This document shows positions 1 to 37,607 of a DNA stretch of 37,607 nt, in pieces. Every line of letters begins with the position of its first letter. Position 1 is the stretch's first letter. The translations under genes and the position numbers were made by a program. Origin of the DNA: Candidatus Aminicenantes bacterium JdFR-78 (GTDB taxonomy: Bacteria > Acidobacteriota > Aminicenantia > JdFR-78); contig MTON01000030.1 in the NCBI GenBank assembly GCA_002010665.1, positions 18,224-55,830 on the forward strand, written 5' to 3'. Under the pieces are notes generated by a model. That model searched no databases. It was not told the origin of the DNA and saw only the letters and a list, made by a program, of their open reading frames with translations.

Positions 1-2308
1 TTTTCAAACCGCCCTTTTTTATTATAAAAATTATGCTTACAATTATTATTCCGACTAAAGTTGTGAATGTTATTATTGCTCCGTAAATAAAACTATTCGG
101 TAAGTATTTTAAAACTATTTCATGTCTTCCTGAAGGGACAACAATTCCCTTTGAAGTTAAATTCACCTTAAAAATTCTTACTCTTTTACCATCTACCCAT
201 GCTTTCCAGCCAGGATAGTAATTACCATAAAAAACAGCAATAGCTGAACTTGAAGATTCAATTAAATACCGCTTCTTTCCCTGTTTTTCTTCTAAGGTAA
301 TTATCCTATAATTCTTCTTATTATTGAAATTTTCACTTAAATTGATCTCTTTGCCCACAATAGCAATTTTTTTTGGATCAAAATTCTCACTACCAAGAAT
401 TTTCATCTTTTTGTCTATTGACTTTACTCTAATTGAATCAAAAACAAGATAAGGGAATTTTAAAATCTTCTTGATTTTCTGGAAGTAAAGAGTGTATCCT
501 TCAATAACCTTTTTCTTTGCTGGAAGATTCGATAGTGGATGGTGTGTAATATAATAATGACATCCAGAAAGACTTAAAATTTTTATTAATGCCTGTACAT
601 CGCATTCTTTAAGAAACTTCCTGATCTTATGATATTCCTCGCTATAAAGTCCGTAAAAATCCTTGTTAAATTGATATTCAACATCATCTCCTAAACCACA
701 GAAGGGATAAAGACTTTGCCTTAAATAATTATGTGCATTAAAACTGCTTCCAACTTCCTTTTTCAAAAATGTTGGCAAATAGTCATCCCTATACACTCTA
801 AATGGAGGTTCCAAAGTTTTTAAAATATCTGGTTTTTTAAAAAATGATATCGAAACTACTGGATTAATTGTCCTATTTGTAATTACTAAATCAAATAAAA
901 TTACAAAAATTAAAATCCAATCCAAAAATTTTGTAGAGGAATGAAATATACCTGATAAAAGAATTATGAATGAGCAAATTATAAATATTAAAAATCCATG
1001 AATAAAAGACAAATTTAATTCAGAAATGGATTGCTTATTGTCAATAACAAAAAAGTTACCAAGCAATGTCAAGAGTTGTTCTTTAAAAATTAAATAAAGC
1101 GTTAATGAGAATAAGGACAGGAAAAAAATAATAAAAAGTTGCTTATTCTTAGTTTTTCTATATCTAAATAAATTATCAAAAGCTATGGCTGAAATTATTG
1201 AAAGGGAAAATATTGCTCCCATTAAATACTTAACTGGATATCTTAAAGTGGAGAATGGAGGAATATATTTAAACATAAAAAAGAAAGGCGAATATTTTCC
1301 AAAAGACATGAAGAAAAAAGTAAAAAAAGTAACTATTAAAACAACATGTCTTTTATCATACGGTTTTTGCAGCCCAAGAAAAAATAATATTAGAACTCCA
1401 AAGCTAATATAAAAGCTATAATATAGAGGATAACCCTTATCAAACAAATGACCTCCCCAGAAATCATTATGACCTGGTTCCCTGTCATTCCCAAGAAAAT
1501 TAGGAAATACAAAATTTGGCAATTGGATAATTTGAAAAGACCATTGCGTGGGATCAATTATTGCTCGCTCAGACCTCACCATTAGCTCAAGGGAGGGAAG
1601 TAATTGAATGGCAGATATAAAAATTGCTATTATTAATGGAAATATCAAAAGTTTAACTTTTCTAATAGCCTTTTCTTTTGAAAAAATTATTAGAATTAAT
1701 CCAGAAATAAATGTTATGATAATTACATATGGTGTTCCTGCCAGAATTAACAAACTCCATAGAATAGAAAGAACTATCAATCTTATCAGGAATTTATCTT
1801 TGAATTTATTTAAGATAAACAATATCCAAGGCATCCAGCACAATGCTGCAATATGATTATAAAATTCAAATGAAGAAAGGAACATACCACTCAATATAAA
1901 AATTGTAGCTCCAAAAAATGAAGCCTTTTTTGATAGGGAAAATGATTGAGAAAAGAAATAAAGACCTGTCCAACAGATTAAAACATGAATAAGATAATGA
2001 ATTTTAAATGATATGAAAAAAGGTAAGAATAAATACAATAATGTGGTCGGATAAAACACAGCATTTTTCGGATTTGCCAAAAAGGGTTGTCCATTGCCAT
2101 ATGCATCTGTCCAAAGAGCAAAGCTTCCTTCTCTAAGGAGTTTAACACAGAGTATTCGTGATGGTATTTCAATGAGAGTAGAATCCCTTTCAAAAAAAAC
2201 ACTGTCTGTAAAAAAGAAATTTTTGAACATAAATATGAAAAGCATGAGAAAAATGAAGAAATAGATAACATCTATTTTATAGATAATGTTTTTTCCGTTT
2301 TTATTCAT
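1..2308 (-). CDS. YfhO-like multi-pass membrane protein (partial, runs off left edge)
   Basis: One open frame runs from an ATG at 2308 to the window edge, giving 769 codons with no stop. Reading starts MNKNGKNIIYKIDVIYFF, and the protein has many hydrophobic segments. An N-terminal loop (about residues 65-90) has the pattern ALWTDAYGNGQPFLANPKNA, which resembles the conserved first loop of YfhO and GT-C-like proteins. A late extracytoplasmic segment ends in NYYPGWKAWVDGK, a hallmark of YfhO proteins, followed by a last membrane helix near the cut. YfhO proteins are membrane proteins linked to glycosylation of cell-surface polymers; the substrate cannot be told here. The start overlaps the stop of the upstream GT-C gene by 8 bases (ATGAATAA), so translation is probably coupled. 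The family's usual length of roughly 800-900 residues suggests only the C-terminal end is missing. Confidence 0.82.
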   Translation of the reverse strand, partial: MNKNGKNIIYKIDVIYFFIFLMLFIFMFKNFFFTDSVFFERDSTLIEIPSRILCVKLLREGSFALWTDAYGNGQPFLANPKNAVFYPTTLLYLFLPFFISFKIHYLIHVLICWTGLYFFSQSFSLSKKASFFGATIFILSGMFLSSFEFYNHIAALCWMPWILFILNKFKDKFLIRLIVLSILWSLLILAGTPYVIIITFISGLILIIFSKEKAIRKVKLLIFPLIIAIFISAIQLLPSLELMVRSERAIIDPTQWSFQIIQLPNFVFPNFLGNDREPGHNDFWGGHLFDKGYPLYYSFYISFGVLILFFLGLQKPYDKRHVVLIVTFFTFFFMSFGKYSPFFFMFKYIPPFSTLRYPVKYLMGAIFSLSIISAIAFDNLFRYRKTKNKQLFIIFFLSLFSLTLYLIFKEQLLTLLGNFFVIDNKQSISELNLSFIHGFLIFIICSFIILLSGIFHSSTKFLDWILIFVILFDLVITNRTINPVVSISFFKKPDILKTLEPPFRVYRDDYLPTFLKKEVGSSFNAHNYLRQSLYPFCGLGDDVEYQFNKDFYGLYSEEYHKIRKFLKECDVQALIKILSLSGCHYYITHHPLSNLPAKKKVIEGYTLYFQKIKKILKFPYLVFDSIRVKSIDKKMKILGSENFDPKKIAIVGKEINLSENFNNKKNYRIITLEEKQGKKRYLIESSSSAIAVFYGNYYPGWKAWVDGKRVRIFKVNLTSKGIVVPSGRHEIVLKYLPNSFIYGAIITFTTLVGIIIVSIIFIIKKGGLK

Positions 2309-3914
2309 TGTAATATCTTATATCAACTTCTTTTGGAAGTTTTTTGGAAAATCTCCTCAAATTGTTAAGAAGAATATTCTTCTCTCCAGGTTCCACTGCA
2401 TAAAAGGAAACTACTTCACCCCCACAGACAACATTGTCTGATATCTCCCACTCACCTACTTTAGCCCATGTAGAGGGTAACCCTCCTATTCTTTCATTCC
2501 AGAACCAATTATCATAAACAATTGCAATTTTTACATGATATCTTTTCGCCAGATCATAAATGGTATTTCTATTATATTTATTAGCTCTTTTCAATTTTGC
2601 TACTTCAATAGTTCCAAGCCCCCATAAATCAAGATTCTTAATTTCGGATAAATAATTAATTGCTCCTACATCATTTGCAGCAACTTCTTTTCCTTGATAA
2701 AAACTCTTAAGAAATAGCCCCATTTGATATTGCTGTTGGTATATATTAGCACAGGCTCTTGGAATTTCTATTAATGAAGAGAATCCTCTCGATATCATTT
2801 GATAGCCCATTAAAAAACTCAGAATTATTACTGCTATTCTATAAAATTTGCTGACAGGAGTATTAAATACTTTTTCAGCTAGATAGTGGCGAGAAATAAT
2901 ACTAATTGCCATAACTCCTATTGCAATCAAATAAGCTTCATAACGATAAAATCCCCCAAATCTTGCAAATTTGATATGAAATAGAGCTATAATAACAAAA
3001 ATAAAATTTAATAATAACTGTTTTTTCCAGAAGATCCTATATTTTAGGAAATCATATGTGAATAACAATAATGAAACTACAGTGAGAGCAAAAAGAGGAT
3101 TCATTATTTCAATGATATTTATATTTTTAAAATAAAAAACTGACTTGACAAAAGTCTTTACGGAGGAGAAATCAATTACATATCCTTTAAGAAGAATTGA
3201 ATTTGGGAAGAAATACCACCCATGAAATACTGAAATGCATCCATATATTAAAATCGGAAGTATTGCCAGGAATCCAATCGTAAGTGATAAACGAATTTTT
3301 TTTCTTATTAAAAATAGAACGCAGATTATAAATACCAGAAATATACTTTCATATCTAACTGTAATAATGAAAAAAGAAAGTATTAAAAGCCATCTTTTTT
3401 CTTTTTTTAAGTTTTCCTCGGTCATAATTTTTACAGCAAGATAAATGAAAAAAAGGCTTATAAAAATATGAGCACTATGTTCCATCCCAGTAAATACAAC
3501 AGCGGGTAATGGAGAGAAGAAAAGCAAAGCCAGAAGAATGAGAAAATTGTAAATTCCATAAATATTAAAGGATTGTAAAATTCTATAAGATAGGAGGAGT
3601 ATGAGAACAGAAAAAATCACATTAAGGATAAAAGGCATAATCTCATTTACACCGATTATTTTATATAAAAATGAAAGTAGTAATGTCCAAGACAGTGAGC
3701 TCGATGATGAGCTGAATGAATATTTTGTGATTCCCCATACCCCATATTTTGAAAAATTTTTAGCCATTGCCATGTGAATATAAGCATCATCTCCTGCATA
3801 AATAAGTTGATTATTAGTGTTCTTTAGTGAAAGAATTAATGTAAATGAAATTATTAATAAAAATATACTTAGTACAGCAAAGATAACCCAATTTTTTCTT
3901 AAGAAGACAGACAT
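2301..3914 (-). CDS. GT-C-type membrane glycosyltransferase (AftB/ArnT-like architecture)
   Basis: A 537-residue protein with about 10-12 hydrophobic helices. After the first helix (residues 12-31) it has a periplasmic loop containing DDAYIHMAMAKNFSKYG. The DDAYIH motif is the conserved acidic loop of lipid-linked-sugar GT-C enzymes such as mycobacterial AftB and its relatives. The C-terminal soluble part (from about residue 410) has NDVGAINYLSEIKNLDLWGL, a pattern common at the end of this family. Established knowledge: such enzymes use polyprenyl-phosphate sugars on the outer face of the inner membrane. Inference: with the DPPR-synthase-like UbiA two genes upstream, the donor may be a polyprenyl-phosphate pentofuranose. 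The start is preceded by TTTTTAGG directly before ATG, a poorly spaced ribosome site, so an internal start is possible. It ends inside the YfhO-like gene start. Confidence 0.75.
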   Translation of the reverse strand: MSVFLRKNWVIFAVLSIFLLIISFTLILSLKNTNNQLIYAGDDAYIHMAMAKNFSKYGVWGITKYSFSSSSSSLSWTLLLSFLYKIIGVNEIMPFILNVIFSVLILLLSYRILQSFNIYGIYNFLILLALLFFSPLPAVVFTGMEHSAHIFISLFFIYLAVKIMTEENLKKEKRWLLILSFFIITVRYESIFLVFIICVLFLIRKKIRLSLTIGFLAILPILIYGCISVFHGWYFFPNSILLKGYVIDFSSVKTFVKSVFYFKNINIIEIMNPLFALTVVSLLLFTYDFLKYRIFWKKQLLLNFIFVIIALFHIKFARFGGFYRYEAYLIAIGVMAISIISRHYLAEKVFNTPVSKFYRIAVIILSFLMGYQMISRGFSSLIEIPRACANIYQQQYQMGLFLKSFYQGKEVAANDVGAINYLSEIKNLDLWGLGTIEVAKLKRANKYNRNTIYDLAKRYHVKIAIVYDNWFWNERIGGLPSTWAKVGEWEISDNVVCGGEVVSFYAVEPGEKNILLNNLRRFSKKLPKEVDIRYYNE

Positions 3915-3935
3915 CCTAAAAAGACTTTTTGATAT

Positions 3936-5012
3936 TCAATAACTCAGCCACAATTTACCCCATTCTGTCCTTAAAAATTGTTTAATTCTCTTTCGCCCAA
4001 TTGTGGGATACCACAAAAGGTCATGATAAATATTACTTGCAAAGGGTGCCCATACAACCATTGGACTGTGAAGAAGAATTTTCTCAAAGGGCTTGAGAAA
4101 ACCTTTTCTAATCATCTGGTCACCCCATATTACAACACTCTTTTTTACTTTGAAATGAAAATTAAGATCAGAAATATCCTCACCAATTATCTCGATTTCT
4201 TTTGGGTCACCTATTCCTAAACCCATCTCATGACACATCCGAATATAAGGAATTTCCATGGGATCAAATCCCATGATTTTTGCAGAAATTGCATCTATGG
4301 CAACAGAGTCTCCACTTGCTAAAATTATGTTTCCGATTTTGGGCTCCATTGTTCTTGGGCCAGCTCCATCACCACAAACTGTTCCATCCATTACAGCAAA
4401 TACACCTGAATGAAGTTCTTTTTGAATAATCATTAAATCTACCAATACTTCATGTATATATTTATGGGCATAATGTCTTATCTCTTTAAGTAATCCCCCA
4501 AAAGAATTTTTAATTGCACCTGTTGTTATGGAATGACCATGAGTTTTTACAGTTGGAAGATGAATGATATTCTTTCCTATGAGCATTTTAGGAATTTCAA
4601 TTCCATCTGGAAAAATTTCATGAAGCTTGAGGAGCTTACTTTTGAATTCATACTTTATCCATTCCACCTGTGTAAGAGGAATAAATTTCAAGCCATATTT
4701 TTCCAATATAGGTAGCCACTTATTATTTTTCGCTCCTTTAATTGGATTAGTAACCACTGTTTTATTTTCTATAGGTATTATTTTTTCTTTTTCGAATTTA
4801 TCTTCAAATAGAGTTTTTATCACACCTTCTAATTGCCAGGGTTGGGTCGAACATGAAGGAAAATATTTTGTCCAGGATAAATTGAGTTTTATTAAAATTT
4901 CCTTGTCCTTTGAGATAAATTTCTTATAATCAGCTAAATGCATTAGTACTTTATAATCATCAATAACTGTCTGAGGAGATGTTTTTAAAACCGCCACTTT
5001 TGATTTTGTCAT
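3936..5012 (-). CDS. DUF362 domain protein
   Basis: I place the start at the ATG at 5012 (MTKSKVAVLKTSPQTVIDDY), which gives 358 residues. The longer frame from 5069 would overlap the UbiA gene by about 50 bases and adds an unrelated hydrophobic stretch. The protein matches the DUF362 pattern: an N-terminal strand KVAVLKTSP, KLNLSWTKYFPSCSTQPW (about residues 60-80), a histidine-rich HLPTVKTHGHSITTGAIKN segment near residue 160, and MDGTVCGDGAGP near residue 215. No iron-sulfur cysteine cluster is seen at the C-terminus. DUF362 proteins have no settled general function. The gene starts 4 bases after the ubiA-like stop, so it is part of the same operon, which suggests a role in the same surface-glycan or lipid-linked sugar pathway. 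That link is inference. Confidence 0.75.
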   Translation of the reverse strand: MTKSKVAVLKTSPQTVIDDYKVLMHLADYKKFISKDKEILIKLNLSWTKYFPSCSTQPWQLEGVIKTLFEDKFEKEKIIPIENKTVVTNPIKGAKNNKWLPILEKYGLKFIPLTQVEWIKYEFKSKLLKLHEIFPDGIEIPKMLIGKNIIHLPTVKTHGHSITTGAIKNSFGGLLKEIRHYAHKYIHEVLVDLMIIQKELHSGVFAVMDGTVCGDGAGPRTMEPKIGNIILASGDSVAIDAISAKIMGFDPMEIPYIRMCHEMGLGIGDPKEIEIIGEDISDLNFHFKVKKSVVIWGDQMIRKGFLKPFEKILLHSPMVVWAPFASNIYHDLLWYPTIGRKRIKQFLRTEWGKLWLSY

Positions 5013-5016
5013 TTTA

Positions 5017-5892
5017 TTACTTTGTGTATAATACAATAACTGCCACAAGAATCCATAAAAGAATATCAAGCAATAAAGGTTTATCCGTAATAATTAATTT
5101 TTCTGGACTCCCTCCTTTTCCCTTATGATGAATGAGATATAAATATCGAAATATACCATAAAGGACAAATGGTATTGTGAACATAAGATTTTTAGTTCCG
5201 AATTTAGTTACAGTCTCTTCTGAAATAGTATAAAGGCAATATGCAATAATAGTGGAAGCAGTAACAGCTGCGGTCATTTGGTCGAGTAAATATGGATTAT
5301 ACTCTTTTAAAACTGGACGGTGTGTTTGAGCATCGTCTTTTAAAAAAAGAAGTTCATATCTTCTCTTATTTATAGCCAGAAAGAGAGCAAGTAACCCTGT
5401 GCATATAAGTAGCCATGAAGAAATGTAAACTTGAATAGCTAAAGCACCAGCCACCACTCTTATTAAAAATCCAGTTGCTATAACAAATATATCAAGAATA
5501 ACCACATGTTTTAAATAAAGAGAATAAGACAATTGGAGCAAAAAATAAAATGAGAGAATAAGAATAAAATATTTATTCAGAAAAGCGGAAAAAATAAAAC
5601 TGGTAAAACTGATAATGATAAAAGATGTAATCGCGGTCTGTTTTTTAAGTCTTCCTGAAGCTATTGGTCTTTTGGACTTAATTGGATGAAGTCTATCTTC
5701 TTCTAAATCTTTTAAATCATTAAAAATATAAAGTGAACCTGAAATTAAGCAAAAAATAATAAAAGCAAAAATATTCTTAAAAAGGAGTGGGAAATTAAAA
5801 ATGTTTTGCGAAAATATTAGAGGAGCAAATATAAAGAGATTCTTTATCCATTGATTAGGTCGCATTGATTTTATTATTTCTATTAGAGCCAT
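5017..5892 (-). CDS. UbiA-family prenyltransferase, decaprenyl-phosphate phosphoribosyltransferase-like
   Basis: A 291-residue integral membrane protein with about 8-9 hydrophobic helices. It opens with MRPNQWIKNLFIFAPL (residues 10-25), the signature of the DPPR-synthase branch of UbiA. It then has NDLKDLEEDRLHPIKSKRP (58-76), with the metal-binding Asp residues D59, D62 and D66 and the HPxKxxRPIASG tail. In mycobacteria this enzyme (Rv3806c) moves 5-phosphoribose from PRPP to decaprenyl phosphate, the first committed step to the D-arabinofuranose donor. Homologues occur in other bacteria, for example in D-arabinofuranosylation of Pseudomonas pilin. It heads a minus-strand operon with DUF362, GT-C and YfhO genes, an order reminiscent of the mycobacterial ubiA-aftB neighbourhood. 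No DprE1/DprE2-like epimerase genes are in the window, so the final sugar is unknown. Confidence 0.8.
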   Translation of the reverse strand: MALIEIIKSMRPNQWIKNLFIFAPLIFSQNIFNFPLLFKNIFAFIIFCLISGSLYIFNDLKDLEEDRLHPIKSKRPIASGRLKKQTAITSFIIISFTSFIFSAFLNKYFILILSFYFLLQLSYSLYLKHVVILDIFVIATGFLIRVVAGALAIQVYISSWLLICTGLLALFLAINKRRYELLFLKDDAQTHRPVLKEYNPYLLDQMTAAVTASTIIAYCLYTISEETVTKFGTKNLMFTIPFVLYGIFRYLYLIHHKGKGGSPEKLIITDKPLLLDILLWILVAVIVLYTK

Positions 5893-5900
5893 TTTATTAC

Positions 5901-5929
5901 TAAATAACTGATTATCCCTTATGAGTCAA
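5901..5929 (-). promoter_or_regulatory. Candidate sigma-70 promoter of the ubiA-like operon
   Basis: On the minus strand TTGACT (5924-5929) is followed by a 17-base spacer and TATTTA (5901-5906). Only 8 bases separate the -10 box from the ATG at 5892, so the transcript would be nearly or fully leaderless. No good Shine-Dalgarno sequence lies before this start, which fits. Start site not tested. Confidence 0.45.
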
Positions 5930-6113
5930 ATGATTATGGAAAATGGTCCCGAGTAGCGCCTAAAATCGCATAATATCATCTCATCTTTAGTTTGCAAAAT
6001 TTAGATATTTACGATCTTATAAGGAATGAATGTTAGTAGGAATGAATTTTACCTTTAAGTTAATTGACTAATGCTTTTGGAGTAGGAATATTCTTTAAAT
6101 ATAAAATTTTTAT

Positions 6114-7316
6114 TTAAGAAACAGCTTTCAATTGTAAGAAAGCATTAATTATTCTATCTATTCCTTTTTTTAAATTTTCCATAGAAGTAGCATAAGATAT
6201 TCTTATATAATTGTCTGCTCCAAAAGAATCTCCAGGGACAACTGCGACATTTGCATAATTAAGAAGATAATCAGAAAGTTCAACAGAATTTCGAATTAAT
6301 ACTCCATTAAATTTCTTATTATAATAGGAAGAAACATTAAGAAAAACATAAAATGCACCTTTAGGCTTTACGAATGAAACACCGGGTATTGTCTGTAATT
6401 GACTCAAAAGATAATTCCTTCTCTCTTGAAATTCAGCAATTCTCTTCATCACCTCTTCCTGAGAACCATTTAGAGCCTCAACTGAGGCTTTCTGAGAAAT
6501 AGACGAAGGATTTGAGGAAGAATGGCTTTGTATTCTCTTCATCCCTTCGATTATCTCTGCTGGTCCAGCAGCATAACCTATTCTCCATCCTGTCATGGAA
6601 TAGGTCTTTGAAACTCCATTTATAATAATAGTTCTCTTCTTAATATCTTCTCCGAGGGAAGCAAAACTACAGAATTCAAAATCATCATAAATTAATTTCT
6701 CATAAATCTCGTCTGAAATCACAAACATATCCTTGTCTAATATAACATCCGCGATTTTTTCAAGTTCAGTTCTTGAATATACCACTCCTGTGGGATTGCA
6801 TGGATTATTTAAGATTAAAGCTTTTGTTCTTGAGGTAATGGTCTTTTTTAATTGTTCTGGGGTGATAATAAAGCCTTCCTCCTCTCTCGTTTCGATAAAA
6901 ACCGGTTTCCCATCTGCCAAAGAAACTACTTCTGGATAAGTAACCCAGTATGGAGAAGGAATAATTACCTCATCTCCCTCATTTATTAAAGTAAATATTA
7001 AATGGTAAAAAGCTCCTTTTGCGCCATTGCATACTATTATCTGGGAAGGATTGTATTCGAGTCCATGATCCTCCTTAAGCCTTTTGATTATGGCTTTTTT
7101 TAGCTCTAAAATTCCATCTGCAGGAGTATATTTTGTAAAGTCTTCATCTATAGCTGATTTTCCTGCTTCTTTTATATTCTCTGGAGTTGGGAAATCTGGT
7201 TCTCCCACACTTAAGTCAATTACATCTATGCCTTTTTCCTTCATCGCCTTTGCTTTCGTAGTAATTTTAAGGGTTTGAGAAATCTTAATTCTTTGAATCC
7301 TTTTCGCCAAATTCAT
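6114..7316 (-). CDS. Class I/II PLP aminotransferase (aspartate aminotransferase, type Ib-like)
   Basis: A 400-residue fold-type I aminotransferase. Visible motifs are DLSVGEPDFPTP (34-45), TKYTPADG (61-68), the NNPCNPTG substrate/PLP loop (170-177), SDEIYEKLIY (201-210; D202 and Y205 contact the cofactor), the Schiff-base lysine K237 in SKTYSMTGWRIGY (236-248), and RISYATS near the C-terminus for substrate carboxylate binding. These match the type Ib aspartate aminotransferases of thermophiles and many bacteria, which interconvert aspartate and oxaloacetate. Some relatives also take aromatic amino acids or prephenate, so the exact substrate is not certain. The gene stands alone on the minus strand with its own promoter and a leader with AGAAGGAGAGAGG before the ATG. 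Aspartate is the substrate of NadB, encoded elsewhere in the window; that link is metabolic only. Confidence 0.88.
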   Translation of the reverse strand: MNLAKRIQRIKISQTLKITTKAKAMKEKGIDVIDLSVGEPDFPTPENIKEAGKSAIDEDFTKYTPADGILELKKAIIKRLKEDHGLEYNPSQIIVCNGAKGAFYHLIFTLINEGDEVIIPSPYWVTYPEVVSLADGKPVFIETREEEGFIITPEQLKKTITSRTKALILNNPCNPTGVVYSRTELEKIADVILDKDMFVISDEIYEKLIYDDFEFCSFASLGEDIKKRTIIINGVSKTYSMTGWRIGYAAGPAEIIEGMKRIQSHSSSNPSSISQKASVEALNGSQEEVMKRIAEFQERRNYLLSQLQTIPGVSFVKPKGAFYVFLNVSSYYNKKFNGVLIRNSVELSDYLLNYANVAVVPGDSFGADNYIRISYATSMENLKKGIDRIINAFLQLKAVS

Positions 7317-7411
7317 GCCTCTCTCTCCTTCTAAATGTGCCTGATTGAATTTTACTTAAAATTTTTTAAAAAGATTATATAATCTATACTTTATAATTTA
7401 TCTAACTACAA

Positions 7412-7440
7412 ATATTATATTGAAGACCCATAACTGTCAA
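7412..7440 (-). promoter_or_regulatory. Strong sigma-70 promoter for the aminotransferase gene
   Basis: On the minus strand a perfect TTGACA (7435-7440), a 17-base spacer and TAATAT (7412-7417) point to the ATG at 7316. The leader would be about 90 bases and ends in a purine-rich AGAAGGAGAGAGG ribosome site. The leader holds no obvious riboswitch or attenuator that I can recognise. Confidence 0.6.
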
Positions 7441-7470
7441 GTTTTAAATTTCTCAAGGCACTGCTTTTTC

Positions 7471-7500
7471 TTGCTAATTTCCAAGAAATTGTGGTAATAT
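7471..7500 (+). promoter_or_regulatory. Candidate promoter of the GT2-led operon
   Basis: TTGCTA (7471-7476), an 18-base spacer and TAATAT (7495-7500) lie just before the ATG at 7508, with only 7 bases between -10 box and start codon. No Shine-Dalgarno sequence is present. This would give a leaderless transcript. It is divergent from the aminotransferase promoter. Confidence 0.4.
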
Positions 7501-7507
7501 TTGAACA

Positions 7508-8281
7508 ATGAAAATTTCAGTTACAATTATTACTTTTAATGAGGAAGAAAAAATCGAAGGAGCAATTAAAAGTGTCCTTGATATTGCAGACGAAATAATA
7601 ATAGTGGACAGTTTTAGTGTGGATAATACTGTAAAGATCGCTAAAAAATATCGTGTGAAAGTTTACCAAAAAAGATGGCAGGATTATGCAGATCAGAGAA
7701 ATTTCGCTTTAGAAAAGGCTTCTCATCCTTGGGTCTTAAATATTGATGCTGATGAGAGAGTTTCGCCTGAATTAAAGAAAGAAATTTTAGATTTAAAGAG
7801 TAAAGAACCTGAGTACGATGGCTTTTCTATCCCGAGACTTACATATTATCTGAATCGTTGGATATATCATAGTGGATGGTATCCTGACAGAAAAATTAGA
7901 TTATTTAAAAAACAAATGGCAAAATGGGAAGGAAGATTCATTCACGAAAAACTTATCTTTACAGGTAAAGTAGGAAAATTGAAAAACCCTGTATATCATT
8001 TTTCTTATAAAAACATAGAAGAGCACTTATCCCGAATTAACAAATATTCTTCCCTAGGTGCAAGAAAACTTTATGAAAATGGCAAAAAAGCCAGATGGTA
8101 TCATTTTATAATTTATCCCTTTTTCAGATTCATTAAATCATATATTTTAAAACTTGGATTTCTCGATGGATTCGCGGGTTTTATTATATCTGTTTTAAAT
8201 AGTTATTATATATTTACGAGATATGCTAAGTTAAAAGAAATATGGAAAAAAGGAGAAAAGATTGAAACTTTTCCACATTGA
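7508..8281 (+). CDS. Family 2 glycosyltransferase (WaaE/KdtX-like)
   Basis: A 257-residue GT-A fold transferase. The N-terminus MKISVTIITFNEEEKIEGAI is the start of the nucleotide-binding domain, followed by IIVDSFSVDNT (31-41) and the DxD-like motif NIDADERV (78-85), which binds the metal and sugar nucleotide. The spacing and the DYADQRNFAL segment (59-68) match the WaaE/KdtX group, which adds a hexose to the lipopolysaccharide inner core. The C-terminal third has hydrophobic stretches (about 200-240) for membrane association. It heads a run of surface-carbohydrate genes. Its last 20 bases overlap the next glycosyltransferase gene. Donor and acceptor cannot be told from sequence. Confidence 0.85.
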   Translation: MKISVTIITFNEEEKIEGAIKSVLDIADEIIIVDSFSVDNTVKIAKKYRVKVYQKRWQDYADQRNFALEKASHPWVLNIDADERVSPELKKEILDLKSKEPEYDGFSIPRLTYYLNRWIYHSGWYPDRKIRLFKKQMAKWEGRFIHEKLIFTGKVGKLKNPVYHFSYKNIEEHLSRINKYSSLGARKLYENGKKARWYHFIIYPFFRFIKSYILKLGFLDGFAGFIISVLNSYYIFTRYAKLKEIWKKGEKIETFPH

Positions 8282-9383
8282 CGCAGGAAAAGAGTGGAGA
8301 GGAGGACAAAGACAGGTTCTATATCTAACTGATGAGCTTGTAAAAAGGGGATATCCTGTAAGATTAATTACACAGCCGGATTCTCCTCTCCATCATGAGG
8401 CAAGAAAAAGGAATATACCTGTCATTAAAGTCAGAATAAGAAATGAATTCGATTTATTAGCAGTAATGAGAATTGCTTATTTTTTAAAAAAGGAGAGAGC
8501 AATTCTTGTTCATTTTCATGATGCTCACTCTCTCGCAGTTGGTTCAATTGCTGCAAATATTATGAAAACACCTTTAAAAGTTCTATCCCGAAGGGTAGAT
8601 TTTCCTCTACGGAAAAATTTTCTGTCCAAGATCAAATATTCAAAAGGAATAGATGGAATAATAGCCATTTCAAATGGGATTAAAAAAGTCTTAATGGAGG
8701 AAAAAATTATTGATGAAAAGTCAATAGAAGTAATCCATCCAGGCACGGATTTTTCTCAATTTAAACTAAAATTCGATAAAAATTATTTAAGAAAAGAACT
8801 CGGCTTTTCTAAGGATGATTATTTAGTTGGAATAATTGCACATTTAGCTGACCACAAAGGTCATAAATATTTAATAGAAGCATCTCAATTCATAAATAAA
8901 GTAACTAATAAAATTAAAATTATTATAGTTGGTGAAGGACCATTAAAAATGGAATTAAGGAAAAAGGCAAAGAAATTAAATACTACTAATATAGTATTTT
9001 TCTTAGGTTTTAGAAAAGACATCCCACAAATTTTACATTCACTTGACCTCTTTGTGCTCTCTTCTTATTTGGAGGGACTTGGAAGTTCTATCTTAGATGC
9101 AATGGCTTGCAAACTACCAGTAGTTGCGACATCAACAGGAGGGATTCCAGAGGCAGTTAAAAATGGAGTAACTGGAATTCTTGTTCCACCTCGCAATCCA
9201 AAAGCTCTTGCAGAGGCTATTTTAAAATTATATAAGGATAAAGACTTAGCAAAAAAGATGGGAGAAGAAGGCTTCAAACTTGTCCATGAGAAATTCAGTG
9301 TAAAATCAATGGTCGATAGAACAATCGATTTTTATAATAAACTCGCTATGGAAAAGGGAATAAAATTAAAATTTGAAAATTAA
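8262..9383 (+). CDS. Family 4 glycosyltransferase (GT-B fold)
   Basis: A 373-residue GT-B enzyme. The start is a TTG at 8262 with AGGAG six bases upstream, inside the end of the preceding gene; the protein then reads MKLFHIDAGKEWRGGQRQVL, the glycine-rich acceptor-side loop of family 4. The donor-binding half has GIIAHLADHKGHKYLIEA (about 193-210), VGEGPLKMELR and LSSYLEGLGSSILDAMACK (from about 266), whose E-x7-D/E region holds the nucleotide sugar, then VVATSTGGIPE. Family members build lipopolysaccharide core or O-antigen chains. The 20-base overlap with the GT2 gene suggests coupled translation and a shared pathway. Confidence 0.87.
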   Translation: MKLFHIDAGKEWRGGQRQVLYLTDELVKRGYPVRLITQPDSPLHHEARKRNIPVIKVRIRNEFDLLAVMRIAYFLKKERAILVHFHDAHSLAVGSIAANIMKTPLKVLSRRVDFPLRKNFLSKIKYSKGIDGIIAISNGIKKVLMEEKIIDEKSIEVIHPGTDFSQFKLKFDKNYLRKELGFSKDDYLVGIIAHLADHKGHKYLIEASQFINKVTNKIKIIIVGEGPLKMELRKKAKKLNTTNIVFFLGFRKDIPQILHSLDLFVLSSYLEGLGSSILDAMACKLPVVATSTGGIPEAVKNGVTGILVPPRNPKALAEAILKLYKDKDLAKKMGEEGFKLVHEKFSVKSMVDRTIDFYNKLAMEKGIKLKFEN

Positions 9384-9392
9384 GGTATTGAG

Positions 9393-10505
9393 ATGAAAAT
9401 TCAAGAGATTGAACTTTATTTAGTTAAAATGCCTCTTATTCATTTTTTTGAAACAAGCTTTGGTAGAGAAACAGAGAGAGAATTTATCCTGATTAGAATA
9501 GCCGGCAATGGTATTGAAGGCTGGGGAGAAGTTGTTGCAAATAAATTGCCTCTTTATAGTTATGAAACGAATAAAACAGCATGGCATGTTTTAAAAGATA
9601 TTTTTATTCCACTTATATTTAAGAAATCAATTAAATCTCCTGAAGAATTTAATTCCGAGATATCCAGATTTAAAGGACATAATATGGCAAAAGCTGGCCT
9701 CGAATTAGCTCTTTGGGACTTGCATGCAAAAGAAAAAGGGCTTCCTCTCTGGAAATTACATGGAGGTGTAAAAAACGAAATACCAAGCGGAGTAAGCGTT
9801 GGAATTCAGGACTCTGTCTCCCAATTATTATCGAGAATAGAAAATTTTCTCAAACTTGGATATAAAAGAATTAAACTTAAAATAAAGCCAGCTTGGGATC
9901 TGGATATTCTGAAAGAAGTGAGGAAAAGTTTTCCTAATATTCCTTTATCAGTGGATGCAAATGGTGCTTATTCTTTAAAAGATAAAGAACATTTAAAAAG
10001 ACTTGATGACTTTAATTTAATGATGATAGAACAACCCTTCCCTGCTCCATCATTTTGGGACCATGCTCAGTTACAGAAAGAGCTACGCACACCTATTTGC
10101 CTTGACGAAAGCATTGCATCCTATCAAGATGCTGAGCAAGCCTTTAAAATAGGAAGCTATAGAATTATAAATATTAAAGTGGGACGGGTTGGAGGGGTAA
10201 TTGAAGCAAAAAAGATTCATGATTTTTGCATGAAAAATTCAATTCCTGTATGGTGCGGTGGAATGCTTGAATCAGGAATAGGGAGAGCTCATAATATTCA
10301 TCTTGCCAGTCTCCCTAATTTCAAATTGCCAAATGATATATCAGCAAGTAAAAGATATTATTCTCAGGATATAATTGAACCTGAAATTGAATTAACAAAT
10401 AAAGGGACAATCAAAGTTCCGCAAAATCCAGGAATCGGTGTTTTGCCATTAAAAGAAAAAATTAATAAAATTATTATACATAAAGAAATTTTTAAACCTG
10501 ATTAA
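9393..10505 (+). CDS. Enolase-superfamily enzyme, N-succinylamino acid racemase / o-succinylbenzoate synthase type
   Basis: A 370-residue protein of the muconate-lactonizing subgroup. It has the capping domain (1-130) and the barrel with the KxK acid/base pair K161 and K163 (RIKLKIKPAWD), metal ligands D188 (SVDANGAY), E213 (MIEQPF) and D238 (CLDES), and the opposite catalytic lysine K262 (IKVGRVGG). GGMLESGIGRAHN follows. Length and motif spacing match the NSAR/OSBS family closely. No menaquinone genes are near. It sits between two surface-sugar glycosyltransferases and an acyltransferase, so racemisation or epimerisation of an N-acyl amino acid destined for a surface polymer is possible. 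That role is inference; o-succinylbenzoate synthesis for menaquinone remains an alternative. All catalytic residues are intact. Confidence 0.82.
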   Translation: MKIQEIELYLVKMPLIHFFETSFGRETEREFILIRIAGNGIEGWGEVVANKLPLYSYETNKTAWHVLKDIFIPLIFKKSIKSPEEFNSEISRFKGHNMAKAGLELALWDLHAKEKGLPLWKLHGGVKNEIPSGVSVGIQDSVSQLLSRIENFLKLGYKRIKLKIKPAWDLDILKEVRKSFPNIPLSVDANGAYSLKDKEHLKRLDDFNLMMIEQPFPAPSFWDHAQLQKELRTPICLDESIASYQDAEQAFKIGSYRIINIKVGRVGGVIEAKKIHDFCMKNSIPVWCGGMLESGIGRAHNIHLASLPNFKLPNDISASKRYYSQDIIEPEIELTNKGTIKVPQNPGIGVLPLKEKINKIIIHKEIFKPD

Positions 10506-10538
10506 GAATTCTTGAATTGAGGAGGAAAATTCCTTACC

Positions 10539-11309
10539 ATGAAAGAAGTGAAAGTGGTTGAAAAAGCAAGCACACAGAAATTATTGATTAATGAGAAAAA
10601 AACCGCAAAACAAAAATACTTTGAACTCTTTATAGGAAATAAAGGATTTTTATTTTTTATAAAATATGAATTAATCATTCTTCTATTTTCCTGGATTCCA
10701 GGAGCACTTGGATTCTTATTGAGAAAGCTCTTTTATCCTTTTCTATTCAAAAAAGTAGGCAAAGGAGTTGTTTTTGGAAGGAATATTACGATTCGCCATC
10801 CACATAAAATTTCCATTGGGGACAACTCCTTTATTGATGATAATGTTGTGCTTGATGCAAAAGGCGAAAAAAATGAAGGAATTGTTATAGGTAGAAATGT
10901 TTATATTGGAAGGAATGCTATTTTAAGTTGTAAAGAAGGCTCTATATATATAAACGATTACTGTAATATATCATCCAATTGTTCTCTTCTTTCTGAGACC
11001 GAGATATCCTTGGGAAAATATTGTTTTTTGGCAGGACATTGTTATCTGGTTGCAGGAGGAAATCATAGTTTCGACGATTTATCAAAACCAATCATGTTCC
11101 AACCTTCTATTTCTAAAGGAGGCATTAAAATAGAAGAAGATGTATGGTTAGGAGCCTCTGTGACAGTTCTTGACGGAGTAAAAATAGGAAAAGGAAGTGT
11201 TGTTGGAGCAGGAGCTGTGGTTATTAATCCTCTTCCTGAATATTCTATTTCAGTTGGAGTGCCAGCCAAACCCATAAGAAAAAGAGGGGAACAGGGAGTG
11301 GAAGTTTAA
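10539..11309 (+). CDS. Left-handed beta-helix (hexapeptide) acyltransferase
   Basis: A 256-residue protein. Residues about 30-75 are hydrophobic or basic (LFFIKYELIILLFSWIPGAL), typical of the membrane-proximal N-terminus of this group. From about residue 80 it has hexapeptide repeats (VGKGVVFGRN, IGDNSFIDDNVVLD, IGRNVYIGRNAIL, IEEDVWLGASVTVLDGVKIG), ending in GSVVGAGAVV and the typical close SVGVPAKPIRKRG. It resembles WbbJ/WcaF-type O-acetyltransferases that use acetyl-CoA. The ribosome site GAGGAGG lies before the ATG. It follows the glycosyltransferase and racemase genes, so it probably acetylates a surface sugar or amino acid. Confidence 0.83.
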   Translation: MKEVKVVEKASTQKLLINEKKTAKQKYFELFIGNKGFLFFIKYELIILLFSWIPGALGFLLRKLFYPFLFKKVGKGVVFGRNITIRHPHKISIGDNSFIDDNVVLDAKGEKNEGIVIGRNVYIGRNAILSCKEGSIYINDYCNISSNCSLLSETEISLGKYCFLAGHCYLVAGGNHSFDDLSKPIMFQPSISKGGIKIEEDVWLGASVTVLDGVKIGKGSVVGAGAVVINPLPEYSISVGVPAKPIRKRGEQGVEV

Positions 11310-11348
11310 TTGCATTTGAAAAATAAATATGATATTTAGGAGTGTAAA

Positions 11349-12200
11349 ATGAAAGTAACAGTAGCACAAATTGCTCCTCGACTTGGAGATATAGAAAAAA
11401 ACTTTCAGACCCATCTTGATATTTTGGAAAATGCAAAAAAGCAAAAATCTGATTTAGTTATTTTTCCTGAATTAAGCTTGACAGGTTACTCTCTCCAAGA
11501 TTTAGTTTCAGAAGTTGCTCTCCAAGTTGACAGCAATCATTATTTTTCTGAATTTAAAAAAATTAGCAGAGACATTTCCTTTATCATTGGTTTTGTGGAG
11601 GAGAAGGAAAGGGGTATTTTTTACAATTCATCAGCTTTTTTTAACAAGGGTGAAATTATTCATATACATAGAAAGATTTTTCTACCAAACTACGGAATTT
11701 TTGAAGAAGCCCGTTTCTTCGCTAAAGGGAATAAATTCAGTGTTATATCAAGTGAATTGGGGAAGATTGGAATACTTATATGTCGAGATTTCCTTCATTT
11801 TCCAACATCATATATTCTTTTTGTTCAGGGAGTTGAAATTATTGTGGTTGTGAGCAACAGCCCAGTAAGAGGAGTTTCTGATAAGGAATACTTTGAAAGT
11901 GCAAGACTTTGGGAATGTCATGGGGAAAATGTAGCTCGTCTTTTGACAAGCTTTGTAATTTATTGCAATAGAGTGGGATTTGAGGAAGGCTTGTGTTTTG
12001 GAGGAGGTTCTTTTATATTCAATCCTTTTGGAAAAATTATAAAAAAGGCTGATTACATAGAAGAAGAAATATTTTCTCAAGAAATTGACCTCCAAGAATT
12101 AAAGCATGCTCGATGTATGGCAACCTATAAGAGAGATGATAACCCTGAATTGATATTAAGGGAGTTGAAAAAAGCATTGAATTTAATAGAAAAGGAGTAA
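11349..12200 (+). CDS. Carbon-nitrogen hydrolase, glutaminase half of a split NAD+ synthetase
   Basis: A 283-residue nitrilase-fold protein with the complete triad: E41 in FPELSLTGYSLQDL, K109 in HRKIFLPNYGIFEE and C145 in ILICRDFLHF. LTGYxxxDL and KxxLPNYxxFEExRxF are the specific form seen in the N-terminal glutaminase domain of glutamine-dependent NadE. It releases ammonia from glutamine for the synthetase encoded next. The stop codon TAA at 12198-12200 is followed by three bases and the nadE ATG in the same frame, so the pair looks like a fused NadE cut by one stop. The region AAAGGAG just before the stop serves as ribosome site for the next gene. AGGAG also precedes this gene's own ATG. 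Confidence 0.85.
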   Translation: MKVTVAQIAPRLGDIEKNFQTHLDILENAKKQKSDLVIFPELSLTGYSLQDLVSEVALQVDSNHYFSEFKKISRDISFIIGFVEEKERGIFYNSSAFFNKGEIIHIHRKIFLPNYGIFEEARFFAKGNKFSVISSELGKIGILICRDFLHFPTSYILFVQGVEIIVVVSNSPVRGVSDKEYFESARLWECHGENVARLLTSFVIYCNRVGFEEGLCFGGGSFIFNPFGKIIKKADYIEEEIFSQEIDLQELKHARCMATYKRDDNPELILRELKKALNLIEKE

Positions 12201-12203
12201 CTT

Positions 12204-13019
12204 ATGTTAAAGATAAACTGTAAACTGGTTAAGAGAATTTTGGTTCGCTTTATTAGAGAAGAATTACAAAAATTTGGATTTTACCGAGGAATAATAGGGT
12301 TATCAGGAGGATTGGACTCCACTGTGTGTTGTTATTTAGCAAAAGAAGCGCTTGGAGAAAAGAATATTGTGGCTCTGATATTACCCTATAAAGATTTAAA
12401 TAAAAAAGATGTTGAAGATGCAAAAGAGATAGCAAAAAAATTGGGAATTTCTTACAAAGTTATTGATATCTCACCTATGGTAGACGCCTATTTTGAAAAA
12501 TATCCCACTGAAAATAAGATTCTGATAGGTAATAAAATGGCTAGAGAGAGAATGTCTATATTATATGATTTCTCTGCTCGTGAAAATGCTCTTGTTATTG
12601 GCACAAGCAATAAGAGCGAGCTTTTGCTGGGTTATGGAACAATCCATGGAGATTTGGCTTGGGCAATTAGCCCTTTAGGTGACTTATATAAAACTCAGAT
12701 TTTTCAGCTCGCTCAATATCTTGGCGTTCCTGAGAAGATTATCAAGAAAATCCCATCAGCTGGACTGTGGCAGGATCAAACTGATGAAGGAGAAATAGGC
12801 ATAACCTATTCTGAAATAGATGAGATTTTATATCAACTTATTGATATGAGAAAATCTCCTGAGGAAGTTATTTCATCAGGTTACGACAAAGAAAAAGTTG
12901 ACAGAATTGTGTCCTTAATCAGAGTCTCCCAATTTAAAAGGAAAATGCCTCCAATTGCCAAAATTTCATTAAGGACTGTTGGTCTTGATTTTCTCTATTC
13001 AAGGGATTGGTATAAATAA
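12204..13019 (+). CDS. nadE: NAD+ synthetase, ATP-pyrophosphatase half
   Basis: A 271-residue adenine-nucleotide alpha-hydrolase. The PP-loop GLSGGLDST is at residues 32-40. Conserved stretches follow: KMARERMSILYDFSA (110-124), GTSNKSELLLGYGTIHGD (near 135-152), and PSAGLWQDQTDEGEIGITY (near 190-208). It converts nicotinic acid adenine dinucleotide to NAD+, the last step of NAD biosynthesis. The ATG has an AAAGGAG six bases upstream. It is in frame with, and one codon beyond, the stop of the glutaminase gene. Together the two chains (283 plus 271) match the length of a fused glutamine-dependent NadE. It probably works as a complex with the upstream subunit, but could also use free ammonia. 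Confidence 0.93.
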   Translation: MLKINCKLVKRILVRFIREELQKFGFYRGIIGLSGGLDSTVCCYLAKEALGEKNIVALILPYKDLNKKDVEDAKEIAKKLGISYKVIDISPMVDAYFEKYPTENKILIGNKMARERMSILYDFSARENALVIGTSNKSELLLGYGTIHGDLAWAISPLGDLYKTQIFQLAQYLGVPEKIIKKIPSAGLWQDQTDEGEIGITYSEIDEILYQLIDMRKSPEEVISSGYDKEKVDRIVSLIRVSQFKRKMPPIAKISLRTVGLDFLYSRDWYK

Positions 13020-13117
13020 AACTAAAAATTAAAAGCGAAAAATTAAAAATTCATATTTATTTAAAATTAGAAATTCAAAGGTGATAGGTATTATTCTATT
13101 TTTAATTTAAATAAATT

Positions 13118-13801
13118 ATGAGAGCAGGAAAACTCTTTATAGTTGCAACTCCAATTGGAAATTTAGAAGATATAACAATTAGAGCCCTAAAAATACTTAG
13201 AGAAGTCTCTTTTATTGCCTGTGAGGATACTCGCCATACGATTAAACTTTTAAATAAGTACAAGATAAAAAAAAGACTTATAAGTTATTATCAACCAAAA
13301 GAAGAAAAAAAAATCCCTTATATTTTAAGTCTCCTTGAAAAAGGTGAAAACGGTGCATTGGTTTCTGACGCAGGAACACCTGGTATTTCAGATCCAGGTT
13401 ATAAACTAATTGTAAGGGCTCTTGAAAAGAATATAGAAGTTGTTCCAATTCCAGGGCCTACTGCACTAATAACTGGGCTTTGCGCATCGGGCTTGCCAAC
13501 AGATAGATTTCTGTTTATTGGTTTCCCTCCAAGAAAAAAATCAGCTTTAGATAAACTTCTCGATTCTCTAAAAGAGGAAAAAGGGACCTTAATCTTTTAT
13601 CAATCAGCAAAAAGACTGTCTTCTTTTCTTGAAAGATTATATCAAATATTAGGCAATAGAGAAATTGTAATTGCAAGAGAATTAACAAAAATTCATGAAG
13701 AATTTTTAAGGGGAAGAATAGAAGACATTACATTGAATTTAAAAGACAAAATATTAAAAGGAGAAATAGTGGTTCTTGTAAAGGGAAAAAAGGAGAAATA
13801 A
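13118..13801 (+). CDS. rsmI: 16S rRNA (cytidine-1402 2'-O) methyltransferase
   Basis: A 227-residue protein of the tetrapyrrole-methylase fold. It starts GKLFIVATPIGNLEDITIRA, the RsmI signature, followed by ACEDTRHT, SDAGTPGISDPG and PIPGPTALITGLCASGLPTD, which form the S-adenosylmethionine site. GFPPRKKSA and a C-terminal FYQSAKRL segment complete the family. Many homologues have about 280 residues; this one lacks the C-terminal extension, as do other short RsmI proteins. It methylates the ribose of C1402 in the decoding centre. The 98-base gap from nadE is low-complexity AT with no terminator. No clear Shine-Dalgarno sequence precedes the ATG. Confidence 0.93.
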   Translation: MRAGKLFIVATPIGNLEDITIRALKILREVSFIACEDTRHTIKLLNKYKIKKRLISYYQPKEEKKIPYILSLLEKGENGALVSDAGTPGISDPGYKLIVRALEKNIEVVPIPGPTALITGLCASGLPTDRFLFIGFPPRKKSALDKLLDSLKEEKGTLIFYQSAKRLSSFLERLYQILGNREIVIARELTKIHEEFLRGRIEDITLNLKDKILKGEIVVLVKGKKEK

Positions 13802-13817
13802 ATTTTTTTCTAAATAC

Positions 13818-13846
13818 TTGACAAAAACTCACTCATATATTATATT
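13818..13846 (+). promoter_or_regulatory. Strong sigma-70 promoter of hsp20
   Basis: TTGACA (13818-13823), a 17-base spacer and TATATT (13841-13846) precede hsp20. The predicted leader is about 38 bases and contains AAAGGAGGTGAG, an excellent ribosome site. I looked for a CIRCE inverted repeat (TTAGCACTC-N9-GAGTGCTAA) and did not find one. Confidence 0.65.
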
Positions 13847-13890
13847 AATAATAGACTCAAATTTAAAAACTTTAGAAAGGAGGTGAGAAA

Positions 13891-14349
13891 ATGTCAATCA
13901 TCAAATGGGATCCTTTCAAAGACCTCTTAACTTTTAGAGAAAAAATGAATCGTCTTTTTGAAGAAACTTTCTCCTTGAGGGGCGAGGAAGGTGAATTATT
14001 CTCTGGAACCTGGTCTCCTGCTGTGGATATTTATGAAACAGAAAATGAAGTTGTCCTCACCGCTGAACTCCCTGGCATGAATGAGAAGGATATCCAGCTG
14101 AAGATTGAAGATAATAACCTCGTCCTCAGAGGAGAAAGGAAATTCGAAAAGGAAACAAAAGAAGAGAATTACCACAGAATAGAGAGAGCTTATGGCTCCT
14201 TTTATCGCTGCTTCACAATCCCACCCACTGTGGACAGAGATAAGATCTCAGCTGAATATGACAACGGTATTCTCACTGTAAGGATGCCGAAGAAAGCTGA
14301 GACTAAACCCAAGGAAATAAAAATTTCACGTAAAAAATCAAAGGAATGA
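13891..14349 (+). CDS. Small heat-shock protein, Hsp20/alpha-crystallin family
   Basis: A 152-residue protein of typical sHsp length. The N-terminal arm MSIIKWDPFKDLLTFREKMN is the common bacterial form. The alpha-crystallin domain (about 42-135) shows WSPAVDIYETENEVVLTAEL, LPGMNEKDIQLKIEDNNLVL and AEYDNGILTVRMPK, the last holding the GxLxxxxPK-like strand. A lysine-rich tail with PKEIKI (an IxI-like element for oligomer contacts) ends the protein. It is an ATP-independent holdase for unfolding proteins. It is a single-gene unit with its own promoter and a terminator that overlaps its stop codon. Confidence 0.95.
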   Translation: MSIIKWDPFKDLLTFREKMNRLFEETFSLRGEEGELFSGTWSPAVDIYETENEVVLTAELPGMNEKDIQLKIEDNNLVLRGERKFEKETKEENYHRIERAYGSFYRCFTIPPTVDRDKISAEYDNGILTVRMPKKAETKPKEIKISRKKSKE

Positions 14350-14376
14350 GGGGGCTCTCCCCTCGTTCCTCTTTTT
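14342..14376 (+). terminator. Rho-independent terminator of hsp20
   Basis: A 12-base stem (14342-14353 with 14359-14370, one T-G pair) closes on a 5-base loop and is followed by CTTTTT (14371-14376). The hsp20 stop codon lies in the left arm. A T-rich run also follows on the other strand, so it may also stop convergent transcription from comF. Confidence 0.85.
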
Positions 14377-14413
14377 CACATCTTTCACTTTTGAAAAATC
14401 CAAAATTGTCCTT

Positions 14414-15148
14414 TTAAACTGTTTGGGCTAAAGTTAGAACAAATATTTCCTTTGCTCCAGCCTTCTTTAAAATTTTAGAACATTCCATTATTGTTGATCC
14501 TGATGTATAAACATCATCAATTAAAAGAACATTCTTTTTATATATATGAAGACTGTTCTTTACATAGAAAGCCCCTTTTACATTATTTTTTCTTTTTTTA
14601 AAATCCAATACACTCTGGGGTGGTGTGTCTTTTATTTTTATCAAAACATTCTTTAAAAATCTAATATTGGTTAGTTTTTCCAATTCAATTGCAATGATTT
14701 CACACTGGTTAAAACCTCTTTCTTTCTCTCTTTTTGGATATAAAGGAACAGGAATTATTACCTCACTTTTAAGAAATATCGGGTTAGCTTTTAAAGTTTC
14801 ATAGGCAAGATAACCCAACTTTTTACCTAATACTCTTTTCCTTTTGAATTTAAAAAGTAGGATTATATCTTTTAAAACTCCCTCATATTTACCAAATGAC
14901 CTATGTAAAGAAAAAGTTGGAACATTCGTCAAACAATGCTGACAATAGTGCGGTTGATAAAAACTACTTTTTATGGCTTTTCCACATTTAAGGCATATTT
15001 GTCCTCGATAAGGAATAATCTTTTCCCAACACTCATTACATATTACTTTCTCTTCAAAGGATTCTAGAAAAGAAGAACAAATTTCACAATAGGAGGGAAA
15101 CAACAAAACTTCAATCAAATTTATAACATTTTTTAGAGAATTATTCAC
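14414..15148 (-). CDS. comF: ComF family protein (zinc fingers plus phosphoribosyltransferase fold)
   Basis: A 244-residue protein with two zinc ribbons (C21/C24/C37/C40 and C52/C55/C69/C72) and a C-terminal phosphoribosyltransferase-like domain with the PRPP loop VLLIDDVYTSGST. VPLYPKREKERGFNQ matches the conserved ComF/GntX segment. Family members are needed for DNA uptake in competent species, where they act on incoming single strands. Elsewhere their role is unclear. The start is a GTG at 15148 that overlaps the upstream stop by 8 bases, with GGAGG just before it. It is the last gene of the minus-strand run and converges on hsp20. Confidence 0.85.
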   Translation of the reverse strand: MNNSLKNVINLIEVLLFPSYCEICSSFLESFEEKVICNECWEKIIPYRGQICLKCGKAIKSSFYQPHYCQHCLTNVPTFSLHRSFGKYEGVLKDIILLFKFKRKRVLGKKLGYLAYETLKANPIFLKSEVIIPVPLYPKREKERGFNQCEIIAIELEKLTNIRFLKNVLIKIKDTPPQSVLDFKKRKNNVKGAFYVKNSLHIYKKNVLLIDDVYTSGSTIMECSKILKKAGAKEIFVLTLAQTV

Positions 15149-15512
15149 CCTCCTCCAGTTTTTCTTGACAATCTATGCAGTACTCAGCCCATGGTATTAC
15201 ATCGAGTCTTTTAGATGCTATCTTCTTTCCACATCTCATGCAAAAACCATAATTGCATTCCTTAATCCTGTTTAATGCTTCATTAATCATCAACAATTGT
15301 TTTCTGTCACTATCCGACAAACTGTAGAGAAATTCTTTGCTATAGGTATCTAAAGCCTGGTCTCCAATGTCCTGAGCGATTTCTCTCTCAGAAGCCTTTG
15401 AAGAATCATAATCAGCTATTATCTTCTTAATTAACTCTTCCCTTGCTTTCATAAGTTTCTTTCTATATTTCTCCAAGGTTTTTTTATCCATTTTACATTC
15501 CCTATTTTGCAT
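15141..15512 (-). CDS. TraR/DksA-family zinc-finger protein
   Basis: A 123-residue protein with an N-terminal coiled coil (about residues 8-85, rich in Lys and Glu) and a four-cysteine zinc finger C91-x2-C94 ... C112-x2-C115 (YGFCMRCGKKIASKRLDVIP). The coiled-coil tip carries acidic residues, here around DQALDTYSKE, in the place where DksA uses acidic tip residues to act in the RNA polymerase secondary channel. The ATG at 15512 overlaps the rlmH stop by 11 bases and has GGAGG upstream, so I prefer it over the internal ATG at 15491. Likely a transcription factor that responds with ppGpp; true DksA function is not proved. Confidence 0.85.
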   Translation of the reverse strand: MQNRECKMDKKTLEKYRKKLMKAREELIKKIIADYDSSKASEREIAQDIGDQALDTYSKEFLYSLSDSDRKQLLMINEALNRIKECNYGFCMRCGKKIASKRLDVIPWAEYCIDCQEKLEEGE

Positions 15513-15969
15513 ATTTCCTCCCCCTTATAATTGAAAAAGCCCTGTAAATTTGTTCAAGAAGAATCACCCTGCTCAACTCATGTGTAAAAGTCATTTTTGA
15601 AAGTGATAATAAGAAATTAGCCCTTTTTATTATTTTTTCATCGAGGCCAGCATACCCACCTACAACAAAGACTAAATCTTTTGGAGAAGAAATCGACAAC
15701 TTTTCCAGAAATTTTGCAAATTCCATTGAACTCATTTCCTTACCTTTCTCAGTTAAACAAATAATATAATTATCTTCGAGATAATTTTCAAGTGCCTTAC
15801 ATTCTTTTTCTCTTATTTTTTTTATAAATTTTTCCTTTATCCCCTTAGCCTCTTTTGTTTCAATAATTTGACAAGGAATAAATTGATTAATTTTTTTTAA
15901 ATAATTTTCTTCAAGGGATTTTAATATTTTATTTTTGGTTTTTCCCGGCCATATAATTCTTATTTTCAT
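15502..15969 (-). CDS. rlmH: 23S rRNA (pseudouridine-1915 N3) methyltransferase
   Basis: A 155-residue SPOUT methyltransferase. It starts MKIRIIWPGKTKN and carries FVVGGYAGLDEKI (the cofactor-binding knot, usually VIGGAxGL) and the C-terminal LEQIYRAFSIIRGRKYAK. The usual HQLxRxxxxEQxYRAxxIxxGxxYHK ending appears here as HELSRVILLEQIYRAF, with the last His of YHK replaced by Ala. The start lies 41 bases inside the end of the upstream regulator gene, an unusually long overlap. RlmH is conserved and modifies helix 69 of the large subunit. Confidence 0.9.
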   Translation of the reverse strand: MKIRIIWPGKTKNKILKSLEENYLKKINQFIPCQIIETKEAKGIKEKFIKKIREKECKALENYLEDNYIICLTEKGKEMSSMEFAKFLEKLSISSPKDLVFVVGGYAGLDEKIIKRANFLLSLSKMTFTHELSRVILLEQIYRAFSIIRGRKYAK

Positions 15970-16921
15970 TAGAAAATCTTCTTTTTAATTTTTGATAAAG
16001 AGTCTTTCTGGAGATTCCAAGAATTTTCGCAGCTTTACTCTTATTTCCATTTGTTAATTTCAAAATATAAGAAATATATAAATCTTCCATTTGCTTCAGA
16101 GTTAAATGATATTTTGAAGCCTCCTCTACTAATTCCTCTTCCTTCTCCACTAAAAATAGTAAATCTTTTACTTCAATAAGAGAGGATGGATTCGAAATAT
16201 AAATTCTTTCAATTGCATTTTTCAATTGCCTAATGTTCCCAGGCCAGGAATATCTGAGGCACCACTTAATTGCTTCATCTGACATTTTTTTGATAGGCAT
16301 ATCTAAATCTGAAGCCGTCTTTTGAAGAAAATAATTTATCAGAGGCAATATATCTGCCTTTCTTTCCTTTAAAGGAGGAATTTCAATTAATAAAACATCT
16401 ATTATATAGTAAAAACGTGGAAGTATTTGACCTTCTCTCATTTTCAATGACAATTCAGATTGAGTTGAGGCAATAACCCGAGCTTTAAATTCTGTTTCTT
16501 TTCTATCTCCAAGTTTTGTAAATTTTCCAGTTTCAACAGCAAAAGCAATTATGCTCTGTCCTGCCAAAGGAAGATTTTCTACGAGATCAAGAAATACAGT
16601 CCCTCCATTAGCCAGCTCAAGTTTGCCCGTCTTTTCCTCATAAGCGTCTGTATAAGCTCCTTTGGTATGACCTAGTAACTCGCTATGGACTAATTCATCA
16701 ATTAAATTTGCACAGTCTATCTTAACAAAAGGTTTTTCTTTTCTATCGCTGTAGTAATGTATTAGTCTTGCAAAATATTCTTTACCACTTCCTGTGGGTC
16801 CTTTTATTAAAACTGGATTTTTCGATAAAGCAATTTTTCTTTTTATAAAATCGATCAACTCTAAAGTTTTCTTGTCTTTAAAGTCACTAAAATAGCCCCT
16901 AAAATTCATAGATTTTCGCAT
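15929..16921 (-). CDS. Degenerate sigma-54-activator-like AAA+ protein with Fis-type DNA-binding domain
   Basis: A 330-residue protein aligned end to end with the central and C-terminal domains of bacterial enhancer-binding proteins; there is no N-terminal sensor domain. The Walker A motif GPTGSGKE (41-48) is kept. The sigma-54 contact loop, normally GAFTGA, reads GAYTDA (88-93). Walker B reads TVFLDLVENL (108-117), so the catalytic Glu after D112 is Leu. The sensor I Asn is Gln (ASTQSEL, 151-157). YYII stands where YYRL with an arginine finger is usual. SWPGNIRQLKN (sensor II) and the Fis helix-turn-helix NGNKSKAAKILGISRKTLYQ (291-310) look intact. It may bind DNA without ATP-driven sigma-54 activation. 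It sits between rsfS and rlmH, overlapping both. Confidence 0.8.
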   Translation of the reverse strand: MRKSMNFRGYFSDFKDKKTLELIDFIKRKIALSKNPVLIKGPTGSGKEYFARLIHYYSDRKEKPFVKIDCANLIDELVHSELLGHTKGAYTDAYEEKTGKLELANGGTVFLDLVENLPLAGQSIIAFAVETGKFTKLGDRKETEFKARVIASTQSELSLKMREGQILPRFYYIIDVLLIEIPPLKERKADILPLINYFLQKTASDLDMPIKKMSDEAIKWCLRYSWPGNIRQLKNAIERIYISNPSSLIEVKDLLFLVEKEEELVEEASKYHLTLKQMEDLYISYILKLTNGNKSKAAKILGISRKTLYQKLKRRFSNENKNYMAGKNQK

Positions 16922-17264
16922 CCCCCCATAGTTTTTCGAGAGAATAATACTCTCGAGCCTTTGGCGTAAATATGTGAACTATAAAATCTCCGTAGTCAAT
17001 AAGTATCCACTCTGAACCCTGCTCTCCTTCAATCCCTATTGGCAAAATTTTGATTTCTTTTAATTTTCTTTCCACATTCTCCAAAATCGCAAGATTTTGT
17101 CTCTGAGAATTACCACTAACAATCAAAAAATAATCTGTAAAGGATGTAATTTCCCGTAAATCAAGCACAAGTAAATTCTCTCCTTTTTTATCCAGAATTG
17201 CCTCTATTGCTCTTTTTACAGGTTCTGGAAAATTCCCTTCTTTTTGATTAACTTTAAATCTCAT
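16899..17264 (-). CDS. rsfS: Ribosomal silencing factor
   Basis: A 121-residue protein of the Iojap/RsfS family: VLDLREITSFTDYFLIVSG (34-52), NSQRQNLAILENVERKLKE, GIEGEQGSEWILIDYGDFIVHIF and REYYSLEKLWGDAK match the conserved blocks. It binds L14 and blocks subunit joining when nutrients are low. Its ATG overlaps the nadD stop (ATGA at 17261-17264). Its last 23 bases overlap the following regulator gene. The nadD-rsfS order is widely conserved. Confidence 0.94.
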   Translation of the reverse strand: MRFKVNQKEGNFPEPVKRAIEAILDKKGENLLVLDLREITSFTDYFLIVSGNSQRQNLAILENVERKLKEIKILPIGIEGEQGSEWILIDYGDFIVHIFTPKAREYYSLEKLWGDAKIYEF

Positions 17265-17920
17265 TTTTGATAAAGCCTATTTTCAAATATATATTTTTCC
17301 ACATTCTCTGGAAGAAGATATTTGATTGATTCTCCTTTCTTAATCATATTTCTTATTTCTGTTGAGGATATATTTAATGCTTTTATTGGAATTAAAAAAA
17401 TTTGAGGAGGAGCTGAAAGAGTTCTATTAAAATCCTCTTCTTTTCTTATGAAAAAAATTTTTGATGAAAATTTTGAGGGAACAGCCAATTTTGCATTTTC
17501 CAATTCAAAGCCTGGTCTGCTCATTACAATTAAAAAATAGTTCTCAATTAATTCAATGTAATTTTTCCAGGTCTTTATTTCCATAAAAGAATCAATTCCC
17601 ATTATAAAAAAAATTATTGAATCAGAATAGGTGTTTCTGAGTTCTTTTAATGTATCAATAGAATAAGAAATTTTCTCTTTTTTAATTTCAATATCCAAAG
17701 GCATAAAAGCATCATTATTTGAAAGCGCGAGACAAATCATGTCCCATCTTGCTTTGGAAGATGCTATGTCAGAGCTATTTTTATGTGGAGGAATATAAGC
17801 TGGAATAAATAATATTTTTTCCAATTGACATTTATATCTTACTTCTTCTGCTGCTCTCAGATGTCCAAAATGAATTGGATTAAAAGTTCCACCAAAGATT
17901 CCTATTCTTTTGCCTTTCAT
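17261..17920 (-). CDS. nadD: Nicotinate-nucleotide adenylyltransferase
   Basis: A 219-residue nucleotidyltransferase. GIFGGTFNPIHFGHLRAAEE (8-27) is the HxGH-containing ATP site; PPHKN, a DSFMEIKTWKNY block and the late SSTEIRNMIKKGESIKYLLP are the NadD-specific parts. It adenylates nicotinate mononucleotide, the step between NadC and NadE, both also encoded in this window. It lies 7 bases after obgE and overlaps rsfS by 4 bases. Confidence 0.93.
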   Translation of the reverse strand: MKGKRIGIFGGTFNPIHFGHLRAAEEVRYKCQLEKILFIPAYIPPHKNSSDIASSKARWDMICLALSNNDAFMPLDIEIKKEKISYSIDTLKELRNTYSDSIIFFIMGIDSFMEIKTWKNYIELIENYFLIVMSRPGFELENAKLAVPSKFSSKIFFIRKEEDFNRTLSAPPQIFLIPIKALNISSTEIRNMIKKGESIKYLLPENVEKYIFENRLYQK

Positions 17921-17927
17921 ATAATCT

Positions 17928-18968
17928 CTAAGCTTTCACCTCCCTTGAAATTTTTTCCTTCTCAATGAAAACAAGCATGTTATGAATTTCTCTGATTAAT
18001 TCTTTTAAACCTATCTCTCTTAATGCTGATATTTCTATAAAAGGTATATTTGTTTTTCCCGCAAATTCCCTTAACTTATTTAATTTATGTTTATGTTCCT
18101 TCTCCTTAATTAAATCTATTTTATTTGCAATTAAAATCTGGGGTCTTGATACTAAAGATGGATTAAAGGATTTCAACTCATTCATAATTATGTAATAATC
18201 CTCAACAGGATCCCTATCCACATAAGGGGAAACATCTATCATATGAGCAAGCATTTTTGTCCTTTCTATATGTTTAAGAAATCTAATTCCCAGACCTTTT
18301 CCTTTATGCGCATTTTCTATTAAACCAGGAAGATCAGCTATTACAAAACTATTTTCTTCATCCACATCCACAACCCCCAAATTAGGATGAAGGGTTGTGA
18401 AAGGATAATCTGCAATTAAGGGTTTTGCAGAGGATATTTTTGACAAGAGTGTGGACTTTCCAACATTCGGAAATCCAATCAATCCAACGTCAGCAATCAA
18501 TTTTAATTCTAAAATTAATTCTTTTTCTTCGCCTGGTTTTCCAGGTTCAGCTTTTTTAGGGGCTCTATTTGTTGGTGAAGCAAACGATGCATTTCCTCGT
18601 CCTCCTTTTCCACCTTTTGCTGCTAAATAGATTTGATTTGGTTCTGTAAAATCAAAAAGAATTTCGTTTGTTTTTACATCTTTTATTACAGTTCCGACAG
18701 GAACTTTCAAATAAATATCCTCGCCTTTCCTCCCGGTTCTATTATTACCTTCACCATGCCCACCGTTTCCAGCTCTTATATGAGGATGAAATCTAAAATA
18801 GGAAAGGGTGGTTAAATTCGAATCTGATACAAAAAATATGCTACCACCATCTCCACCTCTTCCACCATCTGGACCGCCTTTTGGGACATATTTTTCCCTT
18901 CTGAAACTCACACATCCATTTCCCCCCTTACCTGCTCTGAGGTAGATTTTTACCTGATCAACAAACAT
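17928..18968 (-). CDS. obgE: Obg family GTPase
   Basis: A 346-residue protein with the glycine-rich Obg fold (1-157: KIYLRAGKGGNGCVSFRREK and GPDGGRGGDGGSIFF) and a G domain with G1 GFPNVGKST, G3 DLPGLIENAHKGKGLG and G4 ANKID. There is no C-terminal OCT domain, which is normal for the short form. It acts in assembly of the large ribosomal subunit. It starts 4 bases after the rpmA stop, in the classical rplU-rpmA-obgE order. Confidence 0.96.
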   Translation of the reverse strand: MFVDQVKIYLRAGKGGNGCVSFRREKYVPKGGPDGGRGGDGGSIFFVSDSNLTTLSYFRFHPHIRAGNGGHGEGNNRTGRKGEDIYLKVPVGTVIKDVKTNEILFDFTEPNQIYLAAKGGKGGRGNASFASPTNRAPKKAEPGKPGEEKELILELKLIADVGLIGFPNVGKSTLLSKISSAKPLIADYPFTTLHPNLGVVDVDEENSFVIADLPGLIENAHKGKGLGIRFLKHIERTKMLAHMIDVSPYVDRDPVEDYYIIMNELKSFNPSLVSRPQILIANKIDLIKEKEHKHKLNKLREFAGKTNIPFIEISALREIGLKELIREIHNMLVFIEKEKISREVKA

Positions 18969-18972
18969 ATAA

Positions 18973-19230
18973 TTATTGAGCGGCCGGGATTACTGATATA
19001 AATTTGCTATTTCTCCTTCTTTCAAATTTTACATAACCATCAACCAATGCATAAAGTGTATCATCCTTTCCTCTTCCGACATATAAGCCGGGCTTAAAAG
19101 GAGTGCCTCTCTGTCTTATTATAATTGAACCAGCTGTTACAAATTGACCATCTGATCTTTTTACACCAAGCCTTTTCGAATGACTGTCCCGGCCATTCTT
19201 TGCGCTTCCTCCGGATTTCTTATGAGCCAA
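18973..19230 (-). CDS. rpmA: Large-subunit ribosomal protein bL27
   Basis: An 85-residue protein: [20 protein letters not shown] at the N-terminus reaches the peptidyl-transferase centre, and GNxIIRQRGT appears as [15 protein letters not shown]. It begins directly with the mature N-terminus, without the cleaved extension seen in Firmicutes. The start codon is TTG at 19230, with an AGGAGGT ribosome site 5-6 bases upstream; no ATG is available. It follows rplU by 20 bases. Confidence 0.95.
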
Positions 19231-19250
19231 TTTTTACCTCCTGGTTAAAA

Positions 19251-19679
19251 TTATTTTTGTTCAGATTGGTCAGTGCTAACGGATTTATCATTTGATTTTG
19301 AAGCTTTCTTTTCCTTCGCTTCTGGGGTCTCTTTTTTCTTTGGAGTTTTTGGTTTCGCCTTTTTATAATCTGGAATTATTTTCTCAATCTGAACTTCACT
19401 TAATTTCTGTCTATGACCTGTCTTCTTTTTATAACCCTTTTTTCTCTTTTTTTTGAAGACTATTATCTTCTCTCCCTTAATCTGCTCAATCAATTTCCCT
19501 TCAACTCTTGCATTCGGAATATAAGGGTTTCCAATCAGAGTCTGTCCATTATTCTCTATTAAAAGAACCCTGTCAAAAACAACCTTTTCTCCAGGATTCA
19601 AATCCAACTTCTCAATTACAATCCTATCCCCTTCCTGGACTTTGTATTGTTTTCCACCTGTCTCTATAATAGCAAACAT
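19251..19679 (-). CDS. rplU: Large-subunit ribosomal protein bL21 with charged C-terminal extension
   Basis: Residues 1-103 form a standard bL21: MFAIIETGGKQYKVQEGD, then VLLIENNGQTLIGNPYIPNA and KKKRKKGYKKKTGHRQKL. About 40 further residues follow, almost all Lys, Glu, Ser, Pro and Thr (PKTPKKKETPEAKEKKASK), ending in DQSEQK. Such low-complexity tails occur on bL21 of several phyla and are probably disordered. It heads the rplU-rpmA-obgE-nadD-rsfS cluster and has its own promoter just after nadB. Confidence 0.95.
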   Translation of the reverse strand: MFAIIETGGKQYKVQEGDRIVIEKLDLNPGEKVVFDRVLLIENNGQTLIGNPYIPNARVEGKLIEQIKGEKIIVFKKKRKKGYKKKTGHRQKLSEVQIEKIIPDYKKAKPKTPKKKETPEAKEKKASKSNDKSVSTDQSEQK

Positions 19680-19712
19680 TTTTTACTTTCTCTTATAATC
19701 TCTGGTTAAATT

Positions 19713-19742
19713 AAAATACCATACTATCAATGGAAATGTCAA
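19713..19742 (-). promoter_or_regulatory. Candidate sigma-70 promoter of rplU operon
   Basis: On the minus strand TTGACA (19737-19742), an 18-base spacer and TATTTT (19713-19718) lie between the nadB stop and rplU. The leader would be about 25-30 bases, with AGAGAAAG as a weak ribosome site. No L21 leader structure is obvious. Confidence 0.5.
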
Positions 19743-19766
19743 ATTTTATTCTGAGTCTCCTATGAA

Positions 19767-21341
19767 TCAATCCTTCCTGTAATGGGCTCCTCTGCTGACT
19801 TTATTTCTTAATGCAGCATCTGTTACAAGAAGGGCAACTTTAATCCCATGTCTTAATCCTATTAAAGAATCTGTTATTTTGGTGGTTTTATAAAATTTCT
19901 CTATTCTGTGTTCAAGATACTCAAGGTCAGCTTTAGCTCTTTCAAGTCTTTTCTGAGTTCTTATTATGCCTGCATAATTCCACATTGTGGAGCGAATTAA
20001 AAACCAATCTTGATGAATTAAGGCTGGATCCTCTTCCTCTTCTTCTTCTGGATACCGCCAGTCAGGAATATCTGAAGGTTTATAATTCTTTTCAGGCTTA
20101 AAATTATCCGCAATAAATTTACCAGCTCTTGTTCCCCAGACCAGGCCTTCTAAAAGGGAAGTGGATGCTAAGCGATTTGCTCCATGAACTCCTGTGCAAG
20201 AAACTTCTCCTACTGCAAAGAGATTTTTAAGGGAACTTCTTCCCCATTCATCAACTACTACTCCGCCACAGCAATAATGTGCTGCTGGAACAACCGGTAT
20301 TGGTTCCTTTGTAATATCTATTCCATATTTAAGACAAGTTTCATAAATTGTTGGAAACCTCTCCTTTATGTTAATTTTTGTATAGGAAGCTAAATCCAGT
20401 AAAACATAACTGTCTCCCCTCACTATCATCTCTTCATATATTGCTCTTGTAACTTCGTCTCGAGGGGCAAGGTCTCCCTCTGGACTGTATTTTTCCATAA
20501 ATAATTCGCCGTTTTTATTCTTGAGTCGGGCACCCTCTCCTCTTAAAGTCTCTGAAATCAAAAATCTCTCTGCATTTCGATGAAACAGGGATGTAGGATG
20601 AAATTGAATATATTCCATGTTCATCAATCTTGCACCAGCTCTAAAAGCCATCGCATATCCATCACCTCTTGCACCTTCTGGATTACTGGTATGAAGATAA
20701 ATTCTTCCAAGTCCACCTGTTGCAAGAATCGTGTAGGATGCAAATATCGTCTTGACCTTCCCTTCTTCATTATCAAGAACATATGCACCAATACACTGTG
20801 GGGTCTGATAGATTGCCAAAGGGTTAATGGAGTGATGGGGAATTGTTAAAAGGTCAATTGCAGTGTGATTTGTGAGAAATTTTATATTTTTATATTTCTT
20901 TAATTTTGCTATTAATCTTTCCTCAATACTTTTTCCAGTAGCATCCTTAACATGAAGAATTCTTCTCCTTGAATGACCTGCCTCCTGAGCATAATCCAGT
21001 GAACCATCTCTCTTTTTTGAAAATGGCACTTTCAATTCATTTATAAGTATTTTCTCCACCAGTTTTTTTCCATCATTTACGAGGATTTGAACTGCCTTTG
21101 GATTACAAATTCCGTCGCCTGTTTTAATTATATCTTCAATTAATAGTTCTGGTGAGTCATCATCTCCAAGTGTAACAATTCCGCCTTGAGCATGAAATGT
21201 ATTAGATTGATGAGGATCTTTTTCTCGGGTCACAATTAATACATTTAATCCCTGTTTTGCAAGTTCAAGTGCAGCACTTCCGCCCGCTATTCCACAACCA
21301 ATTATAAGAACATCTGTTTCAAGTCTTATATTTTTTCCCAT
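19767..21341 (-). CDS. nadB: L-aspartate oxidase
   Basis: A 524-residue flavoprotein of the succinate dehydrogenase/NadB family. The FAD fingerprint DVLIIGCGIAGGSAALELAK is at 10-29; the substrate loop shows SNTFHAQGGIVTLGDDDSPE, EAGHSRRRILHVKDATGKSI, MEYIQFHPTSL, LRGEGARLKNKNGELFM with catalytic Arg in PRDEVTRAI, and CTGVHGANRLASTSLLEGLV near 385. The GEVxxTGxHGANRLxSxSLLE ending is the NadB form. It oxidises L-aspartate to iminoaspartate for NadA. Its ATG abuts the nadC stop with no gap. nadA is not in the window. Confidence 0.95.
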   Translation of the reverse strand: MGKNIRLETDVLIIGCGIAGGSAALELAKQGLNVLIVTREKDPHQSNTFHAQGGIVTLGDDDSPELLIEDIIKTGDGICNPKAVQILVNDGKKLVEKILINELKVPFSKKRDGSLDYAQEAGHSRRRILHVKDATGKSIEERLIAKLKKYKNIKFLTNHTAIDLLTIPHHSINPLAIYQTPQCIGAYVLDNEEGKVKTIFASYTILATGGLGRIYLHTSNPEGARGDGYAMAFRAGARLMNMEYIQFHPTSLFHRNAERFLISETLRGEGARLKNKNGELFMEKYSPEGDLAPRDEVTRAIYEEMIVRGDSYVLLDLASYTKINIKERFPTIYETCLKYGIDITKEPIPVVPAAHYCCGGVVVDEWGRSSLKNLFAVGEVSCTGVHGANRLASTSLLEGLVWGTRAGKFIADNFKPEKNYKPSDIPDWRYPEEEEEEDPALIHQDWFLIRSTMWNYAGIIRTQKRLERAKADLEYLEHRIEKFYKTTKITDSLIGLRHGIKVALLVTDAALRNKVSRGAHYRKD

Positions 21342-22193
21342 TTATTCTTCTTTTAAAATCTCAAGACTTATATCAATCGATTTATAAGAGTGAGTGAGCA
21401 TTCCAATTGAAATAAAATCAATGCCTGTTTTTGCAATTTTTTTCACATTGTCAAGGGTTACTTTACCAGAAACTTCAAGAAAAACCTCATCTTTTGCTAT
21501 CTTTACGGCCTTTTTTATTTCAGAAATATCCATATTATCCAGCATAACAATATCAGCACCTGCCTCAATAGCCTCCTTCAACTCCTCAATATTCTTTACT
21601 TCAACCTCTATTTTTAATCTATCACCAACTTTCTCTCTTGCTCTTTCAACCGCTTCTCTGATACTTCCCACCACCACAAGATGATTATCCTTGATTAAAA
21701 CCATGTCCGACAAACTCATTCTATGGTTCTCTCCGCCTCCCTTTCTCACTGCGTATTTCTCTAATTTTCTTAAACATGGAGTGGTTTTTCTTGTATCAAG
21801 TATTTTTACATTATATCCTTTTACAGCCTCTACAAATTTATTAGTTAAAGTAGCAATGCCGGAAAGTCTCTGAAGAAAATTTAAGGCAATCCTCTCCCCT
21901 TTTAGGATTGAAATTGTCTTCCCCTCTAAGATGGCAAGAACATCCCCTTCTTTAAATTTATCCCCATCTTTGAATTTCTTATCAAAATAGATTGAAGGAT
22001 CAATGTGCTGAAAAACCATTAAAGCTACATCCAAACCCGCTAATACTCCTTCTTCTTTTGCAAGTATCTGGGCTTTAGAAACAGAGTCTTCTGGAATAAT
22101 ACTTTCAGAGGTTATATCTCCCTGGGGAACATCTTCCTCTAAGGCTCTTGCTATAAGATTTTCAAGCTCCTTCTCAGTCATTTTAGTAATCAT
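21342..22193 (-). CDS. nadC: Nicotinate-nucleotide pyrophosphorylase (quinolinate phosphoribosyltransferase)
   Basis: A 283-residue enzyme: EEDVPQGDITSESIIPEDS (18-36), GERIALNFLQRLSGIATLT, LDTRKTTPCLRKLEKYAV with HRMSLSDMVLIKDNH after it, EVEVKNIEELKEAIEAGADI and VMLDNM form the active site of QAPRTase. It turns quinolinate and PRPP into nicotinate mononucleotide. The ATG at 22193 lies inside a TATAAT hexamer, so the true start may be the next Met, codon 5 at 22181 (MTEKELENLI). nadB follows without a gap. Confidence 0.95.
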   Translation of the reverse strand: MITKMTEKELENLIARALEEDVPQGDITSESIIPEDSVSKAQILAKEEGVLAGLDVALMVFQHIDPSIYFDKKFKDGDKFKEGDVLAILEGKTISILKGERIALNFLQRLSGIATLTNKFVEAVKGYNVKILDTRKTTPCLRKLEKYAVRKGGGENHRMSLSDMVLIKDNHLVVVGSIREAVERAREKVGDRLKIEVEVKNIEELKEAIEAGADIVMLDNMDISEIKKAVKIAKDEVFLEVSGKVTLDNVKKIAKTGIDFISIGMLTHSYKSIDISLEILKEE

Positions 22194-22221
22194 TATAGTC
22201 CCTATTTAAAAAAATAGTCAA
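22192..22221 (-). promoter_or_regulatory. Candidate nadCB promoter overlapping the annotated start
   Basis: TTGACT (22216-22221), an 18-base spacer and a perfect TATAAT (22192-22197) on the minus strand. The -10 box overlaps the first ATG of nadC. Transcription would begin about at the second ATG (22181), giving a leaderless or nearly leaderless mRNA. Confidence 0.45.
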
Positions 22222-22281
22222 ATTTATTTTAAATTTTCCTCCTCATTCCTTTTATTTATTATTTCTTATCCGTTTTATTAC

Positions 22282-22308
22282 TTTTTCTTTTTGTTTAGTT
22301 CTAACATT
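22282..22308 (-). repeat. 27-base exact copy of the restriction-modification gene 3' region
   Basis: These 27 bases are identical to 28978-29004 inside the intact RM gene, on the same strand. There they encode MLELNKKKN in the C-terminus. Here the same frame reads MLELNKKKK and stops. Flanking bases do not match. It marks the left edge of the accessory island, just upstream of the nadC promoter. Confidence 0.6.
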
Positions 22309-22388
22309 AATCCTCTCATAATAACCTAAAAATGATTTTCCTCATTAGAACGGATTTTGCTGTAGCTCAGACAATTCTAATTTTTAAT

Positions 22389-22819
22389 TTACTGGGATTT
22401 GACTTTGCACAGTTTAAGAAAAGCACTTGGTGAAAGAATTTTTGTATTTTTGAAAAAATTTAATTTAAGAAGATGGGTATCACAGAAATGAGATATTGAG
22501 CTAAAACTTCCTGTGCACACTCTAAAAACATATTATCTGCTGGGTCTTCATGAACAATTTGTAACTTTACTTGAGGTCTCACTAAAAAACACATTCCATA
22601 TATGCGTTTCAACACTTCTATTTTTGATTTCCCACTTTTTAATAAAATTTTTTTAATACGAGGATAATCAAGAACCCTATCAATCTCAGCTAAAATATCA
22701 AGAGAGATAAAAACTTCATAATTGTGAGTTTCTAAATAACCAATAACCTCACCGGCTTTCCCGCCTTTGATGATTCCTGAAATCCAAACATTTGTATCGA
22801 GAATAACTCGTTCAGGCAC
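22389..22819 (-). pseudogene. PIN-domain toxin (COG1569-like), frameshifted near the C-terminus
   Basis: The open frame 22460-22819 encodes 119 residues: D8 in VILDTNVWISG, E45 in ILAEIDRVLDYPRI and D92/D95 in HEDPADNMFLECA are PIN-domain acidic residues. After QYLIS (residue 112) the frame leaves the family pattern and ends in VIPIFLN. If one base is added in the TCTGTGAT region near 22486-22492, the sequence continues as SGDTHLLKLNFFKNTKIL, then SPSAFLKLCKVKSQ, with a stop at 22389-22391. That is exactly the usual PIN ending with the fourth acidic residue. So this is a one-base deletion (or a read error). It overlaps the antitoxin gene by 8 bases. As read, the RNase would lack its last acidic residue and probably be inactive. 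Confidence 0.75.
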
Positions 22820-23045
22820 GCTGTCTTACTTCCTTTATGATTTCTCGTATCTTTTTTTCAGTAATGCCTTCTTCTCTTGCCATTTTCCAAATGGGAGAAG
22901 CCCATGTTTTAAAGGGTTCGACAATTTGTTTGATGATAATAGTATCATCTATTTCAGCTGTAATTACTTTTTTCCCTTTTAAAATTTTCTCGAGATAACG
23001 AATTACTTCTTCACCACTTGATGTTCTAATTATTGGTTTTTTCAT
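22812..23045 (-). CDS. Putative antitoxin of the PIN toxin
   Basis: A 77-residue protein whose stop overlaps the PIN toxin start by 8 bases, the standard arrangement of a type II toxin-antitoxin pair. It has a central beta-rich part (KKVITAEIDDTIIIKQIVEP) and a C-terminal basic helix (EKKIREIIKEVRQRA). I do not recognise the DNA-binding fold with certainty. It has its own promoter and AAGGTGATAG before the ATG. The role rests on position and size. Confidence 0.6.
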   Translation of the reverse strand: MKKPIIRTSSGEEVIRYLEKILKGKKVITAEIDDTIIIKQIVEPFKTWASPIWKMAREEGITEKKIREIIKEVRQRA

Positions 23046-23056
23046 TATCTATCACC

Positions 23057-23095
23057 TTTGACTCAATTATAGATAACTCTATTTAACAAGTCAAA
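23057..23095 (-). promoter_or_regulatory. Promoter and candidate operator of the PIN toxin-antitoxin pair
   Basis: On the minus strand TTGACT (23089-23094), a 17-base spacer and TATAAT (23066-23071) precede the antitoxin. A perfect 7-base inverted repeat TTTGACT (23057-23063) / AGTCAAA (23089-23095) brackets the -10 box, with one arm overlapping the -35. This is a plausible autoregulation site. Confidence 0.55.
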
Positions 23096-23271
23096 TCGGA
23101 ACATTCTTTTATTTCTCTTTCGATTCTTTCGCGCTCAGAAGATGGAGGAAGTGAATTCTTTTTCTTATTTAACTCGAGCATTTTGTCAACTAATTTGACT
23201 ATTTTGTCATGCATTGGTTTGCAGAGAATTTGCTGAACAATTTTTCTTTTGGGTAATTTCAAATTTTCCAA
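23083..23271 (-). pseudogene. Remnant of a restriction-modification gene C-terminus
   Basis: This 62-codon frame contains, from residue 20, a run from MHDKIVKLVDKMLELNKKKN to EREIK that is the same protein sequence as the C-terminus of the intact RM enzyme (36 residues in a row). The DNA is clearly diverged at third positions, so it is not a recent copy. Upstream residues KLPKRKIVQ also resemble KLPIRTID of the intact protein. Homology stops right after EREIK and the frame then runs into the antitoxin promoter. No ribosome site is seen. It is most likely a fragment, not a gene. Confidence 0.7.
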
Positions 23272-23305
23272 AAATAATAATATATTTTAGTACTTTTATT
23301 TCTGT

Positions 23306-24211
23306 TTATAAATGTTTTTTAGTTAAAATCTCATTTAAAATATATCTATTAACATTTCTTCTTACATTTTCTAAAATCTCTTTAAGAATAGGAAGCTTTG
23401 GTAATATTTTCTCGAAAACATCACAGTAAAAAAATATATTTTCAATTTTATAGATTTCTTTTCCTAATACTTGTTCTATTCTTCGCATTAAGTATTTGGG
23501 CAGCTCAAATTTAGAACCTACAATAATTTTGTTTAAATATTTATATGCGAGGTAATCGCGAAATTGATATCTTATAAAATAGTCAAAATAATAGGTTGCT
23601 TTAATCATTGATTTTTCTTTATTTTCATAATCCATTCCTTCTTTATTTGATATCAAACGAAAAAAGTTATTTATATGTTTAATCATTCCTTTTTTATCAT
23701 AATATATAACAACTTTTCCTTCAGGGTCCTCCTTTGCTTTTTCTGTAAACCATAAAAGTAAAGATTTCCATTTAACATTAAACTCAGACCATACACAAAA
23801 TTCATAATAATACACAGAATCTTGTTGTTTCTTGGGTTGGATATGAACATTACCATATTTTACAAAAAAGTTATAAAAGTCTAAACAATGAAGAACTTCA
23901 TGATATAGAGTCAGCATGAATAATTCTTTAATATCTTTTGGATGTTGGATAATAACAATAAATTTCAAATTATTATCTTTTGGAAAAATGGTTATGCCTC
24001 TTTCTTGAAAAAATATTAATCCAGATTTCTTTAGTTTAATCAATTCTTCTTTTTCAAAGTCGGATAGGTTTTCAATCACTGTTCGTTCAAATTCTGATTT
24101 ATAAACAACTATAATTTTGTCAATTGGATTGACCTCATTAAATATTCTTTCTACTCCTTTCTTAATAATTGATTTCAAATCATTAGATTCCTCAGGAACT
24201 ATTATTTCCAT
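23306..24211 (-). CDS. Unknown protein with HExxH metallopeptidase-like motif
   Basis: A 301-residue protein I do not recognise. It has an intact HExxH motif H104-E105-V-L-H108 (LTLYHEVLHCLDFYN), preceded by a strand LKFIVIIQHP and followed by a Glu-containing helix (VWSEFNVKWKSLLLW) that could give the third zinc ligand, the layout of zincin peptidases. The remainder is rich in aromatic and basic residues, with no signal peptide or membrane helix. It lies between two RM-gene remnants and two PIN modules on the same strand. No ribosome site is seen at the ATG, so the start could differ. A peptidase tied to the neighbouring XRE/ImmA or toxin modules is possible, but function is unknown. Confidence 0.6.
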   Translation of the reverse strand: MEIIVPEESNDLKSIIKKGVERIFNEVNPIDKIIVVYKSEFERTVIENLSDFEKEELIKLKKSGLIFFQERGITIFPKDNNLKFIVIIQHPKDIKELFMLTLYHEVLHCLDFYNFFVKYGNVHIQPKKQQDSVYYYEFCVWSEFNVKWKSLLLWFTEKAKEDPEGKVVIYYDKKGMIKHINNFFRLISNKEGMDYENKEKSMIKATYYFDYFIRYQFRDYLAYKYLNKIIVGSKFELPKYLMRRIEQVLGKEIYKIENIFFYCDVFEKILPKLPILKEILENVRRNVNRYILNEILTKKHL

Positions 24212-24279
24212 TTTGTATTTATCCAGATAAAAATCCCCTATCTTGGAATTCTATATTATCAAAGAGATTAAAAATCTTA

Positions 24280-24379
24280 TTAATCATAAATAATCTTCTG
24301 CTCCTCTTCAGTAGTTTCATACAACTTATAAACTAATCCGTCTATTTTTTTCATCTGTCATTTTTGTTTCTCTTTCAAT
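24280..24379 (-). pseudogene. Remnant of the last 35 codons of an RM gene, with one-base frameshift
   Basis: Read on the minus strand from 24379, the sequence gives IERETKMTDEK, then, after skipping one A of an A-run, KIDGLVYKLYETTEEEQKI followed by IYD and a stop at 24280. This matches IEREIKITDEKIDELVYELY and its EEERKII tail at the end of the intact RM enzyme. The first part overlaps the end of the PIN gene in a different frame, so the PIN protein's last residues (DRLKEKQK) and its stop codon are taken from RM-derived DNA. The fragment has no start of its own. Confidence 0.65.
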
Positions 24380-24870
24380 CTATCGCAATTTAGCCTTATC
24401 TTAGTCTGAAAATTTGCTTCTTTTCCCATTTTATCCAGAATTTCATTTCCTATACTACACTCCAATAATCCTTTTTGCACAGCCATAAATATGATTTCGA
24501 CTGTATCAATTAAACTAATACCAAACTTCTTTGCTTCCTTTATTACATTTTCATCATCAGAAGCAATTATAGCTTTTCTTCCATTAGCTACTGATATACA
24601 GGATTTATCAGCATCACTAAGACCTCTCGGAAGATTTGTCATTAAAGAGAGTTCTTGTTCAGAAAGTTCTGAAATGATTTCTATGAAACCTTCTTCAATA
24701 TGAGTATTTAAGACTCTTAACTGTGGATAATTTCCAAAACCTTTTTCAATTTCTTTCTTTACTAAATATGTCATAGTTAGTCTATTTTTAAAAAGTCTTT
24801 CCAATATCCAAAATGATTTAGTTCTCACAAAATTTGAATAAGTACATGCATCAATTACTATCTTCTTCAA
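24358..24870 (-). CDS. PIN-domain protein, probable toxin partner of XRE-ImmA protein
   Basis: A 170-residue protein with the acidic residues of a PIN nuclease: D7 (KIVIDACTYSNF), E40 (LVKKEIEKG), D86/D88 (GLSDADKSCISVA) and D105/D106 (IIASDDENVIKEAKKFG). The GLSDADxSCIxxA block and SDDExxxxxA are typical of the COG2405/COG4634-like PIN group. The start is a TTG at 24870, inside the last 20 bases of the XRE-ImmA gene, with AAAGGAG 12 bases upstream. This overlap suggests a coupled toxin-antitoxin-like pair. The C-terminal residues come from RM-gene-derived DNA read out of frame. RNA cleavage is inferred from the fold. Confidence 0.75.
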   Translation of the reverse strand: MKKIVIDACTYSNFVRTKSFWILERLFKNRLTMTYLVKKEIEKGFGNYPQLRVLNTHIEEGFIEIISELSEQELSLMTNLPRGLSDADKSCISVANGRKAIIASDDENVIKEAKKFGISLIDTVEIIFMAVQKGLLECSIGNEILDKMGKEANFQTKIRLNCDRLKEKQK

Positions 24871-26026
24871 CGGGGGCTTTTTCTCCTTTATGTGTTTTGT
24901 TATCTCTTAGAATTTTGGCTTCTAAAAGAACATTTTTAAGAGAAATAATATCAACCTCTAATAATTCAGCTAACCTACCCAATGATATTTTTTTTGAGAG
25001 ATAAGCTTCTAAAGCTAAATTGAGGAATCTTTCCGGAATAAGGGATTGCTCTCTATCTCTTTCCTTTTCTGAATCTTTATAAAAAAATGATTCCAACACT
25101 CCTGGACTAATTTGGAGATACTCATTAAGTTCAGTCTTACTTAAATAATTTAAATCTTTTAATCGATAAAGAATAGCCTGATAGCTTACGCCAAAATACC
25201 TTTTTAAATAAATAATATCTTCTGGGCCTAATCTTTCGCCCAAGTCTTTCTCTATTAATTCTTCGATTTTAGATTTCGGCATTAAGAAATTACCAGCAAA
25301 GATATTTGCAAAAGTCTCTAAAGGATTTTTGTCGTTATCAATTCTTTCTGATAATTGCTTAGAAGTATCTATCCAAAATTTATAATCTCTATCTTTTAAA
25401 TAATGACAGTATTCATGCGCCGCAGTAAAAACTTGTCTTTCATAATTCTGGGAACCATTAATTAAGACAAATGCTCTATCTCCTTCAAAAACAAACACTC
25501 CATCAATTTTACTTCTATTATCAAGAGGTTGAACAACAACATGACATCCTTGATTTTCCATTAATGAAAAAATATCTTTAATAGGCTCTTTCCCTATTCC
25601 TAATCGATTCCTTTCTTCCTCTGCCATTTGTTCAGCTGAATTTAAAATTGATTTAAAATTACTTAAATTTTTAAAAGAGTATTTTGGTGCTAAAGGAATT
25701 TCTTTCTTAGTGATTTCTTCAAGAAAAATATAATCATCGCAAAATTTTTTAAATTTTAAAAGCTCTTCTTTTCCATATTTATTTATTTCTTTACTTCTAA
25801 ATAATACAGAAAAAGTAGATTCTTTTTCAGACAAGAAATAACTTACATCCTGATGAAATAACTGGGCTAAATTGTATAGAACCTCAAGACTCGGCACCCT
25901 TAATCCATTCTCTAACATTGAAATATACTCTTTACTTACCCCAACCTTTTGAGCAACTTGCTCTTGAGTAAGCCCCATTATCTCCCTCAATTCTTTAATC
26001 TTTCTGCCTATCCCCTCCTTTATCAT
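24851..26026 (-). CDS. XRE-family regulator fused to ImmA/IrrE-type metallopeptidase (COG2856)
   Basis: A 391-residue protein. Residues 5-65 are an XRE helix-turn-helix (IKELREIMGLTQEQVAQKVG, then SKEYISMLENGLRVPSLEVL). Residues about 130-260 are the ImmA/IrrE peptidase, with H204-E205-x2-H208 in FTAAHEYCHYLKD and the downstream ETFANIFAGNFLMP helix carrying the third ligand. A C-terminal region (about 290-390) is of unknown fold. Such proteins often act as antitoxin-like repressors that are cleaved, or that cleave a repressor, on stress. It overlaps the PIN gene by 20 bases. A promoter with direct repeats between -35 and -10 suggests autoregulation. AGGAG lies 8 bases before the ATG. Confidence 0.88.
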   Translation of the reverse strand: MIKEGIGRKIKELREIMGLTQEQVAQKVGVSKEYISMLENGLRVPSLEVLYNLAQLFHQDVSYFLSEKESTFSVLFRSKEINKYGKEELLKFKKFCDDYIFLEEITKKEIPLAPKYSFKNLSNFKSILNSAEQMAEEERNRLGIGKEPIKDIFSLMENQGCHVVVQPLDNRSKIDGVFVFEGDRAFVLINGSQNYERQVFTAAHEYCHYLKDRDYKFWIDTSKQLSERIDNDKNPLETFANIFAGNFLMPKSKIEELIEKDLGERLGPEDIIYLKRYFGVSYQAILYRLKDLNYLSKTELNEYLQISPGVLESFFYKDSEKERDREQSLIPERFLNLALEAYLSKKISLGRLAELLEVDIISLKNVLLEAKILRDNKTHKGEKAPVEEDSN

Positions 26027-26060
26027 TTCATAATCTCCTTTCTTTTTTACTTTTCGTAAT

Positions 26061-26090
26061 AAAGATAACTTAAAGTTAACTTCTTGTCAA
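26061..26090 (-). promoter_or_regulatory. Promoter of the XRE-ImmA/PIN pair with direct-repeat operator
   Basis: On the minus strand TTGACA (26085-26090), a 17-base spacer and TATCTT (26062-26067). Two 11-base direct repeats, AAAGATAACTT (26061-26071) and AAAGTTAACTT (26072-26082), differ at one base and fill the core promoter. A further GTTAAC lies at 26105-26110. The XRE protein is the likely ligand. Confidence 0.6.
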
Positions 26091-26332
26091 GAATTTTATT
26101 TTTTGTTAACTAATAGAGTAAAAGAAATTATTCAAAAAAATATTTGAACATTTAATTCTAATATTTTATTGTGTGTGTCTTTATTGTAAGCTTATCAAAC
26201 ATTCATTTTTCTCTTGAGTATTTCAAAATTCAAGGATTGACCCTCCTTGTTTAATATGTTCCACCTAATTTGTTTAAATGCTTTGACTTTCGGACACACT
26301 AAAACTTATAAGTACTCATTATTAATTCTGAT
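26091..26332 (-). other. Intergenic region upstream of the XRE-ImmA promoter
   Basis: Together with the promoter this makes a gene-free stretch of 306 bases. It holds one extra GTTAAC site and AT-rich sequence. A 30-odd-codon open frame without ATG can be read on the minus strand (KAFKQIRWNILNKEGQS), but I cannot assign it. No RNA gene seen. Confidence 0.4.
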
Positions 26333-26536
26333 TTAAAATTCTTTATTATCTCTTTTGACTTCCTTAAATTCGGGACAGTTATAACATGAGGGCTTAACTC
26401 TTCCGTATCTTCTTCTAATCCTTGGGTCTCTATGTCCACAAACCCAATAAGATAAAAATCTACCTTCATGCCCGATTTGTTTATCTGGAATTTGTTTTTT
26501 TATTCCATGAATACAAAGCTCTGGAGTTTTATTCAT
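26333..26536 (-). CDS. Small Cys/His-rich protein, possible zinc binder
   Basis: A 67-residue basic protein. Possible metal ligands are C8 and H10 (LCIHG), C33 and H35 (VCGHRD), and C51/C54 (SCYNCPEF). CxH, CxH and CxxC spacing suggests a zinc-stabilised fold. RRRYGR and KPSCYN make it positively charged. GGAGG lies 7 bases before the ATG, so it is probably a real gene. It stands alone between the HEPN gene and the XRE-ImmA module on the same strand. I do not recognise the family; a small regulator, antitoxin or nucleic-acid binder are all possible. Confidence 0.6.
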   Translation of the reverse strand: MNKTPELCIHGIKKQIPDKQIGHEGRFLSYWVCGHRDPRIRRRYGRVKPSCYNCPEFKEVKRDNKEF

Positions 26537-26881
26537 AATTTAACCTCCATCAAAGAACTACCTTTTTAATATTATCAAAAAATAAAGAAAAACACATTTA
26601 TTCTTGATTTTTTTCTTTTTTACTTGGAATATTATATATTTATATTTTTCACTAATTTAATTTTCCATTAAATTCACACTATATTCTATTCTACTTATTT
26701 AGTCCCTAAAAATGAAAAAAATTAATGGATTTTAAAAATATTTCCAATTATATATAAGGGTTGGTAAGATAAAATTATTTGAAAAATTTTAAGATTATTT
26801 GATTTTTTGTTAATTTTGATCATAGACTTATTTACCTTATGTCAATAATAAAGATTTGACCTTGATTTTATGATTTGAAGC
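26537..26881. other. Gene-free AT-rich spacer
   Basis: About 345 bases with very high A+T and no frame that looks coding on either strand. It must hold the promoter of the small Cys-rich gene (a TGATAATATTA run lies near 26562-26572 on the minus strand), but I cannot define it. A 13-base tandem repeat lies at its right end. Confidence 0.5.
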
Positions 26882-26897
26882 TTAGATTTGAAGCTTA
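26872..26897. repeat. 13-base perfect tandem repeat at the 3' end of the HEPN gene
   Basis: GATTTGAAGCTTA occurs twice back to back (26872-26884 and 26885-26897). The second copy encodes the last codons of the HEPN-motif gene (NKLQI). It looks like a recent slippage or junction duplication. Confidence 0.7.
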
Positions 26898-27571
26898 TTC
26901 TCTTTATCTCTAAGATTTTTGAATAATTCTTCGAAGAAATTCTCTATTGTTGTAATAACGTCAAAACAGAAAGATTTATCGATCCAAATTTCTCTTGAAC
27001 AGTCTAATGAAAGTTTAGATGATTTTTCGATAAATGTTTCAAGCTTTTTTGCTTTCTTTGAGTCATTAAGTCTTCCAAAATTGTGAACGATAAAATTCCG
27101 GAGCAGGTTGTAAAAACGAATTTTTCTCCAAGAGGGATGTCCATCTGGGAAAGAGACTTTGACATGCTTTTTTAAATACTTTCGAGCTCTAAAAATACCT
27201 TTTTCTTTTTTTAATGTAGATGGGTCGGGTAAGTTAAGTTTTTTACATAAATAATAATAATTACATATAAATATGAGTTTATATTCTAATAAAGTGTAAA
27301 TTGTAACAAAAAAAGAGGACCTCATTATATTAGGGAATACTTTTTTTAATTGCTGATATTGATCGTAATAGATATCAAAGAATTCTTCCTGTTCTTTTTT
27401 AGTCATTTTCTCAGCCTGAGCATTAATATATTCTTTAAAATCTTCAACTTCCTTTTCAAGTAACGCCTCGAGAGTGTTGACATATTCTTTTAAATTATTT
27501 AACTCTGATTTAGTTAATTCATGAATCATTTCCATCATAGACGGTTTAATGAAAAATTTAGAAATTGACAT
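26882..27571 (-). CDS. HEPN-motif protein, candidate ribonuclease effector
   Basis: I place the start at the ATG at 27571 (MSISKFFIKPSMMEMIHEL), which has AAAGGAG six bases upstream; the ATG at 27625 has none. That gives 229 residues. The protein is mainly helical, with an acidic coiled segment (about 20-60). The motif RNFIVH (R158-N-x3-H163, in YNLLRNFIVHNFGRL) fits the Rx4-6H signature of HEPN RNases, with the usual polar residue after Arg. A conserved-looking block RSSFFVTIYTLLEYKLIFIC precedes it. HEPN proteins often serve as toxins or abortive-infection effectors. It follows a 48-codon small ORF on the same strand, downstream of the RM and TIR-like genes. RNase activity is inferred from the motif only. 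Confidence 0.65.
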   Translation of the reverse strand: MSISKFFIKPSMMEMIHELTKSELNNLKEYVNTLEALLEKEVEDFKEYINAQAEKMTKKEQEEFFDIYYDQYQQLKKVFPNIMRSSFFVTIYTLLEYKLIFICNYYYLCKKLNLPDPSTLKKEKGIFRARKYLKKHVKVSFPDGHPSWRKIRFYNLLRNFIVHNFGRLNDSKKAKKLETFIEKSSKLSLDCSREIWIDKSFCFDVITTIENFFEELFKNLRDKENKLQI

Positions 27572-27591
27572 TTGTGACTCCTTTAAAAATT

Positions 27592-27738
27592 TTATATTTT
27601 TTTGAAAATAATCAGTGGATGACATTTTTTAGGTAGTATGAATTTATTGAATTTCTTTTCGCTTATCTGGAAAAATATTGAATTTCTACCAAAAATAAAA
27701 CCTTTAAAAATTTTTCTCAAATTTAATTTATCTATCAT
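27592..27738 (-). CDS. Small basic 48-residue ORF upstream of the HEPN gene
   Basis: An ATG at 27738 with AGGAG ten bases upstream opens a 48-codon frame (MIDKLNLRKIFKGFIFGRNS at the start) that stops 20 bases before the HEPN ribosome-bound start at 27571. It is very basic (many Lys) and aromatic. It is shorter than most gene finders report. Position suggests either a small antitoxin-like partner, a leader peptide or chance. No family recognised. Confidence 0.35.
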   Translation of the reverse strand: MIDKLNLRKIFKGFIFGRNSIFFQISEKKFNKFILPKKCHPLIIFKKI

Positions 27739-27814
27739 AATTGGATTGCTCCTAAATAGTAAAAACAACTTCCATTACATATAGTTTCTCTTACTCCAGC
27801 ACTTCTTACTTTGT

Positions 27815-28840
27815 TTATTTCATTTTGAGTTTTGAGAAAATACTTTCGAGTTTTCTTCTCAATTCATTAGAGTGCGAGTAAGATATATATTCCAGCCCTT
27901 TTAAATCGGTAGGAATTTCTGATTTTTCCATCTTAATAATAAATGTCTGCACTCCAAGTCCATGGGCTAACCCCAATTCGTACATCACATTGGGATTCCA
28001 ATCTGAAATATTTATAATGGCATAACTTGATTCTTGTAAAGCATGACATACTTTACACATTACATCAATGTTATCAATTTCTTCATCTGCTTTCCAAATT
28101 TTAAATCCTTGTCCTTCCAAAGCGGGTTTTATGCCAAATTCATAAGAATCTTTAAATTCATCCTTGAATGGCATTCCAACGAAGACTTGGTTTTCTTTTT
28201 TTTGAAACTCCTTAGGACAAATGTCCGCTCCAGATTTAAAACATCTTGCAATAGGAAGCATCTTTCTTATTTCTTTTATTTCCTTTTCACCTAATTTTAT
28301 TTCTAATCTTTCATAATCATCTCTAGTTTCAATCCACCTTATTCCCTCATGTTCAATATTTACATATCGAGCTATATAAGGAGCACAACCTGCTGTAGGT
28401 CTTAATTTGACATACCCGAATCCGTCTAAATAATGCAAAGTATAATTTATTTCATTTATTTCTAAATTTGTCTTTTCTTTAACTTCAGATAAGGTTACAA
28501 ATCTATTAGGGTCTTTCTTATATTCATCATATAGATAAGTCATAATTATTGTTCTCTTTTTTTCAAAATCTTTCTTCAAATTTTCATTTAACTCCATCAG
28601 TTTTTCAAATCCCTGAGGCGTAAGTTTAATATGACCAGTTAAATATGGCTGATATCCTTTTTCTGGAAGGTCTTTTATTAATCCTTCATCTATAAGAAAT
28701 TTAGCGTTTCTATTGGTTGTTTCTATGTCGCATCCCAATTCATTAGGCAATTTGTAATAATCATAATAATTCAAGGGATCTTGTATATATCTCTTTAAAA
28801 GAACTTGTAAAATTTTTACTCTAATTTCTTTATCATTCAT
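27815..28840 (-). CDS. Tandem winged-helix plus TIR-like/nucleoside deoxyribosyltransferase-like protein
   Basis: The start is the ATG at 28840 (MNDKEIRVKILQVLLK), 341 residues; AGAGGAGGG, inside the last codons of the RM gene, is its ribosome site. A TTG six codons earlier is less likely. Residues about 5-85 and 95-172 are two similar winged-helix units (each with helix-helix-YLxxxG and a basic wing). C200 and C208 sit in a linker. Residues about 218-341 show FVGMPFKDEFKDSYEFGIKP, then the pattern YAIINISDWNPNVMYELGLA with NPN (282-284) and E288, the core of TIR-like and nucleoside 2-deoxyribosyltransferase-like domains that act on NAD or nucleotides. A DNA-binding sensor coupled to a nucleotide-degrading effector is a reasonable inference. 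It is directly coupled to the RM gene. Confidence 0.75.
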   Translation of the reverse strand: MNDKEIRVKILQVLLKRYIQDPLNYYDYYKLPNELGCDIETTNRNAKFLIDEGLIKDLPEKGYQPYLTGHIKLTPQGFEKLMELNENLKKDFEKKRTIIMTYLYDEYKKDPNRFVTLSEVKEKTNLEINEINYTLHYLDGFGYVKLRPTAGCAPYIARYVNIEHEGIRWIETRDDYERLEIKLGEKEIKEIRKMLPIARCFKSGADICPKEFQKKENQVFVGMPFKDEFKDSYEFGIKPALEGQGFKIWKADEEIDNIDVMCKVCHALQESSYAIINISDWNPNVMYELGLAHGLGVQTFIIKMEKSEIPTDLKGLEYISYSHSNELRRKLESIFSKLKMK

Positions 28841-28841
28841 T

Positions 28842-31637
28842 TTACCCTCCTCTTTCAATAATCTTCCTCTCTTCCTCTATAATTCCGTACAATTCATAAA
28901 CCAGTTCATCTATCTTTTCATCAGTTATCTTTATTTCTCTCTCGATTCTCTCGCGTTCAGAGGATGGAGGGAGTGAATTTTTCTTTTTGTTTAGTTCTAA
29001 CATTTTGTCAACTAATTTTACTATTTTATCGTGCATTGCTCGTTCTTTGGGATTGTTAAAGTCAATCGTGCGGATAGGAAGCTTTCGAGTTTGAACGACT
29101 CTTATTTTTGGAAAAATATCTGTTACAGGCTTGAATTTTACAGTATAAAAATACTGCATAAGCCTAGAATTTAATAAGCCAAGAATATATTTTAAATTAA
29201 ATCTATGGTCTTTAAGAATCATATTGTAAATAGTTCTCAATGTATAGATTCCAGTATCATCATATGTAGCTGTTATTTGAACTCCAGTTTCTCTTATCAT
29301 AATTTTTGGATTTTCGAAAATTTCTTTATCTTTCCAAAACTTTTTTAATAAATTTTTATCAAGAAATTTTACATTCCGAATTTCGTACCTCCCAATATCT
29401 TCTCCACTCAAAACTCGTATAAACCCTTTTATTTTTTGAGAACTAATTCCTTTGTTTTTCTTCCCTATTTCAAGTCCTCTTGTAATACGCATAATACTTT
29501 CTAAGTCAATCGCTCTTTTCTTTATTTTTAACAGAATAGAATAAGTCTTTTCGTCAATATCTTCAAAAGTATGGGATTCAGTTGTCTTATATATTATTTG
29601 AGGAACAATTTTCTTAATAAATCCTTTTTCATTTGGTAGTTTTATTTTAAAAATAAGTTTATTCTTGTCATTTGGTCTTCTAATTTTTTGAAATATTACC
29701 ACGCAAGTTGGCATTTTAACATTTTCAAACACTCCATCTCCAAAATCGGTCAAACTTTCTATATTTGTTTTTTCTAAGATAAGTTTTCGCAAAGTCGAAT
29801 ATTGATAACCTTTTAGAAATAAACTAGGTACAATAAAGCCTAATCTACCTTTTTGTTTTAAAAGACTTATTCCTTTCTCAATCATAATACAAAAAATATC
29901 AAACTGTTTATCAGCTGCCACATAATGACTTCTATAATAATTTATATCTACTTTAGGTAGCGAATGAATTCTAATATACGGCGGATTGCCGATAACTACA
30001 TCGAAACCGCCTTGTTCCATGATGTCGCCGAAGCCAGTGGATTTGGAATACCAGTCAAAGGGATTGATTCGTTCTTTTTCTTCATCTTTGAATAGGGTAG
30101 GCTGGTCAAAAATGTCAAAAGAAATTAAAGAATTTCCACAGCGAATGTTTTTAGCCAGAGAAGGTAGAAGTTCTTTTTTTCGAGGTAAATCCTTTTCTCC
30201 TTCAAGACATTTTAAATAAAGGCTCATCATAGTAATTTCAACAGCTTGTGGGTCAATATCAACTCCGAATATATTGTTTCTTAAAATTTGTGCCTTTTTC
30301 TCAATGGATAATCTTTTGGTTCCATCATAATCTTCTATTACATCAGGAAATAATGTTCCCTGACCCGATTCTTCAGGATGTTTCTCATAGTAGTGAAGAT
30401 GATAATCAATTAAGGTTTGAAAAGCAGATATAAGAAATGAACCAGAACCACAAGCAGGGTCTAATATTTTTATTTTTGAAATCTGCTCAGGAGTTTTTCC
30501 CTGAATTATTTTTCCAACAGTATTTTTGACAATATAATCAACTATATATTTTGGAGTATAATAGACTCCACCTGCTTTTCTTACTTCTGGTTTTTCCTCA
30601 ACTTTTACTCTTTTAGGTGTTACTTTTATTGTTTTTCCAAGATAACGCTCATAAATTGAACCTAAAAGGTCAACATCAATCACATCAAATTTGTAAATAC
30701 ATTGGGGAAAATAGAGGTTTTCAATGATTTTAGCCAGAAGATGAGAATCTATTTCAACTATTTCACAAGCATGGGGTTTTAATATTTCACCATTAAAATC
30801 TTCATTTAGTTGGCGGAATAGGATATTGAGATAAGATTGTAATCTCTTCCGCTTTCTTTCTGCTTTCCAGAGTTCAACAATTTCAAGCAGAGTTTTTGGC
30901 TCTACAATTTTCCTGTCCTCAGCGATTCTAATGAAGATAAGGCGGTCGAGTATTCTTTGAACAACTTCATTCAGCATCTTTACAGTAATTGGCTGATTTC
31001 GCTTGTATATGTCCTTAGCTAATTCTTCTCGCCAGCGAGACATATCCTCTAAGAATGATTTATCGACCGGAATTCTTAATTTTTTGCTTAATGCATCCTT
31101 GAGTAAAAGCCTGTCGAGAGAGCCTTTTTGGACTTCTTCTTTGGAGAGAAGAAGCAATTTATCCAGATTTTTAAGATAATCAGTATATTTAAAATCAAAA
31201 ATAATTCCTTGTTCTGGATTTTTAGGATTTGGCTTTAAGGAAGCATCAAAGAGTCTGAATTCTTCAAAGTCTGTAAGTAGAACAACAAATACTTGTTTGG
31301 TATTCCAGGCATAAGATTTAGCTTGAAGGATATGGTCAATTTTATGAAGAGGTTCATGAGGAGCTTTAACTTCCACAAAGAATTTGGTTTGACCATCTAT
31401 TCGGAAATTGTAGTCAGGTCTGCCTGTGGTCTCTCCTTTTTCAACCAATACTTCTCTTTCATATGGAGAAAGACCTTTTACATTCCGAACATCCCAGCCT
31501 AATGCTTCAAAAAATGGATTAATAAAATCAATTTTAACTTGTTCTTCAAGATAGTCTTTAGAAAGGTAATAATGTTTGTTCCTCTCAAATTTATCAACCA
31601 AAGCCTTAATTTTTTGTTTAACTTGTTCCTTGTCCAT
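28842..31637 (-). CDS. Single-chain type IIG-like restriction-modification enzyme (Eco57I/MmeI-like)
   Basis: A 931-residue protein. The N-terminal nuclease domain has D75 (TGRPDYNF) and E89-x-K91 (FFVEVKAPH), a PD-(D/E)xK site like HsdR N-terminal domains. A helical linker (about 180-350) follows. The adenine methyltransferase has motif X GGVYYTPKYIVDYIV (356-370), motif I DPACGSGSFL (393-402), acidic VDIDP (459-463) and motif IV NPPY (551-554), so N6-adenine methylation. About 650-880 is the target-recognition part, with ITRGLEIGKK and GLLNSRLMQYFY; the Lys/Glu-rich coiled C-terminus follows. Cutting and methylation in one chain needs no separate subunits. All key residues are present. The downstream wH-TIR-like gene begins two bases past the stop codon. 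No clear promoter seen upstream. Confidence 0.88.
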   Translation of the reverse strand: MDKEQVKQKIKALVDKFERNKHYYLSKDYLEEQVKIDFINPFFEALGWDVRNVKGLSPYEREVLVEKGETTGRPDYNFRIDGQTKFFVEVKAPHEPLHKIDHILQAKSYAWNTKQVFVVLLTDFEEFRLFDASLKPNPKNPEQGIIFDFKYTDYLKNLDKLLLLSKEEVQKGSLDRLLLKDALSKKLRIPVDKSFLEDMSRWREELAKDIYKRNQPITVKMLNEVVQRILDRLIFIRIAEDRKIVEPKTLLEIVELWKAERKRKRLQSYLNILFRQLNEDFNGEILKPHACEIVEIDSHLLAKIIENLYFPQCIYKFDVIDVDLLGSIYERYLGKTIKVTPKRVKVEEKPEVRKAGGVYYTPKYIVDYIVKNTVGKIIQGKTPEQISKIKILDPACGSGSFLISAFQTLIDYHLHYYEKHPEESGQGTLFPDVIEDYDGTKRLSIEKKAQILRNNIFGVDIDPQAVEITMMSLYLKCLEGEKDLPRKKELLPSLAKNIRCGNSLISFDIFDQPTLFKDEEKERINPFDWYSKSTGFGDIMEQGGFDVVIGNPPYIRIHSLPKVDINYYRSHYVAADKQFDIFCIMIEKGISLLKQKGRLGFIVPSLFLKGYQYSTLRKLILEKTNIESLTDFGDGVFENVKMPTCVVIFQKIRRPNDKNKLIFKIKLPNEKGFIKKIVPQIIYKTTESHTFEDIDEKTYSILLKIKKRAIDLESIMRITRGLEIGKKNKGISSQKIKGFIRVLSGEDIGRYEIRNVKFLDKNLLKKFWKDKEIFENPKIMIRETGVQITATYDDTGIYTLRTIYNMILKDHRFNLKYILGLLNSRLMQYFYTVKFKPVTDIFPKIRVVQTRKLPIRTIDFNNPKERAMHDKIVKLVDKMLELNKKKNSLPPSSERERIEREIKITDEKIDELVYELYGIIEEERKIIERGG

Positions 31638-32205
31638 TATTAAAGAAAAACTCTTGTTTTTTAGTTGTTTTTAATTATTTCGGATTTTACCCTTTTTCAT
31701 AACCCCACCTTATTATAGCTAATTTCATTTTTTATTTCCATAAAACTCATTTCTTTGTGTTTTCATTATTAATATGAATACAGACAAACTTAAGTCTTAC
31801 ACCTTAGATTCTGGAAATTTCTTGTAAATTGTTTGATATAACTCAGTTTTGCTATTATTTACTACCATGAAAACCAAAAGTTTTGATTATAAACATTTTT
31901 TTAAAGAGTATAATAAATCACTTGAGGAGGATTTTAAAAATGCTTGATGATATGAAAGAATAATTAATTAAAGAAATCTTTTAAAAATTGAATATAAAAA
32001 ATCAGCTCAGCAAAAAGAGCTGATTGAACATTCCTAATTTTTTCTCTTTTATAAAATTATTTTTTAAGGTCTATTCACTATGGATTCTGACGATTAACAA
32101 AGTCAAACCCTATTTATAAAAATCACACTTTTATAAAATTGAATTTTGTAAAAATATAATTTTTATTATAAATGTTAGTTTTAAATTTAAAAAAATTTGT
32201 GGAAT
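31638..32205. other. Gene-poor region with terminator and a possible decayed small ORF
   Basis: No gene-sized frame is seen. On the plus strand a 26-codon frame (31867-31947, MKTKSFDYKHFFKEYNKSLE) lies behind TTGATA (31833-31838), a 17-base spacer and TATTTA (31856-31861). It contains a GGAGG before a second ATG (31940) that stops after 7 codons. This looks like the decayed start of a gene pair. The hairpin at 31995-32025 is annotated separately. Otherwise AT-rich, with nothing recognised. Confidence 0.4.
31995..32025 (-). terminator. Rho-independent terminator downstream of the cyclase-family gene
   Basis: A perfect 9-base stem AATCAGCTC/GAGCTGATT (32000-32008 with 32017-32025) with an 8-base loop is followed on the minus strand by a run of T. 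It lies about 180 bases beyond the stop of the cyclase-family gene, which is the likely transcript it ends. Confidence 0.65.
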
Positions 32206-33009
32206 TTAAGGGATAATTGCGAAGACGCGAGCTGGTGCACCTGTTCCGTTTTTGATAAGCATTGGAATAACATAAAGCATTGCTCCTGAAGGAGGAAGTT
32301 TATCCAAATTTGCGATATTCTCTAAAGCAGGCTTATTGGCTTTAAAAAGAATCCTGTGAGCTTTAAAATCCTTCGATTTCCCATAATCTATACTCGGAGT
32401 ATCAATAGCTATCCCTTTGATTTTTCGTTCTTTTACCAGAAATTCAACTGATTCAGGAGAAAAGCCAGGAAAACTGAGTTCAGCGAGAGCCTCTTCACCT
32501 CTTTTATCTGTTCCAAGAACTTTTTTCTTATCCGGATAATATTTTGTGTCAATTCCAGTATACATAATTACCCAAGCTCCCTCTGGAATTTTTCCATATT
32601 TTTTCTCCCAGTTTTTAATATCTTCTACAGTTAAAAGATAATCGCGATTTTTTTCGCACTTTTTAGTAACATCTATTTTAACAGCAGGACCTATCCATTC
32701 CTCTAAAGGAATCTGGTCAACTGTACGTCCATTTTTGGCAAAATGGATGGGGACATCCACATGTGTCCCTCCATGTTCTGAAGCACTATAATTATTTGAA
32801 GCATACCACCATCCTCCCTCTGTAAATCCCCAGGAAACTTTTTCCAGTTTAAAAGACTTTGCAGTGGGCCAATAAATCGCGGTTTCATCAAAGGGATAGG
32901 TCATATCAAGTAATTTGCCTTTGAAATCATGGTTATAAAGGGAAGCAGCAATGAAAAACAAAGTGAATGTAAAAATAATAGATACCATTAAAATATTTCT
33001 TTTTCTCAT
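32206..33009 (-). CDS. Cyclase-family metal hydrolase (kynurenine-formamidase-like), membrane-anchored or secreted
   Basis: A 267-residue protein of PF04199. A basic start and hydrophobic segment (MRKRNILMVSIIFTFTLFFI) form a signal peptide or anchor, so the enzyme acts outside the cytoplasm. The metal motif HGGTHVDVPIHF (79-90) has H79, H83, D85 and H89. WVIMYTGID and IKGIAIDTPSIDYG are further conserved parts, with the downstream H in KAHRILFKAN. Relatives hydrolyse N-formylkynurenine, isatin or cyclic amides; substrate here is unknown. No kynurenine-pathway genes are near, and NAD is made here from aspartate. AGGAGGG precedes the ATG. Confidence 0.85.
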   Translation of the reverse strand: MRKRNILMVSIIFTFTLFFIAASLYNHDFKGKLLDMTYPFDETAIYWPTAKSFKLEKVSWGFTEGGWWYASNNYSASEHGGTHVDVPIHFAKNGRTVDQIPLEEWIGPAVKIDVTKKCEKNRDYLLTVEDIKNWEKKYGKIPEGAWVIMYTGIDTKYYPDKKKVLGTDKRGEEALAELSFPGFSPESVEFLVKERKIKGIAIDTPSIDYGKSKDFKAHRILFKANKPALENIANLDKLPPSGAMLYVIPMLIKNGTGAPARVFAIIP

Positions 33010-33039
33010 TCCCTTTCCCTCCTTTTTTGCTTTTTCAGT

Positions 33040-33045
33040 ATTATA
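33040..33045 (-). promoter_or_regulatory. Extended -10 promoter of the cyclase-family gene
   Basis: On the minus strand TATAAT at 33040-33045 is preceded by TG one base upstream (TGTTATAAT), an extended -10 element. No -35 match is seen. The leader would be about 25 bases and holds AGGAGGGAAAGGG. Confidence 0.45.
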
Positions 33046-33090
33046 ACATACTGTTTCATTTTAATTTTAATGGTTCTAATTTTTAAATAT

Positions 33091-33459
33091 TTATTGGATT
33101 TCTTTCCCAAAAGGTGTAAGCGCAAGGGAGGCTAATTTTACATGTTGTTTTGCAAAGGGGATACCAATTATTGTAATTGCAAATATAATAGCAAGAATGA
33201 CATGCGTGATGGCAATCCATATTCCTCCAATAAGTATCCAGATTATATTCATTACAATATTTAAAACTCCGGTATAGGATTTTCTCGGAACCACCCTCCT
33301 TCCAAAAGGCATAAGTGCAAGAAGGGACAATTTAAAACATTGAATTCCAAAGGGAATTCCAATTATGGTAAGACATAGGATCAAACCGCCTATTAGATAT
33401 TGGAAAAAAATTAATAATCCGCCCAAAAGAATCCAGAGAATATTGCCTATTATACTCAT
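33091..33459 (-). CDS. YccF-family inner-membrane protein
   Basis: A 122-residue protein made of two similar halves. Each has hydrophobic helices and the repeat CLTIIGIPFGIQCFKLSLLA / AITIIGIPFAKQHVKLASLA followed by a PFG motif (LMPFG, LTPFG), the signature of YccF. Function is unknown; family members are small inner-membrane proteins. Two ATG codons lie in tandem (33462 and 33459). AGGAG is 3 bases before the first but 6 before the second, so I prefer the second. A TATAAT at 33484-33489 (minus strand) may be its -10 box. Confidence 0.85.
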   Translation of the reverse strand: MSIIGNILWILLGGLLIFFQYLIGGLILCLTIIGIPFGIQCFKLSLLALMPFGRRVVPRKSYTGVLNIVMNIIWILIGGIWIAITHVILAIIFAITIIGIPFAKQHVKLASLALTPFGKEIQ

Positions 33460-33551
33460 CATACACTCCTTTTAATTGCTAATATTATATTGTATTTTCC
33501 TATTATATAAAAATTTTTAATTAAGCAATTTGTTTAGTTGAAAATTGAATT

Positions 33552-33580
33552 TTGATTTTGTAAAATAAACTCTTTAGTAT
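33552..33580 (+). promoter_or_regulatory. Candidate promoter of the nuo operon
   Basis: TTGATT (33552-33557), a 17-base spacer and TAGTAT (33575-33580) are followed by only 8 bases before the nuoA ATG. The intervening AGGG could be a weak ribosome site, but a transcript starting here would be nearly leaderless. Confidence 0.35.
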
Positions 33581-33588
33581 AGGGTAAA

Positions 33589-33933
33589 ATGGAATTATTC
33601 TTATTATTCATAATAGTTGGACTCCTAACATTAGGGATGCTATTCATAGGGGCTATTCTTGGCCCAAAAAAAATTTCCAAAGTAAAATTAGAACCCTTTG
33701 AATGCGGAAGCCCTTTACTCCAAAAGGAAATCGGACCATTTTCAATAAAATATTATATGGTTGCTCTTCTTTTCCTTATTTTTGATATAGAGGTAGCATT
33801 CTTATTCCCCTGGGCACTTGTTTTTAAAAGAATAAAGCTAACCGCCTTCATTGTTATATTAGCTTATTTTCTTGTTCTAATTGTTGGTTTCATTTATGCT
33901 TGGAAAAAAGGTGCTTTCGAATGGGAAGAATGA
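33589..33933 (+). CDS. nuoA: NADH-quinone oxidoreductase subunit A
   Basis: A 114-residue membrane subunit with three helices (about 1-22, 57-80, 85-106). KLEPFECGSPLLQKEIGPFS (36-55) holds the conserved loop with the Cys found in NuoA, and FLIFDIEVAFLFPWAL (61-76) has the acidic residues of helix 2. It is part of the membrane arm next to the quinone site. It is the first gene of the nuo operon. Confidence 0.94.
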   Translation: MELFLLFIIVGLLTLGMLFIGAILGPKKISKVKLEPFECGSPLLQKEIGPFSIKYYMVALLFLIFDIEVAFLFPWALVFKRIKLTAFIVILAYFLVLIVGFIYAWKKGAFEWEE

Positions 33934-33996
33934 TTAAGAAATTTCTAATTTCAAAATCTAAATTTCAAAAAGCATATTTTCTTAGGTGATGAGAGA

Positions 33997-34476
33997 ATGA
34001 AAGCTGATTTTATTACTACTAAATTAGATTATGTTCTGGGGTGGGCAAGGAAATTTTCTTTATTCCAATATCCATTTGTAACAGCTTGCTGTGGAATGGA
34101 ATATATGGCAGCTGCATGCGCTCATTTTGATATTGACAGATTCGGAGCAGGATTGACCAGATTTTCACCTCGCCAGGCTGATTTACTTCTTGTAGTTGGA
34201 ACAGTTACACAAAAACTTGCGCCTGTATTAAGGAAAATTTATGACCAAATGACAGAACCAAAATGGGTAATTGCAATAGGTGCTTGCGCAGTAAGTGGTG
34301 GAATTTATAATAACTATGCTGTTGTTCAGGGTATTGACAAAATAATACCTGTAGATGTCTATATTCCTGGTTGTCCTCCACGACCAGAGGCAATCTTAGA
34401 TGCATTAATAAAATTGCAAAATAAGATTCAAAACCAGCCTCAAGCCTGGAAATGGAGAGAGAAACTCGGAAAATGA
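33997..34476 (+). CDS. nuoB: NADH-quinone oxidoreductase subunit B
   Basis: A 159-residue subunit with all four ligands of cluster N2: C31, C32 ([10 protein letters not shown]), C97 (IGACAVSGG) and C126 (PGCPPRPEA). [19 protein letters not shown] is the other conserved block (usual form xxRxSPRQxDxLIVxG). It passes electrons to quinone. It follows nuoA by 63 bases with AGGTGATGAGAG before its ATG. Its end overlaps nuoC. Confidence 0.95.
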
Positions 34477-34955
34477 AAGAAAGTAAAACAATAAAAATTC
34501 TTAAAGAAAAATTTCCCAAAGACATCTTAAAATTTTCAGCTCCTTTTGGTGATGAGACTCTTTTAATAAAAAAAGATAGCTTGATTAAAATAATGAAATT
34601 TTTAAAGGAAAACCCAGAACTTGGATATTCCCTTCTCCTTGATATCACCTGTGTTGACTATTTAGGCGAAAAACCAAGATTTGAATTAATCTATCATATT
34701 TATTCTTTTCGTTTAAATCATAGATTGAGAATAAAAACAAGAATTGATGAAAAAAATCCGATTACTGAATCCGTAATTTCTCTTTGGAAAAACGCCAACT
34801 GGCTTGAAAGAGAAGTCTACGACATGTTTGGAATAAAATTCAAAAATCATCCTGATTTAAGAAGAATACTCATGTATGATGAATTCGAAGGCTATCCTTT
34901 GAGAAAGGATTATCCCCTTCGGAAAAGACAACCAAGACTGCCAGGGCTTGAATAA
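34473..34955 (+). CDS. nuoC: NADH-quinone oxidoreductase subunit C
   Basis: A 160-residue subunit. I choose the ATG at 34473 ([15 protein letters not shown]), overlapping the nuoB stop as ATGA; an ATG 21 bases upstream is also possible. The conserved C-terminal block [20 protein letters not shown] is followed by [20 protein letters not shown], which defines the 30-kDa subunit. Its stop shares one base with the nuoD start. NuoC and NuoD are separate, not fused as in Escherichia. Confidence 0.92.
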
Positions 34956-36289
34956 TGGCGGAAAAAATAAAAAAAAGAAGAACTAAAAAAGAAAGTTTGT
35001 TGTTAAACATGGGGCCTTCCCATCCAGCAATGCATGGCACAATCAGAATCATGCTCGAACTGGACGGTGAAAAGGTTCTAAATTCAGAGGTTGAAATTGG
35101 ATATCTCCATAGGGGTTTTGAAAAGACATGTGAAAATAAAACTTATTTTCAAGTCCTACCCTATACTGACAGATTAAATTATGTCTCCCCTCTGATTAAT
35201 AATACTGGTTATGTAATGACAATTGAAAAAATGCTGGGAATTGAAATTCCTGAAAGAGCGAAATACATCAGAACAATAATGTGTGAGATTTCCCGTATAT
35301 GTGACCACCTAACCTGCCTTGCTGCAATGGCAATGGAAACAGGTGCTTTTACTGTTTTTCTTTACATGATTAAGGCAAGGGAATTTTTATGGGATGTGCT
35401 GGAGCAGACCACAGGAGCAAGAATGACTACATCATATATAAGAATTGGAGGGATTAAATCTGATTTCCCTGAAAATTACAAGCAATTAATAGGAAAAGCA
35501 GTGGAAGAAACAAGAAAAGTTTTAAAGGATTGTCATGGATTGCTAACAAAGAATAAAATATTCCTCAATCGAACAAGAGGGGTCGCCGTTGTATCAAAAG
35601 AAGATGCAATATCTTATGGATTTACTGGTCCCTGTTTAAGAGCAAGTGGTGTTTATTATGATGTAAGAAAAGCACATCCTTATCTGGTTTATGACCAGCT
35701 GGATTTTGAAATCCCTCTTGGAGAAAATGGTGACAACTACGACCGTTATTTTGTAAGAATGTTGGAAATGGAACAGAGTCTAAGAATTATTGAACAGGCA
35801 GTTGAAAAAATGCCTCGGGGAGCTATTGAGATAAAAAATATAGAAGAAATACTTGAACCCTATAAGGCGATTCAATCCGCAAGAGTTAAAAGACCAACTC
35901 AGAATATAAAGCTTTCACCGAATTTAGAAGGGACAGAAAAAGAAAAATATCCTTATATTCTGACAGATGACAAAAAATATATAATTCCTCCAAAAGAGGA
36001 CACTTATACTACAATTACAGGATTAATCTCACACTTTAAATTTTTCATGAAGAATCATGGAATACGACCGCCTAAGGGAGAAGTTTACTTTTCAGTTGAA
36101 GGAGCTAATGGAGAACTTGGATTTTACATAATTAGCGATGGTACGGATAAACCTTATCGTTTACACTTAAGGGCACCATGTTTTCACATTATGTCAGCCC
36201 TGGAAATGATGATTAAGGGTGGATATGTTGCTGATATAATTCCAACTTTTGGTTCAATTAATATGATAGGAGGCGAGCTCGATAGATGA
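34955..36289 (+). CDS. nuoD: NADH-quinone oxidoreductase subunit D
   Basis: A 444-residue subunit (usual 390-420). NMGPSHPAMHGTIRIMLELD (18-37) holds the quinone-site His in the SHPxxHG motif; EIGYLHRGFEK, QVLPYTDRLNYVSPLIN, EISRICDHL and the C-terminal SINMIGGELDR are family blocks. The extra length includes a charged stretch around residue 325 (NLEGTEKEKYPYILTDDKKY) before the conserved PPKEDTY segment. It forms the quinone pocket with NuoB. It overlaps nuoC by one base and nuoE by four. Confidence 0.95.
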   Translation: MAEKIKKRRTKKESLLLNMGPSHPAMHGTIRIMLELDGEKVLNSEVEIGYLHRGFEKTCENKTYFQVLPYTDRLNYVSPLINNTGYVMTIEKMLGIEIPERAKYIRTIMCEISRICDHLTCLAAMAMETGAFTVFLYMIKAREFLWDVLEQTTGARMTTSYIRIGGIKSDFPENYKQLIGKAVEETRKVLKDCHGLLTKNKIFLNRTRGVAVVSKEDAISYGFTGPCLRASGVYYDVRKAHPYLVYDQLDFEIPLGENGDNYDRYFVRMLEMEQSLRIIEQAVEKMPRGAIEIKNIEEILEPYKAIQSARVKRPTQNIKLSPNLEGTEKEKYPYILTDDKKYIIPPKEDTYTTITGLISHFKFFMKNHGIRPPKGEVYFSVEGANGELGFYIISDGTDKPYRLHLRAPCFHIMSALEMMIKGGYVADIIPTFGSINMIGGELDR

Positions 36290-36774
36290 GCCTTAAATTT
36301 TCGCCACAAATTGAAAAGGAAATAAATAAAATTATTAAAAATTACCCTCAAAAACAATCTGCTTTACTTTCCATACTTCATTTGGCACAAAAGGAATTTG
36401 GTTATATAAGCGAGGAAGTCGAAAGATTAGTTGCTCAAATTCTGGATATTAAACCAATCAGGGTAAGAGAAGTGGTAACATTCTATACTATGTTTCATCA
36501 GAGACCAGTTGGGAAATATCACATTAAGGTCTGCAGAAATATTAGCTGTTCAATAAATGGAGCAGAAGAGTTGATTGATTACATCTCGGAAAAATTAGGA
36601 ATTAAAGTCGGAGAAACGACTCCGGATAAAAAATTCACACTTTCAGTTGTGGAATGTCTTGGAGCGTGCGAACATGCTCCATGTATGCAGGTGAATTCAG
36701 AGTATTATGGGAATTTAGATAAAAAGAAAATAGACCTTATTCTTGAAAGATTAAATAATGACATCAATGATTGA
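36286..36774 (+). CDS. nuoE: NADH-quinone oxidoreductase subunit E
   Basis: A 162-residue thioredoxin-like subunit. The 2Fe-2S cluster N1a ligands are C83 and C88 (KVCRNISCSI) and C124 and C128 (VECLGACEHAP). The N-terminal helical bundle has LLSILHLAQKEFGYIS and VREVVTFYTMFHQRP, the usual blocks. It starts with ATGA over the nuoD stop. Its last 17 bases overlap nuoF. Confidence 0.95.
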   Translation: MSLKFSPQIEKEINKIIKNYPQKQSALLSILHLAQKEFGYISEEVERLVAQILDIKPIRVREVVTFYTMFHQRPVGKYHIKVCRNISCSINGAEELIDYISEKLGIKVGETTPDKKFTLSVVECLGACEHAPCMQVNSEYYGNLDKKKIDLILERLNNDIND

Positions 36775-37607
36775 AGAAAAATTATTAACCAGAAATTTAG
36801 AGGTTGAAAATTTGTATAAAATAGAAATCTACCAGAAATATGATGGATACAAAGCATTAAAAAAAGCCCTTCTTCAGATGACTCCTGAACAAATATTGGA
36901 GGAGGTTAAAAAAGCAAATCTAAGAGGAAGAGGTGGAGCTGGATTCCCAGCTGGACTCAAATGGAGTTTTGTTCCAAAAGATACACATAAGCCAAAATAT
37001 TTATGTGTTAATGCAGATGAGGGTGAGCCTGGTACATTTAAAGATAGATTCATAATGACAAATAATCCCCATTTACTTATAGAAGGGATAATCATAACAT
37101 GCTATTGTGTTGGCATTCATACTGCTTTTATCTATATTCGTGGAGAATACGAACATGTGGCTCAAAGACTGGAAACAGCTATCAAAGAGGCTTACAAAAA
37201 AAATTATTTAGGCGACAATATTTTAAAAACTAACTTTTCATTAAATCTCTATATCCATAGAGGAGCTGGCGCCTATATTTGCGGAGAGGAAACAGCATTA
37301 TTGGAATCCCTTGAAGGTAAAAGAGGACATCCAAGATTAAAACCTCCATTCCCTGCATCTGTTGGTCTATATAAATGTCCAACAGTCATAAACAATGTGG
37401 AAACAATATCAAATATTCCAATAATTGTCTTAAAGGGCGGAGAGTGGTTTGTAAAAAAGGGGCTGCCAAATGATGGCGGAACAAGGCTCTTCTCTGTAAG
37501 TGGAAGCGTAAAAAATCCTGGTGTTTATGAATTGCCAACAGGAACTAATCTAAAAGATATAATTTTTAACTATGCGGGAGGAATGAAGGAAGGAAGAACC
37601 TTAAAGG
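36758..37607 (+). CDS. nuoF: NADH-quinone oxidoreductase subunit F (partial, runs off right edge)
   Basis: The frame is open from the ATG at 36758 to the window end, 283 codons. A second ATG at 36767 is in frame; GAAAG lies 8 bases before the first. The FMN and NADH site is visible as RGRGGAGFPAGLKWSF, VNADEGEPGTFKDRF and GAGAYICGEETALLESLEG. The C-terminal 4Fe-4S cluster cysteines lie beyond the edge. It takes electrons from NADH in the peripheral arm of complex I. Confidence 0.94.
   Translation, partial: MTSMIEEKLLTRNLEVENLYKIEIYQKYDGYKALKKALLQMTPEQILEEVKKANLRGRGGAGFPAGLKWSFVPKDTHKPKYLCVNADEGEPGTFKDRFIMTNNPHLLIEGIIITCYCVGIHTAFIYIRGEYEHVAQRLETAIKEAYKKNYLGDNILKTNFSLNLYIHRGAGAYICGEETALLESLEGKRGHPRLKPPFPASVGLYKCPTVINNVETISNIPIIVLKGGEWFVKKGLPNDGGTRLFSVSGSVKNPGVYELPTGTNLKDIIFNYAGGMKEGRTLK

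Follow-up and report, generated by a model that had tools for sequence, protein, structure and literature searches.

A UbiA–DUF362 gene pair proposed to supply lipid-linked pentofuranoses in an Aminicenantes bacterium

How lipid-carried pentofuranoses could be made by an operon with no recognised epimerase is the question raised by a four-gene run in a 37,607-nucleotide stretch of DNA (hereafter the window) from Candidatus Aminicenantes bacterium JdFR-78. The original prediction had proposed a single operon in the order UbiA, DUF362, GT-C and YfhO, and the minus-strand coordinates bear this out (Table 1). On balance, we lean towards the reading that a pentofuranose linked to polyprenyl phosphate is both produced and consumed by the operon, with the DUF362 protein as a predicted epimerase in place of DprE1/DprE2. 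The new part of the finding is DUF362. Its pairing with UbiA, which recurs in many bacteria and archaea, looks like a new way to lipid-carried five-carbon sugars for cell surfaces, in which one poorly characterised protein takes the place of two enzymes of tuberculosis bacteria.

Operon layout and membrane enzymes

Table 1 Features of the operon in the window.
Feature	Coordinates	Strand	Basis and remarks
UbiA-family polyprenyl-phosphate phosphoribosyltransferase (DPPR synthase type)	5017..5892	-	First gene; NF008977, PDB 8j8j, motifs, tree
DUF362 protein with predicted LarA fold, proposed lipid-linked pentofuranose epimerase	3936..5012	-	PF04015, AF2 model, linkage, distribution
GT-C-like membrane protein, proposed donor user	2301..3914	-	DDAYIH after first hydrophobic stretch; 10-member family
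YfhO-family membrane protein, second candidate GT-C	1..2308	-	PF09586; extends left beyond window

The DUF362 gene is better read from ATG 5012, which leaves a 4-nt gap after UbiA; the listed start, TTG 5069, overlaps UbiA, and the alignment favours the inner start. To the left of the window (C5:1-20000, ORFs read by eye), the genes pilB-pilT-pilC-pilS-pilR-pilA are convergent with YfhO. The type IV pilin-like gene (L004:17637-18194) adjoins the operon and is convergent with it, with a hairpin between them. DprE1-, DprE2- or PAP2-like genes had been suggested for this leftward extension, and none was recognised there by eye, the pil genes being found instead. Likewise, neither a phosphatase nor a flippase was recognised by eye in the operon or this extension; a flippase gene may lie elsewhere in the genome. 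An Rfam search gave no match, and neither promoter-like sites (45; shuffled sequence, 39.7) nor terminator-like sites (5; shuffled, 4.0) were in excess.

The window UbiA is, judged by its sequence, a DPPR-synthase-type enzyme with a predicted PRPP-dependent transfer. It scores 292.2 bits against NCBIfam NF008977 (cut-off 234), matches PDB 8j8j over residues 5‒283 of 291 (E 9e-40), and carries NDxxDxxxD at residue 58 and R..E at 177‒180, the conserved motifs of polyprenyl phosphoribose synthases (PMC11127046), so that the assignment made in the original prediction holds. The catalytic motif is present in 45/45 homologues longer than 230 aa from the named loci. In a quick tree with one outgroup row, the window enzyme belongs to the DPPR-like group, where its neighbours come from genomes with DprE1/DprE2, and does not cluster away from the DPPR synthases.

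Pfam contains no family that the third protein matches at E<=0.001. Among the 10 members of its family, one matches PMT_2 (E 3.5e-4) and three weakly match NF047440, a putative glycosyltransferase family in NCBIfam (best E 6e-4), against which the window protein itself scores 15 bits (cut-off 200). The family profile found only chance-level matches in the PDB (E 0.13 and worse), and the single-sequence model (pLDDT 43.8) is too poor for a fold call. These results speak neither for nor against the resemblance to AftB raised in the original prediction. Within the family, DDAYIH is invariant except for one A/S position, with DD and YIH fully kept. We treat this protein as a GT-C-like candidate and the proposed user of the lipid-linked donor. 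The YfhO protein matches PF09586 (38 bits, cut-off 28.5), and homologues occur in three other UbiA–DUF362 loci (L139, L143, L186). The original suggestion of pentofuranose surface glycosylation outside actinobacteria is partly supported, in that GT-C-like genes accompany a DPPR-type UbiA beside a type IV pilin-like gene; it is not new in kind, such glycosylation having already been published (PMC11127046).

Fold, linkage and distribution of DUF362

In its AF2 model (pLDDT 91.5), the DUF362 protein has the fold of the LarA superfamily, which comprises nickel-pincer racemases and epimerases. The best structural matches are nine LarA-type entries (Z 15.1‒16.6), followed by an uncharacterised Thermotoga protein (Z 13.6), with the next entry at 5.5. 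LarE structures appear in the Foldseek results as well (E 3e-3 to 1e-2, mostly about 100 columns) and were set aside as weaker, partial matches. By sequence, the protein matches PF04015 alone (89 bits, cut-off 24) and not the Lar_N model PF09861, and searches of the PDB gave no match, or two thiolases at E ~1. Profile comparison of LarA with DUF362 was weak with A1 (hhalign probability 1.8%) and gave no credible match with A3. PF04015 and PF09861 belong to the same Pfam clan, CL0471 (PMC11770544).

LarA binds its cofactor through Arg75, Lys184 and His200, and His108 and His174 are catalytic (numbering of PMC7583248). In that weak alignment (probability 1.8%), DUF362 His158 and Lys168 align with His174 and Lys184, and their spacing of 10 is kept in 104/104 sequences, some of them duplicates. 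The phosphate-binding Arg75 has no conserved counterpart, no conserved His stands at the residues weakly aligned with His108 (83‒84), and His200 corresponds to His183 only with a one-residue shift.

LarC completes the nickel-pincer cofactor. It is present in 34/36 genomes with DUF362 and without LarA, against 33/87 with neither; DprE1 has no such link (LarC in 35/53 genomes with DprE1 and 142/194 others). Four DUF362 genomes lack LarC (G070, G198, G219, G260). The window genome has LarC and also a weak PF09861 match (E 1.3e-5).

Of the 80 named loci of the DUF362 subfamily, 46 also contain a DPPR-like UbiA, among them 11 of the 15 from archaea, and in 33 the UbiA gene directly precedes DUF362 in the same orientation. 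Methanolobus bombayensis DSM 7082 (L178) and Desulfocucumis palustris NAW-5 (L146) are cultured examples. The link is therefore found elsewhere, which supports DUF362 as a member of the pathway. In some loci the pair has PMT_2, LPG_synthase_TM and small transporter genes next to it, judged from 10 neighbour proteins. PHP-domain phosphoesterases lie near DUF362 in some archaea and Chloroflexi, in 8/80 loci overall, four of which also contain UbiA. In many named loci the neighbours of DUF362 are unrelated housekeeping genes, and pilin-like genes occur in only two of the 80 (L186, L138).

Co-occurrence of DUF362 with DPPR-synthase homologues, which the original prediction had proposed to survey, was followed in 247 genomes of the phylum. 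DPPR-like UbiA was called at NF008977 scores of at least 160 bits, DprE1 with a protein query at E<=1e-30 and DprE2-like proteins at E<=1e-20. The protein query replaced PF04030 because that model is too insensitive: it matched 0/60, and gave just 21 bits for the DprE1 that neighbours UbiA in G060. DPPR-like UbiA is present in 68/69 DUF362 genomes (66 at the threshold, two more at 131‒143 bits in a longer frame); the remaining one, G205, has no NF008977 match. DprE1 occurs in 53 of the 247 genomes and never together with DUF362, and DprE2-like genes occur in 52/53 DprE1 genomes and 0/69 DUF362 genomes. The window genome has no DprE1 (0 candidates) and no DprE2 at these thresholds.

Among the 110 DPPR genomes, 66 have DUF362, 31 DprE1, none both and 13 neither (Fisher 2e-17, kinship ignored). 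At the level of 51 families, DUF362 is found in 28 and DprE1 in 18; both occur only in f23 and f52, in different genomes (P 3e-6). A UbiA tree with 90 rows from such DPPR genomes contains 12 switches, and across its independent pairs DUF362 and DprE1 never change in the same direction; after correction for kinship, the test of exclusion gives a modest result (median p 0.031, starred branches). In 22 genomes the NF008977 match is weaker (110‒148 bits) and the frame mostly about 500 aa long; two of these genomes have DUF362 and 17 have DprE1. In distribution, DUF362 probably stands in for DprE1/DprE2, and since DprE2-like genes are absent from all 69 DUF362 genomes, one protein may replace both. 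Since DUF362 combines a racemase/epimerase fold with this replacement, the original prediction was probably mistaken in seeing no epimerase gene here.

Proposed pathway and alternative readings

In the pathway that we propose, UbiA would move ribose-5-phosphate from PRPP onto polyprenyl phosphate, a step strongly indicated by homology. A phosphatase coded elsewhere would then take off the 5'-phosphate; in some archaea and Chloroflexi the nearby PHP-domain phosphoesterase may act here. The LarA-fold DUF362 protein would invert a ring carbon, most simply C2 to give arabinofuranose, by removing a hydride and putting it back, and would alone do the job of DprE1 and DprE2. Finally, the donor would be flipped, and outside the cell the GT-C protein, with or without YfhO, would attach the sugar to an acceptor on the surface; this may be the neighbouring type IV pilin, for which the gene order is only a hint. 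The 13 DPPR genomes with neither partner count against this pathway, as do G205 with DUF362 and no NF008977 match, the four DUF362 genomes that lack LarC, the lack of conserved counterparts of LarA Arg75 and His108, the weak LarA–DUF362 profile alignment, the modest kinship-corrected test and the absence of a recognised phosphatase or flippase gene in the operon. More broadly, we tentatively suggest, as a possibility we would not yet bet on, that proteins of the DUF362 subfamily epimerise polyprenyl-phosphate ribofuranose as nickel-pincer or LarA-like enzymes. Each would then be a single non-homologous substitute for DprE1 and DprE2, widespread in both bacteria and archaea, and would extend LarA-type catalysis from free hydroxy acids to a sugar carried on a lipid.

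The exclusion of DprE1 would also be expected if DUF362 made a different pentofuranose or did another step. It could epimerise C3, or C2 and C3, or otherwise alter the ring, giving a xylofuranose or rarer pentose donor instead of arabinose; Citrobacter O2 indeed makes xylofuranose from the same lipid-linked ribose through an SDR epimerase (PMC11127046), and the DprE1/DprE2 exclusion fits equally. However, the known LarA enzymes work on 2-hydroxy acids (PMC11770544) and nothing in our analysis favours C3 over C2, and we regard this as unlikely. If DUF362 instead removed the 5'-phosphate from polyprenyl-phosphate ribose phosphate, or processed this lipid in some other way, unepimerised ribofuranose would be added. 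The absence of a recognised phosphatase in the operon or leftward agrees with this, as does the rarity of DUF362 (2/22) in genomes with the weaker UbiA frames of about 500 aa, which presumably include a phosphatase domain of the kind present in Citrobacter ORF15 (PMC11127046). Yet 17 of the same 22 genomes have DprE1, PHP phosphoesterases already lie near DUF362 in some loci, and the exclusion of both DprE1 and DprE2 is unexpected for a phosphatase. The LarA fold, moreover, is not known to us from any phosphatase, and we consider this role improbable.

The link could, lastly, reflect a shared membrane-lipid or quinone-like pathway and not pentofuranose donors, given the breadth of the UbiA superfamily and the many loci with housekeeping neighbours. 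This seems very improbable: the UbiA is specifically of the DPPR type, passing the curated cut-off, keeping the motif throughout and grouping with the enzymes of DprE1/DprE2 genomes, and PMT_2, LPG_synthase_TM and transporter genes adjoin the pair in some loci.

Comparison with known systems

DprE1 is a major tuberculosis drug target. For the conversion of lipid-linked ribose into other pentofuranoses, PMC11127046 names DprE1/DprE2 and one SDR epimerase. If our proposal of DUF362 as an epimerase is true, bacteria and archaea share a third route unrelated to these, part of DUF362 gains a function, the chemistry of the LarA superfamily reaches lipid-linked sugars, and a common gene pair becomes a marker for pentofuranose glycans that had not been suspected in archaea and uncultured phyla. 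The DUF362 protein resembles the LarA superfamily, which includes single-histidine members (PMC12611868, where a LarA homologue was expressed in Lactococcus lactis), in its predicted fold, and differs in belonging to PF04015 and not PF09861, in its proposed lipid-linked sugar substrate and at Arg75.

The mycobacterial DPA pathway (Rv3806c, Rv3807c, DprE1, DprE2) begins with an enzyme homologous to the window UbiA over nearly its whole length, whereas the window genome lacks DprE1 and DprE2 at the thresholds used. In Pseudomonas, the type IV pilin is reportedly glycosylated with D-Araf via TfpW. That system, described in part in PMC11127046, likewise combines genes for a DPPR-type enzyme and a GT-C-like protein with an adjacent gene for a type IV pilin; here, in contrast, DprE1/DprE2 are absent at the same thresholds and the operon is convergent with the pilin gene and therefore transcribed apart. 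Compared with the three-component systems of Citrobacter youngae O1/O2 (PMC11127046), for which farnesyl-phosphate substrates are already in use, the operon has DUF362 instead of an SDR or DprE1/DprE2 epimerase, its UbiA has no phosphatase domain and no MATE flippase was recognised within it; in both, a UbiA-type polyprenyl phosphoribose synthase leads to a lipid-linked donor for a GT-C enzyme outside the cytoplasm, the donor here being predicted and the GT-C a candidate.

The four-gene operon and its DPPR-type UbiA

The leftmost part of the window holds four genes, which encode a UbiA-family protein, DUF362 (PF04015), a putative GT-C-like protein with a DDAYIH motif and a YfhO-family protein. 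Since gaps of 4 nt (UbiA/DUF362) and 21 nt (DUF362/DDAYIH protein) and an 8-nt overlap (DDAYIH protein/YfhO) separate them, they likely form a single operon. The genome itself comprises 2.53 Mb and is 97% complete.

Coordinates of the operon genes in the window
Feature	Position	Strand	Location
UbiA	5892-5017	minus	left window edge
DUF362	5012 (preferred start)-3936 (stop)	minus	left window edge
Multi-pass protein with DDAYIH	3914-2301	minus	left window edge
YfhO-family protein	from 2308, continues beyond window	minus	left window edge

To the left of the operon, pilB, pilT, pilC, pilS, pilR and a pilin gene lie on the plus strand, convergent with YfhO; these names were read from the sequences by eye, and only the pilin-like homologue in locus L186 was assigned by family model (PF07963). 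A hairpin lies between YfhO and the pilin gene. The YfhO frame runs through it without a stop and ends within the 3' end of the pilin gene (L004:17637-18260, where the window starts at contig base 18224), and this end is uncertain because a single N at 18223 is located inside the hairpin.

UbiA scores 292 bits against the NCBIfam model for decaprenyl-phosphate phosphoribosyltransferase, above its cut-off of 234, and residues 5-283 of its 291 match the solved mycobacterial enzyme (8j8j, E 9e-40). The ND..D...D and R..E motifs, which have been studied in Citrobacter ORF15 (PMC11127046), are retained. In a quick 132-row tree with one other UbiA as the outgroup and with long-branch warnings, it falls within the DPPR-like group, which includes UbiAs from genomes with DprE1 and DprE2. 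In genome G060, a DprE2-like SDR is fused to a DPPR-like UbiA beside DprE1 (L239:5407-7074, minus strand), and this fusion ties the DprE route of the phylum to this UbiA. Weaker matches to the model (NF008977), mostly in frames of ~500 aa, were observed in 22 genomes (G213, G185, G268 and others), often of family f16; DprE1 is present in 17 of the 22 and DUF362 in 2. These ~500-aa proteins are perhaps phosphatase-UbiA fusions like Citrobacter ORF15.

Pairing of DUF362 with UbiA and their neighbours

DUF362 is a partner of UbiA. Among 60 genomes of the class (our own and 59 relatives), UbiA was found in 44 (E<1e-30) and the DUF362 subfamily in 33 (E<1e-90): 32 genomes have both, 12 UbiA only, 1 DUF362 only and 15 neither. 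Within the loci examined, only 5 genomes of this set have the two genes side by side, so that linkage does not explain most of their co-occurrence.

A profile of 20 class DUF362 sequences matched at least 560 loci in genome_contigs; the 80 best of these, a choice that favours close relatives, were fetched with up to 10 kb on each side. Their titles name Aminicenantes (DUF362s 56-75% identical to that of the window), other Acidobacteria, Zixibacteria, Krumholzibacteria, Rokubacteria, Chloroflexi, Armatimonadetes, Omnitrophota, Peptococcaceae and archaea (15 loci). A DPPR-like UbiA (>80 bits to the window UbiA) is present in 46 of the 80, including 11 of the 15 archaeal loci, and lies directly upstream of DUF362 on the same strand in 33; clustering within six genes gives 43. 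Several of the 34 loci without it are short contigs. On a Woesearchaeota contig, a second, distant DUF362 gene with a His-Lys spacing of 10 (L184:5258-6301, minus strand) lies close to UbiA-DUF362. In family f5 (L116-L118, L120, L121), an unlinked DUF362 gene adjoins a protein of ~613-622 aa; that of L118 appears by eye to carry LptA/OstA-like repeats, hinting at an outer-membrane glycan.

By inference, some neighbours in these 80 loci match the phosphatase, flippase and transferase functions that the route should require. PHP-domain phosphoesterases, a candidate for the 5'-phosphatase of the route, are encoded near DUF362 in eight loci of archaea and Chloroflexi (L178, L180, L188, L190, L198, L200, L201, L205), four of which also contain UbiA (L178, L180, L188, L198), and both PHP proteins tested exceed the PF13263 cut-off. 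Small EamA/SMR-like transporters occur in 5 loci (one tested). Other neighbours are LPG_synthase_TM proteins, of which two were tested, and PMT_2 proteins, of which three were.

Relatives of the DDAYIH protein were found in 11 of the 60 class genomes (two matches are short fragments), all of which also have this UbiA. YfhO homologues are encoded in the UbiA-DUF362 loci L139, L143 and L186, and pilin-like genes in L186 and L138. The DDAYIH protein and YfhO are proposed to use the lipid-linked donor, and the pilin may serve as the acceptor; no other step of the proposal is weaker than this one. In the parts of the open-access literature that we consulted, we found no paper that connects DUF362 to UbiA or to pentofuranoses.

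Mutually exclusive distribution of DUF362 and DprE1/DprE2

Across 247 genomes of the phylum, taken as one set across searches, DPPR synthase is over the cut-off in 100 (110 at >=160 bits), the DUF362 subfamily is present in 69 (E<=1e-60), DprE1 in 53 (G171 query, E<=1e-30) and a DprE2-like protein in 58 (query, the DprE1 neighbour in G117; E<=1e-20), namely 52 of the 53 DprE1 genomes and 6 without DprE1. DUF362 overlaps with neither DprE1 nor DprE2 in any of the 247. The 110 DPPR genomes comprise 66 with DUF362, 31 with DprE1 and 13 with neither. Protein queries found no DprE2 in the 80 loci, the single weak match to the DprE1/DprE2 queries showing 27% identity over 158 residues.

Kinship matters for such counts. 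By family (n = 51), DUF362 occurs in 28 and DprE1 in 18; both occur in 2 (f23 and f52, in different genomes) versus 9.9 expected (P 3e-6). On the UbiA tree, 90 rows were assigned a state, 82 from the 247-genome sample (not all 110 DPPR genomes) and 8 from class relatives outside it, and 12 DUF362/DprE1 changes are seen among them. In 10 independent pairs on its starred branches, DprE1 changes opposite to DUF362 in about six and never in the same direction (independent-pairs test, median p 0.031, range 0.016-0.125). A pattern of this kind typically points to non-orthologous replacement or else to two alternative products.

LarA-type fold of DUF362 and its predicted cofactor

DUF362 and DUF2088/LarA are both placed in Pfam clan CL0471 (PMC11770544), and the AlphaFold2 model of DUF362 from 60 sequences has a pLDDT of 91.5. 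All nine Foldseek matches at E<=0.001 are of the LarA type, with LarE structures next, starting at E 3e-3 and in most cases covering ~100 columns. VIA-align gave Z scores of 15.1-16.6 for nine LarA-type entries, 13.6 for an uncharacterised Thermotoga protein and 5.5 for the next entry. In LarA enzymes a tethered nickel-pincer nucleotide accepts a hydride from the substrate and then returns it; one LarA-type protein therefore both oxidises and re-reduces its substrate, which agrees with DUF362, as the proposed epimerase of lipid-linked ribose, taking the place of both DprE1 and DprE2.

The distribution of LarC, which completes the nickel-pincer cofactor, supports this cofactor for DUF362, though it is confounded by kinship. 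LarC is present in 65 of 69 DUF362 genomes versus 112 of 178 others and, among genomes without a match to PF09861 (the LarA marker), in 34 of 36 with DUF362 versus 33 of 87 without. DprE1 has no such link to LarC (35/53 versus 142/194, p 0.31). The window genome itself has a weak PF09861 match. The 33 genomes with LarC that lack both a PF09861 match and this DUF362 subfamily suggest that further users of the cofactor may await discovery.

The alignment of LarA and DUF362 is weak at the sequence level, and Arg75 of LarA is not kept in DUF362. The spacing of 10 between His158 and Lys168 equals that of LarA His174-Lys184, and the K.H...KN.FGG...RH..H motif is kept in 104/104 DUF362 sequences, some of them duplicates. 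In recently solved LarA relatives with a single catalytic His, which have been tentatively linked to carbohydrates (PMC12611868), Asn replaces His174, whereas in DUF362 it is His108 that is without a conserved counterpart, a parallel but different change.
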